From Neptunomonas japonica DSM 18939 (GTDB taxonomy: Bacteria; Pseudomonadota; Gammaproteobacteria; Pseudomonadales; Balneatricaceae), in NCBI RefSeq assembly GCF_000422765.1, contig NZ_KE383915.1:123435-187434 (forward strand): a stretch of 64,000 nucleotides of DNA, read 5' to 3'. Each line of letters starts with the position of its first letter. The stretch's first letter is position 1. Positions 1 through 64,000 of this stretch are shown here, piece by piece. The notes under the pieces were generated by a model that worked only from the letters and a program-made list of their open reading frames with translations, made no database searches and was not told the origin of the DNA. A program made the position numbers and the translations under genes.

Positions 1-63
1 GAAGTTGCTGAAGTTGCTGAAGTTGCTGAAGTTGCTGAAGTTGCTGAAGTTGCTGAAGTTGCT
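1..63 (+). repeat. Tandem 9-bp repeat coding (Glu-Val-Ala)n in rne
   Basis: The 9-base unit GAAGTTGCT is repeated seven times without a mismatch from base 1 and may extend left of the window. Each unit adds Glu-Val-Ala in frame. Perfect identity at the DNA level points to recent slippage expansion, and copy number probably varies between strains. Confidence 0.95.
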
Positions 64-375
64 GAAACAGTAGAAAGTACTCAAGCAGATGAAGCAAGCA
101 ATAATAGCACTGCTGAAACTACTACTAACGAAATCTCCTCTACTGTCGCCGATAGCTCTGAAGCCACCGCAACAGTGAAAGAAGCGGTAACAGCAGAAGA
201 AGTTACAGTCGAAGAAGCTCCTGTAGCAACGACTGAAGCAACTCAAGAGAAACCGACTGAGCGAGCTCCTCGCAGAGCTCGACGCACAACTCGCGCACCT
301 AACGACCCTAGGGAAATCCGTCGCCGCCAAGCGGAAGAGGCTGCCAAGCTAAACGCGGAAGCACCTAGCGAGTAA
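1..375 (+). CDS. rne: Ribonuclease E, C-terminal end (5' part outside window)
   Basis: The frame is open from base 1 to a TAA at 373-375, giving the last 124 residues of a larger protein. It starts in a low-complexity run of Glu-Val-Ala repeats, continues as acidic disordered sequence, and ends in a basic Arg-rich patch followed by an APNDPREIRRRQAEEA-type tail. That tail is the conserved C-terminus of RNase E in pseudomonads and relatives. RNase E is the endonuclease and scaffold of the RNA degradosome, and its disordered C-terminal half binds RNA and partners such as RhlB, which is also encoded in this window (9.4-11.1 kb). The catalytic N-terminal half is not visible, so the call rests on the tail and composition alone. 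Confidence 0.8.
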   Translation, partial: EVAEVAEVAEVAEVAEVAEVAETVESTQADEASNNSTAETTTNEISSTVADSSEATATVKEAVTAEEVTVEEAPVATTEATQEKPTERAPRRARRTTRAPNDPREIRRRQAEEAAKLNAEAPSE

Positions 376-420
376 ACCTAAAGAGCGTCACGCTTTAGCT
401 GGCGCTCTTTAACAGATACA

Positions 421-446
421 AAAAACCGGCATTAGCCGGTTTTTTT
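421..446. terminator. Bidirectional Rho-independent terminator between rne and speE
   Basis: The hairpin AAACCGGC-ATTA-GCCGGTTT is followed by Ts on the + strand and preceded by As, so it can stop rne (+) and speE (-), which converge here. A second hairpin just upstream (AAAGAGCG 380-387 with CGCTCTTT 403-410) also lies downstream of the rne stop. Confidence 0.85.
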
Positions 447-461
447 ACATCTATACAAGCA

Positions 462-1316
462 CTAGACTTCTGCGAGTGCTTCAATCACATACTGCGGCAA
501 CGCAAAAGCAGCCACGTGCATCTGAGGGTTATAGTAGCGAGTCTTGATTCCTGCTTGCGCAAAACGCTGCCCCAACACTTCAACCGAGACATTACGCAAG
601 GCCGCATCATCAGCCCCCCAAGCCAGCGTCATATTACCACCAATGTAAGTAGGCACTGCTGTGCAATAAAACGTTTGATCAGCGAAATACGGGCTTAAAC
701 GGCGACGCGTTGTTTGCACTTCATCTACTTGCATGAAAACAACGCCATTTTGCGCAACAAAGACGCCCCCATCGTTCAAGCAACGTTTACAACCTTCATA
801 AAAACGGCTACTAAAAAGAACTTCGCCCGGCCCAACTGGATCCGTACAGTCAGAAATAATGACATCAAATTTTTCATCGGTTTCACAAACAAACTCAATA
901 CCATCAGCAATAACAATGTTTGCTCTTGGATCGTCATACGCTCCATTAGAATGCTTAGGCAGATAAGTCTTACACATATCGATAACAGATTGGTCGATTT
1001 CAACTTGAGTCGCATGCTCAACCTCAGGATGCTTGAGAACCTCACGCAGAATGCCGCCGTCGCCACCGCCAATAATTAGTACACGCTTAGCATTACCGTG
1101 TGCAAACAATGGCACATGCGTCAGCATTTCATGATAAATAAATTCATCACGCTCAGTTGTCTGAATAATTCCATCCAGCGCCATAACTGTACCGAACTCT
1201 TTATTACGGAAAATAATCAAATGCCAAGAATCAGTTTGTTGCTCAAACAAAATCTCTTCGACAGTGTACGACTGCCCATAGCCATCATAAAGTGTTTCTA
1301 GAAAGGTAGTAGTCAT
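462..1316 (-). CDS. speE: Spermidine synthase (polyamine aminopropyltransferase)
   Basis: SpeE moves the aminopropyl group of decarboxylated S-adenosylmethionine onto putrescine, making spermidine in the cytoplasm. The protein has the family landmarks: an N-terminal beta domain (ETLYDGYGQ), the [12 protein letters not shown] substrate loop, the glycine-rich GGGDGG nucleotide motif, and the [12 protein letters not shown] segment with the catalytic Asp. From the ATG at 1316 it is 284 residues, close to the usual size. The frame extends 16 codons upstream to a GTG at 1364, but the ATG aligns with the normal SpeE N-terminus, so I chose it. It is a single gene converging with rne; no adjacent speD is present. 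Confidence 0.93.
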
Positions 1317-1458
1317 CAATTCAGCCCATCTTCGTACTGCATAATTTTTTTCATTAACTTGCACTTATAACCATAAGAACAAGCGACCTTAAATACCACG
1401 CTATTTACCCCTTCGAGCAAACCAGCATTTCCTAAGCAACTGCCTAACGCTCTGCCAG

Positions 1459-1487
1459 AAAATAAAATGCCCAGCCAAAGCCGGGCA
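1459..1487 (-). terminator. Rho-independent terminator downstream of aroC
   Basis: Read on the minus strand, a hairpin with arms TGCCC and GGGCA (1468-1487) is followed by TTTTATTTT. It lies about 120 bases after the aroC stop, in an otherwise featureless 240-base gap before speE. Confidence 0.75.
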
Positions 1488-1605
1488 CCTAACAAACAAA
1501 GCCAATCTTTTACCTTGTTTCACACGATTAACGCAAGAAAAACGGCCACCATCATTATAACAACCATGCTTATTCGAGCGTTCTCGCCTCTCCTTAAATT
1601 TTAAG

Positions 1606-2700
1606 TTAGCCAGAAATAACCGGCGTAGCACATTCAACATCAGCGTTTTGTGCACGGTGGCGCAAAAAATGATCCATCAAGACAATGGCCATCATCGCTT
1701 CAGCGATAGGTGTCGCTCGAATCCCAACACAAGGGTCATGCCGCCCTTTTGTAACAACTTCAATCGGCTCACCTTTGATATTAATGCTACGCCCCGGCAG
1801 CCTCAAGCTAGATGTAGGCTTAAGCGCTATATGTGCAACAATATCTTGCCCCGTAGAAATACCACCCAAAATGCCACCAGCATGATTTGAAAGAAACCCT
1901 TCAGGCGTCATTTCATCACGGTGCTCAGTGCCTTTTTGCTCAACAGCAGCAAAACCATCACCAATCTCGATTCCTTTCACTGCGTTAATACTCATTAACG
2001 CATGCGCAAGCTCTGCATCTAAGCGATCAAAAATCGGCTCTCCTAGCCCTACCGGAACACCAGAAGCCACAACAGAAATTTTAGCGCCTACAGAGTTTCC
2101 TTCTTTACGAAGCTCATCCATATACACTTCCATTTTTTCTGCTGCTACAGTATCAGGAGAGAAGAATGGGTTTTGTTCAATTTGATCCCAGTTAAAATTA
2201 TTCTCATCAATCGAAATAGGGCCCAACTGAGATAAGTAGCCACGAATATCTACACCTTTACTGGCGAGATACTTCTTGGCAATACCGCCTGCTGCAACAC
2301 GCATTGCCGTTTCACGTGCAGATGAGCGGCCACCGCCTCTGTAATCACGAAAACCATATTTATGCGTATAAACATAATCAGCGTGCGCTGGACGGAAGGT
2401 TTCTTCAATGTTTGAGTAATCCTTAGAGCGCTGATCGGTGTTTTGAATTAACAAACCAATAGACGTACCCGTTGTTTTCCCTTCAAAAACACCAGAAAGA
2501 ATTTGCACCTCATCCGCCTCACGACGCTGAGTAGTATGACGGGATGTACCAGGTTTACGTCGATCCAAATCGCGCTGCAAATCAGCTTCTGATATCTCAA
2601 TTCCAGGAGGGCAACCATCAATGATACACCCCAAAGCTGGACCATGACTCTCACCGAAAGACGTTATTGTAAACAGCTTACCAAAACTATTTCCCGACAT
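1606..2700 (-). CDS. aroC: Chorismate synthase
   Basis: AroC carries out the last step of the shikimate pathway, converting 5-enolpyruvylshikimate-3-phosphate to chorismate with reduced FMN. The 364-residue length is typical. The N-terminus ([18 protein letters not shown]) and the RPAHADYVY and [10 protein letters not shown] motifs are the chorismate synthase signatures. It lies 49 bases downstream of prmB on the same strand, the usual gammaproteobacterial prmB-aroC pairing, and probably shares its transcript. A terminator follows at 1459-1487. Confidence 0.97.
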
Positions 2701-2749
2701 TATCTATAATTCTCTCTATTAAATCTGCTGATTCATTATAACGCCCGAA

Positions 2750-3667
2750 TCAAAATTCGTCGCGAAAATGCTTTAACTCTTGCGCAGTAATCACAAATAC
2801 GCCGTTACCACCCTCAGGTAGATCAACCCAAGTAAATGGCACATGCGCAAACTCTGTCATCAGGTGAACTTCGCTATTACCAACTTCAACAACCAAAAGC
2901 CCATCATCTGTAAGATAATCACAAGCCTCTCGTAAAATAGAACGCGTAAGATCTAAGCCGTCGTTTCCAGAGGTTAACGCTAGCTCCGGCTCATGATGAT
3001 ATTCTTGCGGCATACCTTCAAAGTCTTGCTGATCAACATAAGGGGGGTTTGAAACAATCAAATCATACTTCTGACCGCCGACCGCTTCAAACAAATCACC
3101 CTGAATAGCAGTAACCTGCTCTTCTAGCTCATGCTGCTCGATATTTTTCTGTGCAACTACTAGTGCCTCAACAGAGATATCAATTAAGTCTACTTGCGCC
3201 TCTTCAAAGGCATAAGCACACGCAATACCAATACAGCCGCTGCCGGTACAAAGGTCTAGTACTCTCTCAACCCGACCTTCTCGTAAAAATGGAGAGAACT
3301 CTGTTTCTATTAATTGCGCAATGGGTGAACGTGGAATAAGCACTCGCTCATCAACGTAGAAAGGCATACCCATAAACCATGCTTCATTAGTAATGTAAGG
3401 CAACGGCTTACGTGCTTCGACACGCTGGCGAACAAAGTCAATAACTCGAGCTTTTTCAGGCGCCATCAAACGCGCATCTAGCACCGTTTTATCACTATTC
3501 CAGGAAAGGTAAACGCCGGCCATAACCAACTGCACGGCCTCATCCCACGTATTAGTATTACCATGCCCCAAATAAACCTTATGCTCATTCAGTAAACTAC
3601 ACGTCCAACGTATAAAATCGCGCACTGTTTGTAATTCAGTTGCAACCTGCTCTTGATCAATCATCAT
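2750..3667 (-). CDS. prmB: Ribosomal protein uL3 (L3) glutamine N5-methyltransferase
   Basis: PrmB methylates a glutamine of ribosomal protein L3 using S-adenosylmethionine. The 305-residue protein has an N-terminal helical domain, a SAM-binding DLCTGSG motif near residues 138-144, and the NPPY catalytic motif at about 207-210 that marks glutamine/adenine N-methyltransferases. PrmB rather than the paralogue PrmC is chosen from the aroC neighbour and the N-terminal DFIRWTCSLLN segment. It is divergent from smrB, with about 70 bases between them, so the gap should hold both promoters. Confidence 0.92.
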   Translation of the reverse strand: MMIDQEQVATELQTVRDFIRWTCSLLNEHKVYLGHGNTNTWDEAVQLVMAGVYLSWNSDKTVLDARLMAPEKARVIDFVRQRVEARKPLPYITNEAWFMGMPFYVDERVLIPRSPIAQLIETEFSPFLREGRVERVLDLCTGSGCIGIACAYAFEEAQVDLIDISVEALVVAQKNIEQHELEEQVTAIQGDLFEAVGGQKYDLIVSNPPYVDQQDFEGMPQEYHHEPELALTSGNDGLDLTRSILREACDYLTDDGLLVVEVGNSEVHLMTEFAHVPFTWVDLPEGGNGVFVITAQELKHFRDEF

Positions 3668-3739
3668 AACTATCGGGATAATACCTAGATCTGATTTGGT
3701 TTAAACCAGACAGTTTAATGAATTCACGTGTTCGGTGCT

Positions 3740-4306
3740 ATGTCTGACAAAATAAACTCAAGCAAGACTGACCCAGAAATCTCTTTTAGCGAGGTAATGG
3801 GAGATGTTTCACCTATAAAGCACGACAAGACTGTCTTGCGAACCAATGGCCCTATACGCAAGGATAAACAGCGGGCTTACCATCGCGCTATGGCTCAAGC
3901 AGAAACAGAACAAGTTATTGACGGACTCTCTAGCGAAGTCGTCGAAATAGTAGAATCTGACGAAGAACTAATTTTTGCAGCCCCAGGCATACAAATCAGT
4001 GCGATGAAACGCCTTCGCAAAGGGCATACCCCCTGGGAAGCAGGCATTGACTTGCATGGCATGACAGTAGATACCGCTAGAGACGAGCTCAGCGCTTTTA
4101 TTAGAGACTCTCAACGCCAAAGTATGCGCTCAGTCATGGTTATTCATGGAAAAGCATTTAGCCAATCAGGCCAGCAGCCTGTACTAAAATCCTATGTAAA
4201 TGACTGGTTAAGACAACTCTCTCAAGTACTCGCATTTTGTTCAGCGCAACCTAAAGATGGTGGCTCTGGCGCACTTTACATACTGTTGAAACAAAACAGG
4301 CAATAA
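3740..4306 (+). CDS. smrB: Smr-domain endonuclease, SmrB-like
   Basis: This 188-residue protein ends in a small-MutS-related (Smr) domain: IDLHGMTVDTARDEL at the start and a VIHGKAF segment with the conserved His-Gly. In E. coli SmrB cuts mRNA between collided ribosomes and feeds ribosome rescue. The N-terminal half is charged and probably disordered, as in SmrB proteins. An upstream GTG at 3728 adds four residues; neither start has a clear ribosome site. The divergent position next to prmB-aroC matches the E. coli order. Confidence 0.85.
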   Translation: MSDKINSSKTDPEISFSEVMGDVSPIKHDKTVLRTNGPIRKDKQRAYHRAMAQAETEQVIDGLSSEVVEIVESDEELIFAAPGIQISAMKRLRKGHTPWEAGIDLHGMTVDTARDELSAFIRDSQRQSMRSVMVIHGKAFSQSGQQPVLKSYVNDWLRQLSQVLAFCSAQPKDGGSGALYILLKQNRQ

Positions 4307-4389
4307 ATTAATAATGGCTACTTTACGAAACTGTCATGTTCGCGTAACTTAGCATTTTTTTTGACTCATATTACAGAGGGTATTCATCA

Positions 4390-4932
4390 GTGATGGAAAA
4401 AGCATACGCTACCATTATCGAACAAGTAGGCGAAGATCTTAGCCGTGAAGGCTTAGTCGATACTCCTGCTCGCGCGGCAAAAGCAATGGCCTACCTGACA
4501 CGCGGATATCAGCAAAACCTTGAAGAAGTGGTAAACAATGCCCTTTTCCCATCTGATAATAGCGAAATGGTTCTCGTTAAAGATATTGAGCTTTACTCAC
4601 TATGCGAGCATCACTTACTGCCTTTCATCGGCAAAGCTCACGTCGCTTATATCCCAGACGGCAAGGTAATTGGACTATCCAAAATTGCACGCATAGTTGA
4701 CATGTACGCTCGCCGACTACAAATCCAAGAGAACATGACAAAAGAAATCGCCGATGCGATTATGTCAATGACAGGCGCCAAAGGCGTTGGCGTAGTAATC
4801 GAAGCAAAACATATGTGCATGATGATGCGCGGTGTTGAAAAGCAGAACGGATCTATGAAAACATCCATGATGCTAGGTACTTTCAGATCGAAACCTGAAA
4901 CTCGCTCAGAATTTCTCTCTCTACTTTCTTAG
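4390..4932 (+). CDS. folE: GTP cyclohydrolase I
   Basis: FolE converts GTP to 7,8-dihydroneopterin triphosphate, the first step to tetrahydrofolate and pterins. The 180-residue protein has the zinc and active-site motifs LCEHHLLPF and [10 protein letters not shown], and it ends in RSEFLSLL as typical bacterial enzymes do. AGAGGG at 4375-4380 is 9 bases from the GTG at 4390 and 12 from the adjacent ATG at 4393, so either could be the start. It follows smrB by 83 bases and may be cotranscribed with it. Confidence 0.95.
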
Positions 4933-4946
4933 TAGTTGAGCAATCC

Positions 4947-4981
4947 ACGTATAGCTACTAACTTCATTAGTAGCTATACGT
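4947..4981. terminator. 15-bp perfect inverted repeat between convergent folE and rssA
   Basis: Arms at 4947-4961 and 4967-4981 pair perfectly over 15 bases around a 5-base loop. It sits between two convergent stops, the position of a shared terminator. No T tract follows on either strand, so if it terminates it is not a canonical Rho-independent site. Confidence 0.55.
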
Positions 4982-5004
4982 ATCAAACCTTAAAAGCCCG
5001 ACTA

Positions 5005-5901
5005 TCAAGAACGCCTTTCAATTTTATCCAAGCATTCAATTGCTACGCGACGCCCTTCGTCAATAACTTCACTGGCTCGATGAAAGTCGTGAAAACGACA
5101 AATCTCAGTCGGTATGTTTATCAATAAATCTGGACGATAGCCCGCAACCTTATATTGCGTTAACGCTCCTTGCATTACTTCAAGCGAACTCATAATGATA
5201 TCTAAATTACTATCGAGCTTAACCTTGCTCTCTGCCTCTCCATGCAGCAATTGCACTACGCGCCCATCATCTGACATCTCTTCATCAATAGAGCTATGAG
5301 CAAATAAATCCCCCTCAAACGGCTCATCGCCTTTAGGTAACTCTATATCAGGCATTACAGGACTACCGTTTAAATCCACTGCAATAATCAAGTCAGAGCG
5401 CGCAGCAACCGTAGGAATAATTGGTAAAGGATTCAATACACCGCCATCAACTAGTACTCGATGGGCGTCAACAACCGGTGTGAACACACCCGGAACAGCA
5501 GCAGATGCTCTAATGGCAGCCTGCAATGAGCCGCGCTGAAACCACACCTCTTTCTGGTGCACTATATCGGTTGCGACCGCGGTAAAAGGGATGGGCAAAG
5601 ACTCGATGTCCGGATCACCCGCCATCTCTCTTATTCTTTGAAATAATTTATCTCCGCGGATAGCACCTATTCCAAATGTTAGGTCCAGCAAACGCAAAAT
5701 CTGCAGCCGAGACAAGCCCTCTACCCACTCTGTATATTCTTCAAGTGCGCCAGCGGCATATAAACCACCCACCAAGGCTCCCATTGAACTGCCAGCGATG
5801 CAATTGATTTGGTAACCCCTTGCCTCAAGGACTTCAATTACACCAATATGTGCATACCCGCGAGCCCCTCCGCTACCCAGCACCAAAGAAACACTTGTCA
5901 T
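5005..5901 (-). CDS. Patatin-like phospholipase family protein, RssA-like
   Basis: This 298-residue patatin-family serine hydrolase has the oxyanion-hole motif GSGGARGYAHIG near the N-terminus, the nucleophile elbow GSSMG, and the DGG motif (LVDGGVLNPLP) carrying the catalytic Asp of the Ser-Asp dyad. There is no signal peptide, so it is cytoplasmic. RssA-type proteins are predicted lipid acyl hydrolases with no firmly known substrate. Its start is two bases from the end of the upstream DUF4892 gene, indicating one transcript. Confidence 0.85.
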   Translation of the reverse strand: MTSVSLVLGSGGARGYAHIGVIEVLEARGYQINCIAGSSMGALVGGLYAAGALEEYTEWVEGLSRLQILRLLDLTFGIGAIRGDKLFQRIREMAGDPDIESLPIPFTAVATDIVHQKEVWFQRGSLQAAIRASAAVPGVFTPVVDAHRVLVDGGVLNPLPIIPTVAARSDLIIAVDLNGSPVMPDIELPKGDEPFEGDLFAHSSIDEEMSDDGRVVQLLHGEAESKVKLDSNLDIIMSSLEVMQGALTQYKVAGYRPDLLINIPTEICRFHDFHRASEVIDEGRRVAIECLDKIERRS

Positions 5902-5903
5902 AA

Positions 5904-6755
5904 CTAAGGCGCGCCGGAGACGAGAACAACCACCATCTGGTTTTGCTTCAATACAGAAGGCGCAAGGGCACCCACTGACTGAACAGATACACCGGCCATC
6001 TGACGCCCGGTAAGTGCTTGACGTAACTGTAACGCTTTAGCAGTGCCAAGCTCACCGCCAAGTGCTAGCGTCTCCCCTTTGTGGTGAACAACTAACGTAA
6101 TGTCTTGTGTATGCGTCTCTAATTGACTCACTAACTTTTCGAGCAAGCCCATATCAGGCAACTGGTTAACTGAAAGACCGACATAGCCCTCTCTTTTGAT
6201 GGTTGTTGTTATACGCGCAACGGCATCGGTTTCAATCACATCAATATGTGCATACAACTTGCGATTTCCTCGTTCAACCGTATACATCAACACGGTGACA
6301 CCCGGTAGCCGCGCCGCTAGATAGTACTGTGAACGCTCAACACCATAAAGTTTGGAGAAATCAAAAACATCATTAGCCCAATAGTTACTGCTTCCGCACT
6401 CTCGCCCCTGACAGGAAAAAAGAATTTCGGCTTTTTTCATTTCAAGCTGAGTTTTGAAGAAATTAAAAACTTTACGTGTCTTATTACCTTCAGGAATACG
6501 GTAACTGATACGTGTCAGGCGGCCAGTAATACGCTCTTCGCGTTCCAGTCGCTCAACACCATTAACCTGTTCAACACCACCTAAAGGCAGCGCATAATCT
6601 GTTAGAGGTGCCGTTTTGTAATTTACTATCCAAGATCCTCTGAACCGCTCTAAAACGCCGTCATCCGCAGACCCTGTAAGATCATCTGTTGCATAAGCAA
6701 TTGACGAACCTAATACCAATATAAGTGAGCAAATCCTTGTTAACCACATCAGCAA
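5904..6755 (-). CDS. Secreted DUF4892-like protein
   Basis: A signal peptide of about 22 residues ends in AYA, followed by roughly 260 residues with no membrane segment. Two cysteines in a short CQGREC loop could form a periplasmic disulfide. The C-terminal third (VNQLPDMGLLEKLVSQLETH, then ALQLRQALTGRQM) looks like an OmpA-like peptidoglycan-associated fold of the kind found in DUF4892 proteins. The function of the family is unknown. It is coupled to the patatin gene downstream and follows an alpha/beta hydrolase gene, so a role in envelope or lipid handling is a guess from context. Confidence 0.65.
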   Translation of the reverse strand: MLMWLTRICSLILVLGSSIAYATDDLTGSADDGVLERFRGSWIVNYKTAPLTDYALPLGGVEQVNGVERLEREERITGRLTRISYRIPEGNKTRKVFNFFKTQLEMKKAEILFSCQGRECGSSNYWANDVFDFSKLYGVERSQYYLAARLPGVTVLMYTVERGNRKLYAHIDVIETDAVARITTTIKREGYVGLSVNQLPDMGLLEKLVSQLETHTQDITLVVHHKGETLALGGELGTAKALQLRQALTGRQMAGVSVQSVGALAPSVLKQNQMVVVLVSGAP

Positions 6756-6804
6756 ACAACCCTTATGACTATTTGAAAGTTAGAACACTATTTATCTAAA
6801 ACAT

Positions 6805-7644
6805 TCACTCAATACTAGTTTTGATATCTTCTGCAATCAGCTTAGCCGCCAAAGGCTCGAGATGCAGATGATGATTACCTTTTAAATCTATAACATTTAC
6901 TGCTTTAATTTGTGCGATTCTTGGCACCCATGATTCATCATGGATCCCACTATCGCCTAGGTAAATACGAACAGGGGCCGTCACCGCTTGCAAAAACGCG
7001 TTAACCTGATCTTCACTCATACGCAATAACGATGGCAGCATCAAACCAGGATCACTACGCCAAATATAACCTTGCTCAACATGCTTCAACCCCCTTTCTA
7101 TCAACCACTCTGCCGCCTGACGATTCACCGGCCAACGCCCTTGCATACGAATATTAATAGCAGTTTCTTTATCGGGGTAAGGCCTGAGGCTTTTTGATTT
7201 CATCCTGCGCCGCTTAAGAATAGCATCCCCCATCAAAGCAGGGAGCTCAGGTGCCTCATAAACCAGCGGAGCCAGCCCTTCAATTAAATAAAGACGTCCT
7301 ACACGGTCAGGGAACGCTCCCGCAAATAACGTTGCAATACTGGCCCCCATTGAGTGCCCAAGCAATGTAACTTTATCTAGCCCTAGATGATTGAGTACCA
7401 ACAGCAGATCGCTTACATTATCCCAAATATAATACGGCATTGACGCAGGACGATGATCTGTCATCCCATGCCCCATTAAATCCAGCGCAATAAAATGGTA
7501 ATCACTAAAGTGTTTTCGGATTTCATTGAAAGTAGCCGCATTATCTAGCCACCCATGGAGCGCTACAATGACCTTTTTCTGACCTTCACCAGATTCCAAT
7601 GCATGCAGCGTTAACTCGTCGAGTCGAAATTGTCTTTCATTCAT
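6805..7644 (-). CDS. Alpha/beta hydrolase
   Basis: The 279-residue protein has the canonical fold: the HGWLDNAATF oxyanion segment, the nucleophile elbow GHSMGA near residues 96-101, and a C-terminal catalytic His in the GNHHLHLE segment. The cap region is the helical type of serum-hydrolase-like esterases. The substrate cannot be read from the sequence. It lies 41 bases downstream of sixA on the same strand and may be the tail of the gpsA-sixA transcript or the head of the next unit. Confidence 0.85.
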   Translation of the reverse strand: MNERQFRLDELTLHALESGEGQKKVIVALHGWLDNAATFNEIRKHFSDYHFIALDLMGHGMTDHRPASMPYYIWDNVSDLLLVLNHLGLDKVTLLGHSMGASIATLFAGAFPDRVGRLYLIEGLAPLVYEAPELPALMGDAILKRRRMKSKSLRPYPDKETAINIRMQGRWPVNRQAAEWLIERGLKHVEQGYIWRSDPGLMLPSLLRMSEDQVNAFLQAVTAPVRIYLGDSGIHDESWVPRIAQIKAVNVIDLKGNHHLHLEPLAAKLIAEDIKTSIE

Positions 7645-7684
7645 ACTAATAAATTAGCAGAGCTTTACACAGAAAGCTTCAGAT

Positions 7685-8131
7685 TTATAAAGATAAACGG
7701 ATAGCGGAAGCTGAGGCTGGCCACAAAAGATCAAGAGCCACCAATTGCCCAGGAAGCAATGGTTCAGGAGTATGCACTACCCCCTCAGCCAAAAAAGGAA
7801 CAGCATAGCCAATAAGTGGCTGGTGCGTAACAACAAGTAAGTTATCAACCCAATGCTCTTCTAATGCTGCTATCGCATCACTGAGCGGCGCATCAGGCGA
7901 CCAACGATCATCAAGCACCCATTGCGCCTCAGGTATAAGGTTATGTACCTGAGAAGCCGTTTGCTTAGCCCTAACGTAAGAACTACTGATAATTTTTTCT
8001 ACAGTTAAGAGAGATTGCTGATAATGCGCTATTTGCCGATCAACATAAGCAACCCCTGCATCCGTCAAGATGCGCTCTTGATCGCTCGAAGCCTTCCAAC
8101 TAGCCTCTCCATGGCGCATCAGGATTAACAT
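7685..8131 (-). CDS. sixA: Phosphohistidine phosphatase SixA
   Basis: The 148-residue histidine-phosphatase-superfamily protein starts with LILMRHGEA, the RHG catalytic motif, and carries a second His in VVTHQPLIG. SixA removes phosphate from phosphohistidine in HPt domains and PTS proteins; in E. coli it acts on ArcB and NPr. The gene overlaps the gpsA stop by one base, a coupling seen in pseudomonads. Confidence 0.88.
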   Translation of the reverse strand: MLILMRHGEASWKASSDQERILTDAGVAYVDRQIAHYQQSLLTVEKIISSSYVRAKQTASQVHNLIPEAQWVLDDRWSPDAPLSDAIAALEEHWVDNLLVVTHQPLIGYAVPFLAEGVVHTPEPLLPGQLVALDLLWPASASAIRLSL

Positions 8132-9162
8132 TAGATAGCCCCCCTAGGGAGTACAAATTCCACATCAGAGCTTTGCTCATTCATCATTAAGGCTTTAACA
8201 ACCTCTTGAACATGCGCACCATTGAACACTACTTCATACAAGCCAGAAACTAACGGCATATATATTTGTAACTCATCAGCTTTAGCTTTAATGATGCGAA
8301 TGGTATTCACACCCTCAGCTACTTCACCTAGAGACTCAACCGCTTCTTCTAAGTTTTCTCCGCTGCCGAGCGCATAACCCACGCGATAGTTTCTACTCAA
8401 AGGAGACATACAGGTAACTATCAAATCACCCACGCCAGCAAGCCCAAGAAACGTCATAGGGTTTGCTCCCATGCTGACAGCAAAGCGGCTCATCTCAGCG
8501 AGACTGCGCGTTAACAACATACTCTTAGTATTTTCACCCATGCCTAACGCAGCACTTAAGCCCGCAGCAATCGCGTAAATATTTTTGAGCGTCCCCCCCA
8601 GCTCAACACCATACATATCAGAGCTGGCATAGACTCGAAAGTAAGACTGATGTAGAGCTGCCTGAACATCGGTACGTAGCGCCTCATCATCACTCGAAAT
8701 CACAGTTGCGGTTAACTGATGCTTAGCGACTTCTTTCGCTAGGTTCGGGCCACTCAAAACACCGACTTTAGCCGTTGGCAACTCATCCTTAAGAATCTCG
8801 CTCATTAAGCTGAAAGTTTCGCCTTCAATCCCTTTAGTGGTACTAATCACCATCTGCCCTGTCTTTAAAAAAGGCTTGGCTAACTGCACAACCGAGCGAA
8901 AACTTTGACTTGGGATAGAAACAAAAACAAGCGTAGCCTCTGTTAACGCCAGCTCAATATCTGACGTTGCCCATAAATCCTCTGATAAAGGGTAGTCTGG
9001 CAAGTAGCGTGTATTCATATGCTGCTGGTTAATCTCTTCAGCCCTAATGGAATCACGCATCCATTGAGAAACTTTAATTCCTTTTTCTGCCATTATATTG
9101 GCGATGACAGTCCCAAAACTACCACCCCCTAACACAGCAACTTTCTGCTGCACTGCATTCAT
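8131..9162 (-). CDS. gpsA: Glycerol-3-phosphate dehydrogenase [NAD(P)+]
   Basis: GpsA reduces dihydroxyacetone phosphate to sn-glycerol-3-phosphate, the backbone of phospholipids. The protein (343 residues, typical) has an N-terminal Rossmann motif VLGGGSFGT, the catalytic Lys region [13 protein letters not shown], and [11 protein letters not shown] near the substrate site. It lies in a long minus-strand series dinG-rhlB-small membrane protein-gpsA-sixA with gaps under about 35 bases. Confidence 0.96.
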
Positions 9163-9192
9163 GTGTTCGCCCTTATTACAGATTATTCATTG

Positions 9193-9408
9193 CTACTGAT
9201 CACCAATACTATCTAACAGCTTATCGATACCTTTAAAGATAAAGATCACCACACCGTAAGCAGCAACCGAGATCACTAAAAACACCAATAACTGCGTGAT
9301 ATCACCCGTATGCTGATAGCCAGCCACTGCAAAAACAGCAAAAAGCGCACTGACTACGATAGCTAATATGCGCGCAATTAAGCGCGTTTTATGTCGATCT
9401 TCAGACAT
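9193..9408 (-). CDS. Small two-helix membrane protein of unknown function
   Basis: I place the start at the ATG at 9408 ([10 protein letters not shown]), giving 71 residues. It has a short charged head, two hydrophobic segments at about residues 11-28 and 34-54, and a charged tail. The frame stays open upstream to 9462, but that part lies inside rhlB. The start overlaps the rhlB stop by eight bases, so translation is probably coupled. Small membrane-protein genes next to gpsA and sixA occur in related bacteria, but I do not recognise a named function. Confidence 0.7.
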
Positions 9409-11074
9409 CGGAACGATTCTTCTCCCCATCTTCGTTTGATACAACACTAGCCGGCTCTGCAACCTCAGGCGATGCCAAAGACAGCTCTACTTGCTCTGGA
9501 GTCGTATCAAGCTTGGCCACTGGCGCTTGTTCAACGACTTCTTGAGAAGTTTCCTGAGTAACATCTTTTTCAGGCAGCTCCTGGGTTGAAGCAACAAAAG
9601 TTTCAGCTGGAGGCTTTTCAGCCACCTCTTCCACGCTTTTCTGAGCGCTTTCTTCAACGTTATCAGCCGTTTCCACTACCGGCTCAACTGCAACCGCAGC
9701 TACCGGTGCTGCTGCTTTTGCTTTATGAGCATTAGGGTCTGCCAACAACTCTTCGCTAGGGTGAATACATTCTAATTTAACACCGGTTTCTTCTTCTATG
9801 TCTGGGATCATAAAAGAATCATTCTCACACGCGAAACAGATCGAAGTCCCTGTTGCTCCCGCTCTACCGGTGCGCCCAATACGATGCACATAATCTTCTG
9901 CATCTTCAGGCAACTGGTAGTTAACAACATGAGTAACACCATCAATATGGATGCCACGCCCAGCAACATCCGTTGCTACCAACACTTCAATTTTACCGTT
10001 CCTAAAGTCCTCAAGCGTTTTAACCCTTTTGTGCTGAGGAATCTCCCCAGACATCAAGGCAGCTCTAACACCGTCTCTTTTAAGCTTCTCTGCAAGATCA
10101 CGGGTTTCATGACGACGGTTCCCGAAAACGATAACACGTTCAATATTATTCAAACGGATGTAATTACGTAATAATTTGTATTTCTCGTGACTAGAAACAA
10201 GAAAGACTTTTTGACTAATATTTTCTGTTGAACGGCGCTCAGCTTCGATCTCAATCTGAACCGGCTCATCGGTCCACTGACGCGCTAAGCTCATGATATC
10301 ATCAGTGAAAGTTGCACTATAAAGTAGAGTCTGGCGCTCATCACCTTTACGCGGCGTATTACGGATAATCGTTCTAACATCAGGTATGAAGCCCATGCTC
10401 AACATGCGATCTGCTTCATCTAAAACAAGCACTTCAACGTTATGCAGGTCGACTTCTTTAGAGCGTACAAAGTCAATCAAACGACCCGGCGTAGCAACCA
10501 AAATACCCACAGGCCCCGCTTTTAGTTCTTTACGCTGCTTCTCATAGTCCATGCCACCCACAATAGAAACTACGTTTATATCCGTGTATTTACACAACAG
10601 CACTGCATCAGCAGCAATCTGCAAAGCGAGCTCACGTGTTGGCGCAATAATAAGTGCTCGAGGCTCACCCTGGCGCTGCTTATCTTCAAGCTGAAAATCT
10701 AACAAGTCAGTAATAATGCCCACTAAGAAAGCAGCAGTTTTCCCTGTACCTGTTTGCGCCTTACCGATAATATCTTTTCCCGCTAAAGCTGGCTTAATGG
10801 TATCCGCCTGTATTGGCGTACAATATTCAAAACCAAGATCATGGATCGCATGCATAAGCTGATCTGGAAGTGAAAAATCATGGAAACGCTTCTTACCTTC
10901 AGCAACAGCAACCTTAGAATCGTTTGGTGTCCAAGCGCTGCTTTTTGCAGGCTTACGAGAACGACTAGATGAACGGCGCTTATCTTTACGCTCGCTTTTT
11001 ACTTTTCCATTATCTTTTTCGGTAGTCGACTCTTTCGTGTTACCCGGGTTTAATTCTTCCAATGTATTACTCAC
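9401..11074 (-). CDS. rhlB: DEAD-box ATP-dependent RNA helicase RhlB
   Basis: The helicase core runs from about residue 60 to 440 with all landmarks in order: the Q motif (FHDFSLP, TPIQ), [36 protein letters not shown] and [10 protein letters not shown]. RhlB unwinds structured RNA for the degradosome. Pseudomonad-type RhlB has a basic N-terminal extension, present here as Ser/Arg/Lys-rich sequence. The last 100 or more residues are an acidic Glu/Val/Ala/Pro tail with the same character as the RNase E tail at the window start. The start is a GTG three bases after the dinG stop, so the two are cotranscribed. Confidence 0.88.
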
Positions 11075-11076
11075 TT

Positions 11077-13200
11077 TTAACTGATTTCACGACGAAAAGG
11101 AGGCAACGCATCCAGCAATTGCCGGCCATAACGGCGCGTCACTACACGTCTATCTAATAAAATAACCCGACCACTGTCCTGCTCGGTACGTAAGAGTCGA
11201 CCTGTAGCCTGCGTCAAACGCATTGACGCCTCAGGTACAGTCCACTCCATAAATGCATTACCACCTCGTTGCTCTATCCACTCAGCCATCGTGGCATCAA
11301 CAGGATCGTCTGGCACACCAAACGGCAATTTAGTAATAATAACCTCTGTCAGGTACTTGCCTGGCAGATCCACTCCTTCTGCAAAAGACGCCAGACCAAA
11401 AATGATACTAGGCTTATCTGCATCAATGATCTCTTTATGCTTTCTAATAATTTCGTTCTTGGTTAAATCACCTTGAGCCAACACCTTACTACGAATCGTA
11501 CTCTCAAGCTTTTCTAACACAGTAAACATTTGTCGCCATGAGCTAAATAATACCAGTGTCGCAGCTGCGCTCGCCAAACCCTGATTAAGGATACTGATAA
11601 CTTCTTTGGTGTGTTCTTCTGGTTTACCAGGGTCTGACTCCATACGCGGAACCGATAATACCGCTGCTTGCGGGTAATTAAATGGGCTTGGCAGACGCTC
11701 ACACAACACATCAGACGGCAAACCTAACTCATGAATCACACGATTAAAGTGCCCTAGTGCCGTCATCGTTGCTGACGTTAACACAGCACCAAAGCAACTG
11801 GACCAAAGGTGCTCTTGTAATGTTTCCGCTGCCGAAACTGGGCTACTTCGACACTCAAAATCAACACCATCACTCGCATCCACTAAATTAATCCAGCGTG
11901 CTGTTGGCGCAACGCCTTCAGGATCAGCAACAGCGTAACTTCTGTTTAGCCAATACAAAGACTGAGCGCGCATCCAAAGCAAGCCCATACGAGGATACCA
12001 GCGTTCTGCTACGTCCCGATTAATCTCAGGAACGCCTCCATCTAACGCTTCTTTAAGCACATCAACAATTTGCTCAGCTTTTAACATCCAACGCTCTGCT
12101 GCTGAAGCAATATCTTTTGTGCTACGCATCATTGTTTCTGGAAGCACACCCTTTGGAAAACGAAAGCGTTCGGATGCAGGGCGCTGGACGCCATCCATTA
12201 ACATTATCCGCAAGTCACTATGCAATTGATCTAGTGCTATATCAATATCTTGCCGTGCAGGCGTCATACGCTCAACATATTGCGCCAATACAGCATTGTT
12301 ATCACACTCGTCTAGCATAGCATCTAGCTGCTTAACGGATGACTTCAACCAACGTTGCGTGCCTTTAACACGCATTGTATAAGCAAAGTGCCCCGTTGCC
12401 TTAGATGAGAGATGGTGAGCCTCATCAAATATATAAACGGTATTAGCAGGTTCAGGCAAAATCGCACCGCCACCTAATGACAAATCAGCCAAGACTAAAT
12501 CATGATTAGCCACAACAATGTCGGCCTTATCCATAGAGTCTCTAGACTTATAAAAAGGACATACAGAGAAATTACTACAACGTCTATTAGTACAACGCGT
12601 ATGATCACTCGTTAGAGGGGCCCAGTTTGTGGCCTCAATTTCTTGAGCCAAACTGTCTCGATCTCCGTCCCACTCACCTGCTGCAAATTTACCCAGCAAC
12701 TCTTGATAAAATACCAACAATGAAGGGTCTACATTTTGCGTAATCTCATCTTCATATAGCGCAATTTGGCCCGTTTGATTTTGAGAGTCTAAAAGCTTTT
12801 CAGCTTGTGAAATACAAAAATAACGCCCTCTACCTTTAGCCAGTACATAATTAACTGACTCCCCTAATAGACGAGCCACTTCAGGTAGGTCTTTATTTAA
12901 CAGCTGTTCTTGCAATGCAACGGTCGCAGTCGAGATAACTAAAGATTTGGACTGTGACTGAGCAATAGGAATAGCGCTAAGCAGGTAGGCCATGGTCTTA
13001 CCCGTGCCGGTTCCTGCTTCAATCACACAGAGGTGATTTTCATTAACTCGCTCACCTTTCTCATCTATCTCTATAGCACCGAGTGTTCGCGCTACATGCG
13101 CAATCATCATTTTTTGGCCGTAACGCGGCTTCATCTCACGGTCCGCTAAAAAGCGTCGATAAGAAGCCTGTATAGAGTTTTTAAGAGCATCACTAAGCAA
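11077..13200 (-). CDS. dinG: ATP-dependent DNA helicase DinG
   Basis: DinG is a 5'-to-3' superfamily 2 helicase of the XPD type that resolves R-loops and stalled forks. The 707-residue protein has Walker A (EAGTGTGKT), the DEAH box (FDEAHHLS), four cysteines for a 4Fe-4S cluster (one in the RGRYFC segment, three in [13 protein letters not shown]), and the C-terminal QATGRLLR motif. An SOS box lies 45 bases before the start (13245-13260), so it should be LexA-controlled, as in E. coli. rhlB follows directly. Confidence 0.92.
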
Positions 13201-13244
13201 GACAAACTACCTGAATAACATTTGGCGTGGATCATACCAAGATA

Positions 13245-13260
13245 CTGGATATATAAACAG
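13245..13260 (-). promoter_or_regulatory. SOS box upstream of dinG
   Basis: CTGG-N8-ACAG, with AT-rich N8, differs from the CTGT-N8-ACAG LexA consensus at one base. It lies 45 bases upstream of dinG and about 40 bases from the nearest lexA box. Confidence 0.75.
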
Positions 13261-13268
13261 AAAATTAC

Positions 13269-13320
13269 TTTACATCACTTACCTGCTGTATATAATCACA
13301 GATACTGTATAAATAAACAG
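13269..13320 (+). promoter_or_regulatory. lexA promoter with two SOS boxes
   Basis: A -35 TTTACA (13269-13274), a 16-base spacer and a -10 TATAAT (13291-13296) form a good sigma-70 promoter. Two perfect CTGT-N8-ACAG LexA operators follow at 13286-13301, covering the -10, and 13305-13320. The ATG of lexA is 8 bases after the second box. This is the classic autorepression layout. Confidence 0.92.
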
Positions 13321-13328
13321 GCACCATT

Positions 13329-13940
13329 ATGAAACTGACCAAACGCCAAGAAGAAGTACTGGAATGCATCCGCGGGCATATAGAAGCAACCGGATATCCA
13401 CCGACACGTGCAGAAATTGCCAAAGCACTTGGTTTCAAATCTGCTAATGCTGCCGAAGAACATCTTAAAGCATTAGCAAGAAAAGGCGCAATTGAGATTA
13501 TTCCAGGCACCTCTCGCGGTATACGCCTACCTGAACTGGAAACAGTGGAAGACGGTATACCAGTAATAGGACGCGTCGCAGCAGGGTCTCCGATTTTGGC
13601 ACAAGAGCATATCGAAGAACACTGCACTATCTCAGCCGACTTCTTTCACCCTCCGGCTAACTACTTGCTGAGAGTCCATGGCACCAGCATGAAAGACATT
13701 GGCATTATGGACGGTGACTTACTCGCAGTACACCAATGCACAGAAGCACGTAACGGCCAAATTGTTGTCGCTCGTATTGATGACGAAGTTACGGTAAAGC
13801 GCTTCAAGAAAGAAGGACACATGGTGTATCTGATTGCAGAAAACACTGAGTTCTCACCAATACAAGTTGACCTAAGACAGCAAGAACTATCTATCGAAGG
13901 CTTAGGCGTAGGCGTCATTAGACAAGGAGGTGATTTGTGA
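13329..13940 (+). CDS. lexA: LexA repressor
   Basis: LexA represses the SOS regulon and cleaves itself when RecA filaments form. The N-terminal winged-helix domain ([13 protein letters not shown], with PPTRAEIA as recognition helix) is followed by the S24 peptidase-like domain. The cleavage bond is Ala85-Gly86 (RVAAGSP), the nucleophile is Ser120 (HGTSMKD), and the general base is Lys157 (VTVKRF). The 203-residue length is standard. It overlaps sulA by four bases (GTGA). Confidence 0.98.
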
Positions 13941-14398
13941 TTCAATTGCATAACCATCGTAACAGACCCGGCATGGCGTTGTTACGTAAACATGAGCAAA
14001 ATCAGATTCACCAAAAACCGTTAGCTGCAAAAAAAGAGTTCGGAAAAATCACTGAGATCGTCACACGTAGCGGCGAACTCAATGATATGCCGCTGCTTAT
14101 GCCTTTACTGGCGCAACTCAGCCATGAAGATCGCTGGTTTGCTTGGATAGCGCCACCAGCCAACTTACCACGCTCGCTATTACAAGATGCTGGCATCGAT
14201 TTAAACAAGGTTATTTTGCTCTACCCAGATGAGCATAACTCGGTACTTCAACTAGCAAAAAAAGCATTAAGCACTGGCACCTGCCACGCAGTCATTAGCT
14301 GGGCTGAAGAGATATCTGAACATGAGATAAAAAATTTAGAGCAGTCAGCTCAACAAGGATGTAGTAACGGCATCCTCATAAGAAGACGCCACCACTGA
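13937..14398 (+). CDS. sulA: SOS cell-division inhibitor SulA
   Basis: The GTG start overlaps the lexA stop (GTGA), giving 153 residues. The SulA-like core is visible as [31 protein letters not shown] and the [20 protein letters not shown] segment, similar to the RecA-like fold that binds FtsZ. SulA blocks FtsZ polymerisation during DNA damage. The lexA-sulA operon is the pseudomonad arrangement; enterobacteria keep sulA apart from lexA. Expression should follow the two SOS boxes before lexA. Confidence 0.85.
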
Positions 14399-14420
14399 AA
14401 CAGCAGACAAAAAGGAAGAA

Positions 14421-14672
14421 CTAGTGGATTACTGGTTTAGGAGTCTTGGATGCTTCCGCAGACTCCATTGATAACTCAGACATCATCTTTGCACCAGCTA
14501 CAAGAATCATACGCGCCAACTCTTCAGACTGACCATTCAGACCATCTTTAACTTTTTGTGACAAATTCACCGTGATGAGCGGTTCGTCCTCACCCGCCTT
14601 GCGCATAGCGTATTCGCCTGACGGGAGCTTGATAATCTCAAGTACTGTTTGTTCCACTGTATTTTTACTCAC
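14421..14672 (-). CDS. Small conserved protein of the topA-sulA interval
   Basis: I chose the GTG at 14672, which overlaps the stop of the upstream gene by one base (TAGTG); another GTG at 14678 would add two residues. The roughly 83-residue protein has a beta-rich N-terminal half (EIIKLPSGEYAMRKAGEDEPLITVNLS) and a helical C-terminal half, with no membrane segment. The same slot between sulA and the DUF6586 gene is filled by a small unknown gene in Pseudomonas. The function is unknown. Confidence 0.75.
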   Translation of the reverse strand: MSKNTVEQTVLEIIKLPSGEYAMRKAGEDEPLITVNLSQKVKDGLNGQSEELARMILVAGAKMMSELSMESAEASKTPKPVIH

Positions 14673-15199
14673 TACCACTCTTGCATATCTGAACGTAAAC
14701 GCTCGACTAGCGAACGAAACTCATTGAGCCACTGTTTGTATTCGGCCAGAATATCACTGTCTTCTGCATGATTTGGGTTAATCTGCACAACGTGAATTTC
14801 TGAAACGCTTACTTTATCACTTGCAGCTTCACTGTGATTATCTAGAGCTTTCCAGCAAGCACCGTAAGCAGCTAGCATTTTATGCAACCAACTTACTTCA
14901 CTTTGCTCCAAGCCTACCAGTTCAATCCTTTCTGGCGACTCTTGCCCCGATGCCTCAAACATAACTTCTAAATCAGCCAAGGTGTTTACCTTACTGGTAT
15001 CAAAGCTATATTTTTCAGCAATTTCTCGTAAAAATGAACCGTATGCCGACGCCAAATGAAACAAAATAGATTCATTATACGATTCAATTTCGTTGTGCTT
15101 ACTCCACTTCGTAGAGTCTTGCGCTACTGTCAAAGCATCTAAATGAATACGTGCAAAATTAATTTTCTGATTCGTCCTGACCAGATATACATTACTCAT
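14672..15199 (-). CDS. DUF6586 family protein
   Basis: This 175-residue cytoplasmic, largely helical protein begins NVYLVRTNQKINFARIHLDAL, the start typical of the DUF6586 proteins encoded next to topA in Pseudomonas. There are no catalytic motifs that I recognise. It lies 30 bases downstream of topA and is coupled to the small gene at 14421-14672, so topA-DUF6586-small protein likely form one transcript converging on lexA-sulA. Confidence 0.75.
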   Translation of the reverse strand: MSNVYLVRTNQKINFARIHLDALTVAQDSTKWSKHNEIESYNESILFHLASAYGSFLREIAEKYSFDTSKVNTLADLEVMFEASGQESPERIELVGLEQSEVSWLHKMLAAYGACWKALDNHSEAASDKVSVSEIHVVQINPNHAEDSDILAEYKQWLNEFRSLVERLRSDMQEW

Positions 15200-15229
15200 A
15201 CACTACCTCTATAACATGACCATTAAAGG

Positions 15230-17872
15230 TTACTTCTTCTTCGCTTTAGCCTTCGGCTCTTCTACCACCCAGGCATTGCCCTGATAGAATGCACGCCATC
15301 CGGTTGCTTTGCCATTGACCTCAGTCATCACATACTGCTCCTTTGTCTTACGACTGTATCGTACAATAGTCTCATTCCCTTCGTTATCACGCTTTGGCGC
15401 GCTAAACAGGAAAGTGTACTTAGGATCTATCTCAGACTCGTGAGGCAGTAACTCAATAATCTTTGGCGCTCTTGTTTCACGGTTACGTGGAAACTGGCTT
15501 GCTGCTAAAAACAAACCAGAAGCACCATCACGAAGAATGTAGGTATCTTCAACCTTTTCACAGATCAGCTCAGGCATAGGCACCGGATCCATTTTAGGCG
15601 GCGCCGCTTCACCACTTTTCAGCAGCTTACGAGTATTTTTACACTCTTCATTCGTACAACCAAAGAACTTACCAAAACGGCCCGTTTTCAATTGCATCTC
15701 AGCACTACATTTATCGCACTCAAGTGAAGGACCTTCATAACCTTTGATGCGATAACTACCCTCTTCAACTTCGTATCCAGGGCAATCCGGGTTATTTCCG
15801 CATACGTGCAACTTACGCTGTTTGTCGACTAAGTAACTATCCATCGCACTATCGCAAAGATTACAACGATGCTTGTTACGCAAGATGCGAGATTCTTCTT
15901 CTTCGTCACCATCAACACTAACGACTTCATCACCCGGTGTTAGATTGATTGTTGCTTTACAACGCTCTTTCGGCGGCAAGTTGTAGCCCGAACAACCCAA
16001 AAAGACACCGGTACTTCCGGTGCGAATCATCATATGACGGTTACATTCAGGACATGGAATATCGGTCTCTGTGGGCGAGTTAGGACGCATACCTGTTTCA
16101 GGGTCAAGAGCTTCTTCAAGCTTACGCGTTAAGCCACCATAGAAACGATCTAGCAGTACTTTCCACTCAGCTTCACCTTGGGCAATTTCATCCAACGCAT
16201 CTTCCATTCGCGCGGTAAAGCTGTAATCCATTAGGTCAGTAAAGTTTTCGGTAAGACGCTCAACAACAATATCGCCCATTTTGCAGGCATAAAAACGCTT
16301 ATTCTGAATTTCGACATAGCCGCGATCCTGAATAGTCGAGATAATTGATGCATATGTCGATGGACGACCAATACCTTGTTTTTCTAACTCTTTAACCAAG
16401 CTGGCTTCAGTAAAACGAGCCGTTGGTTTAGTAAAGTGCTGCTTAGGCTCAATTGCCGTCATCGTCAGCAATTCACCTTTTTTCACATCCGGCAAGATAA
16501 GATCTTCATCACCTTTACCTTTTTGCATTACGCGAGTGTAACCATCAAAACGTAAAATACGCCCTTTAGTGGTTAACTCAAACTCACCTGCCTTCACAGT
16601 AATACGAGAACTGGTATACAACGCTGGCATCATTTGACAAGCCAAGAACTGACGTCTAATTAGCTCATACAAACGTTCAGCATCACGCTCCATCGCTTTT
16701 AAAGCAGTGGCTTCGATATTTACATCACTAGGACGAATCGCCTCATGCGCTTCTTGAGCACCGTCTTTGCTTGAATAGCGAACAGCCTCTTCTGGTAGAT
16801 ACTTACTACCAAAATGATCACCTATATATTCACGGCAACTTTCTACAGCCTCAGAACTCAAGTTGGTTGAGTCAGTACGCATATATGTGATGTAGCCCGC
16901 TTCATACAAACGCTGAGCCATCATCATGGTTTTCTTCACACCAAAGCCCAAGCGTGTACTGGCAGCCTGCTGAAGCGTTGATGTTATAAATGGAGCCGAT
17001 GGCTTACTGCTAGTCGCACGATCTTCACGACTAAGCACTGTGTACTCGGCATCTTTAAGTGCGGCTAAATGCGCATTAGTTTCAGCTTCAGATGAAGGTC
17101 GGAATGCACTGCCGCTTACACGAGCAACTTGCAGCCTTAACGCCTCAGCATTAGCTGTCTTAGTATCCGCATGCACTTCCCAGTACTCATCAGGAATAAA
17201 AGCACGAATCTCTTTTTCTCGCTCAACAACTAAACGTACAGCAACCGATTGCACTCGTCCTGCAGAAAGCCCGCGAGCAACTTTCTCCCACAATAAAGGA
17301 GACAGCATATAACCCACGACACGGTCTAGAAAACGGCGCGCCTGCTGTGCATTTACATGATTCATGTCTAGCTTACCAGGCGACTCGAATGCACTGCTGA
17401 TAGCTTTTTTCGTTATCTCGTTAAAAACAACGCGACGGTAACGCTCATCTTCTCCGCCAATGGCTTCTCTCAAATGCCAAGCAATCGCTTCCCCCTCGCG
17501 ATCCAAATCGGTCGCGAGATAGATAGTGTCTGCATCTTTAGCTAAGCGTCGCAATTCTTCGACTACTTTCTCTTTCCCAGGAAGGATTTCATAGTGCGCT
17601 TCCCAATCTTTTTCTGGATTGACGCCCATCCTTGCAACTAACTGGTCTTTAGCTTTTTTCGCTTTGTAAATGGCTTTTTCATCAGGCGCCATTTTACGTG
17701 TCAGCGCAGCCTGCTTGGCGCGGGCCTTAGGATCTGACTTTGTGGCGCTACCACTCGTAGGCAGATCACGGATATGACCTACGCTCGATTTCACGACATA
17801 TTCATTACCAAGATATTTATTAATTGTCTTGGCTTTTGCGGGTGACTCAACAATAACGAGCGACTTTCCCAT
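15230..17872 (-). CDS. topA: DNA topoisomerase I
   Basis: This type IA topoisomerase relaxes negative supercoils. I start at the ATG at 17872 ([17 protein letters not shown]), the family N-terminus, preceded by GAGGATA; the frame is open 27 codons further upstream without matching the family. The 880-residue protein has the TOPRIM motif [13 protein letters not shown], the active-site Tyr in [11 protein letters not shown], and three C-terminal four-cysteine zinc ribbons beginning CPECNRH, CNLCDSA and CDKCSAE. It ends in a Lys-rich tail. Confidence 0.96.
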
Positions 17873-18073
17873 AGGGGTAACTATCCTCGGGCAGATACGA
17901 CACAATAAAAATAGCGAGCATATATAAGTGCTTATACAACTGGGGTCAAGCAAGTCTCATAAAAAAGTCCATAAGTACTATAATCAGTTAATAGCAAATA
18001 ACTTCAATACTCCCTTTAACAACGGTACATCCTAACTATATAATTCAGAGACTTAGCGAGGCAGTTTCATACC

Positions 18074-18781
18074 ATGTTGCAAGATAATCTGATTTATATC
18101 GTCATAATAGCTGTTATTGGTGCAATTGCGCTGACTATCAACTATTTCATTTCTCAAAGAGAATACAATACGTCTGCTAAACATGAGCGGCTCGACTGGT
18201 TGCGCAAACAAACTTTTAATACATTAGACGCCATTGCAACACTCAAAGCAGCAGGCTGTAAACCAGAAATCTTAGAAAAACTTAACAACCATGCCATGGT
18301 GCAAATAGAAGAGATCAGCCAATTAGCACCTGATTCCGATCTAATGACGCAAGTAAATAATCAAAAAGAAACAGCAGATAGAACCGCGCCAGGACAAGGC
18401 GTGTTTCACAGTGACAAAGATTTAAAACGCTTCCAAATTTACATCAATTTTACCGAAAAGCTACTAAACCAAATGCTAAAAAAAGGTAAGTTATCGCCAC
18501 TGCTAGCCGAGAACTATGGTCAAGAACTTTACTGGCTAAACATATCAATAGTTGCTGATGCCCACATACACCAAGCACAGCAGTTTATTGGACAAGATGA
18601 AAAACCACTTGCCCTATCCCACCTTAAGCACGCCAAAGCAGTGATTGTGCGTGCGATGGTCCCACAACAGAAGAAACAACCAAAGCTAGACTTAATTCAA
18701 CCTCAGATAATCGCTATACAACCGCGCAAAACGAAGCATAGCGGAGCGCTTGAGGATTCTATTGATAATTTCTTAAAATGA
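18074..18781 (+). CDS. Single-pass membrane-anchored protein of unknown function
   Basis: The 235-residue protein has an N-terminal hydrophobic helix (about residues 6-27) followed by a soluble helical domain rich in Gln and Lys. The topology suggests a membrane anchor with a cytoplasmic domain, since Lys/Arg and His follow the helix. No domain is recognised. It is divergent from topA across about 200 bases, with GCGAGGCAG before the start. In pseudomonads a hypothetical gene occupies the same place. Confidence 0.7.
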   Translation: MLQDNLIYIVIIAVIGAIALTINYFISQREYNTSAKHERLDWLRKQTFNTLDAIATLKAAGCKPEILEKLNNHAMVQIEEISQLAPDSDLMTQVNNQKETADRTAPGQGVFHSDKDLKRFQIYINFTEKLLNQMLKKGKLSPLLAENYGQELYWLNISIVADAHIHQAQQFIGQDEKPLALSHLKHAKAVIVRAMVPQQKKQPKLDLIQPQIIAIQPRKTKHSGALEDSIDNFLK

Positions 18782-19025
18782 TATTTTCATTCGACCTGCA
18801 CTAGCTATAAGAGCCGTACACTAAGACTCATATCTCTTTATTATATAAGTGCAAAATTTCTACCACACAAGTGTGTCGAACCGGAGTTGCTATAGTTTAT
18901 GAACTAAATCAACTTACACACTGTGATGCCGTGTAAAGTACATAACAACAAGCCAAAGCCTATAAAAAAGCAAAGAAACTACATATAGTTAGCCCATCAT
19001 TACACTGAGCATTGACTAACATAAA

Positions 19026-19697
19026 TCAGAATGGGCACTCACATCTTCCCAGAACACGCTCACCGGTTACGGGGTGGTCAAAGTCCAAGGTTAACGCGTG
19101 CAACAAAAGCCGACTAGACATAGCCTGAGTTTGCGGTGTTCCATACAAATCGCAACCTAAAATCGGGTACCCCATCTCACGGCTGTGAATACGTAACTGA
19201 TGAGTGCGACCCGTCTCTGGCGTAAATAACACTCGGCTCGTTGCGGGGTTACTCGATGTAGACAACACCTTGAAACGACTTAGTGCTTGCTTACCTTTTT
19301 CATAGCAGATTTTTTGATAAGGAAAGTTAGGAGAGTCTTTCGCTATAGGCGCATCAATACTGCCGTGCTCACAATCTAAATGACCACTCAAAACACTAAT
19401 ATAAGTTTTTTGTACCGTTCTATTTTGAAACTGCTTAGTCAGGCTTGCATTAACCGCTTTACTAAAAGCCAGCACCATAATGCCAGACGTACCAAAATCA
19501 AGACGATGCACCATAGTAATACCCGGAAACATCTGTGCTAAACGAAAATGCACTGAATCCTTATTCAAAGGGTTTTTACCTGACAAGCTCAACAAACCAC
19601 TTGGCTTATTGATCAATAGAATATGTTCATCTTGAAGAAGTATGTCTATCTGCCCTGCGCAAAAAGGCGCAATAAAATCATCTCCAGGAGCACTCAT
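19026..19697 (-). CDS. RluA-family RNA pseudouridine synthase
   Basis: The 223-residue protein has the RluA-family motif HRLDFGTSGIMV with the catalytic Asp, the N-terminal DEHILLINKPSGLLS segment, and the late GRTHQLRIH motif. It is a single catalytic domain without an S4 domain, so a short form such as RluA or TruC. Which uridine it modifies cannot be told from sequence. It overlaps topB by four bases. Confidence 0.85.
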   Translation of the reverse strand: MSAPGDDFIAPFCAGQIDILLQDEHILLINKPSGLLSLSGKNPLNKDSVHFRLAQMFPGITMVHRLDFGTSGIMVLAFSKAVNASLTKQFQNRTVQKTYISVLSGHLDCEHGSIDAPIAKDSPNFPYQKICYEKGKQALSRFKVLSTSSNPATSRVLFTPETGRTHQLRIHSREMGYPILGCDLYGTPQTQAMSSRLLLHALTLDFDHPVTGERVLGRCECPF

Positions 19698-21625
19698 GAT
19701 GCTTTCTTTCTCCTGCGTTTTTTAGCCGGAGCCTTTCCCTGCCCTCGTAAGCCTTGAAATTGAACCGCACTCACCTCTTCAATCAACTGCTGCAAACTGC
19801 AGGTCATCGGCGCCATAAAATGAGCGTACTTCATTTCACGCTGGCTTATCGCTTCTAATTGAGATTCCCAATGCGCAGTCATATCGGGATGTGCCATATT
19901 TTCAGGTAAGCTAGTAATCAATTGAATGCCCACTTCTGTTGCGCGAATATCTTTGCCAATTCTTGTTAAGAACTGCCGTGCAAATAACAACTCAATAATC
20001 CCTGCCCGCGTTGCCTCTGTTCCTAAACCATCCGTTTCTCTTAGCACCTTTTTAATAGTGGGGTCTTGTACGTAACGCGCGATACCTGTCATCGCAGATA
20101 ATAACGTTGCATCAGTAAAATGCTTAGGCGGGCTCGTTTGCTTTTCAGATAAATTCGCTTCTGAACACAAGACTGTATCGCCCTGTTTTACGTCAGGAAA
20201 GTTTACGCTTGAAAATCCATCTCCAGAATCACTTCCCGCGGTCAGAGCGTTCGCCTGCTTTGCGGCTGGAAACAACTTTTTCCAGCCTTGCACCAATACA
20301 TCTTTTTGCTTGGCGACAAACAATCCTCCTGCCACTTCAGTATCAATCTGTTTGTCTAAATACTCAAAAGGCGGATAAAACTGTATTAAATATTGCCGAG
20401 CAATCAGTTCGTAAACATTGACCTCCCCAGACGACAAACGACTCGTCACCATTGCTTTCGCCGTAGGGATAATCGCATGATGGGCACTAATTTTAGTGTC
20501 ATTCCATGCCTTACTTTTTAATTTCAGATCAGCGTTAGCAACCGCTTTTTCTAATTCAGGACAAGTTTTTGCAATAGCACTAACAACATATCCAGCACCA
20601 CTAAAGTGCTCCAATGGTAAATAACGACAATCAGAACGGGGGTAGGTAATGAGCTTATGTTTTTCATACAGCTGCTGACATATATCAAGCACTTGCTTAG
20701 CACTTAAACCATATCGTTTGGCGGCATCAATTTGTAAAGAAGATAAATTATAAGGCAGTGGTGCGGCCTGTTTTTTCTTACTCTGTTGTACTCTCACAAC
20801 AGAGCCACTGTGACCGGAAACACGTGCCACAACATTCTCAGCTAGTTTTTTAGAGAGTACTCGCCCCTCCTCATCCATATAGGGTTCACAAGCTTCGCTG
20901 GGCTTCCATTTAGCTTTATAAAATTCACCTTTCGGTGTTTTTAAAGTAACAAACACTTCATAAAAAGGCTTAGATACAAAACTCTTAATCTCTAAGTCTC
21001 TATGAACTACCAATCCTAATAGAGGCGTTTGCACCCGCCCTATCGACAACACGCCGTTAAAGCCAGCTTTCTGGCCTTGCAACGTACATAAACGTGTCAT
21101 ATTAATGCCATATAGCCAATCTGCACGCGCTCTTGCCAATGCAGATGTCGCCAAAGGAACGAATTCAGCATTACTGCGTAAGTTGTTCAAAGATTTTTTA
21201 ACCGAATTTATATTTAAATCACTTATTAGGCAGCGCTTTACCGATTCTCGTTTTGCTTTAGAAACACCACTAAAACTAATAACCTCATCAACCAATATCT
21301 GCCCTTCACGATCGGGGTCCCCGGCATTTACTAGCAGGTCTGCTTGTTTGATCAGCCTTTTTAGTACCGTAAACTGTTTACGTGTTTTCGACTTAACTTC
21401 GAGCTTCCACTCACTAGGCACAATAGGAAGGTGCTGAATTGTCCATTTTTTAAATGCAGGATCATAAGCTTCTGGCTGGGCTTGCTCTAATAAATGGCCA
21501 ATGCACCAGCTCACTACATCCCCATTACCTACATGGATGCAACCATCACCTTTTTTATGCGGCTTTGGTAGTGCATCGGCAATAGCACGCCCAAGGCTGG
21601 GCTTTTCTGCTATGTATAAAATCAT
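19694..21625 (-). CDS. topB: DNA topoisomerase III
   Basis: This type IA topoisomerase decatenates DNA and resolves recombination intermediates. Motifs in order are the TOPRIM start ILYIAEKPSLGRAIADALP, NAGDPDREGQILVDEV, the active-site Tyr in LITYPRSDCRYLP, and the GLGTEATRAGIIELL segment. The 643-residue length fits TopB. The C-terminal tail is strongly basic (KAPAKKRRRKK) and replaces the zinc fingers seen in TopA. Confidence 0.95.
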   Translation of the reverse strand: MILYIAEKPSLGRAIADALPKPHKKGDGCIHVGNGDVVSWCIGHLLEQAQPEAYDPAFKKWTIQHLPIVPSEWKLEVKSKTRKQFTVLKRLIKQADLLVNAGDPDREGQILVDEVISFSGVSKAKRESVKRCLISDLNINSVKKSLNNLRSNAEFVPLATSALARARADWLYGINMTRLCTLQGQKAGFNGVLSIGRVQTPLLGLVVHRDLEIKSFVSKPFYEVFVTLKTPKGEFYKAKWKPSEACEPYMDEEGRVLSKKLAENVVARVSGHSGSVVRVQQSKKKQAAPLPYNLSSLQIDAAKRYGLSAKQVLDICQQLYEKHKLITYPRSDCRYLPLEHFSGAGYVVSAIAKTCPELEKAVANADLKLKSKAWNDTKISAHHAIIPTAKAMVTSRLSSGEVNVYELIARQYLIQFYPPFEYLDKQIDTEVAGGLFVAKQKDVLVQGWKKLFPAAKQANALTAGSDSGDGFSSVNFPDVKQGDTVLCSEANLSEKQTSPPKHFTDATLLSAMTGIARYVQDPTIKKVLRETDGLGTEATRAGIIELLFARQFLTRIGKDIRATEVGIQLITSLPENMAHPDMTAHWESQLEAISQREMKYAHFMAPMTCSLQQLIEEVSAVQFQGLRGQGKAPAKKRRRKKAS

Positions 21626-21643
21626 GGAAGGACTTACTCTAGG

Positions 21644-23035
21644 TTACTTAACCTGTTTGGTAGGAATAATACTATCCGCTGCAGGCTGCTTAACAGCCGA
21701 TACTTTTGAGCTAGCGACTTTATACGCCATCACACAGTTTCGGCCACGCTTCTTAGCCGCATACAATGCCAAATCTGCCGATTTAATCAATGCTTCTTCA
21801 CTGTTTTTATCCTGCGGACAGGTCGCTATTCCTGCAGACAAAGTAATTGCACGCTTACAATCCGGACTGATTTCAGAATCGTTAGCCACTGTCGCAATCA
21901 GCATTTTAAGCTTTTTATAAGCAATTATTTTACTGGTGTTAGGCAATACAAGAATGAACTCTTCTCCGCCATACCTAGCAACAACATCTCGGGCTCTCAT
22001 GTTTTTAGCCAGCGTTTCAGCAACAAATTTTAATGCCTTATCACCTTCTTGATGACCGAATGAATCATTATAACTTTTGAAATGATCAATATCGATCATA
22101 GCAACAGTGACTTCATAACCCTGCTGGCCAGAAGTAGTTATCTCTCGTTTTAAGGTATTACCCAGACCTCTACGATTTAACAGCCCAGTTAGCTCATCGC
22201 GGTTAGAAGCCATACTTAGTTCGGTTCGCAGCTGCGTGTTATTAAAATGCAAACCGATAGTATTACAGACCGCTATAATTCGTTGTTCATCTTCTTTGGA
22301 TAATAACGACTCCGTCAACCGCTCTGAGCGAATATGCAAAACACCAAACTGCATCTCGTGACAACTAATAGGGTAACAAGCCACGCTCTTTATTGTGGTT
22401 AAATTAGCATTATCACACAGCATTTTTTGCGTATTTGAAGAGTCAATATAAGGCTTCCCCTGCTGCAAAACCTGACACTCTTCTAACTTAACATTGGGGT
22501 ATATTTTATCTTTATGCTCACCCCAAGCGCCTGCTAAAGCCCAATTCTCAAAGGCCTTATTTGCAAACAGCACAGCAACTGTATGATCGGGTATTAGGTT
22601 TTTTAAATACTTTACTGATATTTCCTGCAGCTCATCTAATGAACTGGCAGCAGCCAATGCATCACTCATCATACGAACCTGCTGCAGCTTCTTACTACGC
22701 AGATACTCGTATTCCAGCATCTCATTTTTAGTCTCAGAGAGTACTTGTGCCTGCTCCACTGCGAGCTTTCTTTCTTCAACTTGCTTGCTCAGTTGCTCTA
22801 CTGTTTTGGATAACTGCTGGTGACTAGCATTAGCATCTTGTAGGCGTCGCCATGCATACCAAGCCAAAGCAAAAGACAAAAACGCTAACGCTACTGGTAG
22901 CTCATTAAGCCCAACCGAAGAGTAATCCGAAGTCCATGAAACCCAATGTTCATTGAACCCTGATAAAACAGCAACGAAATAAGCGACAAGAAAAACACCA
23001 ATAGCGATCAAAAAGTCAAAAACACTTTTCTTCAT
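21644..23035 (-). CDS. Membrane diguanylate cyclase (GAF-GGDEF)
   Basis: I start at the ATG at 23035 (MKKSVFDFLIAIGVF), because an earlier in-frame start only adds polar sequence before the first membrane helix. Two hydrophobic helices lie in the first 65 residues, followed by a coiled coil (about 70-110), a GAF-like sensor region and a C-terminal GGDEF domain. The active-site motif GGEEF is intact, and an inhibitory RxxD site (RARD) stands five residues before it, so the protein should make c-di-GMP with product feedback. The gene follows the Cache-HAMP gene by about 170 bases on the same strand. Confidence 0.9.
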   Translation of the reverse strand: MKKSVFDFLIAIGVFLVAYFVAVLSGFNEHWVSWTSDYSSVGLNELPVALAFLSFALAWYAWRRLQDANASHQQLSKTVEQLSKQVEERKLAVEQAQVLSETKNEMLEYEYLRSKKLQQVRMMSDALAAASSLDELQEISVKYLKNLIPDHTVAVLFANKAFENWALAGAWGEHKDKIYPNVKLEECQVLQQGKPYIDSSNTQKMLCDNANLTTIKSVACYPISCHEMQFGVLHIRSERLTESLLSKEDEQRIIAVCNTIGLHFNNTQLRTELSMASNRDELTGLLNRRGLGNTLKREITTSGQQGYEVTVAMIDIDHFKSYNDSFGHQEGDKALKFVAETLAKNMRARDVVARYGGEEFILVLPNTSKIIAYKKLKMLIATVANDSEISPDCKRAITLSAGIATCPQDKNSEEALIKSADLALYAAKKRGRNCVMAYKVASSKVSAVKQPAADSIIPTKQVK

Positions 23036-23205
23036 GCATTCATCCTGAAGAGACGGGCAATCATCCGATAGACACCCAGAGGCCATAAACAATGCTTTTA
23101 GCATAGATCATTACGAGGAATTTTCATTTTATTTGAGCAATTTATAAATAAAAAAGACAAGATAACTTGCCTTTTACTTTTCTAAATAGACAACACAGAT
23201 AACCG

Positions 23206-24078
23206 CTAATTCCGCGATGTTTGCTTTAACTTTTTGAAGATCACTTTCAGGCTTTTCTGCATACGACCAATAGCATCGGCAAGCTCACCTATTTCATCTT
23301 TTGAATTGACCGTAATGACAGTATCCATTTTGCCCAAACTCATTTGGCGAGCACTTTCTGCCAGCTCACGAATAGGCTTGACCAGCGCGCGGTTTGAAAG
23401 CCACAAGTTAATAATAATAATCAAGATCAAAATTGCCAGGCCCACTGAAAGCGACAAGATCATCATGGTTTGAATTTTCTCATCTACCTCTTGCTGCTTT
23501 AACAAAACAGCATCATCTATATCATCGATATAAAAGCCTGTTCCAAGCATCCAGCCAAACTCTTTAAGCGCAATAGCATAACTCAACTTAGGGACCTCAC
23601 GCCCTTTCGAAGGCTTATCCCATAAATAGCTTACATAACCACCACCATTTCGAGCAGCATTTACAAGGTCTTCGATTAATCGCACACCATTCACGTCAAC
23701 TAAATTAATCAAGTTTTTGCCTTCCAGCTCAGGCTTTGCAGGATGAACCTTAGTGACACCCTCATAATCAAAAGCAAAAATGTAGCCATCATCATCACCA
23801 TAGGAGATTGATCGCAATGCAGTTTTTACTTTTTCACGTGCCGTATAAATATCACTTTCTGTTTCAAGAATAGGTCGAATCGAGGTGGCGGTGATTTCCA
23901 TATAGTTTCGTAACGACTCTTGCTTGGACGCCATCATTGTATAGCGAATTTGTTCAACCTCCTGCATGCCTAAAGTGCGCATTTGATAGATCGATACCGA
24001 CATAATAGCGGCAACGGTTAAGATCAACGGAATGGCCGTCAGAATTAAAATCTTTTGCATTATTTTAAGGTTTTTCAC
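23206..24078 (-). CDS. Cache-HAMP membrane sensor lacking an output domain
   Basis: The GTG at 24078 is preceded by GGAG at a 7-base spacing and gives the usual chemoreceptor-like N-terminus (KNLKIMQKILILTAIPLIL). A periplasmic single-Cache domain follows (YGDDDGYIFAFDYEGVTKVHP, then the GWMLGTGFYIDDID motif), then a second membrane helix and a HAMP domain (KPIRELAESARQMSLG...DEIGELADAIGRM). The protein stops about 10 residues after HAMP. No methyl-accepting, kinase or GGDEF module is fused, so any output must come from a partner, possibly the GGDEF protein encoded next. Confidence 0.85.
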   Translation of the reverse strand: MKNLKIMQKILILTAIPLILTVAAIMSVSIYQMRTLGMQEVEQIRYTMMASKQESLRNYMEITATSIRPILETESDIYTAREKVKTALRSISYGDDDGYIFAFDYEGVTKVHPAKPELEGKNLINLVDVNGVRLIEDLVNAARNGGGYVSYLWDKPSKGREVPKLSYAIALKEFGWMLGTGFYIDDIDDAVLLKQQEVDEKIQTMMILSLSVGLAILILIIIINLWLSNRALVKPIRELAESARQMSLGKMDTVITVNSKDEIGELADAIGRMQKSLKVIFKKLKQTSRN

Positions 24079-24191
24079 TTTGGCGCTCCAAGGCTGGCGG
24101 CTGCACAAACCACCTATTTTTATTCTTTTTAGACATACCACTTTTTATAACGGCCTTGGGACTATAGTAGACAAATTGATTAATTAACAAA

Positions 24192-25250
24192 TTATACGAA
24201 GGGAAAAAGCTGAGGTTCCACTTCCAATTCTACACAGAAAGAGGCTAGTACAGATGCCTGAATATCAGACGCTAATGCGAGTAATTCGGCTCGATCACCG
24301 CCACCAAAATGTACTAACACCAACGCTTGCTTTTCATACACGCCAACATGCCCTACACGCTTACCTTTCCAATCACACTGATCAATCAACCAGCCCGCAG
24401 CAAGCTTCATAAAGCCCTTGTTTTCTGGGTAAGCAACTATGCTAGGCCATTGTAGCTTTAGCTGTTCAAACTGAGCCTGAGTAATCACAGGGTTTTTAAA
24501 AAAGCTTCCCGCATTGCCCAGTAAATCAGGATCAGGCAGCTTACTACGGCGTACAGCGCAAACCGCATCAAAAATTTGCTTAATATCAGGCAGGTTAATG
24601 CCCTGATCTATAAAATAGCTCTGCAGTGCTGCATACCGAATGCTCTCGTCCTGACGGCAAGAAAGCCTAAGCACCACCTCGGTAATAATGAATTGTCCTG
24701 GAGACTGCTTAAATACACTATCGCGATATGCAAAACCGCAATCATCATTGAATAACTCAACAAAACGCCCCGTTTCTAACTGATATGCGCGTACCTTAAA
24801 GACAATATCTTTCATTTCTTGTCCGTAAGCGCCAATATTCTGCACAGGTGCAGCTCCAACACGGCCAGGGATAAGAGCCATCGACTCCATACCAGACAAA
24901 CTTTGAGCAACACTCCACGCAACCGTTTCGTGCCAATTTTCCCCCCCCCCTACAACAATATCGACAGTCTCTTTTGAAAGAACGCTATTCGCAACACCTT
25001 CTTGAAGAACCTTTTTACCCATAATATCAATACGGATAACAAGACCATCAACCTGAGGAGCCATTAATACATTGCTCCCGCCGCCAAGCACTCGTACGGC
25101 AAGGTCATTTTGCTGGGCATAATCTATAGCAGCTACCAACTCGGCCTCACTCGTTACTGCTAAAAAGTATTCAGCAAAAGCAGAAAAACCTAATGTATTA
25201 CTAGCTTGAAGCGAGTGATTTTTTTGTAGTTTTTGTTCGATACTCATCAA
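24192..25250 (-). CDS. murB: UDP-N-acetylenolpyruvoylglucosamine reductase
   Basis: MurB reduces UDP-GlcNAc-enolpyruvate to UDP-MurNAc in peptidoglycan synthesis using FAD and NADPH. The 352-residue protein is the long type I form of E. coli. It has VLGGGSNVL and GGGENWHE in the FAD domain, GRVGAAPVQNIGAYGQE, the YRDSVFK motif, and the catalytic Ser in GNAGSFFKNP. It overlaps the phosphatase gene upstream by four bases. A run of ten Gs on the coding strand encodes the triple glycine. Confidence 0.96.
   Translation of the reverse strand: MMSIEQKLQKNHSLQASNTLGFSAFAEYFLAVTSEAELVAAIDYAQQNDLAVRVLGGGSNVLMAPQVDGLVIRIDIMGKKVLQEGVANSVLSKETVDIVVGGGENWHETVAWSVAQSLSGMESMALIPGRVGAAPVQNIGAYGQEMKDIVFKVRAYQLETGRFVELFNDDCGFAYRDSVFKQSPGQFIITEVVLRLSCRQDESIRYAALQSYFIDQGINLPDIKQIFDAVCAVRRSKLPDPDLLGNAGSFFKNPVITQAQFEQLKLQWPSIVAYPENKGFMKLAAGWLIDQCDWKGKRVGHVGVYEKQALVLVHFGGGDRAELLALASDIQASVLASFCVELEVEPQLFPFV
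24941..24950. repeat. Ten-base C/G homopolymer inside murB
   Basis: Ten consecutive C on the + strand (G on the coding strand) cover three Gly codons plus the first base of the next codon. The murB frame is intact at this length. Such tracts are prone to slippage and to sequencing error. Confidence 0.95.
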
Positions 25251-25723
25251 CGCGGCACTTGCTGAAGTTTTAGCAACAACCCCATTGAGGCATTTTCAAC
25301 CAGATCCAAAACATGGCTAAAACCTGCGTCACCGCCGTAATAAGGATCAGGAACTTCATGTTCAACGCACTGAGCAAAATCTAAAAATAAGCCTAAATGC
25401 CCTGCATAATCAGAAGGAGCTATCGCCTTAAGGTTACTTAAGTTCTCCTCATCCATCGCAAGGATATGCGTAAACTCAGAAAAATCGTGAGAGATAGCCT
25501 GACGCGCACGAAGGTGATCTAGCTGATAACCACGCTCTGCAGCAGCTGAGGTAGCCCGTGAATCAGGCGGGTTGCCTACGTGATACGCAGCCGTTCCAGC
25601 AGAATCAACATCAATCGCACCCGCTAAGCCATGCTGGGCAACCAGTGTTTCAAATACACCATGCGCTGTTGGTGAACGGCAAATATTACCCAAACAGACA
25701 AAAAGAACGCGAGCTTTTTTCAT
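25247..25723 (-). CDS. Low-molecular-weight protein-tyrosine phosphatase
   Basis: The 158-residue protein has the LMW-PTP signature directly after the first strand: CLGNICRS, with nucleophile Cys10 and Arg16. The general-acid Asp is in VPDPYYGG near the C-terminus. These cytoplasmic enzymes dephosphorylate tyrosine, or arginine in some bacteria. Proteobacterial copies often sit next to murB, as here, with a four-base overlap. No exopolysaccharide kinase genes are nearby, so its target is open. Confidence 0.92.
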   Translation of the reverse strand: MKKARVLFVCLGNICRSPTAHGVFETLVAQHGLAGAIDVDSAGTAAYHVGNPPDSRATSAAAERGYQLDHLRARQAISHDFSEFTHILAMDEENLSNLKAIAPSDYAGHLGLFLDFAQCVEHEVPDPYYGGDAGFSHVLDLVENASMGLLLKLQQVPR

Positions 25724-25830
25724 TCAAAACAACCAATTAAATAAATATTCTAAAACAGAAAATAACTATCGAAACTATCAACGGCAGATATTATAAATCA
25801 ATTAGTTATCAAATGGTTTTACAAATACAG

Positions 25831-26085
25831 TTAGCGAGTAAATGCAACTGGCTTTTCAATTTCATAGATGGCATCTGTTATGCTTTCAAGTTGTTTTTCA
25901 ATCATAGCTTGTGCGTCGTGTAGCCCTTGGTTGTAGTAATAAGCACCTACCTCTTTTGAAAAAAAATCTAGCAAAAACTCTGCATCAAACTGTCCCATAT
26001 CCTGATCCAACTCGTCTTGAAAGTAGCCTTGTATCTTTTGAATAATCACACGCTTGTGTTCAGGGGTGAACTCTATTTTTGACAT
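25831..26085 (-). CDS. DUF2164 family protein
   Basis: Starting at the ATG at 26085 gives 84 residues beginning MSKIEFTPEHKRVIIQKIQ and containing FFSKEVGAYYYNQGLHDA, both typical of DUF2164. The frame extends seven codons further upstream without adding family sequence. The protein is acidic, helical and soluble. The function is unknown. It lies alone between the phosphatase gene and a 340-base gap. Confidence 0.85.
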   Translation of the reverse strand: MSKIEFTPEHKRVIIQKIQGYFQDELDQDMGQFDAEFLLDFFSKEVGAYYYNQGLHDAQAMIEKQLESITDAIYEIEKPVAFTR

Positions 26086-26428
26086 GAGCCATAATTCCTT
26101 TAGCAATTTTTGGGCACGAAATAGCGCATGTTAATTATCGCCATAGTATGCGCCGTCTGGTACAAAGCTCGTTGTATGTTTTTCTACTCGTAATGATTAT
26201 CGGAGACGTATCGAGCACTTCTGAAGCATTACTGGGCTTGCCTGTAATCTTAGCCTAGCTTGCCCATTCACATAACTATGAAACACAAGCCGACACTTAC
26301 GCATTAGAGTTTTTACGTACACGTAACATCCCCCCCACCGATTTTCCGACCTCATGCTAAGATTGGAAGGTACTCATCATAAAAGCGCTGGGCTCGATAA
26401 TGGCAACGTTTACATATAGTTTATGTGT
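26086..26428. other. 340-base intergenic region, no gene seen
   Basis: This lies between the DUF2164 gene and the stop of the GGDEF/EAL gene. I see no convincing reading frame or terminator. The only structure is a short palindrome TTACGT-AC-ACGTAA at about 26312-26325 and a C-rich run near 26330. Confidence 0.6.
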
Positions 26429-29400
26429 TCAATCAGTTTGTATTTCATGTTGCTCCAGCAAAAAGCCCTTTAACTGGTACAGATCCTGAAGTCCATTAAG
26501 CGCTTCGGTCGTTTTACCCTTTTGCTTCAATTCCATCAGTTTTTTTGCAAGCACATGAACTTCTTCATGAAGCGCCTCTACCTCAAGAAAAACCGCCGGA
26601 TCTTTGTAGTATTTCTTACCTTCGCCATTGAGCCAGAAACCAAATCGACAGGCGTTACACTCCATCATCGGTACTTCGCCGCTGTCCTTCAAATATGCTT
26701 CGACTGACGCTATCCAAGATCGGTGCTCAACGGTGGCAACACAGGCCAGTAACGCATCACCACTTTTTTCTTGTCGATTCAGCCATATTTTTGGTGGCTC
26801 CCAGTCAGCAACCCAGGAGGGAATATCTTGCGATGGCATCGGATAGGCAATGGCGTACCCCTGTGCCAATTGGCATCCAAAATCAAGCAACATGCAACCA
26901 TGTGCAATGGTCTCAACCCCTTCAGCAAGAGCTTCACGGCGAAACGCTCTCGCTAAGCTTAAAACCCCCTCTAGAATAGCAAGATCATCAGGGTCGTTGA
27001 GCATGTCGCGTACAAAACTCTGGTCTATTTTCAGGGTATGGACTGGCAACCGTTTCAAGTAAGTAAGTGAAGAGTAACCTGTACCAAAGTCATCTAAGGC
27101 AACTTTAATGCCTAGTATCAAACATTCTTGAATCACTTCGGATGTTTGAACAACATCTTCCAAAGCGCTAGTTTCTAGTATCTCAAGTTCAAGGTCGCTC
27201 GCGGGTACATCAGGGTATTCATCTAATAAAACAGAGAGCTCTCGGACGAAGTTCGCTTGTTGAATTTGCAGAGCACTGATATTGACACTAACAGACATGA
27301 CAAGTCCTTCTGATCGCCAGGCACGCATCTGAGCCAATACTGTTCTGAGTACCCAGTCACCCATCTCGATCATAAGAAAATGATCTTCGATGATAGGTAG
27401 AAAAGCACCAGGAAATAGTAGCCCCTGCTTAGGGTGTTGCCATCTGATAAGGGCTTCCACTCCTGTCACTGCGCCGCTGAACATATTCACTTTAGGCTGG
27501 AAGTGAAGTACAAATTCCTGATTTCCTAACCCTTCGCGGATACGCTCAATACTGGCGTGATGAACGCGAACAACACGGTCTTGTTCCATATCAAAAGTAT
27601 TGAAGCGATTTTTCCCCGACAGTTTAGCCTGATACATAGCCTGATCTGCCTGACGCAGCAATTGATCTGCATCGATGTCATCACCCTGAGGATAAAATGT
27701 TACACCCACACTGGCCGAAACCCGCAAAACAACACCTTTATCTACTACATCCTCAGACACGGCTTTTAAAAGTCTTTCCAACATGAGCTCACAATATTCG
27801 GGGCTTGGCAGGTCATGAAGTACAGTGACAAATTCATCTCCCCCCAGACGAGCCAGCGTATCGCTATTGCGTAATGCCTCCTTCATGCGGCCTGCCACTA
27901 CCGTTAGTAACCGGTCCCCTACATCATGGCCATGATTGTCATTGATCGCTTTGAAACCATCTAGATCGATATAAGCGACTGCTAGCTTTAGTCCGCGACG
28001 GGTCGTTTGAGCCATAGACTGCTGTAGACGATCAGAAAACAGAATACGATTCGGTAAGCCAGTTAGTGCGTCGTAATGAGCAATATGCTCTAAGCGCCGC
28101 TGATGCTCTTTCAATTGAGTGACATCACGTGCAACGGCCAGTACCGTACTCACATTTCCACTTTCATCGAGGTCTGGTGTCATGGAACAGGTGAATATCT
28201 TTTGCCCTAAATTGCTTTTCAGGGTGAATTCAATGTTACACGCAACGCCACTCTCAAAAGTCTGGTTAATGCCAAACTCCCAAGCCACACAGAGATCTTC
28301 TTGAAATTCCAATTCTCGGTGTGTTTTGCCAATAAAATCTTCAGCCGACAGCGGGACGATGTAACTTATGTTGTCCGATATATATAGATGACGCCCTTGC
28401 TCATCGAAACGGCTGATAATATCCGGTAACGCAACAATCAAGGTACGCAGCGCTTCTTCGCTATGTCTTAGTTCTTCTTCAGCGTGCTTACGTTCAGTAA
28501 TATCTAAATGCGTACCGACTAGTCGGCGAGGAGAGGATACAGTCCCATTAGCATCATGAGCAAGTTGCGCGCGGGCTAAGATATCGACCCAACCTCCATC
28601 CTTGTGGCGCATACGAAACTCAATAGAGTAAACAGGAGTGCGACCTTCTAGGTAATCAGCTACATGTTCGTACACCTTATCCTTCTGATCAGGTGCAACC
28701 AATGAAGCCCAGGTATCCAAGGTTGAACCGAGTTCGTCATCAGCATACCCCAACATGGATTTCCAACGTGGCGAGTAATAAACATCATCAGTTTCCAGAT
28801 TCCAATCCCACAGGCCATCGTTGGCACCCAGTATGGCCATTTCAAGCCGCTCTTGACTTGCTAACAATTCAGCTTGTGAGTGATGAAGTTCCTCGGTCAT
28901 TTCTGACAAGGATGACTGTATTACTCCCCACTCATCATGACGAGTTACCAATACCGTAGTGGCCTCCCCCCTCTTTATTGAGTGGATTAGCCTCAAAGTA
29001 TCTCTTAGTGGTTCCCGAATATTTCGCCTATTAAACCAGCTAATCAGTAGTAAAAAGAGTAGCGCGATAAGCAGTGAAAATCCCAAAACTTGAAAGCTTG
29101 AACTTCTGACAATCTCACTGATCTCTTTCTGAACAGTAGCCGAACGGCTAAACGTTTCCTTGTCCATTCTTTGTATGATACTGAGCACATCGATCTTGGC
29201 ATCAAGCATCTGTGTAATAATGTTCTGAAGTTCACTATTTAAAGTAATATAATCCTCTAACGAGATGCGGTATCTTACCAAATCGCGACTCAGCTCTTCA
29301 CTAGCCTTGGCAATATTTTGTGTCGACGATGTCAGCGTTAATAAACGCAAAGACATATCTTTAACAAGCCAAATGACGTCACGCTGACTCGTACGGTCGT

Positions 29401-30004
29401 CAATAATATATCCGCCGAGCTTTTCAGCTGTACGCTTGCCCACTAGAAATAGTGTTTCTCTGAGACCTGCAGCCAATGTCATGAGTTGATCAAGATGTGC
29501 CGTTGTTTTATTGGCCAACACTTCCTGTATAAGAGCTTCTCCGATTGCCTGCTCTAGCTGCGCCAGATCGGACGCGGTCTGCATATCAATTTCGTGGTGA
29601 TTAGACAAATGCTGGTTAAGCAGATCACATTGAATAATGAGCGCATCTGCCGATGTACGGAAGGTTTCGAAAGCAGCAGCAAGCTTTTGGTCTTGCAGCT
29701 TGCCCGCAAGACCTGCCAAATGCTCAGATAGTCGTTTACTTAATTCTGGAGAACGTGGTTTCTGACTACATTCATGGCTTAGCCTATCCAGATCAGAAAA
29801 AGCAGAAGAGATCTCTCGTCCCAAGAAAGCATTTTCAATGACACCCGCGACCTCACTACCAGCAACTTTAGTTGCGAGCAGTTTAACACGATCAAAACCG
29901 GCGCCTGAGATGAGTGCAATTGCACCAAACGCCAATGCATTAAGTACAGCCAGTAATATAAGTTTACTGGAGGTTTCTGAAATAAAACGTGGAATGATCA
30001 TCAA
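26429..30004 (-). CDS. Membrane PAS-GGDEF-EAL protein with C-terminal zinc-binding CZB domain
   Basis: In order: an N-terminal membrane helix, a periplasmic helical region of about 270 residues, a second membrane helix near 310, a HAMP-like linker, two PAS domains with PAC ([34 protein letters not shown]), a GGDEF domain with intact GGDEF near residue 720, and an EAL domain with intact EAL near 850 plus DFGTGYSSL. The last 95 residues are a CZB domain (HRSW, then [11 protein letters not shown], then LHEEVH), a zinc-binding module better known from chemoreceptors and some diguanylate cyclases. Both c-di-GMP synthesis and breakdown are possible. The start lies three bases from the stop of the binding-protein gene, so the two are cotranscribed. 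Confidence 0.92.
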   Translation of the reverse strand: [1191 protein letters not shown]

Positions 30005-30007
30005 ATT

Positions 30008-30997
30008 TTACGGTTGCTGGCTCACCAAAGCAGCCCCTCTCAGTAAAAGAGGTTTTAATGGCACTTTATTTTTTTCTAATGCGCTAACATTGATCACCCT
30101 CTGCCCTTTAGTATTTGTGACCACGGGAATTTGCTCAACGAGCGTGCCTTGCATTGCTTGCAACAGCATCTCAGCAGCGGTTTCCCCTTGCTCTTGACCC
30201 GTTTTAACGACTGCTGCCCAAGCACCTTGTTCTACCTGATAACGATTACCACCGAGGATGGGGCCTCCATAGTTTTGATTGAGGTATTTAAGCACCTCTT
30301 TGCTGTTCAACGCTTCTTGCTCATACCCAAGGACACCTTCCACACTGTCAACAAAAAGTGTATCGCAATGCTCACGTAAACTATCATCAAGTTCGTCTAG
30401 CTCATCTAGCGACTTAACGAGATGAAAGTCATGGACCTTAACTGGATAACTTTCTTGCTGTGATATCACCTGATCACGCAGGGCCTCGCCAGATGGCACA
30501 TTATTGGTGACAAAACAGGCGGACTCTATCGAAGGTATAAGCTGCTTAGCGAAAGCTAATGACTCACGCACATGCGCACGTTCTAACACGCCCGAAATAT
30601 GAGAGTTTGGGTACCCGTATTTCTCATTGTGTGCATTAACGCCGTTAAACATTATTGGCGTATTGACTTGACCTTTTAATGACGGCACCACCAACATAGA
30701 TTGAGCATTATCATCAACTGCGATCACCCCATGAGGCGCTAAAGTCTTATATAAATTCAATGCTTGCTGAGCCATTTTAGGGCCGCCTGCACGGTCTACT
30801 TTAGTGTTCATATAGAAATAGGTAATATCGGAAGAGCCACCCAACACTGAATCTATTCCTTCGCGTATTTCCATACACCAAGGGTTTTGTTCCTCATAGC
30901 TCATGACCACGAGTACTTTATAATCAGCGGCAAGTGATACCTGCCCAAAGCATACTAGAGCACTACCAAATAACAGTTTGGAAAAATAACGTTTCAT
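30008..30997 (-). CDS. Periplasmic ABC-type substrate-binding protein, likely sensor partner
   Basis: A signal peptide of about 23 residues (ending SLAA) precedes a two-lobed binding-protein fold: VLVVMSYEEQNPWCMEIREG, the HGVIAVDDNAQSM lobe hinge, PIMFNGVNAH, and PILGGNRYQVEQGAWAAV. It resembles the uncharacterised TrpX/sugar-binding-like ABC receptors. No permease or ATPase gene is next to it; the next gene, starting three bases after its stop, is the GGDEF/EAL/CZB protein. This suggests a sensory role, with ligand passed to the periplasmic domain of that protein. The ligand is unknown. Confidence 0.82.
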   Translation of the reverse strand: MKRYFSKLLFGSALVCFGQVSLAADYKVLVVMSYEEQNPWCMEIREGIDSVLGGSSDITYFYMNTKVDRAGGPKMAQQALNLYKTLAPHGVIAVDDNAQSMLVVPSLKGQVNTPIMFNGVNAHNEKYGYPNSHISGVLERAHVRESLAFAKQLIPSIESACFVTNNVPSGEALRDQVISQQESYPVKVHDFHLVKSLDELDELDDSLREHCDTLFVDSVEGVLGYEQEALNSKEVLKYLNQNYGGPILGGNRYQVEQGAWAAVVKTGQEQGETAAEMLLQAMQGTLVEQIPVVTNTKGQRVINVSALEKNKVPLKPLLLRGAALVSQQP

Positions 30998-31226
30998 ACA
31001 CCCACCCCCTCAAACAACAATGCATTCATTGAGCTTAGTTCAACCCTAAGCAATTGCATTATGAGAAACACTAAAATTACGCATGAAAATCAAGAAATTA
31101 CCTGCTTGCACCTACCTATTTGCTTCACATGAATATGGCAATTAATCCTACTGCGAATAAAAGTGGCAGTGTACGTCCTCATAATAAAACATACCTACTC
31201 TGGGTCTATATAACCGATCATTTTAC

Positions 31227-32162
31227 TTAGTTTGACACATCCAAATTCGCTATTCCAAAAGGAATGTGAACCATTGGAATATCCCCTGCGCCTGATTCAA
31301 GATGAGAGCGCTGGTCATCAAAAAACATGTGAGGCGTAAAACGTGACAAGATTCTGTTTTTATCCATCCCGCCGAGAAAAAAAGTCTCATTCGCACTCAC
31401 ACCCCACGATTCAAGTGTTGTGATAACACGTTCATGCGATGGTGCATTACGCGCGGTCACGATAGCGGTTCTTATTAATCGTTTATAATGACGATTCTTT
31501 TCAATCTCTTCATCTTCTAATTGCTGTAAAAAAGAGAGCTTTTTAAACAGGTCAGCCAGCGGCCCTGGTTTATGCGGTATATGAGCATTTTGAACTTCGT
31601 GGGCTTGGAACACAGGAAGATCAGAATTTTTAAATACACTTTCTGCTTCGTCATCTGCGATCACTCCGTCAAAGTCAAAAGCAATTCTTAACTCATCACT
31701 GCCTTCATCATTAACAGACTTACCCGGCAATACAACACCTGCTGGAAAGCCTGCATCAATTGCTTTTTGTACGTCTTTCTCATTGGCTGATAAAAACAAA
31801 GAAGCATTAAAAGCGGGCACATACTCAAAAGGAGACTTCCCTTCAACAAATGCGGCACGCGTAATATCCAACCCATAGGCCTGTATCGAGCGAAAAACAC
31901 GCTTACCCGTTGCCGCTGAGTTGCGCGAAAGCAATACAACATCTACCGGCTCTTGTTCGGGAAAGTGGCTATTGATGTTTAAAAATCGTTTGATAAAAGG
32001 AAAGGCAACACCTTTGTCCAAGAGCTTATCAAGATTATCTTCCTGAAACTGCTTATAAGCTTTAGGGCCATGCTCTTCAAAAATTGAATTAGATTCACGA
32101 AGATCAAATAAAGCGCTAGATGATACGGCAATCACTAACTTGTTATCGATTGGGTAAGACAT
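31227..32162 (-). CDS. Cytosolic 5'-nucleotidase, cN-I family
   Basis: The 311-residue protein matches the NT5C1-type 5'-nucleotidases: LVIAVSSSALFDLRESN at the start, VVLLSRNSAATGKRVF, the HAD-like nucleophile motif AFDFDGVIADDEAE, and FLGGMDKNRIL followed by FFDDQ near the end. Enzymes of this family hydrolyse AMP or other nucleoside monophosphates in the cytoplasm. It has its own unit, with 230 bases to the binding-protein gene on one side and 195 bases on the other. Confidence 0.88.
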   Translation of the reverse strand: MSYPIDNKLVIAVSSSALFDLRESNSIFEEHGPKAYKQFQEDNLDKLLDKGVAFPFIKRFLNINSHFPEQEPVDVVLLSRNSAATGKRVFRSIQAYGLDITRAAFVEGKSPFEYVPAFNASLFLSANEKDVQKAIDAGFPAGVVLPGKSVNDEGSDELRIAFDFDGVIADDEAESVFKNSDLPVFQAHEVQNAHIPHKPGPLADLFKKLSFLQQLEDEEIEKNRHYKRLIRTAIVTARNAPSHERVITTLESWGVSANETFFLGGMDKNRILSRFTPHMFFDDQRSHLESGAGDIPMVHIPFGIANLDVSN

Positions 32163-32278
32163 GAAATCCCTTTAATTACTCAACGAGTAGTTCATAGTAA
32201 TAGCTAAGAAGGGAAAGATGGAATACTTGAAGAAGATAAAAATGCAGTTAATGCTCTAAACAAATTCTCTACGTATAT

Positions 32279-32308
32279 AGCGCGTCGACTTTAAAAAGCT
32301 GACGCGCT
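32279..32308. repeat. Inverted repeat, possible terminator of the small gene at 32358-32633
   Basis: AGCGCGTC (32279-32286) pairs with GACGCGCT (32301-32308) around a 14-base loop. It lies about 50 bases after the stop of the minus-strand small gene. No T run follows, so its role as a terminator is uncertain. Confidence 0.4.
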
Positions 32309-32357
32309 TTGTGTGCTGTGACATTACAGCCTAGACTAACTGCTGCATAAAACTCTA

Positions 32358-32633
32358 CTAAACAGTAAGAGGAGCTTCCTTAGCTGCATTTTTCTGTTCC
32401 AGAGCAGCGGAAGCCATATTACGTGCAAATAGCTCCATTACATCTATGCCCGCATCTGGGTTTTCACTGGCTTCATCCATTGCATCGACCATGGCCTTTA
32501 CCGTAGGCAAAGTTTTCTCAACGAGCTCAGTGATATAAAACTCAGGCGATGTGCCAGTATATTTGTGATAACGATCAAACAGATCAAGTGTTTCTGGTTG
32601 TAGTTCAATCTGTACCTGGGTTTTAGTCGCCAT
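32358..32633 (-). CDS. Small helical protein with ribbon-helix-helix-like start
   Basis: The 91-residue protein opens with a short strand and two helices (TQVQIELQPETLDLFDRYHKYTG, then a helix to about residue 50), reminiscent of a ribbon-helix-helix DNA-binding fold, followed by an acidic helical tail. AGGAG lies before the ATG on the coding strand (CAGGAGATAGAGA). No family was recognised with confidence, and the fold remark is inference from the strand/helix pattern only. Confidence 0.6.
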   Translation of the reverse strand: MATKTQVQIELQPETLDLFDRYHKYTGTSPEFYITELVEKTLPTVKAMVDAMDEASENPDAGIDVMELFARNMASAALEQKNAAKEAPLTV

Positions 32634-32880
32634 TCTCTATCTCCTGCTCGATTTTTATCATTATGCTTTAACTATAAGTCCCTGTAACGCGCTTAATTAG
32701 TGCCAGAATTTTTTGTTTTTTAGGACCAGAGCATTTATATCGTACTTAGATGAGCATATCTGGACATATCAGACCTCTCAAATTGGCCCTACTGCTTCCT
32801 TGCATGATCTTTATGCTTGAGGATAGCCTACTGGCGCTTACGAATTACAAGAACTTATATAAGAATAAACAGGTAAAGCT

Positions 32881-33264
32881 ATGTCTGAATACAGCACGCT
32901 TAAAACGATGGGACTTAACGATCCCCACGCTATCAGCCACTACAAACTCAGCCAAAAAGATGATCAGGAAGTTCTGAAAATTTACTTTAAAAACTCTGAG
33001 ACTTCAGCTCTGCCTGAAAGCAGCTCTTTCTACTTTGAGTGTAATAAGGTGGTTGCTGCCGATGCTCAAGCACAAGAGAAAAGCAAACATAACGGAGGAA
33101 GCGATCCTGTTCTGATGGCCGCCATTACAGAACTAAATACGCTCTCAAAAAAGCACAGTAACAGCGACCGCCGCGCAGTTTTGATGGAAGAGCTGAATAA
33201 AATGGAACAAGTAATGGCTGCTAAAATCCAAGAGCTACGTAACGATCTAAGTAGAATGGCTTAA
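32881..33264 (+). CDS. DUF3461 family protein, copy 1 (divergent)
   Basis: The 127-residue protein begins MSEYSTLKTMGLNDPHAISHYKL and contains DDQEVLKIYFKN, the DUF3461 start. The C-terminal half is helical (LMEELNKMEQVMAAKIQELRNDL). The function is unknown. AGGTAAAGCT precedes the ATG. A second, more typical DUF3461 gene lies at 54012-54407. Here the basic middle region of the family (SKKFxF) is replaced by an acidic/Ser-rich segment (SSFYFECNK), so this looks like a diverged paralogue. Confidence 0.85.
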   Translation: MSEYSTLKTMGLNDPHAISHYKLSQKDDQEVLKIYFKNSETSALPESSSFYFECNKVVAADAQAQEKSKHNGGSDPVLMAAITELNTLSKKHSNSDRRAVLMEELNKMEQVMAAKIQELRNDLSRMA

Positions 33265-33310
33265 CCGTTTCACCTCTTTATTGATAAAAAGCTAGCCGCT
33301 TTACCTGCAT

Positions 33311-33342
33311 AAAAAAACGGATGAACAAGTCATCCGTTTTTT
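33311..33342. terminator. Bidirectional Rho-independent terminator
   Basis: ACGGATGA and TCATCCGT pair around a short loop, with seven As before and six Ts after. It serves the DUF3461 gene (+) and the aldehyde dehydrogenase gene (-), which converge here. Confidence 0.9.
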
Positions 33343-33373
33343 CACACCTACCTTTCCAAAACAAGCTTATAGC

Positions 33374-34738
33374 CTAAGCAACCCACAAAGACTTAGCGTT
33401 ACAAAACTCTCGAATACCGCTAATGCCTAACTCACGACCAATACCTGAAGCCTTTACGCCACCAAACGGCATGCGAACATCGCTGGCAACCTGGGCATTA
33501 ACAAAACCACAGCCCACATCAATCTGACGCAAAATTGCTTCTCCCTTCTCAAGGTCTTGAGTCCAAATACTTGCACCCAAGCCAAAGCGAGTAGCATTTG
33601 CCTGCGCAATTGCATCCGCTTCATCACGAACAGCAACGATGGCAGCAACGGGGCCAAAGATCTCTTCATTAAAAGCAGTCATGCCTAACTTCACATTATC
33701 TAGTACAGACGGCTCATAAAAATAACCAGCACCTTCAATGGGCTTACAACCCGTCAATGCCCGCGCACCTTCAGAAATAGACGCCATTACCTGTTGATGA
33801 ACCTTGTCCCGTATATCTAATCGAGACATGGGGGCCAGTGTCGTACCAGGATTAAGTGGGTCACCGTGTTTCAACTCATTAACCCGCGATACCATAAGCT
33901 CGGTAAACTCTTGCATTCTACTAGGCACAACAAGAAAGCGTTTGGATGCAATGCAAATCTGCCCTGCATTACCAAACCTAGCCCGCATTGCCACATCCAT
34001 CGCTTTATTGAGGTCTGCATCATCCAATACGATAAACGAATCTGATCCGCCTAACTCTAAAACAACTTTCTTAAGGTTTTGGCCAGCTAACGCTGCAATT
34101 TGTCGCCCTGCCATTTCGCTACCCGTAAAGGCCACACCATGCACACGATGATCAGCAATGACTAAACCCGCCTGCTCAACAGAAATAGCTAAGTCAGTCA
34201 CCAATCCTTCAGGCGCACCCGCATCGCGTATCAGCTTTTCAATTGCTTTTGCGCAGCGCGGCACATTAGGTGCGTGCTTTAGCAACAACCCATTACCCGC
34301 CATTAACGCAGGTACAAGACAACGAAAGACCTGCCATAAAGGGAAGTTCCACGGCATGATGGCAAAGATAATGCCGAGCGGCTGATAAGTCACTAGACTT
34401 CTGCGCGCCGGTGTTTCGATCAGATCATCTTGCAACATCTGCTCAGCATTATCAGCGTAGAAACTACACGCTCCCGCACACTTATCGACTTCTCCTAACG
34501 CTTCCGGCAACAGCTTACCCATCTCAAGAGAAATGGTTTCAGCTAACATTTGGCGGTTATCGGTTAGCTGCTGAGCAATAGCATGCAGCAATGCTGAACG
34601 CTCTGCATAAACTGAACAGCTCCAAGCATCTGCTGCTTGCTCTGCAATGCTAAGCTTTTGCTCCAATTGCTCATTAGTCAGCATATCAAATGCCTCTAAC
34701 AACTCACCATTTACCGGATTACGTGTTTCAAAATTCAT
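33374..34738 (-). CDS. sad: NAD(P)-dependent aldehyde dehydrogenase, Sad/YneI type
   Basis: The 454-residue short-form aldehyde dehydrogenase has PWNFPLWQ and FTGSEMAGR in the cofactor site, catalytic Glu in LELGGSDSF, catalytic Cys in NAGQICIASKR, and the ending FGGVKASGIGRELG. It is most like succinate-semialdehyde dehydrogenase Sad. It starts 57 bases after the soeC stop on the same strand, so it may be the last gene of the soe operon. A role on a sulfur-containing aldehyde would be speculation. Confidence 0.85.
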   Translation of the reverse strand: MNFETRNPVNGELLEAFDMLTNEQLEQKLSIAEQAADAWSCSVYAERSALLHAIAQQLTDNRQMLAETISLEMGKLLPEALGEVDKCAGACSFYADNAEQMLQDDLIETPARRSLVTYQPLGIIFAIMPWNFPLWQVFRCLVPALMAGNGLLLKHAPNVPRCAKAIEKLIRDAGAPEGLVTDLAISVEQAGLVIADHRVHGVAFTGSEMAGRQIAALAGQNLKKVVLELGGSDSFIVLDDADLNKAMDVAMRARFGNAGQICIASKRFLVVPSRMQEFTELMVSRVNELKHGDPLNPGTTLAPMSRLDIRDKVHQQVMASISEGARALTGCKPIEGAGYFYEPSVLDNVKLGMTAFNEEIFGPVAAIVAVRDEADAIAQANATRFGLGASIWTQDLEKGEAILRQIDVGCGFVNAQVASDVRMPFGGVKASGIGRELGISGIREFCNAKSLWVA

Positions 34739-34795
34739 GACAGCTCTCTCTACTTCGTTATCTCATTACGCATTTATTTAGCGGAATATTTCAGC

Positions 34796-35722
34796 TTACG
34801 TACGCTGATCACCATGAAATAGGCGAACAACATGACGCGCTTCAGCGAAGAACAACCAACGCTCAACCAACAAACCCGCGATGACTAACAAAGCAGCAAT
34901 AACGGTTAAAGCACTGCTCGCTGCTAGCAGTAATAGAAATGGCATAACAAAAGCGAGTGCTAACATCAACAAACGTAGACGCACTAACTTATTGGCCTCA
35001 ACGGTATAACCAAACTCATTATTCAAGAAACCATTTGATGTATGACCTTGATCCAGCAAGCGAACGCTTGCTTGTGTAAAACCGGTTGCCGTTTTGATCG
35101 TGCTACCAGCAGGCTTACCAATCCAAAACAGATAAACCACTTTCACCACTGCGCCCAATACCAACAAACCCATTGCCATTTGCAATTGAACAGCCGCTAA
35201 CTCACCAGCCACTAGTGCTTGAACAGCCGCCAGCAGTAAAGAACCTGACATTAAGCCTAGAGCAATATAATTTACAGGTGTTAGTGATGAGTTCCACTGA
35301 CGAATAGTTTTCAAGCTAGCGTAGATCATGCTCGTACAGAACAATGTCACCATCGCAAGCACTGCTGACACCAATCCACACAGCGCTACAAAAGTGCCTA
35401 CTTCAACACCCTGAAACCAAACACCCGCAAGGTAAATCAAGGTAAACGGGTAAAACAATACCGCAAACACTGCTTCACGTGACAACCACGATGTTTTAAA
35501 ACGACTGAACGAGCGCCATGCGTTTTTCGGGTTTGCCAAATGTAATGTAGATGAAAGAAGGCCCACAGTAATCATCACTAGCGCTAACACACCGCCACCG
35601 ATCAGTACGCTATCTTCTTGAGGTGCAAAACCACTCATGTGACCCAGCACCATTAATGTGATCAGACCATAACCGGCACCTGACATCACGGTAAATACTA
35701 GAACTGAAAAAGCCGGATGCAT
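34796..35722 (-). CDS. soeC: DmsC-like membrane anchor of the molybdoenzyme (SoeC-like)
   Basis: I start at the ATG at 35722 (MHPAFSVLVFTVMSGAGYGL), preceded by GGAG at an 8-base spacing; the frame is open 34 codons upstream with hydrophilic, non-family sequence. About eight hydrophobic helices fill the 308 residues, as in DmsC anchors that pass electrons between the Fe-S subunit and the quinone pool. LANPKNAWRSFSRFKTSWLSREAVF is a typical DmsC segment. It is the third subunit gene after A and B, separated from B by a 170-base gap with a strong hairpin. Confidence 0.85.
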   Translation of the reverse strand: MHPAFSVLVFTVMSGAGYGLITLMVLGHMSGFAPQEDSVLIGGGVLALVMITVGLLSSTLHLANPKNAWRSFSRFKTSWLSREAVFAVLFYPFTLIYLAGVWFQGVEVGTFVALCGLVSAVLAMVTLFCTSMIYASLKTIRQWNSSLTPVNYIALGLMSGSLLLAAVQALVAGELAAVQLQMAMGLLVLGAVVKVVYLFWIGKPAGSTIKTATGFTQASVRLLDQGHTSNGFLNNEFGYTVEANKLVRLRLLMLALAFVMPFLLLLAASSALTVIAALLVIAGLLVERWLFFAEARHVVRLFHGDQRT

Positions 35723-35774
35723 ATTACAATCTCCGTTTTTCTCGACCAAAACGCTGGCCGTTTTATTATTATGC

Positions 35775-35800
35775 GCCTGCTCCTTAAACAAGGAGCAGGC
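35775..35800 (-). promoter_or_regulatory. 11-bp perfect stem-loop between soeB and soeC
   Basis: GCCTGCTCCTT (35775-35785) pairs with AAGGAGCAGGC (35790-35800) around AAAC. It lies about 55 bases before soeC and 90 after soeB on the coding strand. No T run follows, so it looks more like an mRNA-stabilising or processing hairpin than a terminator. Confidence 0.5.
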
Positions 35801-35892
35801 TCTATCTATCTCACTATTGCTCAAGCATCACGACTACAAGAAAAACAGACAGCGTTTTACTGCCGTATTTTCAAATGCAGTCGCTTGAACAC

Positions 35893-36582
35893 TTAGCGTG
35901 AAATAACCTTATTAACCCAGCCTTTAACCGTATCTTTCAACGATGCAGGCTGATACTGCTCCACAACCGGTTTATTTCGCGGTGGCAAATAAGTATTTAC
36001 AGGGTTATAACCTAACTCAGGTAGCAGCTGCTTACCGGCACGTTCGCGCACCAATTTGCTGACTTCTGAATTAGGGTCATCAAAGTCACCAAACACACGC
36101 GACTTAGTCGGACAGGTCATTACACACGCAGGTTTACGCTCGTCTTCCGGTAATTTCTCATCGTAAATTCGATCCACACACAAGGTACATTTTTTCATTG
36201 TCCCTTCTTGCGGATCCAATTCACGTGCACCATATGGGCAAGCCCATGAGCATAAGTTACAACCCATGCACTTATCTTGATCGACCAGCACAATGCCATC
36301 TTCAGAACGCTTATATGAAGCGCCCGTTGGGCACACCGTTACACAAGCCGCATCATCACAATGCATACATGACATCGGCATATGCACAGTTTTACTGTTC
36401 GGCGAATCATCCACCTCATAAGTACGAATACGGTTTAACCAAGCACCATTAGGGTTACGACCATAAGGGGCTTTATCCGACAAGGGACCAATGGTGCCCG
36501 ACGTATTCCATTGCTTACAGGCTGTTGCACAGCCATGACAACCAACACAGGAATCCAGATCAACTACCAGACCTAATCTCAT
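35893..36582 (-). CDS. soeB: 4Fe-4S ferredoxin-type electron-transfer subunit (SoeB/DmsB-like)
   Basis: The 229-residue protein has four cysteine clusters for 4Fe-4S centres: CVGCHGCATACKQW, CMHCDDAACVTVCP, CMGCNLCSWACPYG and CTLCVDR...CVMTCP. It relays electrons between the molybdopterin subunit and the membrane anchor. It has no signal peptide, as expected for a complex on the cytoplasmic side. It follows soeA by 21 bases. Confidence 0.92.
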   Translation of the reverse strand: MRLGLVVDLDSCVGCHGCATACKQWNTSGTIGPLSDKAPYGRNPNGAWLNRIRTYEVDDSPNSKTVHMPMSCMHCDDAACVTVCPTGASYKRSEDGIVLVDQDKCMGCNLCSWACPYGARELDPQEGTMKKCTLCVDRIYDEKLPEDERKPACVMTCPTKSRVFGDFDDPNSEVSKLVRERAGKQLLPELGYNPVNTYLPPRNKPVVEQYQPASLKDTVKGWVNKVISR

Positions 36583-36603
36583 CTTATTATTCTCCGTCTG
36601 CAG

Positions 36604-39528
36604 TTACTTCTCACCCCGTGTCAGAATGTCTGACAGCGAGCGCAATATATTGACATTTTTATGGCTGGTATAGCTCAGCATATCCGGAGATGGCTTCGCA
36701 TTTGGCTGTGGTTTCAACGGCCCGAACTGCGGCCAGCTGCCAGTCTCGCCTTCCGCTGCGGGTGTGATTTTTACTCGCAAATCATACCAAGCGGCCTGCC
36801 CTGTAATAGGATCAGAGTTAGTCACACGATCTGTTTCATCGCCTTTTTGCGGAAGTAGCTCTGAAATCAGATGATTCATCAAGAAACCATCCGTCGATTC
36901 GTTTGCATCTTCCGATAAGCCCCAAGCACCACCACGCTTACCGATAGCGTTCCAGGTCCACACCGTTTGCTCGTTAGTACCTTCCATCAGCTTAACTTGC
37001 GCACGAATCTTGCCGTTGTGTGACTCAACCCACACCCATGACATATCTTTAATGCCATCACGCTCTGCCGCTATTCGGTTCATGTACAGATAGTTCTGGT
37101 TCATGATTTGGCGCAACCAAGCATTCTGACTATCCCAGCTGTGGTACATGAACATAGGACGTTGATTCACCGCGTGGTACGGGTACTCATCACGATCAAT
37201 ACGCTGCTCTTCCAACGGCATGTAATAGATAGGAAGTGGGTCAAAGTACTTCACTAAACGCTCTTTGTGGTGCTCTTCAGTTGGCATTGGTCCGTCATAC
37301 AAACCTTGCCCTGCCAAACGAAACGTTTGTAGTTTTTCAGAGTAAAGTTCAATAACGATCTGATCCGTATTACCGATCCAGCCCGCTTCTTTTGCTAGCT
37401 CAAGATAATCGCGGTTTGCATGGCGCATATAACGCTGATTCATCCCTAGCTCAAACTCAAAGAAACCTTCGTTTTCTTCGTATGCTTCCCACTGACGAGG
37501 ATTCGGCTCTCCGCGAAGCGACTTGTCACCGTTCTCACCACGGTAACCAGCCAAGAAACCAATACCTGGTTCTTTCTCGAAGTTAACGATGAAGTCTTTA
37601 TAATCATCGTACTTACGCTCACCTTCTCCTGTTGTAAAAGCAGGGAAACCTAATCGCCCAGCCATTTCAACCATCACTTCCTGCCAAGAAACCACATTAC
37701 GGTCAGGCTTAATCACAGGAATACGAACAGAATCACATGCAGCATGCGGCTCTGAGATTGGACGGTCGAGCATAGAGATTGTGTCGTAACGCTCTAAATA
37801 AGTGGTATCTGGTAATACAAGATCAGAGTACGCCACCATCTCAGAGTTAAATGCATCAGAGCAGACAATAAATGGAATCTTATATTCACCATCATCTTCT
37901 TTGGCGCATAGCATTTCCAACGTTTGCTCAGTATTCATGCTGGAGTTCCACGCCATATTGGCCATGAACAGCATCAATGTATCAATCTTGTACGGGTCAC
38001 CTTTTACCGCGTTGCTAATCACCATATGCATCAAACCATGACACGATATAGGCGCATCCCAGCTATAAGCCTTGTCGATACGTAACGGCTTTCCGTCAGC
38101 ATCAATTGCCAAGTCTTCTGGACATGTAGGAAAGCCTAGTGGTGGTGATTTCAACGGCGTATTTGGCGCCATTTCTTTTGCTGGCTTAATTCCAGGCGGT
38201 ATGTGTTTAGGGAATGGCGGTTTAGCCAGATGGCCACCCGGGCAGTCAATAGTTCCCAGTAGTACTTGCAACATATGAATAGCACGGCACGTTTGAAAGC
38301 CGTTAGAATGTGCAGATATACCTCGCATCGCATGCATAGATACAGGGCGCCCGATAAACTTATCTTGCTTACGGCCAGCCCAGTCAGTCCACTCTACATC
38401 AACAGTAATAGTCTCTTTGAAAGCAACATGCGCCATTTCAAGTGCAATTCGCTCAATATCTTCAGCAGCGACACCACACTCTTTTGCAGCCACTTCAGGA
38501 GAGTACTCATCACCCATATACTTTTCTAGCATGATACTCATTGCTGTGCGCAATGGTGTTCCGTCAGGTGCTGTATATTCGCCAAATAAAGCAGGCGATA
38601 CATCAGGACGGTTCGCATCCGCGTAAGCTTCTGTTAGCTGATCCCACACTTGCGGAGTCTCACCACCCGCACGGTAGAACAAGCCATCGCCTTTCTGTCC
38701 AGGCGTATTAACAACTAGCTGAGCAGAGTTGGTATAACGAATCAAAAACTCTTCATCAACCAACTGATTTTTTAGCAGCACGTGAACCATCGACAACGCA
38801 AGAATGCCATCAGTCCCTGGACGAATAGCTACCCACTCATCAGCAATGGCTTGGTAACCGGTACGAACAGGGTTTACAGATACAAATTTAGCACCACGCT
38901 CTTTAAGTCTTTTTAGACCAAGCTTTATTGGGTTAGAGGCGTGATCTTCTGCCACTCCCCACATAAGGAAGTACTTAGTGTTTTCCCAGTCAGGATCACC
39001 AAACTCCCAGAACGCATGCCCCATCGTATAGAGGCCACCGGCCGCCATATTCACGGAACAAAACCCGCCATGAGCAGCCCAGTTGATGGTGCCAAACTGG
39101 CTAGCCCACATACCGGTGAGAGCCTGCATTTGATCACGGCCAGTAAAATAAGCCAGCTTTTTAGGGTCAGTAGCACGGATGTGCGATAGACGCTTCTCCA
39201 GCATATCTAGCGCTTGTTCCCAAGAAATCTCTTCGAACTCACCCGCACCACGTTCAGTACCCGGTTTACGTAACAAAGGAGAACTTAGTTTGGCAGGTGA
39301 GTACTGCTTCATAATGCCGGAGTTACCCTTAGCACACAGCACACCCTTGTTGACGGGGTGGTTCGGATTGCCTTGTATAAAGCGGACTTTATTATCTTCT
39401 ACCGTTACTTTTATACCGCAACGACAGGCACACATGTAGCAGGTGGTGTATTTGGTTTCCTGCTTATCTCTATTTTCAAATTCTGGAAGACCGGAATTAA
39501 CCGGTATCAAACTGGCTTGGCTTGTCAT
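36604..39528 (-). CDS. soeA: Molybdopterin oxidoreductase catalytic subunit, probable cytoplasmic sulfite dehydrogenase SoeA
   Basis: The 974-residue DMSO-reductase-family enzyme binds an N-terminal 4Fe-4S cluster (Cys30, Cys33, Cys37, Cys65: CYMCACRCG...VLCAKG) and a bis-MGD cofactor. The residue likely to ligate Mo is Cys157 in GGFCSVNMAAGG (inference from position). There is no Tat signal, so it stays in the cytoplasm, unlike DmsA. Size, lack of signal and gene order A-B-C fit SoeABC, which oxidises sulfite to sulfate in Allochromatium and many sulfonate-degrading marine bacteria. Sulfate and sulfite transporter genes 1-6 kb upstream support this. Polysulfide or thiosulfate reductase activity is the main alternative. 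Confidence 0.78.
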   Translation of the reverse strand: MTSQASLIPVNSGLPEFENRDKQETKYTTCYMCACRCGIKVTVEDNKVRFIQGNPNHPVNKGVLCAKGNSGIMKQYSPAKLSSPLLRKPGTERGAGEFEEISWEQALDMLEKRLSHIRATDPKKLAYFTGRDQMQALTGMWASQFGTINWAAHGGFCSVNMAAGGLYTMGHAFWEFGDPDWENTKYFLMWGVAEDHASNPIKLGLKRLKERGAKFVSVNPVRTGYQAIADEWVAIRPGTDGILALSMVHVLLKNQLVDEEFLIRYTNSAQLVVNTPGQKGDGLFYRAGGETPQVWDQLTEAYADANRPDVSPALFGEYTAPDGTPLRTAMSIMLEKYMGDEYSPEVAAKECGVAAEDIERIALEMAHVAFKETITVDVEWTDWAGRKQDKFIGRPVSMHAMRGISAHSNGFQTCRAIHMLQVLLGTIDCPGGHLAKPPFPKHIPPGIKPAKEMAPNTPLKSPPLGFPTCPEDLAIDADGKPLRIDKAYSWDAPISCHGLMHMVISNAVKGDPYKIDTLMLFMANMAWNSSMNTEQTLEMLCAKEDDGEYKIPFIVCSDAFNSEMVAYSDLVLPDTTYLERYDTISMLDRPISEPHAACDSVRIPVIKPDRNVVSWQEVMVEMAGRLGFPAFTTGEGERKYDDYKDFIVNFEKEPGIGFLAGYRGENGDKSLRGEPNPRQWEAYEENEGFFEFELGMNQRYMRHANRDYLELAKEAGWIGNTDQIVIELYSEKLQTFRLAGQGLYDGPMPTEEHHKERLVKYFDPLPIYYMPLEEQRIDRDEYPYHAVNQRPMFMYHSWDSQNAWLRQIMNQNYLYMNRIAAERDGIKDMSWVWVESHNGKIRAQVKLMEGTNEQTVWTWNAIGKRGGAWGLSEDANESTDGFLMNHLISELLPQKGDETDRVTNSDPITGQAAWYDLRVKITPAAEGETGSWPQFGPLKPQPNAKPSPDMLSYTSHKNVNILRSLSDILTRGEK

Positions 39529-39870
39529 ATTTATTATCCACCGTAGCGTTTGGCGTGTAACGCGATGCCCACAAATTCGGATCTGTCATAAAGTTACTGA
39601 GCCCGCCATCCTCTTCATAGAAAGATAGATAAACGAACCCGACTCTGTCAGTTATGCTATGTACTGGATCCAATTCATACAATGACCAGTCCGCAACGAC
39701 AGATAGGGCCAGCAATAAAAACAATAAAAACAATAGGTAACAGACATTAACTGGAATACAAAAAGAGCTTGATTTCAAGTATTTTTCGGACTCGATCAAA
39801 GAAGCTAACAAAGAGAGCATAAAAGCAGCGACCTGCGCCCCACCCTTATAATTAAGATAATCAAACTTAC

Positions 39871-39893
39871 TAGGAGCGGCTTCAACCGCGAAA
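39871..39893. repeat. REP-like palindromic element
   Basis: TAGGAGCGGCTTCAACCGCG followed by AAA matches the core of Pseudomonas REP sequences (GGAGCGG-loop-CCGCGAA), with GCGG/CCGC arms. It lies between the soe operon and the SLC13 gene. No second copy was found in the window. Confidence 0.6.
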
Positions 39894-39947
39894 AAACCGG
39901 CCGCTAATAAACTCTCTTCTACATCATGAGATTAAGAAGGTTCTGCA

Positions 39948-39975
39948 AAAAAGAAAAGGCCGCAAAATGCGGCCA
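39948..39975 (-). terminator. Rho-independent terminator of the SLC13 gene
   Basis: On the minus strand GGCCGCA-TTT-TGCGGCC is followed by TTTTCTTTTTT, about 20 bases after the SLC13 stop. Confidence 0.88.
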
Positions 39976-39996
39976 TACTCAAACTCGAAAAGAACA

Positions 39997-42000
39997 TCAA
40001 AAAACAACATTCATCATTACGATCAACACCACCAAAAACAACAGCGTCATTATGCCGCCCGCCCTGATAAAATCTGCCACTCGATAGCCCCCAGGCCCCA
40101 TAATCAAAGCATTTACCTGATGCGTGGGAATCAGGAATGAATTGGATGTCGCCAGCGCAACCGTCAACGCAAAGACCGCAGGGTCTGCCCCTGCCCCAAT
40201 GGCAATATTCACCGCCAGTGGCACTAGTAGCACCGTGGCCCCAACATTAGACATCACTAAGGTAAAGAACGTCGCCAGCACTGCCACAGCCAACTGCAAT
40301 CCCCAGATCGGAACACCATCAAGTAGACTTAGAGTTTGGTCGGCAATCCAGGCTGCCGTACCGGTACTCTCCACTGCCATTCCCAACGGAATTAGGCTGG
40401 CCAGCAGAAATACAGTTTTCCAGCTAACCGCCTCATAAGCCTCATCAATACTCAAAACACCGGACAACACCATCCCCATGGCTCCGGTCAGCAGAGCGAT
40501 CGATAATTTAATATCAGAGAACAACACCATCGACAGGGCTATGACAAAGAACCCCAGCGCCCAGCCCACTTTATGCGGACGCAACTCCTCTCTCGGGTAA
40601 TTACTGGTCATGACCACAAAATCCCGATTTGGCTCCAGCCGCGCTAGCGCCTCCCAAGTCGTGTGGCACACCAATGTATCCCCAGCCTGAAATTCAATAT
40701 CCCGCACCCCCTGTCCAGCCTGGGATGTATCACCTGCCCGGTGCAGGGCCATCATGGCCAAGCCATAAACGTTACGCAGACGAAGCTCCATCGCCGTATT
40801 GCCAATCAGCGCGGAGCCCGGTGGAATTACTACCTCTGCAATACCAGCCTTGGCCGCAGACAGACTTTCCGAGAAGGTATCCAGATCGGGGCGTTTATTC
40901 ACGCCGTAGTCGGATTCAAACATTTCCAAAGCATCCGACGCTCCCATAACAGCCAGTATAGTGTTGGCCTCGATACCCACATTCCGATCCAGACCTCCAG
41001 GGCCCATGCGCTGAATACCGTTAGCAAACTGAGCCGCGGTAATGCGAACCTTGTAGGGACGCTCTACCTGCTCCAGGGTTTTACCGACCAACGGACTGTC
41101 GCTAGGAACCAGCACCTCAATCAGCTCATAATCCAGCCCGTAGGTTTCACGGAAGTACGCCATAGTACTGAGGGTCTTACCCTCACCTTCGTTAGCTGGT
41201 AACACGAACCGCCCGGCAATAATAAAATACAAGATTCCGGTCAACACCAGGCAAATCCCCACCGGGGTTACGGAAAACAACGACCAGGCAGTCATCTGCT
41301 GATCTGCTGATAACGACTGGTTAGAGGTCAACATCAGGTCATTCAACAAAATCAGCGGGCTGGAGCCAATCATCGTCATGGTCCCCCCCAATATGGCGCA
41401 AAACCCCATCGGCATCAGCAACCGCGACATCGGCAATCCGGTACGGCTGGAGATACGATTCACTACAGGCAGAAACAGCGCAGCGGCACCAACATTCTGC
41501 ATGAAGCAGGAAATAAACCCGACGGTACTTGAAACAATTGGAATGATGCGAGTTTCAGTTTTGCCACCCACCTTCAAAATCCAGTTGGCCACTTGCCCCA
41601 TCAGGCCAGTCTTATCAAGACCCGCACCGATGATCATCACCGCGATAATAGAGATAACCGCGTTACTGGAAAAACCGTTGAACAGATTCGATCCCGACAC
41701 AAGCCCCTGCTCCAGCCCCATCAACGGCGCCAGCAAGGTAGTAAGCCCCAGCAGCACCATGATGGTCGCCGCGGCGACATCGACATCGACAATTTCAAAG
41801 GCAAATAGATAGATAGTCAGCAGTAATACAGCACTCACCCAAGCTATCTCCAAAGTAGGCACTAGCTGGCCGATGAAAACCGCCAAAAACAGGAACAGTC
41901 CTGCGGAAACCATCTGCTTTACAGGTAGCCAAAAAGTGGATTTAGCCTCTATCTGCACCTCAGTATTTTTGTTGTTTTGTGAGGTTGGACTGTTAGACAT
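39997..42000 (-). CDS. SLC13-family permease with TrkA-C domains, probable sulfate/anion transporter
   Basis: I start at the ATG at 42000 (MSNSPTSQ), preceded by GGAG at a 6-base spacing, rather than the GTG at 42012. The 667-residue protein has about 5 N-terminal membrane helices with the ion-transporter motifs MQNVGAAALFLPV and MIGSSPLILLND, a central cytoplasmic part with two TrkA-C-like domains (ELIEVLVPSDSPLVGKTL; EVVIPPGSALIGNTAMEL), and a second membrane half with VMSNVGATVLLVPLAV. Proteins of this build are predicted sodium/sulfate or other anion symporters. The gene is GC-richer than its neighbours and diverges from a LysR gene with a shared 68-bp element between them. Confidence 0.85.
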   Translation of the reverse strand: MSNSPTSQNNKNTEVQIEAKSTFWLPVKQMVSAGLFLFLAVFIGQLVPTLEIAWVSAVLLLTIYLFAFEIVDVDVAAATIMVLLGLTTLLAPLMGLEQGLVSGSNLFNGFSSNAVISIIAVMIIGAGLDKTGLMGQVANWILKVGGKTETRIIPIVSSTVGFISCFMQNVGAAALFLPVVNRISSRTGLPMSRLLMPMGFCAILGGTMTMIGSSPLILLNDLMLTSNQSLSADQQMTAWSLFSVTPVGICLVLTGILYFIIAGRFVLPANEGEGKTLSTMAYFRETYGLDYELIEVLVPSDSPLVGKTLEQVERPYKVRITAAQFANGIQRMGPGGLDRNVGIEANTILAVMGASDALEMFESDYGVNKRPDLDTFSESLSAAKAGIAEVVIPPGSALIGNTAMELRLRNVYGLAMMALHRAGDTSQAGQGVRDIEFQAGDTLVCHTTWEALARLEPNRDFVVMTSNYPREELRPHKVGWALGFFVIALSMVLFSDIKLSIALLTGAMGMVLSGVLSIDEAYEAVSWKTVFLLASLIPLGMAVESTGTAAWIADQTLSLLDGVPIWGLQLAVAVLATFFTLVMSNVGATVLLVPLAVNIAIGAGADPAVFALTVALATSNSFLIPTHQVNALIMGPGGYRVADFIRAGGIMTLLFLVVLIVMMNVVF

Positions 42001-42057
42001 TACTCTCTCCACATTACTGTAGTTCTAGGAGTCTGCCGGACAGACTCCTGAGGAGTT

Positions 42058-42125
42058 AGCAATACTAGAGGCTTTTTGCTATTCTATAAAACGAAATAAA
42101 ATAGCCATCACGAACAGAAAAATCG
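42058..42125 (-). promoter_or_regulatory. 68-bp operator/promoter repeat, copy 1 (upstream of SLC13 gene)
   Basis: This is 84% identical (57 of 68 bases, no gaps) to the reverse complement of 42998-43065. It ends 10 bases before the LysR start and 57 bases before the SLC13 start. The core ATAAAACGAAATAAAAT is identical in both copies. A TTC-N8-GAA dyad of LysR-box type (T-N11-A) lies inside. Confidence 0.8.
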
Positions 42126-42135
42126 AACTACCCAT

Positions 42136-42972
42136 ATGGATACCGTATTACTCAAGACATTTCTCGAGGTTTCCCACACCCGAAATTTCGGCAAAGCCTC
42201 AGACAACCTCTGCGTGGCGCCCTCCACTGTCAGTGCCCGCATTCGCCAGCTCGAAGAGCTACTCGGGTTGACCCTGTTTATCCGTAATCACCAGCAGGTC
42301 AATGTCACCCCGGCGGGCGAGCGGATGGAGCGCCACGCCCGCTTTATCCTCAGTGCCTGGGAACGCGCCTACGAGGATATAGCCCTTAGCGCCAATCTGA
42401 ATAAACGCTTGGTGATAGCCGGCGTTTCCAGCCTGTGGGATATCTTTCTGCAGCAGTGGCTGAACAACATCTATAGCCAGATGCCCACTCTTGGATTACG
42501 TGCCGAAGAGAGTACGCCGCTGCGTGTGGTAGAGAAACTCGACCAGGGCCTGATCGATGTCGGTTTTATGTATGAGCCGCCCAAGCTGGCGGATATGGCT
42601 ATAGAAGAGGTAAAAACGATCACCTTACAATTAGTATCAAGCAGACAAAATCAAACACCGGATGATGCAGTCTCCAAGGGTTACATCCGGGTTGAATGGG
42701 GCACCACGTTTAATACCTTGCATGAAAGTTACTTCCCACAGCGACCACTGGCACCGGTACGCGTAAACAGCGGTCGAGTCGCACTGGATCTGATGCTTAA
42801 CTGCGGCGGAGCCGCCTACCTGCCGCAGGCGGTTGTAGCACCGTTGATCTATCAGGGGAAGCTTTATCCGGTAGCCGATGCGCCACAGATTGAAATGAAA
42901 GCCTATGCAGCCTACTCCCTGCACGGAGAGCACCGCGACCTGATAAAACAACTACTGGTCCTGATGCAATAA
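42136..42972 (+). CDS. LysR-family transcriptional regulator, HdfR-like
   Basis: The 278-residue protein has an N-terminal winged helix (LLKTFLEVSHTRNFGKASDNLCVAPSTVSARIRQLEELLG) close to HdfR of E. coli, followed by a periplasmic-binding-like effector domain. It lies between the SLC13 and sulP genes, and both intergenic regions carry the same 68-bp element, so it probably controls both transporters and, from the position of copy 1, itself. GC content is high (about 68% by count in 42301-42360), unlike the sulP gene next door (38% in 43681-43740). Confidence 0.88.
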   Translation: MDTVLLKTFLEVSHTRNFGKASDNLCVAPSTVSARIRQLEELLGLTLFIRNHQQVNVTPAGERMERHARFILSAWERAYEDIALSANLNKRLVIAGVSSLWDIFLQQWLNNIYSQMPTLGLRAEESTPLRVVEKLDQGLIDVGFMYEPPKLADMAIEEVKTITLQLVSSRQNQTPDDAVSKGYIRVEWGTTFNTLHESYFPQRPLAPVRVNSGRVALDLMLNCGGAAYLPQAVVAPLIYQGKLYPVADAPQIEMKAYAAYSLHGEHRDLIKQLLVLMQ

Positions 42973-42997
42973 ACTGGCGCAACAACCAGCTTCAATT

Positions 42998-43065
42998 CGA
43001 TTATTTTGTTCTTATTGTCCATTTTATTTCGTTTTATCGAATATCAAAAAACCACTAGTATTGCT
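42998..43065 (+). promoter_or_regulatory. 68-bp operator/promoter repeat, copy 2 (upstream of sulP)
   Basis: Inverted copy of 42058-42125. Read toward sulP it has the same orientation as copy 1 read toward the SLC13 gene. It contains a better dyad, TTCG-TTTTAT-CGAA (about 43028-43041), and ends 125 bases before the sulP ATG. Confidence 0.8.
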
Positions 43066-43190
43066 GTTCTTGAGTATTTCCAAATTGGTCACAACAGGCA
43101 CACCAACTGGCTCTATATTATAATATGCCCAATCAATACACTACATTGTTGAAATAAAAGCAAAATTATCGGTACGTAGGACTTCAATCT

Positions 43191-44948
43191 ATGCAAAATA
43201 AGACAGGCAACTCTCAATTTAACTGGACCCGCCTGCTGCCGTTCCTCGTCTGGTTTAAGCTCATCACTCCAGCCAAGGCGCGTGATGACCTTTTTGCTGG
43301 TATCACCAATGCCGTCATCGTATTACCTCAAGGTGTAGCTTACGCTCTGATTGCCGGTATGCCTCCTGAATACGGCTTATACGCGGCAATTATCCCCGCA
43401 ATCATTGCCGCCCTGTTTGGCTCTTCATGGCACCTCATTTCTGGTCCAACCGCTGCTTTATCAATTGTTGTTTTCACCACAGTAAGCCCACTGGCGTCTC
43501 CTGGCTCCCCAGAATTCATCAACCTTGTACTCGCATTAACACTCATGGCGGGATTATTTCAGTTGCTTTTGGCATTCTTCCGCTTTGGCACCTTAGTTAA
43601 TTTTGTTTCCCACTCCGTTGTTGTCGGCTTCACAACAGGGGCTGCTATTGTTATTGCATCCAGCCAGGTTAAGAATATTTTAGGTATTTCTATTGAAAGC
43701 AATGGATCCTTCCTATCTACATGGTCTGGCGTATTTTCAGCAGCAAACAACACCAATTTTTATGCACTTTCTGTTGCTGCTGTCACCGTTGTCACATGCC
43801 TATTCTTTAAGCGCGTACTGCCCCGCTGGCCAAACATGCTTATTGCCATGATCATCAGCAGTGTCTTTGCATGGTGGCTCGGCGCAGACGAGAACAGCAT
43901 CGCATTAGTCGGTGAGATTCCAGGAAGTTTACCGCCCTTTATGTTCCCCAGCGTTGATTCCAACGTGTTTTACGACTTAGCGCCTGGTGCTATTGCTATC
44001 GGTTTATTAGGCTTAGTCGAAGCGGTTTCCATAGCTCGCTCTGTAGCAACACGCTCACACCAATCCATTAACGGCAATCAAGAGTTTTATGGACAGGCAC
44101 TGTCAAACATTGTTGGTTCTGTATTCTCTTCTTACGCCTCTTCTGGCTCCTTTACTCGCACGGGTGTCAACTTCACATCCGGTGCTAAAACGCCATTAGC
44201 AGCTGTTATCGCAGCCATTTCACTGGCGATCATTGTGTTGCTATTTTCTGAAATGACACGCTTTATTCCCATTCCAAGCATGGCAGGCTTACTGCTGGTT
44301 GTTGCTTATAACCTTATTGATTTTCATCACATCAAATTGATCTTTCGCGCAGGAAAATCTGAATTTGCTGTATTAATTGTCACCTTCGCTGCAACCCTTG
44401 TCATGGCGCTTGAGTTTGCTATCTACTTGGGTGTTATTTTGTCACTGGTATTTTATCTAAAGCGTACGTCCCAGCCAAATATTGTAGAAGTGCTGCCCGA
44501 CCAACACAGCACCACTCCATTTTTCATCAGCGCCCTTGGCTCTAGCGAACCTCGCTGCCCGCAGCTAAAAATTATTCGTATTGAAGGCTCTTTATTTTTC
44601 GGCTCAGTTAACTACGTAAAAGACTATCTAGAAAACATAAGCTCACCAAACGTACTCATTATTGGTCACGGTATGAACCATATCGATATCGCTGGGGCCG
44701 AAATGTTGATGCAAGAAGCCAAACGCAGACGCAGCATCGGACAAGCACTATTTCTGAGCAACCTTAAAACACAAGTTGATGAGTACCTACGACGAGATGA
44801 GTACTTTGAAAGCTTAGGTGAGCAGTCATTTTTTCCGTCAAAAGGGGAAGCCATTCAAAAAATATACGAGCATCTCGATCGTGACATCTGTCATAATTGC
44901 ACCAGCCGTATTTTTCAAGAATGCAAAACCATCATCCCTAAAGAGTAA
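43191..44948 (+). CDS. SulP-family inorganic anion transporter with STAS domain
   Basis: The 585-residue protein has the SulP start (DDLFAGITNAVIVLPQGVAYALIAGMPPEYGLYAAIIPAIIAALFGSS region), about 12 membrane helices, and a C-terminal STAS domain (PQLKIIRIEGSLFFGSVNYV; MNHIDIAGAEML). SulP proteins move sulfate, bicarbonate or other anions. The final 20 residues hold three cysteines (ICHNC...QEC), unusual for the family and possibly metal- or redox-binding. tauE follows after 12 bases, so the two are cotranscribed. Confidence 0.92.
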   Translation: MQNKTGNSQFNWTRLLPFLVWFKLITPAKARDDLFAGITNAVIVLPQGVAYALIAGMPPEYGLYAAIIPAIIAALFGSSWHLISGPTAALSIVVFTTVSPLASPGSPEFINLVLALTLMAGLFQLLLAFFRFGTLVNFVSHSVVVGFTTGAAIVIASSQVKNILGISIESNGSFLSTWSGVFSAANNTNFYALSVAAVTVVTCLFFKRVLPRWPNMLIAMIISSVFAWWLGADENSIALVGEIPGSLPPFMFPSVDSNVFYDLAPGAIAIGLLGLVEAVSIARSVATRSHQSINGNQEFYGQALSNIVGSVFSSYASSGSFTRTGVNFTSGAKTPLAAVIAAISLAIIVLLFSEMTRFIPIPSMAGLLLVVAYNLIDFHHIKLIFRAGKSEFAVLIVTFAATLVMALEFAIYLGVILSLVFYLKRTSQPNIVEVLPDQHSTTPFFISALGSSEPRCPQLKIIRIEGSLFFGSVNYVKDYLENISSPNVLIIGHGMNHIDIAGAEMLMQEAKRRRSIGQALFLSNLKTQVDEYLRRDEYFESLGEQSFFPSKGEAIQKIYEHLDRDICHNCTSRIFQECKTIIPKE

Positions 44949-44960
44949 AATTTACACATC

Positions 44961-45707
44961 ATGGGCTTAGAAACACTTATTCCCTTTATCGCTATCATTG
45001 CCTTTGCAACCTATGTACAAACCATCACAGGGTTTGCTCTAGGCATGATAGTGATGGGCGCCGTTACTGCATTTAACCTAGTACCCATTGCATTCACTTC
45101 TGTTGTCATTAGCGCGGTCACCTTGATCAACGGCCTTATTGCCATCAAAGGTAATTTCCATGCGCTTGATATTAAGCGGGTCATGATTACTTGTGCAGGT
45201 ATTTTCCCTGCATTGCTCGCCGGCCTACTCCTACTAGATTACCTTAGCGAGTCATTTAATAGCCTATTACAGCTATTATTGGGCATCACTATTTTTACGG
45301 GCGGCATGTTAATTATGCTTCGTCCAGACCCCTTAAAAGAACCTTCACCCAATGCTGTGTTTGCAGCATCAGGTGCAACCGCAGGCTTTTTAGCGGGAAT
45401 GTTTAGCATGGCCGGGCCGCCTCTTGTTTATCTGTTTTACCGTCAACCCTTTGAGCTAAAAACGATAAGGTTATGTTTAGTTTCTATATTCCTTGTTTGC
45501 TCAACAGCCCGCATTATTATGGTTGGCTTCCAAGGCGGCTTAACACTGGATATGCTGACATTTTCACTTTTGTGTATTCCTATGGTGATGTTCTTTACGT
45601 GGGTCGGCAAACGCTATCCACCACCACTGAGCACCACTAATATGCGCCGTTTTGCATTTTCATTGTTGATCATCATTGGCATTAGCCTAATGGTAGGCGC
45701 ACTATAA
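44961..45707 (+). CDS. TauE/SafE-family sulfite/anion exporter
   Basis: This 248-residue membrane protein has seven to eight hydrophobic helices and the duplicated TauE motifs (YVQTITGFALGMIVMG near the start; GATAGFLAGMFSMAGPPLVYLFY in the second half). TauE/SafE proteins are proposed to export sulfite or sulfoacetate in taurine degraders. Its tight link to sulP and closeness to soeABC favour a sulfur-anion substrate. Confidence 0.88.
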   Translation: MGLETLIPFIAIIAFATYVQTITGFALGMIVMGAVTAFNLVPIAFTSVVISAVTLINGLIAIKGNFHALDIKRVMITCAGIFPALLAGLLLLDYLSESFNSLLQLLLGITIFTGGMLIMLRPDPLKEPSPNAVFAASGATAGFLAGMFSMAGPPLVYLFYRQPFELKTIRLCLVSIFLVCSTARIIMVGFQGGLTLDMLTFSLLCIPMVMFFTWVGKRYPPPLSTTNMRRFAFSLLIIIGISLMVGAL

Positions 45708-45824
45708 CTGGCCATACTGAAAGATAGTAACTGGCCCACTCCCTATCACCCCCACTCACCTAGACTGGGGCAAACACTTATGCAGCACACTTCTTAATAA
45801 AATCTATAGATTACAGGTATAACT

Positions 45825-46823
45825 ATGTCTGATATTAAAATTGACCAGCCGGATACGACGGTCTCTGTTCGCGAGGTTTTTGGCATAGATACAGACCTTA
45901 GAGTCCCTGCGTTTAGTGAGCGGGATGATCATGTACCAGAAATAGATACCGCGTATCAGTTTAACCCTGAAGTTACCTTAGCCATCTTGGCAGGATTTAG
46001 TCGTGATCGCCGGGTGATGGTTCAAGGCTTACACGGCACAGGCAAATCAACTCATATAGAGCAAGTCGCTGCCCGACTAAACTGGCCATGTGTACGTATC
46101 AACCTTGATGGCCATATCAGCCGTCTTGATTTAGTGGGTAAAGACACCATCATTTTACGCGATGGCAAGCAAGTAACCGAGTTTCAGGAAGGTATCGTAC
46201 CTTGGGCATTACGTCGTCCAACGGCATTGATTTTTGATGAGTTCGACGCAGGCCGCCCTGACGTTATGTTTGTTATCCAACGCATATTAGAGCGTGACGG
46301 TAAGTTCACACTACTTGATCAGAACGAAGTGATTCATCCGCATAAGCAGTTCCGTCTATTTGCTACATCCAACACGATTGGCTTAGGTAATAGTACTGGC
46401 TTGTATCATGGTACACAGATGATTAACCAAGCTCAGATGGATCGCTGGAATATCGTCACTACACTTAACTACTTACCGACCGACGACGAAGTTAAAATTA
46501 TACAAGCCCGTGTACCTAACTTTGATAATGACGCCGGCCTAACGTTAGTAAAGTCGATGATTGCTGTTGCAGACATGACACGTAACAGTTTTGCTGCCGG
46601 TGATATTTCTACGCTAATGTCTCCACGTACGGTTATTTCGTGGGCAGAAAATATAGAGATCTTCCGTGATCCTGCCATTGCCTTTCGTCTGTCATTCTTA
46701 AACAAGTGTGATGAAGCTGAACGGCCAATGATCGCTGAATTTTTCCAACGCTGTTTCGACCAAGAGTTAACTGAATCTTGGGCTCATAAGGCGTCTGGAG
46801 TAATGACCAGTGAGCAACACTAA
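45825..46823 (+). CDS. cobS: CobS-like AAA+ ATPase
   Basis: The 332-residue AAA+ protein has Walker A GLHGTGKST at about 68-76, Walker B LIFDEFDAG at about 135, a sensor segment ATSNTIG and an Arg in MDRW. The sequence is close to CobS of the aerobic cobaltochelatase CobNST. AGGT precedes the ATG at a 6-base spacing. It overlaps cobT by 14 bases. No CobN or other cobalamin gene is in the window, so it may be a MoxR-like metalloenzyme-activating ATPase rather than a B12 enzyme subunit. Confidence 0.85.
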   Translation: MSDIKIDQPDTTVSVREVFGIDTDLRVPAFSERDDHVPEIDTAYQFNPEVTLAILAGFSRDRRVMVQGLHGTGKSTHIEQVAARLNWPCVRINLDGHISRLDLVGKDTIILRDGKQVTEFQEGIVPWALRRPTALIFDEFDAGRPDVMFVIQRILERDGKFTLLDQNEVIHPHKQFRLFATSNTIGLGNSTGLYHGTQMINQAQMDRWNIVTTLNYLPTDDEVKIIQARVPNFDNDAGLTLVKSMIAVADMTRNSFAAGDISTLMSPRTVISWAENIEIFRDPAIAFRLSFLNKCDEAERPMIAEFFQRCFDQELTESWAHKASGVMTSEQH

Positions 46824-48573
46824 TAGCGGTTACGAAGCAAAACAAACTGCGCAGCAACCACGCCATGAAAAACTTCAGCAGATGGTTGAAGAGTTATGCG
46901 GTGTTAGTGTGCGTGGGTACTCTGGCGTCAGTGGTTTTAAATTTAGAGGCCACCGCCCAGAGCTAAATGGCCGCCCCTCAGGCATTCGCGCGTCACATCT
47001 ACGTACTAGTTTAGAAAAAGACGACTTTCGATCTTTTCGCGGTGCCGCCGATGGTATCGCTCTGCGCTTAAAGCATTGTGATATTGATCTTCATCGCAGC
47101 CTTATGCCCGAAAGTGATGTGGGACAAATGATCTTTGAGCTACTGGAGCAGTTACGTGTAGAAACACTAGTTGACTCAGCTCACCCCGGTGCTAAGCGTA
47201 ATATCGAACATCGTTTCGAGTCATGGTGCCTGCAGTTACACGCAGCCAATATGACTGAAAACAATGTGGGCCTAATGATCTACACGGTTGCCCAGATGGT
47301 CTGGACGCGCCTCTCAGGCAATCCCGTTATAGAAGTAACAGAGGATCTTATCGAACCGCACCGCATGATGCTTGCTCCTCATGTCGGTACTTATCTAGTT
47401 GGTATGCGCCGCAATGTTCACGATCAAAAAGTATTCGCTGAAAATGCCTTAGGCGTAGCTCAGGTGGTAGATGAGCTAGTTGGTTTTTTGGATGAGAATG
47501 AAAAAGACAGCGAAGAGGAAGACGAAGCCGTTAATAACAGCTTTGGCCTACTGCTAGAAACAGAAAGTGAATCAGAAGGCGAAATGCCCACCAGCAATGG
47601 ACGCACAACACATTCACAATACCGCGAACTATTGGCTCAACTAAACAGCTATAAAGTATGGTCTCGCGATAATGACCGGATTATACATGCTGAAAAACTT
47701 GTCGCATCCTTTATCAGAACAAAAATGCGCACCCAACTTGATGAACGTATTCGCGGCCAAGGGGTTAACGTCCCACGCCTGGCGCGACAGTTACAGATGA
47801 TCTTATCGGCACCCGAATTAGATGGTTGGAACTTTGGTGAAGAAGAGGGTTATTTAGATGCTCGGCGCTTAACACGTTTGGTGACTTCTCCTGAGTACCG
47901 CCAGCTATTTCGTAAAGAGCGTTACCAACCGCATAGCAATTGTTTGGTGACCTTCTTACTGGATAACTCAGGCTCCATGAAACAGCATATCGGCTCTATC
48001 GCAATGCTGATAGAGATCATGGCTAAAGCGCTTGAACTTGCCGGTGCCAGCACTGAAATTCTAGGCTTTACCACACGCAGTATTCAAGGCGGAAAAACCT
48101 TTAAGCGCTGGCGCTCATCAGCCAACAAAGAAGCAAGTCCAGGCCGCTTGGCGGAGACAGAGCACATTATCTATAAAGACGCCGATACACCATTTAAACG
48201 TGCGCGACAGAATATAGCCGCCATGATGAAGCCAGATATCTTTAAAGAAGGTGTTGATGGTGAAGCTCTGCTTTGGGCCGCCGAACGGATGACTGCACGC
48301 CCAGAAGAACGCCGCATTCTCATTGTACTATCAGATGGCTCTCCAATGGAGTCAGCTACCGCGCAAAATAACGTGCCAGACTTTATGGATAACCACTTAC
48401 GCCAAGTAGCTACTATGCTAGAAGCGCGTGGTGATATGGAACTATATGCACTTGGTTTTGGACTAGACCTAAGCACCTACTATCGCAACAGTCTGGAGCT
48501 AGATCTGCCAGAAGTTTTAGAGAACTCGGTGTTTAAAGACATTATCAAGATGCTGGAACGTCGCCACCGTTAA
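46810..48573 (+). CDS. cobT: CobT-like VWA protein, partner of CobS
   Basis: The GTG start at 46810 has GGAG 9 bases upstream inside cobS. The 587-residue protein has an N-terminal CobT-specific helical region, an acidic linker (about 230-260, Glu/Asp/Ser-rich), and a C-terminal von Willebrand A domain with the MIDAS motif DNSGSM at about 385-390 and LSDGSPMES. CobT pairs with CobS as the AAA+/VWA motor that inserts cobalt together with CobN. With CobN absent here, the pair may serve another metal centre; NorQ/NorD and CbbQ/CbbO are precedents for such AAA+/VWA pairs. Confidence 0.85.
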   Translation: MSNTNSGYEAKQTAQQPRHEKLQQMVEELCGVSVRGYSGVSGFKFRGHRPELNGRPSGIRASHLRTSLEKDDFRSFRGAADGIALRLKHCDIDLHRSLMPESDVGQMIFELLEQLRVETLVDSAHPGAKRNIEHRFESWCLQLHAANMTENNVGLMIYTVAQMVWTRLSGNPVIEVTEDLIEPHRMMLAPHVGTYLVGMRRNVHDQKVFAENALGVAQVVDELVGFLDENEKDSEEEDEAVNNSFGLLLETESESEGEMPTSNGRTTHSQYRELLAQLNSYKVWSRDNDRIIHAEKLVASFIRTKMRTQLDERIRGQGVNVPRLARQLQMILSAPELDGWNFGEEEGYLDARRLTRLVTSPEYRQLFRKERYQPHSNCLVTFLLDNSGSMKQHIGSIAMLIEIMAKALELAGASTEILGFTTRSIQGGKTFKRWRSSANKEASPGRLAETEHIIYKDADTPFKRARQNIAAMMKPDIFKEGVDGEALLWAAERMTARPEERRILIVLSDGSPMESATAQNNVPDFMDNHLRQVATMLEARGDMELYALGFGLDLSTYYRNSLELDLPEVLENSVFKDIIKMLERRHR

Positions 48574-48592
48574 ACAGCAGTGGCGAACTAGT

Positions 48593-49012
48593 TCAAGCGC
48601 CATACATAGCAAAGACTTCTGCTTCCGTCATATCCGCCGTTTTATTAGAAAAACTATAATAAGACGGCTTTTTATCAATAAAGATTTGATGGTCAAATAG
48701 CAACTCATCAGTATTCTCTAACAGCCCAACAGGCATAATATATTGGTTATTCTCATTGAAGCGATAAAACAAATGAGTACCACACTGCTTACAAAAGCCT
48801 CTTGTAGCCCACTCGGAAGAGGAAAAGGTAGAAATATTCTCTTCCCCTGTAAAGCTCACCTCAGAGCCACACTCCACCGCGAGTAAAGGCCCACCACCCC
48901 ACTTTCGGCACATACCACAGTGGCAAGCACCAATCTTTCCCGCTGCGTTAGCTACCTGCACATGCACACCACCACACAAGCAACTACCCTTGACTCTATT
49001 AAATTCTGACAT
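48593..49012 (-). CDS. GFA-family zinc-binding protein (glutathione-dependent formaldehyde-activating type)
   Basis: The 139-residue protein shows the GFA/CENP-V zinc pattern: GSCLCGGV, GACHCGMCRKWGG and FCKQCGTHLFYRF. Members bind one or two zincs; the name enzyme was proposed to make S-hydroxymethylglutathione, but most members have no proven activity. It converges with cobT, with only 19 bases between the stops and no visible terminator. Confidence 0.88.
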   Translation of the reverse strand: MSEFNRVKGSCLCGGVHVQVANAAGKIGACHCGMCRKWGGGPLLAVECGSEVSFTGEENISTFSSSEWATRGFCKQCGTHLFYRFNENNQYIMPVGLLENTDELLFDHQIFIDKKPSYYSFSNKTADMTEAEVFAMYGA

Positions 49013-49118
49013 AGTAACCTCCTGTTTTTCACGCTAATTAAGCGAATCAAGTATTCGACTTACCGTACCTGACTTACTTTGTATAATTGATACGGTATGA
49101 CTTTTTAGCGACTTTCTT

Positions 49119-49601
49119 TTATGAGTCAGCTAAATCTAGCAACGCCTGACCGGTTAGCCGGTAGCCAACCCACTCGTTTTGCGGCTGGGCACCTAATGAC
49201 TCGTAAAACTTAATTGCAGGCTCATTCCAATCGAGAACACTCCACTCAAACCGACCACAATTCTTTTGTACCGCTATTTGTGCAAGATGCTTCAGTAATG
49301 CCTTACCAGCGCCGGTACCACGAGCAGTAGGTGTAACGTACAGGTCTTCCAAATACAAACCGTGTTTAGCCAGCCATGTAGAGTAATTCAAAAAATAAAC
49401 TGCCAGCCCAACCGGTTGATCATTGCTTTCACAAATAAGCGCTTTAGTAGCGGAATCTTCTGAGAAAATAGACTCTCTGATAGACGCCTCAGTAGCCAGT
49501 ACTTCATGTTCTGCTTTTTCATAAGCAGCTAACTCTTTAACAAACTGAAGAATAACTCCAGCATCATCAATGGTGGCCTTTCTAATCGATAAAACTGACA
49601 T
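49119..49601 (-). CDS. GNAT-family N-acetyltransferase
   Basis: The 160-residue single GNAT domain has the acetyl-CoA loop (LYVTPTARGTGAGKALLKHLA, an R/Q-x-x-G-x-G/A pattern) and WNEPAIKFYESLGA in the C-terminal part. It resembles the diamine acetyltransferase-like subgroup (LEDLYV, FEWSVLDWN). The substrate cannot be fixed from sequence, but a polyamine or amino acid is likely. Confidence 0.87.
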   Translation of the reverse strand: MSVLSIRKATIDDAGVILQFVKELAAYEKAEHEVLATEASIRESIFSEDSATKALICESNDQPVGLAVYFLNYSTWLAKHGLYLEDLYVTPTARGTGAGKALLKHLAQIAVQKNCGRFEWSVLDWNEPAIKFYESLGAQPQNEWVGYRLTGQALLDLADS

Positions 49602-49657
49602 ATCGTTCCTTTTATATTAAAAACCTTTTAATACTGTTTAAAGAGTTAGCTATCTAT

Positions 49658-49828
49658 TTAGTCCTTCTTTTCGATAGTTATTTCAAGTAACTTGGTGTTA
49701 CCTGCAAACCATTTCTGCACATACAAAGACCCCATAATAGGCGCTTTACCCTCTTCTGGTACTTCTTGATAACGTACACTGTTTTTAGTTTCTTTCTCAT
49801 ACTCAAAAGTAACGGTAACTTTAGACAT
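49658..49828 (-). CDS. 56-residue conserved-looking small protein
   Basis: From the ATG at 49828 to a TAA at 49658-49660 there are 56 codons. The product starts MSKVTVTFEYEKETKNSVRY, contains GSLYVQKW, and ends in ITIEKKD. Alternating hydrophobic residues suggest a compact beta sheet. A similar EYEKETKN...LYVQKW pattern occurs in small uncharacterised proteins of other bacteria, from memory. GAGAGCC lies just before the start. The function is unknown. Confidence 0.65.
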   Translation of the reverse strand: MSKVTVTFEYEKETKNSVRYQEVPEEGKAPIMGSLYVQKWFAGNTKLLEITIEKKD

Positions 49829-49980
49829 AATGGCTCTCTACACAAAATACTGAAGTGAAAATATACAAAGAAGAAAAGCACGAAACAAGGGTTCTTTATA
49901 CAAGCCCTTTTATATGACTGCTATCACGTTTTTGTAATGCACAGGTTATACTTAGCGCACTCCACATCAAGGTAATAAGA

Positions 49981-50325
49981 ATGAGCCGGCAAGCCAAGAA
50001 CACAGCCTCAGATGAAACAAAAACAGAGGCATTGAAGATCACCCGCGCTACCCAAAAACCTGGGCAAACCAAAGAACAGAGCAAACTGATTGCCTAAGGT
50101 ATTCAAAAAGGTATAGATCAGTACAAGAAACAGCAAAAATCTAAGGCACGAGAGCTAGACCGTCAAAAGAAAAAGATAAAGTCGATTAGCTCATCTTCTA
50201 GTATTGAAATTTCATCAGAGAATGACATCTCACAACAAGAACAGCCAATATCACACGCAAGCAAACTACCCTGGGTACTATTGCTAGTATCTTGGACAGT
50301 ATTTGCTGCTTATTTTTGGTACTAG
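49981..50325 (+). pseudogene. DUF2956 family gene interrupted by one in-frame stop
   Basis: From the ATG at 49981 (AAGG 7 bases upstream) the frame encodes a DUF2956-like protein of 114 codons to a TAG at 50323. Its features are RATQKPGQTKEQSKLIA, then GIQKGIDQYKKQQKSKARELD, a Ser-rich linker, and a C-terminal membrane helix (LPWVLLLVSWTVFAAYFWY). Codon 39 (50095-50097) is TAA in the middle of the most conserved segment, where the family has Gln (CAA), so a single C-to-T change explains it. The reading frame is otherwise intact, which suggests a recent mutation or a sequencing error. Confidence 0.75.
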
Positions 50326-50343
50326 AATACCATCAAGAACTCG

Positions 50344-50604
50344 CTAAACATCATGTATATAAGGTGAGTTCTTCTTAACTTTTCCCAATGCGCGATACTC
50401 TATAATCAAGCCAATAACATCATGATCACTGGCAACATCGAGTAATGACTCGTCTATTGAGCGGCGTTGCGGCAATGAAAGACTAAACTTGTCACGTAAA
50501 ACTTCTACGACCTGCTCATCTGAATCAGGATCAAACTCTTTTCCAGAAAATATACAAATCCGCTGTAAAATAAATTCTTTATTAGCCACTTTCTGTATTT
50601 CCAT
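50344..50604 (-). CDS. Small acidic protein of unknown function
   Basis: The 86-residue protein is acidic and probably all-helical (FILQRICIFSGKEFDPDSDEQVVEVLRDKF, then LPQRRSIDESLLDVASDHDVIGLIIEYRALGK). The pattern, with a central short DSDEQ turn and helices on both sides, recalls acyl-carrier-like or EF-like small folds, but no Ser-attachment or calcium motif is clear. It converges with the DUF2956 remnant. No family was recognised. Confidence 0.6.
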   Translation of the reverse strand: MEIQKVANKEFILQRICIFSGKEFDPDSDEQVVEVLRDKFSLSLPQRRSIDESLLDVASDHDVIGLIIEYRALGKVKKNSPYIHDV

Positions 50605-50698
50605 TAAGGTTATTTATATGCGTGTTTACAGGCAATATTTTCAGCAGCGATGTAAAATATCGAGTATCACTTGCCAGATTAAATGAATCAGGGATAAT

Positions 50699-51814
50699 TT
50701 GCGTTCTTTGTTAGGAAAATGGAACACTACATTGCAATTATTACGAATAGACTGTCTGGGACGAGAGTTAAGGTTAGAAGGTTCAATGGCTGGCTGGCAA
50801 GCACTCTATTGGGATAACCAGCTAGTCTCTCAGCACAATGCCAGTGCAGACCCTACATCCACCCCTACTCATCTTTTTTCCTTACAAGCAGATCAAACAG
50901 AGATCCATTGCAAACTCAGTGTCGATCTCAACTGGCAACCCTTTGCACTGCAATACCAATTACATGTTAATGATGACCTAATTAGCCAGTCAGCACTCAA
51001 CGAAAAAGATATTGAACGCCAAGAAGTACTACAACGCCCTAAAGCCCCTAATAAAATTAGCTTAATTGGCTTAGGTTCGCTAGCGCTTAAACTATTCAAA
51101 AGCGCGAAAGTAATAAAGGTACTCTTTGCAGCCGGTAGTTTAGCAGCCTATGCATGGCTCTTTTCGATTCAGTTTGCTATCGCATTGATTCTTTGCTTAG
51201 TCTTTCATGAGTATGGCCATATTCGGGCTATGAAGCATTTTGGACTAAAAACCAAAGGAATTTATCTGATTCCATTCGTGGGAGGTTTGGCACTCTCCGA
51301 TGATAAAATTAATACGCGTTGGCAAGATGTTTACATCTCAATTATGGGGCCATTCTTTGGTTTCATCTTATCGTGTGTGTGTCTACTCGCCTACTGGATT
51401 ACCGGTATAGAGTTATTAGCAGGGCTTGCGGTATTCAATGCATTACTCAACTTATTTAACCTCTTACCGGTATTACCATTAGACGGAGGACATATTTTAA
51501 AAAGTATTGCCTTCTCTATGAACTCGGCTGTCGGTTTAGTCGCTTGTGTATTAGGTGCAATAGGTGGCATTTTAGCCAGCTACTATTTTGGAATGGCTCT
51601 GCTAGGCTTCTTGCTTGCGATCGGAAGTGTAGAAATTATGTTCGAGTGGAAACGGCGCCATTACAGTGAGCTCCTGCCACTGGACCGATACGGACAGCTT
51701 GTCTCTGCTGTCTGGTACTTTTTAACCTTAGGAGGTTTAAGTGCCATTATCTGGATCGTTGGACAAGGAGAAAACCAAGCACTGGCAATACCACTCAAGA
51801 TCTTAGGCAGCTAA
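50699..51814 (+). CDS. Site-2 protease-like zinc metalloprotease (M50)
   Basis: A TTG start at 50699 with AGGGA just upstream gives 371 residues. The first 120 residues are a soluble beta-rich domain, followed by about six membrane helices. The zinc motif HEYGH at 170-174 lies in a membrane helix, and NLLPVLPLDGGHI carries the third ligand Asp, the standard M50 intramembrane protease signature. It has no PDZ domain, so it is not RseP. It overlaps the pseudouridine synthase gene by one base (TAATG), indicating coupled translation. Confidence 0.85.
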   Translation: MRSLLGKWNTTLQLLRIDCLGRELRLEGSMAGWQALYWDNQLVSQHNASADPTSTPTHLFSLQADQTEIHCKLSVDLNWQPFALQYQLHVNDDLISQSALNEKDIERQEVLQRPKAPNKISLIGLGSLALKLFKSAKVIKVLFAAGSLAAYAWLFSIQFAIALILCLVFHEYGHIRAMKHFGLKTKGIYLIPFVGGLALSDDKINTRWQDVYISIMGPFFGFILSCVCLLAYWITGIELLAGLAVFNALLNLFNLLPVLPLDGGHILKSIAFSMNSAVGLVACVLGAIGGILASYYFGMALLGFLLAIGSVEIMFEWKRRHYSELLPLDRYGQLVSAVWYFLTLGGLSAIIWIVGQGENQALAIPLKILGS

Positions 51815-52527
51815 TGCGTCTGACGCAGTTTTTAGTGCACGCTGGTATCTGCTCACGGCGTGCCGCTATCAAAATGATTGCTGATGGCCTCGTAAGCATT
51901 AACGGCCAAGTAGCAGTACATCCCGCTACACTAAACGGTAATGAGGAGATCATTGCGGATGGGAAAAAGGCGATGTTACCTGCGCAGTGCTGTTATGTGA
52001 TTTACAATAAACCCGTGGGTATCGACTGCAACTGTGTCGCTGACAACCCTCATAGTATTGTTAACCATGTAACGTTACCCACACGCTTATTCCCTGTAGG
52101 GCGAATCGACAAAGACTCTCACGGTTTAATGCTGCTCACTAATGACGGCGTTTTATGCCAACGTTTGTTGTCACCTAATTACTCGCACCCTAAAACCTAC
52201 CTAGTGACCGTTAAGCCACACTATCAACAACCCGATATTGGAGATGACTTTCAACAAAAAATGAGCCAAGGTGTTCAACTTGATAACGTTTTAACACTGC
52301 CTTGCACACTAACACTGCTCGGTAAAAATCGATTTAAAATCACGTTAACACAAGGGCTAAATCGCCAAATCCGACGCATGTCTCGCTCACTCGGATACAA
52401 GGTTATTGATTTGCAACGCATCTCGATTATGAATTTATCATTGGAAGGCCTAGCGCTTAATCAACTTCGCGAGCTCACTAATGAAGAAGCTCATGAACTT
52501 AAAATAAGTCTAGCCAGACCTCAATAA
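51814..52527 (+). CDS. rluF: RsuA/RluF-family pseudouridine synthase
   Basis: The 237-residue protein has an N-terminal S4 RNA-binding domain (MRLTQFLVHAGICSRRAAIKMI) and the catalytic motif GRIDKDSHGLMLLTNDG with the nucleophilic Asp. GLNRQIRRMSRSLGY is typical of the RsuA/RluB/E/F branch. The RluF assignment (23S rRNA U2604 in E. coli) rests on the GRIDKDS variant and short length and is less sure than the family call. Confidence 0.85.
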   Translation: MRLTQFLVHAGICSRRAAIKMIADGLVSINGQVAVHPATLNGNEEIIADGKKAMLPAQCCYVIYNKPVGIDCNCVADNPHSIVNHVTLPTRLFPVGRIDKDSHGLMLLTNDGVLCQRLLSPNYSHPKTYLVTVKPHYQQPDIGDDFQQKMSQGVQLDNVLTLPCTLTLLGKNRFKITLTQGLNRQIRRMSRSLGYKVIDLQRISIMNLSLEGLALNQLRELTNEEAHELKISLARPQ

Positions 52528-52653
52528 TCAATTCTCGACACTAAGCCATGCATCAGCCATTTAACGCCATTGGGCTTAAGGAAGATTCCTGCTAGTATGA
52601 GCCGCATTACTCAACCTCCTTATTTTAACTATTAATTAAGACACGGCCTTCCA

Positions 52654-52896
52654 ATGAAAGTATTAATACGTAACCTTGCACGCACTACCACTGAAGCAGA
52701 AGTTCTCGCTCTGTTTGAGGCTCACGGCGCTGTACAGTCCTGCACACTAGTTATGGATGAGCATAACGGAAAGTCAAAAGGTTTTGGGTTTGTTGAAATG
52801 CCAAACCCTGGAGATGCCAAAGCTGCCATTAAAACGCTTAACGGCACAAAAGTAGATAACAACGTTATTCGTGTAAAAAAAGCTGAAGCTAAATAA
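52654..52896 (+). CDS. Single-RRM RNA-binding protein
   Basis: The 80-residue protein is one RNA-recognition motif with RNP2 (VLIRNL) at the start and RNP1 (KGFGFVEM) near residue 50. Bacterial single-RRM proteins of this kind are often cold-induced and act as RNA chaperones. Its 125-base upstream gap would hold its own promoter. Confidence 0.9.
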   Translation: MKVLIRNLARTTTEAEVLALFEAHGAVQSCTLVMDEHNGKSKGFGFVEMPNPGDAKAAIKTLNGTKVDNNVIRVKKAEAK

Positions 52897-52929
52897 CTAC
52901 CCAAAAATCGAACGGTCTTCAGAACAAAT

Positions 52930-52971
52930 CTGCTTGAGCATAGTAATGTAGCGCTTTAATCGCTCAAGCAG
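52930..52971. terminator. Inverted repeat between convergent RRM and DUF1456 genes
   Basis: CTGCTTGAGC (52930-52939) pairs with GCTCAAGCAG (52962-52971) around 22 bases. Its place between two stops suggests a shared terminator, but there is no clear T tract. Confidence 0.45.
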
Positions 52972-53001
52972 CCTCGCTTTCAATAACACCCGCACACAAT
53001 A

Positions 53002-53493
53002 CTATGCTTTTGGCGACTCAGCAGCGTCAGTCTTATTATCGCGATACTTAAGCTGTATACCTGATAAAAAGTTTCGTAGAACCTGATCTTGGCACTCTCT
53101 AAAGTTCTGGTGATCGGGCTTTCTAAAAAAAGCACTTAACTCATGCTTACTCAATCTAAACTCTGCTATTTCCATCACATCCATAACATCTTCTGACGTC
53201 ATGTTAAGCGCAATCTTTAGCTTTCTAAAAATAATATTATTGTTTAATACACGCTCAGGAGCAGGTGCAGCCCCCTCTTTTTTACCGCGCATCTCATTGA
53301 TTAGACCATTCAAGAAAATAGCAAACTCACGATCGCTACAGCGTAAATATTGAGGGTCTTCTTCTTTTTTTAACCAATCAGTAACTTGAGAGCGGGTCAC
53401 CTCATGATCCGCCAAACGAAAAATGGCGACCATTTTGGAATCATTGAAATCGAAGGTATAGCGAAGTCGACGTAAAACATCATTATTGGTCAC
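53002..53493 (-). CDS. yehS: DUF1456 family protein, YehS-like
   Basis: The 163-residue protein has two repeats of the DUF1456 helical unit, NDVLRRLRYTFDFND...SQVTDWLKKEED and NNIIFRKLKIALNMTSEDVMDVM...HELSAFFRKPDH, as in E. coli YehS. The function is unknown. The protein is charged, soluble and probably cytoplasmic. Confidence 0.9.
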   Translation of the reverse strand: MTNNDVLRRLRYTFDFNDSKMVAIFRLADHEVTRSQVTDWLKKEEDPQYLRCSDREFAIFLNGLINEMRGKKEGAAPAPERVLNNNIIFRKLKIALNMTSEDVMDVMEIAEFRLSKHELSAFFRKPDHQNFRECQDQVLRNFLSGIQLKYRDNKTDAAESPKA

Positions 53494-54011
53494 AGGCAGA
53501 CTCTTACTTATTATAAAGTGGCATCATTATGACCCACTTAAAAAACAGCCTACTTTAACAGACATCAGCTTTTCTTAATTCAATGATTGTGACTTTTTCT
53601 ACAATCAGCACCAAAATGGTGCACTAAAATTTGAGAATAGCAACTTGGCACCAAAATAGTTCATAATGTGGCCCTAACTGGTCCTAAGGTATAAGCCCTA
53701 TTATTCTTTTGAAAGCTGCCATAGATGCTTATTGACTAATATAAGCAACCTTACTAAAGCCGTTTTCAGGGCCTTGTCAATTTCTGAAGCAGCACATACT
53801 GCTCCAGCTCAAAATAAAAATAATTTGAAGTCGTATAATAGGTTATACCTGTTTAACACTTCCCAAGATCGTTCCAAGAGCCACGATCTAATACGCGATT
53901 TTGCTTTAACGATTTTTTAAACTTTTCGTTAAAGTGGTAAAGCAAAAACAACCTATTTTTTGAGCCCAGCATTTGAAAACACAAGTGCTATTGAATGAGA
54001 ACCTGAACACC
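53494..54011. promoter_or_regulatory. 500-base intergenic region with NtrC-box-like palindrome
   Basis: GCACC-AAAAT-GGTGC at 53608-53622 matches the NtrC-binding palindrome known from glnA promoters. The half-site GCACCAAAAT is repeated exactly 40 bases later (53648-53657). No convincing sigma-54 GG-N10-GC promoter was found. A 62-codon frame at 53732-53920 has no clear ribosome site or family, so it is not called. The likely target is the DUF3461 gene or nothing. Confidence 0.4.
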
Positions 54012-54407
54012 ATGTCTGACTACCCTACATTAGAAAAAATGGGCATCAAATCTGTCGATAATGTAGACAAATACACCTTGCGTCATCAAGGCGACACTGA
54101 TGTACTAAAAATCTATTACAAACGCCCTAAAGGCTCTTTCTTATCACGTAGTAAGAAATTTACCTTTGTGCGTGGCCGTCGTGGAATACCTCTTGAAGCA
54201 CGCAACTCTCATGCGTTTGATGATATGGCCAAAATTAGCCCTCAATTACTTCAAGCTTTAGAAGAGTTGAAAAAGTTAGATGCTAGCCGTAAAGAGCTTG
54301 ATCCAATCGACCCTAAGCAGAAGTTCCTCTCTGACTTAGATCATATGGAAAAAGTGATGACTACCAAGATGGATGAAATCCGTCGCCAGATTAATGAGCT
54401 AGACTAA
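54012..54407 (+). CDS. DUF3461 family protein, copy 2 (canonical)
   Basis: The ATG at 54012 gives 131 residues beginning MSDYPTLEKMGIKSVDNVDKYTL and containing DTDVLKIYYKRPKGSFLSRSKKFTF, a textbook DUF3461 protein with a basic central patch. The C-terminal half is helical (FLSDLDHMEKVMTTKMDEIRRQI). An in-frame start 13 codons upstream adds non-family residues. The paralogue at 32881-33264 shares both termini but not the basic patch. The function is unknown. Confidence 0.9.
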   Translation: MSDYPTLEKMGIKSVDNVDKYTLRHQGDTDVLKIYYKRPKGSFLSRSKKFTFVRGRRGIPLEARNSHAFDDMAKISPQLLQALEELKKLDASRKELDPIDPKQKFLSDLDHMEKVMTTKMDEIRRQINELD

Positions 54408-54439
54408 GCAACATTAGCTCGGCTGTCTTAGCCATCTGT

Positions 54440-54468
54440 AAAAATACCGGCTCTGCTTGAGCCGGTAT
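54440..54468 (-). terminator. Terminator after the CoA-ligase gene
   Basis: ATACCGGCTC and GAGCCGGTAT pair over ten bases around TGCTT (54444-54468). On the minus strand TTTTTA follows, about 60 bases after the ligase stop. It may also stop the DUF3461 gene on the + strand. Confidence 0.8.
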
Positions 54469-54527
54469 TAAAGCTTTAGTTATCTACTCCTAACGCTTAC
54501 ACCCCTGAGAACTTCCCTGCCTTACTA

Positions 54528-56090
54528 TCAAATAATACTACGTACTTTTAACTGTTCTACTAACTTCAGACGTTGAACTTTACCTGATGGCCCTTTGGGT
54601 AAGTCTTCAAAGAAATAAATGTTTCGCGGTGTTTTTATTTTCCCTAATTTTTCAAAACAAAAGTTTAGAAGCTCTTTTTCTGATACATCCGAATCATTTT
54701 TAATTACCACACACGCAATAACTTCTTGTCCATAGTGCTCATCATCGATTCCCACTGCTCCAGCTTCAACAACACTTGGGTGAGAATATAAAGCATCATC
54801 AATTTCACGTGGTGCGATGTTCTCTCCCCCTTTAATAATGAGTTCTTTCAATCGTCCCGTTACAAAGACAAACCCATCTTCATCCTGTTTTGCTAAATCT
54901 CCTGTATGTAACCAGCCATCTGCTTCCAGTGCTTCGTTGGTTGCTTCAATATTCTTATAATAGCCGCGCATGACACAGTCACCACGTACCATTAACTCTC
55001 CTTCTGTATTTGCCGGTTGAGTATTCCCCTGCTCATCAATCACTTTGATTTGAGTACCAAAAGCGATACCTGGTGAACCATATTTGTTCTTCTTAGGTGG
55101 CATAGGGTTAGATAGAATTTGCGCCGATGTTTCCGTCAAGCCCATCGTTTCCACAATAGGGACACCAAACTTCTGTTCAAACCCTGCGTGCAATGAAGGC
55201 GGTAACGCCGCAGACGCTGATCGCCCAAAGCGGACTTTATTGAGCGTTGTTTTCAATGCCGTACCGCTGAGCTTCCCTTCGTGATGCATCAAGTATGAGA
55301 TGATCGTTGGCACAACACTGAACCAGGTTACATCATAGTCAATTACCCAACTCCAAAACGATGACACACTAAAACTATGAGGCAAAACTAGGCTACCACC
55401 ACTAGCAAGCGGAGCCATTATCGTTACACACTGAGCATTGATATGGCATAAAGGCAACACACACAAAGTTCGGTCCTGCGCAGTCAACTCATGTGCTTGA
55501 GCCGTATTCATCCCCCCTGCCAACAGGTTAGTATTCGTCAGAATCACTCCTTTAGGGCGTCCTGTTGTGCCTGAGGTATACATCAGCAAACCATCATCAC
55601 ATCCGGCAACCTCGGCCTGAACACCTTCATCTGCCGGTACCACCGGCCATTTTGGCCCCTGATCAATATCCGATTCGATAATAGTAATGACACGACCTAA
55701 GGTCGAAGCGGCTTTTTCTACTTGCTCGCGATACTGCTGCGAGACAAATACCACTGTCGTATCGGAATGCTCCAATACATAACCTATCTGATCTTGCCCT
55801 GCTGCCGGATTCAAAGGTGATGAGATACAACCGCTATATAACGTAGCTAAAAACAACTCCAGACTTGTCTGGCCGTTTTCCATCATGAATGAAATGGTAT
55901 CACCCTTGCCTAGCCCCAGAGATCTGAAATAACGGCTGTGCTGTTGGGCAGCGTCCTGTAGTTGACCGTAGTTTAATTGCTTACCTGTTTCGGGAAAGAC
56001 AACAAACGGTTGCTCGGCCTGCTCCAGAGCAAAGCGGTCAATAACAGCACGAATCGAATCTGCTGGAGGTATGTAAGAGATAGGTTTCAT
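54528..56090 (-). CDS. sauT: AMP-forming acid-CoA ligase, probable sulfoacetate-CoA ligase SauT
   Basis: The 520-residue adenylate-forming enzyme has the P-loop-like LLMYTSGTTGRPKGV, the GLTETSAQI A5 motif, HTGDLAKQDEDGF, and the hinge and catalytic Lys region GRLKELIIKGGENIAPREID...GPSGKVQR. It activates a carboxylic acid to its CoA thioester. It overlaps the acylating aldehyde dehydrogenase gene by four bases. Ligase plus acylating dehydrogenase plus an acid transporter is the SauT-SauS logic of sulfoacetate breakdown (known from Cupriavidus necator), but other short acids cannot be excluded. Confidence 0.7.
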   Translation of the reverse strand: MKPISYIPPADSIRAVIDRFALEQAEQPFVVFPETGKQLNYGQLQDAAQQHSRYFRSLGLGKGDTISFMMENGQTSLELFLATLYSGCISSPLNPAAGQDQIGYVLEHSDTTVVFVSQQYREQVEKAASTLGRVITIIESDIDQGPKWPVVPADEGVQAEVAGCDDGLLMYTSGTTGRPKGVILTNTNLLAGGMNTAQAHELTAQDRTLCVLPLCHINAQCVTIMAPLASGGSLVLPHSFSVSSFWSWVIDYDVTWFSVVPTIISYLMHHEGKLSGTALKTTLNKVRFGRSASAALPPSLHAGFEQKFGVPIVETMGLTETSAQILSNPMPPKKNKYGSPGIAFGTQIKVIDEQGNTQPANTEGELMVRGDCVMRGYYKNIEATNEALEADGWLHTGDLAKQDEDGFVFVTGRLKELIIKGGENIAPREIDDALYSHPSVVEAGAVGIDDEHYGQEVIACVVIKNDSDVSEKELLNFCFEKLGKIKTPRNIYFFEDLPKGPSGKVQRLKLVEQLKVRSII

Positions 56091-57493
56091 AATTGATACT
56101 TCCTCTTATAATCAGAAAAGATGTCCTCTGCAGTCACTTCACAAGGTGGAATAGTGTTTACCACTCGCGTGATATTCATATACTGCTTATAGTGCACATT
56201 CTCATCAGTGATATTACCGCCCCACGTACCACACCCCATGGAAAGAGAGAACGGCAAACCATTTTCAAAACTACCTCCGGTTGCAAAACAATGAGGCTGG
56301 TTAACAATAACTCGGCATACTGACATCTCTAGCCCGAGCTCTTGTGGGCGGCTACTGTCCTGCGTGTGAATACCCAGCGAGTGCCCTTTACCTTGGTGCT
56401 CCAGTACTCGGCTAGCCAGCTGCTTGGCTTCATTAAAATCTCGAGCACGATAGACAGTGAGTACTAGTGACATTTTTTCACCACAAAACGGCGCGTCAGC
56501 TCCAATTTCCGTTTCTGTCACCATCAGAAAGTCGCTTTCAGCAAGCCCAGCCCGTGTCAGTCCAGCGACACCACAGACACTCTTTACAGGCTTTGCAAGC
56601 ACCTCACGGTTCAAGTGCCCCTCATGCCACATGGCATCTTGCAGCTGTTGTTTCTCATCTGCATTTAATAGTGCAGCATTAACATTGCCCAGCTGCGCCA
56701 TCATGGCATCGTACACTTCATCTACAATAATCAGACTATTTTCAGAGGAACAACTCGTAGAGTTATCAAAGGTTTTAGAGGCTTTAATTTTATTGGCGGC
56801 GTCTGCAAGATCAGCCGTTTCATCAATAATAACAGTGACATTACCCGCACCCACTCCATAAGCGGGTGTACCGCTGGTATAGGCCGCTCGTACATTATTT
56901 TGTGAACCCGTACATACCACCAGATCCACCTGTTTAAGCATTTCAGCACTGAGCGCTTTACTCACGGGCGAAGGGAGTTGCTGGACTAAATCACGAGGCG
57001 CCCCTACGCGATCAAGCTCTGCGTGTATTAACGTGAGCAACCGCGTACAAGATGGCTGCCCTTTTGGCGATGGCGCTAAGATAATTGCATTACCACACTT
57101 GAGCGCATTTAACGTGTTATTCATCGGCGTAGCTATCGGGTTAGTCGAAGGCACAATCACTCCAACAACGCCTGCGGGGCGGCCAATTTCTACTAAGCCT
57201 TTCTCTGGAATTTTGCGAATAACACCCACGGTTTTAGCTTCTTGTAAATCTCTCAAAAGGCCGAGTGTTTTACGGTGATTCTTAATCACCTTATCTTTAA
57301 CATTTCCAAGACCGGTCTCTTCTACCGCAAGAACTGAGAGTCTCTCGTTATTATCTGGATTAATAATTGCCCACGCCGCTGCAATAACGACCTCATCCAC
57401 CTGAGATTGCGAATAGCCTGCCAATATGAGCTGAGCCTTACGCGCGCGATCAACTAACTCCGCTACCTGAGCCTTTTCATTTGTTGCTGTCAT
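56087..57493 (-). CDS. sauS: CoA-acylating aldehyde dehydrogenase, probable sulfoacetaldehyde dehydrogenase SauS
   Basis: I start at the ATG at 57493 (MTATNEKAQ), with GGAG 7 bases upstream; the frame is open ten codons more. The 468-residue protein is of the EutE/AdhE-N-like acylating class: GVVGVIVPSTNPIATPMNN, APSPKGQPSC, GAGNVTVIID and the catalytic Cys in FDNSTSCSSEN. It would reduce an acyl-CoA to the aldehyde with NAD(P)H. Coupled to the ligase gene and downstream of TctABC, sulfoacetyl-CoA to sulfoacetaldehyde is the best-fitting reaction. No xsc is present to take the product further. Confidence 0.75.
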   Translation of the reverse strand: MTATNEKAQVAELVDRARKAQLILAGYSQSQVDEVVIAAAWAIINPDNNERLSVLAVEETGLGNVKDKVIKNHRKTLGLLRDLQEAKTVGVIRKIPEKGLVEIGRPAGVVGVIVPSTNPIATPMNNTLNALKCGNAIILAPSPKGQPSCTRLLTLIHAELDRVGAPRDLVQQLPSPVSKALSAEMLKQVDLVVCTGSQNNVRAAYTSGTPAYGVGAGNVTVIIDETADLADAANKIKASKTFDNSTSCSSENSLIIVDEVYDAMMAQLGNVNAALLNADEKQQLQDAMWHEGHLNREVLAKPVKSVCGVAGLTRAGLAESDFLMVTETEIGADAPFCGEKMSLVLTVYRARDFNEAKQLASRVLEHQGKGHSLGIHTQDSSRPQELGLEMSVCRVIVNQPHCFATGGSFENGLPFSLSMGCGTWGGNITDENVHYKQYMNITRVVNTIPPCEVTAEDIFSDYKRKYQL

Positions 57494-57546
57494 AACTGGT
57501 CTCCAAAGATATATATAATTCACACATAAATGATATAGATCTTATA

Positions 57547-57560
57547 ACTCATACATATGA
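57547..57560. promoter_or_regulatory. Candidate GntR operator upstream of sauS
   Basis: ACTCATA starts here, and TCATA-CA-TATGA (57549-57560) is a perfect inverted repeat. ACTCATA also starts boxes upstream of uspA (61444-61450) and gntR (62626-62632). Near those, inverted repeats of the same kind are TCATATA-N7-TATATGA and ATATCA-A-TGATAT. Three copies of a similar palindrome around one regulator suggest its binding sites. Confidence 0.45.
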
Positions 57561-57655
57561 TTAGAATAGATATACGAACGGCGTCTCTTGATAGATAAAT
57601 CTTCATTTATATCAGGGAACCGTCCGTAGCTTACGGACAGAAAATAGCGGCTAGC

Positions 57656-58648
57656 CTACTTCTTAAGATCAGCCAAAAGCTCTTTTAGATAGACTTCGCG
57701 TTCTTTCCACATTTTAATGACCTCTTCTCGGCTCAGCACGCGCACAGGAGAACCAGCTGCAGACATTTTCTTCGTTGTTTTATTATCTTCAAACATCAAA
57801 GGAACACGCTGAGACAAATAACTTAGCACCTCAGGAGGCGTCCCTTTTCTTGCCATAATTCCACGAAAGTTAACACTTGAGTCATCAACATTGACGCCTT
57901 TTTCCATAAACGTGGGCACATCCGGCAAGAACTTAGTGTTACGTTGTAAGTCAGCTACAGCAAGAATTTTCACGCTATCTTTATTTCTGAAAGCGTCTGA
58001 CAGATTATTAAAACCAGCCTTAACCTGGCCACCCATCACACTTTTCATTGCAGGCGTTCCACCTTTGTGCGGGATATACGTCATCTTTAGGCCGCTTTCC
58101 TTGGCGAATTGTAAGAAAGCGATATGATGCCCCACATATAAACCAGCACCGGAGAAAGTTACTTTCTTAGGGTTCTCCTTAGCAAAGCTCATTAAGTCTT
58201 CCAGTGTATTAAAAGGGCTGTCTTTACCTACCACCAGTACTGCTGGATCTGCTCCCCAATTAGCAATCGGCTCTAAATTGTCGATGTTGTATTTAGTCTT
58301 AAAAACAATCGACTGTGCGATAAAATGTGGCACGTTATAGGCCGCTAATTCATAGCCATTTTTCTTCGCTTTAGATGCATAGAAATCCCAACCAATTTTA
58401 CCACCGGCTCCTGGTTTATTAAGAATAACCATGGGCTGCCCCAAGTAACTCTCATTACCAGCAAGCATGGTGACAATGCGGGCCTGAAAATCAGTTGCTC
58501 CACCTGGCGAATATGAAACCACCATGCTGACAGGCCTTTCAGGAAAGGCATCGGCCTGTACCATTTGAGGTAGAGATAATACACTCGCAACACCCAGTGC
58601 TGTCAGGGTTTTAGTGGCCAGTTTTCTGGACATTTTAGAACTAAACAT
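57656..58648 (-). CDS. tctC: Tripartite tricarboxylate transporter receptor, TctC family
   Basis: The ATG at 58648 has GAGGAG 6 bases upstream. A signal peptide of about 32 residues (ending VQADA) is followed by a TctC/BugD-type binding protein: ERPVSMVVSYSPGGATDFQAR, the NKPGAGGKIGWD motif, and YIPHKGGTPAMKSVMGGQV. It catches the carboxylate in the periplasm for TctAB. It lies between tctB and sauS in one direction, so its ligand is probably the ligase substrate. Confidence 0.92.
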   Translation of the reverse strand: MFSSKMSRKLATKTLTALGVASVLSLPQMVQADAFPERPVSMVVSYSPGGATDFQARIVTMLAGNESYLGQPMVILNKPGAGGKIGWDFYASKAKKNGYELAAYNVPHFIAQSIVFKTKYNIDNLEPIANWGADPAVLVVGKDSPFNTLEDLMSFAKENPKKVTFSGAGLYVGHHIAFLQFAKESGLKMTYIPHKGGTPAMKSVMGGQVKAGFNNLSDAFRNKDSVKILAVADLQRNTKFLPDVPTFMEKGVNVDDSSVNFRGIMARKGTPPEVLSYLSQRVPLMFEDNKTTKKMSAAGSPVRVLSREEVIKMWKEREVYLKELLADLKK

Positions 58649-58720
58649 AGCTAACTCCTCGTCAAGATTGACGTTAATTATTTTTATTGACGCTAGTTGG
58701 TAATTCCATTTTTCTTCTGA

Positions 58721-59221
58721 CTATATGAACCAGGCAGAAGGGGCTTGTAACTGCAATAAAACTGAGAATATAAGGTAGATGACTCCCGTGAAGATTAACG
58801 CGATTAAAGCACTTTTGAATAAGGTGCGGCTTCTTGGTCTATGGGGTGTGTAGATAACCGTAATCAGCAAAAAAGTGATGAACGATGTTGTATACAAGCC
58901 CACGATATCTGCAAAGTATAAGTAACAGAAAATAGTGATAAACATCGGTATCAGGCGTACCGTGTCAGGCCAGCGTGACGGGTTGCCCTCACCTACAATG
59001 CCAAACATCCACCGCCATAAGAAACTTGCTATCTCCTTCAGCCAATTCAGCAGGTCCCCATCAGAGATCAATAAAACAAAGGCAAAAGCTAATAGAAAAT
59101 ACGCCAATAAGTTAGGGAAGAAATACGCCTCTTCGCCATATTCAACATTACTTCCTAGTACAAGAAGAATCAGTGCAAGCAATACACCACCAATAGCCGT
59201 TAAACGTTTTGATAACATCAT
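58721..59221 (-). CDS. tctB: TctB-family small membrane subunit
   Basis: This 166-residue protein has four to five hydrophobic helices, a typical small TTT subunit (AIGGVLLALILLVLGS, ending in a VIYLIFSVLLQLQAP helix). It starts inside the tctA stop (ATGA-type overlap). In such transporters TctB supports the TctA channel, and both are driven by proton or sodium gradients. Confidence 0.85.
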   Translation of the reverse strand: MMLSKRLTAIGGVLLALILLVLGSNVEYGEEAYFFPNLLAYFLLAFAFVLLISDGDLLNWLKEIASFLWRWMFGIVGEGNPSRWPDTVRLIPMFITIFCYLYFADIVGLYTTSFITFLLITVIYTPHRPRSRTLFKSALIALIFTGVIYLIFSVLLQLQAPSAWFI

Positions 59222-60765
59222 CAGACTCCTTCTTGTTCTGCACGGTAGTCAGCATCATTTTGCTGAGCGGTGCGCTGCTGTTTCTTTTGCTTAAGCTCAC
59301 TGTAGGCGCTATACACAATAGACATAGCAACAACACCAACAAGAACAATATTAAGCGGACCACCAAAGAAGTAGGTAAACGAGCCTTCCCCTACCTCTGC
59401 AATCATTTGCCCCTGAAGGAAGTTACTTTCTGCAATGGGCCCCAAGATAATGCCAAGAACTACTGGTGATGGGCTAAAACCAATTTTAGAAGCAAAGTAC
59501 ATCACAACACCCAGAGTCATCATGACGAAAACATCTGAAAAGCTATTCTGTACACTAAAAGTACCAAATACAGCCAACACGGTAATTGCCGCGGCCATGT
59601 AGAACTCTGGAATATCCATAACAAAACGGCTATAACGTGCGATCATAATACCGAACACACACATCAGCAGCTGGCCAACTAACAAAGAGTTGATGAAGGT
59701 CCAAACCACAGGAGCGTGCTCTGTAAATAACGCAGGCCCTGGAAATAATCCATGAATCAGCAAACCACCCAACAACACAGCGGCGGTAGGCGAACCGGGA
59801 ACGCTCAATGTGAGCAACGGAACCAGAGAAGGTCCAACCATGGCGTTATTCGCCGATTCTGCAGCAATCACACCCGCAGGCTCACCTTTACCAAACATCT
59901 CCTTATTACGGCTCAATTTTTTGGTTTGATCATAAGCCACAAGCCCTGCTATCTGCCCACCAGCACCCGGAATCAGGCCAACCAAAACACCGATAAAACT
60001 CCCTACAACCAAGGCTTTCCAACGCTGTAGAGTTTCTTTAACAGATGTCATAACGCTTTGTGTTTCCATCGCAAATTTCTGTACGCCACCCGGCATCATT
60101 TGCGGTGTCAGCATAGAAAGAACCTGGGGAATAGCAAACAGCCCTACTAGCGCTGCAATAATATTAATCCCACCACCTAGGTGCTCACTGTAATTAAAAC
60201 GCTCTACACCTAGCACAGGGTCATAGCCAATGGTTGAGATCCACAGGCCGACAAATCCCGAGAACAACCCCTTCACAACAGAACCGCTGCCTAAGGTACC
60301 GATCACGGTAACACCCAATATAGCAACCCAGAACAAATGAGAAGGACCAAAACCCAGCGCCCATTCAGACAGCGTAGGCGTAAAGAAGATCAGAACGAAC
60401 ACTCCGATCACACCACCAACAAAAGAAGAGATAAAACAGTAATGCAGTGCGGAAGTCGCCTTACCTTGTTTGGCAAGCGGGTTACCATCCAGTGTCGTGG
60501 CTATATTAGCTGGGGCTCCCGGAATACTTAACAGGATAGCACTAACTGCCCCCCCTGCTACTGTAGACGTATATGCAGCGCCGAGCAGAATTAAGCCTGT
60601 AGCAGGCTCCATATGAAAGGTAAAAGGAATCAACAAGGCGACCGCCATTGTTGGGCTTAAGCCTGGTGTAGCACCTAATATCAGGCCACCTACGGTGCCT
60701 AATACAAGAATCATGAAGTTCCAGGGAGTAAATACTTCCGGGAGGTATTGCAGAAACTCTAACAT
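59221..60765 (-). CDS. tctA: TctA-family large membrane subunit
   Basis: The 514-residue protein has 11-12 membrane helices and the TctA hallmarks GLILGATPGLSPTMAVALLIPFTF and LIGLIPGAGGQIAG-like sequence (VGLIPGAGGQIAGLVAYDQ), with ESANNAMVGPSLVPLLTLSVPGSPTAAVLLG. It is the main channel of the tripartite tricarboxylate transporter. AGGG lies about 10 bases before the ATG. It starts the tctA-tctB-tctC-sauS-sauT series. Confidence 0.95.
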   Translation of the reverse strand: MLEFLQYLPEVFTPWNFMILVLGTVGGLILGATPGLSPTMAVALLIPFTFHMEPATGLILLGAAYTSTVAGGAVSAILLSIPGAPANIATTLDGNPLAKQGKATSALHYCFISSFVGGVIGVFVLIFFTPTLSEWALGFGPSHLFWVAILGVTVIGTLGSGSVVKGLFSGFVGLWISTIGYDPVLGVERFNYSEHLGGGINIIAALVGLFAIPQVLSMLTPQMMPGGVQKFAMETQSVMTSVKETLQRWKALVVGSFIGVLVGLIPGAGGQIAGLVAYDQTKKLSRNKEMFGKGEPAGVIAAESANNAMVGPSLVPLLTLSVPGSPTAAVLLGGLLIHGLFPGPALFTEHAPVVWTFINSLLVGQLLMCVFGIMIARYSRFVMDIPEFYMAAAITVLAVFGTFSVQNSFSDVFVMMTLGVVMYFASKIGFSPSPVVLGIILGPIAESNFLQGQMIAEVGEGSFTYFFGGPLNIVLVGVVAMSIVYSAYSELKQKKQQRTAQQNDADYRAEQEGV

Positions 60766-60951
60766 CGTTGATCACCCTTGCGCTTAACTTCTACTCGAAT
60801 TGAATAGGTTATCGCTGCTATTGTTATTTTCATTTATGGGCATAGGTGATGAGTATTTTTTACGTGGGTAGCAAAAACTCACACTATTAAACTCTTCTTT
60901 TTAAACACTCCTGTAAAATAATTAACAATCTCATTGTTAGCTCTGACCACC

Positions 60952-61395
60952 CTACTTCACTATCAATAAACTAATTTCAGAGATGTCGGTCACCTTACGT
61001 GAAATGCTGCCTATCAATGCTCCCTCGAATTTACCGAGTCCTCTCGTACCTAATACGATCAGATCTGCCGACTGCCTTTTAGCTTCTTTCACTATTGAGC
61101 TTGCCGGATCACCATTTAAGATAACCGTATCCAGACTTTCTACATCAAAGGTTTTAACAATCTCGACCGCATTAGCAACGATCTCCTGACCAACACCTTC
61201 CAGTGCGGCATATCTTACTTTGGCTAGGTCATCTTCTTTAATATAACGCTGTAGTTCTTCGGGTATTTTCATTGGCCGAATAACATGTAGTAACAGCAAT
61301 TTTGCACCCAATCTACTCACTAGTTCAGCGGCAACTTTCACTGCAGCCAGAGAAGACTCAGACCCATCTACAGCAACACATATCTTTTTATACAT
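60952..61395 (-). CDS. Universal stress protein UspA family
   Basis: The 147-residue Usp domain has the ATP-binding pattern near the end (VLGTRGLGKFEGALIGSISRKV, a G-x2-G-x-n-G-S pattern). It stands 190 bases before tctA on the same strand. Usp genes beside TRAP or TTT transporter genes for organic acids are common. A candidate GntR site lies 50 bases upstream. Confidence 0.9.
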   Translation of the reverse strand: MYKKICVAVDGSESSLAAVKVAAELVSRLGAKLLLLHVIRPMKIPEELQRYIKEDDLAKVRYAALEGVGQEIVANAVEIVKTFDVESLDTVILNGDPASSIVKEAKRQSADLIVLGTRGLGKFEGALIGSISRKVTDISEISLLIVK

Positions 61396-61886
61396 TTGTT
61401 AAGCCCCTCGTTGTGAGGTGATGATATCGCACCCAATAATCTAACTCATATACATGTGTTATATGACATGAATGATATTAAATAATTTCCTCGTCCTGTC
61501 AAGTATAAATATTGAGCAAGCAACACTGACACCGTCATAAATTAAGAGTGCGTATGCCTGCAGATAGTTTCAGCACTTGAAAAAAGTCAACTTAAAAATG
61601 ATGTTATATCTTTGATTATTAAGACATTGATCTAATAAAAAGCACACATGATAATAGACAAACCTATTATAGAATTAATGCCTAATAACGAATTTTTATG
61701 AACTTATTAGGCAGATACTAATTATGAAATGGGGAGGTTTTAGCTAAAAATCTTACTTTTACGAGAGCAAATAGGTTGAAGTTCTTACCGAAGGGGTCAT
61801 AGGAATACTTTTAGAAAAGTATAAAAAAGGATCTGCATATTCTAAAAAGATAATAAAAACTAAGAATATGCAGATTAAATCTGTGA
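61396..61886. other. 490-base AT-rich gap between gntR and uspA
   Basis: It holds a candidate GntR box (ACTCATA, 61444-61450, within TCATATA-N7-TATATGA) and the gntR terminator (61822-61875). No convincing gene was found in the rest, which is AT-rich. Confidence 0.6.
61822..61875 (-). terminator. Rho-independent terminator of gntR
   Basis: ATCTGCATATTCT (61831-61843) pairs perfectly with AGAATATGCAGAT (61863-61875) around 19 bases. On the minus strand CCTTTTTT follows. It lies directly after the gntR stop, so gntR is a unit separate from uspA-tct. Confidence 0.85.
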
Positions 61887-62612
61887 CTAACGTATTTCAG
61901 CCTTATAACTAAACTTATCTGCGCGACCCACTGTTTTGCGGTATTCAATCATCTTGTTATGTCGACTATAGGTATGTCTTATCAACACAATAACAGGAGA
62001 CTTTTCTGGGATACCTAACAGTTGAGCTGTTTGCTTATCTGCAATGTCAGCAGTCAACGTCTCTTCGGCACGCACCACCGGTACTGCATATTTCTCAACC
62101 ACGAGAGCATACATCAAATCGGGAATATGGACGTCTTCGCTCTCCATACCTGGCACCACTTCAGGACACCACCAGCAATGCTCTATTAAAATAGGTAACT
62201 CAAGAACATAACCACAACGCTGAATATAAAGCAGCTCAGAATTCGGCTCATAACCCAGTTGATGGCAGATATTTTTAGGGCCTACTTTCAGCTCACGCTC
62301 GCTTACTTCTTTGCGTATACGCACACCTTTACCGGAAGCGTCGCCATAGGAGAAAAATCGAAATAAGCTGTTATTGAAATTGATCGTGGAAACGTATGTT
62401 CCTTTACCTTGATGACGATAAAGGCGGTTCTCGCTTACCAAGTTCTCGATCGCCTTTTTCACAGTACCCTGACTCACTCCTAGCAATAAGGCCAATTGGG
62501 GCTCTGATGGAATCAAGTCACCAGGAATTAACCGACCTTCATCAATATCATTAAGAATATGACTTTCAACACGTTTGTATAATGGGATATGTCTATTATC
62601 AAACTGATTCAT
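61887..62612 (-). CDS. GntR-family regulator, HutC-type with UTRA domain
   Basis: I use the ATG at 62612 (MNQFDNRHIPLYKRVESHIL); a GTG at 62627 would add five residues but overlaps a candidate operator. The N-terminal winged helix (LIPSEPQLALLLGVSQGTVKKAIENLV) is followed by a UTRA ligand domain (LLYIQRCGYVLELPILIEHCWW; PEKSPVIVLIRHTYSRHNKMIEYRKTV). As the first regulator beside uspA-tctABC-sauST, it probably senses a pathway compound and represses that unit and itself. This role is inferred from context. Confidence 0.85.
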   Translation of the reverse strand: MNQFDNRHIPLYKRVESHILNDIDEGRLIPGDLIPSEPQLALLLGVSQGTVKKAIENLVSENRLYRHQGKGTYVSTINFNNSLFRFFSYGDASGKGVRIRKEVSERELKVGPKNICHQLGYEPNSELLYIQRCGYVLELPILIEHCWWCPEVVPGMESEDVHIPDLMYALVVEKYAVPVVRAEETLTADIADKQTAQLLGIPEKSPVIVLIRHTYSRHNKMIEYRKTVGRADKFSYKAEIR

Positions 62613-62683
62613 TAGAATACTTTTCACTCATATCAATGATATATAGGTTAAAAACTATAAACGAACACATGAACTCCCGCAAT

Positions 62684-63604
62684 TTACTCCGGGTTAACGC
62701 TGAGATCATACGGCGTTAACTGGTAGACATAGTAATTTAACCAGTTTGAGAACAATAAATTCCCGTGGCTACGCCATGTGTTAGCAGGCTTATTATCCGG
62801 GAGGTTCTCAGGAAAATAATTAACGGGGATTATCGTATCAATTCCCGCATCTATATCTCGCCAATACTCTTGCGCTAAAGTTTCAGCTTCATACTCTGGA
62901 TGGCCTGTAACATAGACTTGGCGGCGGCACGAACTCGCCATCAGGTAAGCGCCGGCTTTATCCGAAGATGCTAGCAGGTTCAGGTCTGTATGATTAGCGA
63001 TGAAATTAACAGGAAAGTCTGCATTTCGTGAATGCGGCGCTACAAATTGGTCATCAAAACCACGCGTTAACGGCTCATGCGCCGACAGGATATTATGCTG
63101 ATACACACCCGATAACTTTTCTGATCGTGTTTGCTTTGGTAGATCATAAAGCACTTTCAGAGCGGCCTGAGCGGCCCAACATAAAAACAGTGTTGAGGTT
63201 ACATGTTGCTGCGACCACTTAATGACTTCCTGAATTTGATCCCAGTAATGTATATCTTCAAAATCGACCAAGCCTAATGGAGCACCGGTAATAATCAACC
63301 CGTCGTAGTTTTTATCTTGAACATCTTCAAAGTCACGATAAAAACTATCTAAATGCTGACGCGGGGTATTCTTACTTTCATGATTGTCGATACGCAACAA
63401 CTCAACATCCACTTGCAACGGCGTATTGGATAATAACCGGATGAGCTGATTCTCCGTCTCGATCTTTTTAGGCATCAAGTTAAGGATCATCACTTTAAGC
63501 GGTCTTACATGCTGATGTGTAGCCCGAGTTTCGGTCATCACAAAGATGTTTTCAGCCCCCAATACATCGACTGCTGGTAACAGATCAGGGATTTTTATGG
63601 GCAT
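62684..63604 (-). CDS. metA: Homoserine O-succinyltransferase
   Basis: MetA activates homoserine in methionine synthesis. The 306-residue protein starts [15 protein letters not shown]. The catalytic Cys is in [11 protein letters not shown], and the His/Glu pair is in [16 protein letters not shown]. The oxyanion loop reads TGAPLG, with the Gly-Ala-Pro-Leu form linked to succinyl-CoA use; acetyl-CoA forms have Glu at the following position. It lies 70 bases upstream of gntR on the same strand, with no terminator seen between them. Confidence 0.93.
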
Positions 63605-63850
63605 TACATATTACCTCACAAATTAATCTGTCATTAGAAGTGTTCTTGTCGACAGTAACTTAAGTTTTTTTATAGGGCTGTAAGTGATAATTATAACCCC
63701 AAATTGATACATATGAGTTATTTGACACATATCTTTTTTAACATTAACATCCGCTGCAAATCTCCACCAAATAAAAACAAAAATAGTGGTAACAACAACC
63801 GTATGAGCGGTTACACACTTTTTTAACATTTATTTATGAGGGGATCCAAC
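63605..63850. other. Upstream region of metA and of the end-of-window frame
   Basis: Divergent promoter space of about 245 bases. No known riboswitch fold or MetJ-box series was recognised. Confidence 0.4.
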
Positions 63851-63991
63851 ATGCAGAGCTCACCTGTACACCTAATTGCCAATGGCATGCGCCAAGATGC
63901 TAGTTACAAACTATTTAACACAATAATCAATTTTACCTTTTCGCTATCGAGTAAAATTGCACGCATTTTTTGTCGCAAATCTAAGGTTTAG
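63851..63991 (+). CDS. Putative 46-residue protein
   Basis: An ATG at 63851 with a strong ribosome site GAGGGG 7 bases upstream opens 46 codons to a TAG at 63989-63991. The product starts MQSSPVHLIANGMRQDASYKL, has a central FTFSLSSK stretch, and ends basic (RIFCRKSKV). No family was recognised; the call rests on the ribosome site only. Confidence 0.45.
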   Translation: MQSSPVHLIANGMRQDASYKLFNTIINFTFSLSSKIARIFCRKSKV

Positions 63992-64000
63992 ATCAAACGG

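Follow-up and report, generated by a model that had tools for sequence, protein, structure and literature searches.

A conserved, probable LysR promoter-operator and its inverted second copy beside two anion-transporter genes of Neptunomonas japonica

The window analysed here, that is, the whole stretch of 64,000 nucleotides from Neptunomonas japonica DSM 18939, carries a gene for a LysR-type regulator standing between two transporter genes, together with the features collected in Table 1. Both domains of the LysR family scored over their cut-offs in this protein, PF00126 in the N-terminal part (1.8e-17) and PF03466 in the C-terminal part (2.9e-16). Against the HdfR equivalog model NF002946 it reached 172.6 bits, below the cut-off of 240, and it is therefore not an equivalog of HdfR. 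SulP and TauE probably form one operon. The molybdo-oxidoreductase genes beyond DASS are those which we take to be SoeABC. The CobS/CobT-like pair is linked to the SoeA and SulP genes in three genera (the window and genomes G007, G009, G001 and G028). A CobN match is present in the window genome, G001 and G028 and absent from G007 and G009, which also have the CobS/CobT-like pair, so in these last two its role may be a different one from cobalt chelation.

Table 1. Genes, repeat copies and predicted promoter features of the locus, in window positions.
Feature	Position	Strand	Basis
SoeC-B-A-like molybdo-oxidoreductase genes, beyond DASS	34796..39528	-	A and B: domain/family matches; C: by eye from the ORF
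Segment missing at the corresponding site in G007 (approximate limits); contains DASS, LysR and both copies	39714..43144	.	blastn
DASS/SLC13-like transporter, TrkA-C domains present; divergent from LysR; may start instead at an internal ATG (42000)	39997..42012	-	CitMHS, TrkA_C, Na_sulph_symp; TIGR00785 below cut-off
Copy 1, predicted promoter-operator unit, -72 to -3 from the assumed DASS start; also LysR upstream region	42058..42127	-	Repeat; R1 match 39.2 bits, E 2.6e-9 per genome; same placement in 16/16 named loci
Predicted -10 box TAGTAT, DASS promoter; predicted start near 42055	42062..42067	-	TANNNT register in relatives; inference
Conserved block of copy 1, predicted operator, -72 to -26	42081..42127	-	Column profile of relatives
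LysR-type regulator, 278 aa, HdfR-like	42136..42972	+	Pfam HTH_1 and LysR_substrate; NCBIfam
Copy 2, inverted repeat of the copy 1 unit, downstream of LysR and upstream of SulP	42996..43065	+	Repeat; R1 match 28.0 bits, E 8.3e-6 per genome
Conserved block of copy 2, predicted operator, -72 to -26	42996..43042	+	Column profile of relatives
Predicted -10 box TAGTAT, SulP promoter; predicted start near 43068	43056..43061	+	Register as in relatives; inference
Permease of the SulP family, STAS domain present; follows copy 2	43191..44948	+	Pfam; TIGR00815 374 bits, just under the 380 cut-off
TauE/SafE-type exporter, 12 nt after SulP	44961..45707	+	Pfam TauE; ORF coordinates
CobS/CobT-like AAA-VWA pair, beyond TauE	45825-48573		Family matches

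The predicted leader of the DASS gene contains a perfect 9-bp hairpin (AGGAGTCTG...CAGACTCCT, 42027-42049) located at the predicted start, and a second dyad, ACTCCT/AGGAGT (42044-42056), overlaps it. The leader folds with -22 kcal/mol (z -2.15), and with up to two mismatches allowed the genome contains no other instance of the hairpin pattern.

Regarding the inverted repeat itself, a repeat search of the window aligned 42058-42127 with the reverse complement of 42996-43065 over 70 nt at 84% identity. The gapless match of 57 of 68 bases put forward in the original prediction, between 42058-42125 and the reverse complement of 42998-43065, was reproduced, as was its 17-base core, ATAAAACGAAATAAAAT, which the window has once per strand (42086 on the plus strand and 43021 on the minus strand) and is the longest run common to both arms. 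Furthermore, each copy does have the same orientation toward its transporter gene, copy 1 toward DASS on the minus strand and copy 2 toward SulP on the plus strand, where some 125 nt separate its end from the SulP start. Apart from each other, neither copy finds a better gapless 68-nt match within the window than 35 of 68. In the whole genome of 4.39 Mb the second copy is found with E = 1.1e-15 and the next match with E = 0.51, so this is the only such pair, and the similarity is due neither to chance nor to a family of repeats scattered in the genome, the explanation that the original prediction had named as its possible undoing.

The alignment of the intergenic regions of related genomes, which had been proposed as a check, showed that the element is conserved. 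In all 16 named loci of the LysR ortholog the regulator is divergent from a transporter gene (SulP in 10, DASS in 6) and the element lies between both genes, with its anchor at a distance of 43-91 nt from the LysR start. No second transporter of the DASS or SulP type was found in the fetched flanks of these 16 loci, some of which were short, and the genes flanking the module showed no common function among 10 proteins from 6 loci. In the LysR tree the row nearest to the window is that of Neptunomonas qingdaonensis (L039), although the place of the window in this tree is not settled. The locus L050 (genome G079) shows a shortened LysR with one in-frame TGA and an element with losses in A runs; these defects are likelier to be homopolymer errors of long reads than decay, since G079 is one contig at 78% completeness.

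A sequence-only profile of the elements of 16 relatives, built with the window left out and called R1, finds both copies of the window, copy 1 with 39.2 bits and copy 2 with 28.0 bits. We then searched 116 genomes of the family, accepting an element at E of at most 5e-4 and a LysR ortholog at E of at most 1e-80, and found the element in 24 genomes and the ortholog in 23. All 23 genomes with the ortholog have the element, against only 1 of the 93 genomes without it. When the 15 training genomes were left out, the figures were 8 of 8 against 1 of 93 (Fisher p 4e-11, which is only a guide because the genomes are related). The single element-positive genome that lacks the ortholog is G021, where the element adjoins a different LysR gene whose divergent neighbour looks, by eye, like an MFS gene. 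Upstream of this different LysR with its MFS-like neighbour there is a weak element-like stretch in G021 and G001 (22.2 bits at L155 1400-1650 and 18.3 bits at L134 2071-2119), which may be a site of a related kind for LysR.

In the other 22 genomes with the LysR ortholog the regulator is always divergent from its partner, which is a DASS protein in 8 cases and a SulP protein in 14, so the control of both families has a precedent. Two elements were found in the window genome only and one in each of the other 22; in this search the filters were strict and 48 first-look candidates were scored in each genome, and weak second copies could be missed by it. A search with R1 for a wider regulon in 20 genomes, where 150 first-look candidates per genome were scored and weak sites could likewise be missed, gave E values below 0.006 only for the LysR-linked sites and copy 2. 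Three of the following matches were inspected, G058:C19 (E 0.0063), G001:C1:860070 (E 0.0082) and G000:C1:176357 (E 0.018), two of them being within long ORFs and one overlapping the start of another LysR gene. Upstream of the sulP orthologs in five fetched loci (L105-L109) the element was absent in all five.

In order to describe the element we used 18 gapless rows in the orientation of the transporter, namely the two copies of the window and 16 relatives, of which 11 are SulP-partnered (including G009) and 5 DASS-partnered; L050 was left out. Positions are numbered on the assumption that a TANNNT motif is the -10 box, from which the start position follows. Among the 16 relatives the mean information is 1.32 bits at -72 to -26, 0.61 at -25 to -13, 1.24 at -12 to -7 and 0.29 from -6 on, and the invariant block within the element is TTTCGTTT. 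The rows were anchored on AAACGA and therefore the columns at this core are partly conserved by construction. Nevertheless, the -10 box lies at least 22 columns from the anchor and so outside this effect, and here TANNNT is invariant in 18 of 18 rows, as well as at the same spacing in 6 of 6 further genomes, some of them close relatives of the rows used. The arms of the repeat span -72 to -3, which means that the duplicated unit comprises the operator and the -10 box.

Both copies agree with the consensus of the relatives equally well, each at 50 of the 70 columns from -72 to -3. In this stretch 14 columns never vary in the 16 relatives, and 12 of them are intact in both copies; copy 2 has lost only the one at -30 and copy 1 only the one at -62. 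The residues found in none of the 16 relatives are T at -53 and C at -30 in copy 2, and C at -62 in copy 1. At the 11 positions where the copies differ there is no significant preference for variable columns (permutation p = 0.15), and constraint on copy 2 since the duplication is therefore not proven. A search of 41950-43250 gave no canonical sigma-70 promoter, where shuffling would lead one to expect 2.1; this is compatible with an activator-dependent promoter and gives no support for one.

The dyad TTCG-N6-CGAA, thought to fit a LysR box, actually exists in copy 2 (43028-43041). However, copy 1 reads TTCG-N6-AGAA, and the C that completes the dyad, at column -30, is A in all 16 relatives, so the substitution is private to copy 2 and the dyad is not a conserved LysR box. 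By eye there is no single T-N11-A dyad common to all 18 rows and such dyads are weak in the copies of the window, whereas one similar to TTGGC-N7-GCCAA is clear in the Amphritea and Marinomonas rows (L047, L048 and L053).

Taking the sequence comparisons together, we consider it likely that the element is the promoter-operator of a two-gene module, formed by LysR and a divergent anion transporter, that it is present twice at this locus, and that LysR activates DASS through copy 1 and SulP-TauE through copy 2. At copy 1, LysR, which should be a tetramer, would occupy about 47 bp of the DASS promoter (-72 to -26), a stretch that would overlap the promoter of lysR itself; the protein would thereby activate DASS and presumably hold down its own gene. 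Copy 2 would be an inverted duplicate of the whole unit in front of SulP-TauE, the duplication having presumably run in this direction. Since copy 2 repeats the whole unit of operator and -10 box, SulP-TauE would be switched on by the same protein and the same signal. Probably, then, a single LysR switches on two unrelated sulfur-anion transporters. The original prediction had proposed control of both transporters through one duplicated operator; the conservation of the element with its LysR agrees with this, and what should be amended is the unit, which is not the operator alone.

There are other ways to explain a second copy. The one that we take most seriously, though we regard it as unlikely, is that copy 2 is a fossil, left over when a rearrangement placed LysR-DASS beside SulP; LysR would bind this copy weakly or not at all, while SulP-TauE kept its own promoter. 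The lower profile score of copy 2, its two residues seen in no relative and the failure of the differences between the copies to avoid the conserved columns significantly all point in this direction, as do the distance between the end of copy 2 and the SulP start and some similarity to the upstream region of the relatives from 43145 on. Nevertheless, operator and -10 box stand in exact register in copy 2, nearly all the never-varying columns are intact in it, with one loss in each copy, and it is as consensus-like as copy 1. This same register also bears on a reading that we hold to be very improbable, namely that copy 2 acts mainly on LysR itself, either as a LysR-side promoter giving an antisense RNA into the 3' end of lysR or as an operator that titrates or loops LysR. 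The core, which could hold a LysR-side -10 box (TAAAAT), is identical in both copies as this reading would have it, but neither antisense RNA nor titration would need the SulP-side -10 box and its register, and both are kept.

The layout of inverted arms around the LysR gene had also suggested that recombination between them could flip this gene and so change which copy drives it. We give this hardly any credence, because the arms are only 84% identical, with no common run longer than the 17-base core, and the reversed form was not seen: in each of the 22 relatives LysR and its partner are divergent, and the search of 48 first-look candidates per genome found one element. Least of all can the likeness of the two copies be put down to chance in AT-rich intergenic DNA or to a repeat family dispersed in the genome; their G+C content of 26-32% would make the former conceivable, but the pair is unique in the genome and the element is tied to the LysR gene across the 116 genomes, which refutes both.

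Regarding the history of the locus, the preferred reading, in which copy 2 is a working duplicate, can be set beside a genome of the same genus, G007, where SoeABC faces SulP-TauE-CobS-CobT across 378 bp between the SoeA and SulP starts, against an interval of 3.66 kb in the window. The blastn matches of G007 on either side of the insert are at window 39401-39713 (89.8%) and 43145-43300 (66%). In G009, from another genus, SoeA likewise faces SulP directly. The same interval carries other multi-kilobase inserts in G001 and G028 (L105 10319-16909 and L108 10843-17544), and it may be a favoured insertion place. The SulP protein of the window is 87-95% identical to its orthologs in three congeners, and has 48-52% identity to the SulP proteins that partner this LysR. 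In a further member of the genus, G004, the partner of LysR is SulP instead of DASS. The two copies of the window are each other's closest match (57 of 68), followed by the DASS-type element of L042 (51 and 50), and this favours a duplication inside the module. We also considered whether copy 2 came from a separate LysR-SulP module, an origin not favoured by the mutual closeness of the copies nor by the low identity of the window SulP to the SulP partners of LysR. In G014 (L110 124-3221) a DASS gene 77-78% identical to that of the window adjoins TauE, in the usual place of SulP, and this genome has no LysR match better than E 2.2e-14.

The signal is most likely sulfite or sulfate, which is a guess from the neighbouring genes and from the analogy with YeiE and YeiH discussed below. 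SoeA is carried by all 9 genomes with a DASS-partnered LysR, by 6 of the 14 with a SulP-partnered LysR and by 39 of the 116 overall. This hints weakly that the DASS version goes with sulfite oxidation, the association being weak because the nine genomes belong to three genera. A broader idea, possible although we would not bet on it, is that this LysR clade carries a portable cassette of regulator and operator, a self-contained promoter unit usable before either of two unrelated transporter folds, DASS or SulP. Here it would have arrived next to a sulfite-oxidation locus already in place and brought SulP-TauE under its control through an outward copy of its promoter. A regulator with one target would in this way have become a switch of two exporters.

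The conserved element, probably a LysR promoter-operator, is real, and its inverted second copy is unusual, the two-copy arrangement being known from one genome only. The parts are ordinary; the second copy looks like the capture of a neighbouring gene into the regulon, and next to G007, which lacks the insert, one can read the locus as the states before and after a regulon grew by duplication of a promoter-operator. DASS and SulP are exchanged under one operator, suggesting that they do the same job there. Furthermore, the HdfR-like LysR clade tied to sulfur-anion transporters in marine gammaproteobacteria now has a defined predicted operator and a testable regulon of two promoters; we found no study of this LysR-transporter module in the literature searched.

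Among the known systems, HdfR (PRK03601) is the best NCBIfam match of the window LysR among the matches listed, and covers it over nearly its full length (residues 1-274). However, the targets of HdfR are flhDC and gltBD, and the divergent transporter partners of the window LysR are unlike them. The model of another regulator, YeiE, is absent among the 25 of 51 NCBIfam matches listed for the window LysR, and its partner YeiH is not known to be a DASS or a SulP protein. In Salmonella, YeiE is described as a LysR-type autoregulator divergent from the inner-membrane protein YeiH that responds to sulfite, and some YeiH orthologs are annotated as putative sulfate exporters (PMC12880088). Both there and in the window a LysR-type regulator is divergent from a membrane protein, a likeness of description, whereas the parts of that account available to us make no mention of a second, downstream copy of the site (PMC12880088).

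The closest parallel in layout is the classical divergent promoter of LysR-type regulators, where the regulator is divergent from its target with a conserved element between them, as in the window. As described, this layout takes 50-60 bp, with a recognition site near -65 and an activation site at -35/-10 (PMC8407307). The element matches this, with a block of about 47 bp from -72 to -26 that reaches the -35 region and a -10 box in fixed register, within the numbering assumed here. As in the classical case, it would be close to the regulator's own promoter or overlap it. The difference is that in the window a second, inverted copy of the whole unit stands past the 3' end of the regulator, and in this way a second operon would be added.
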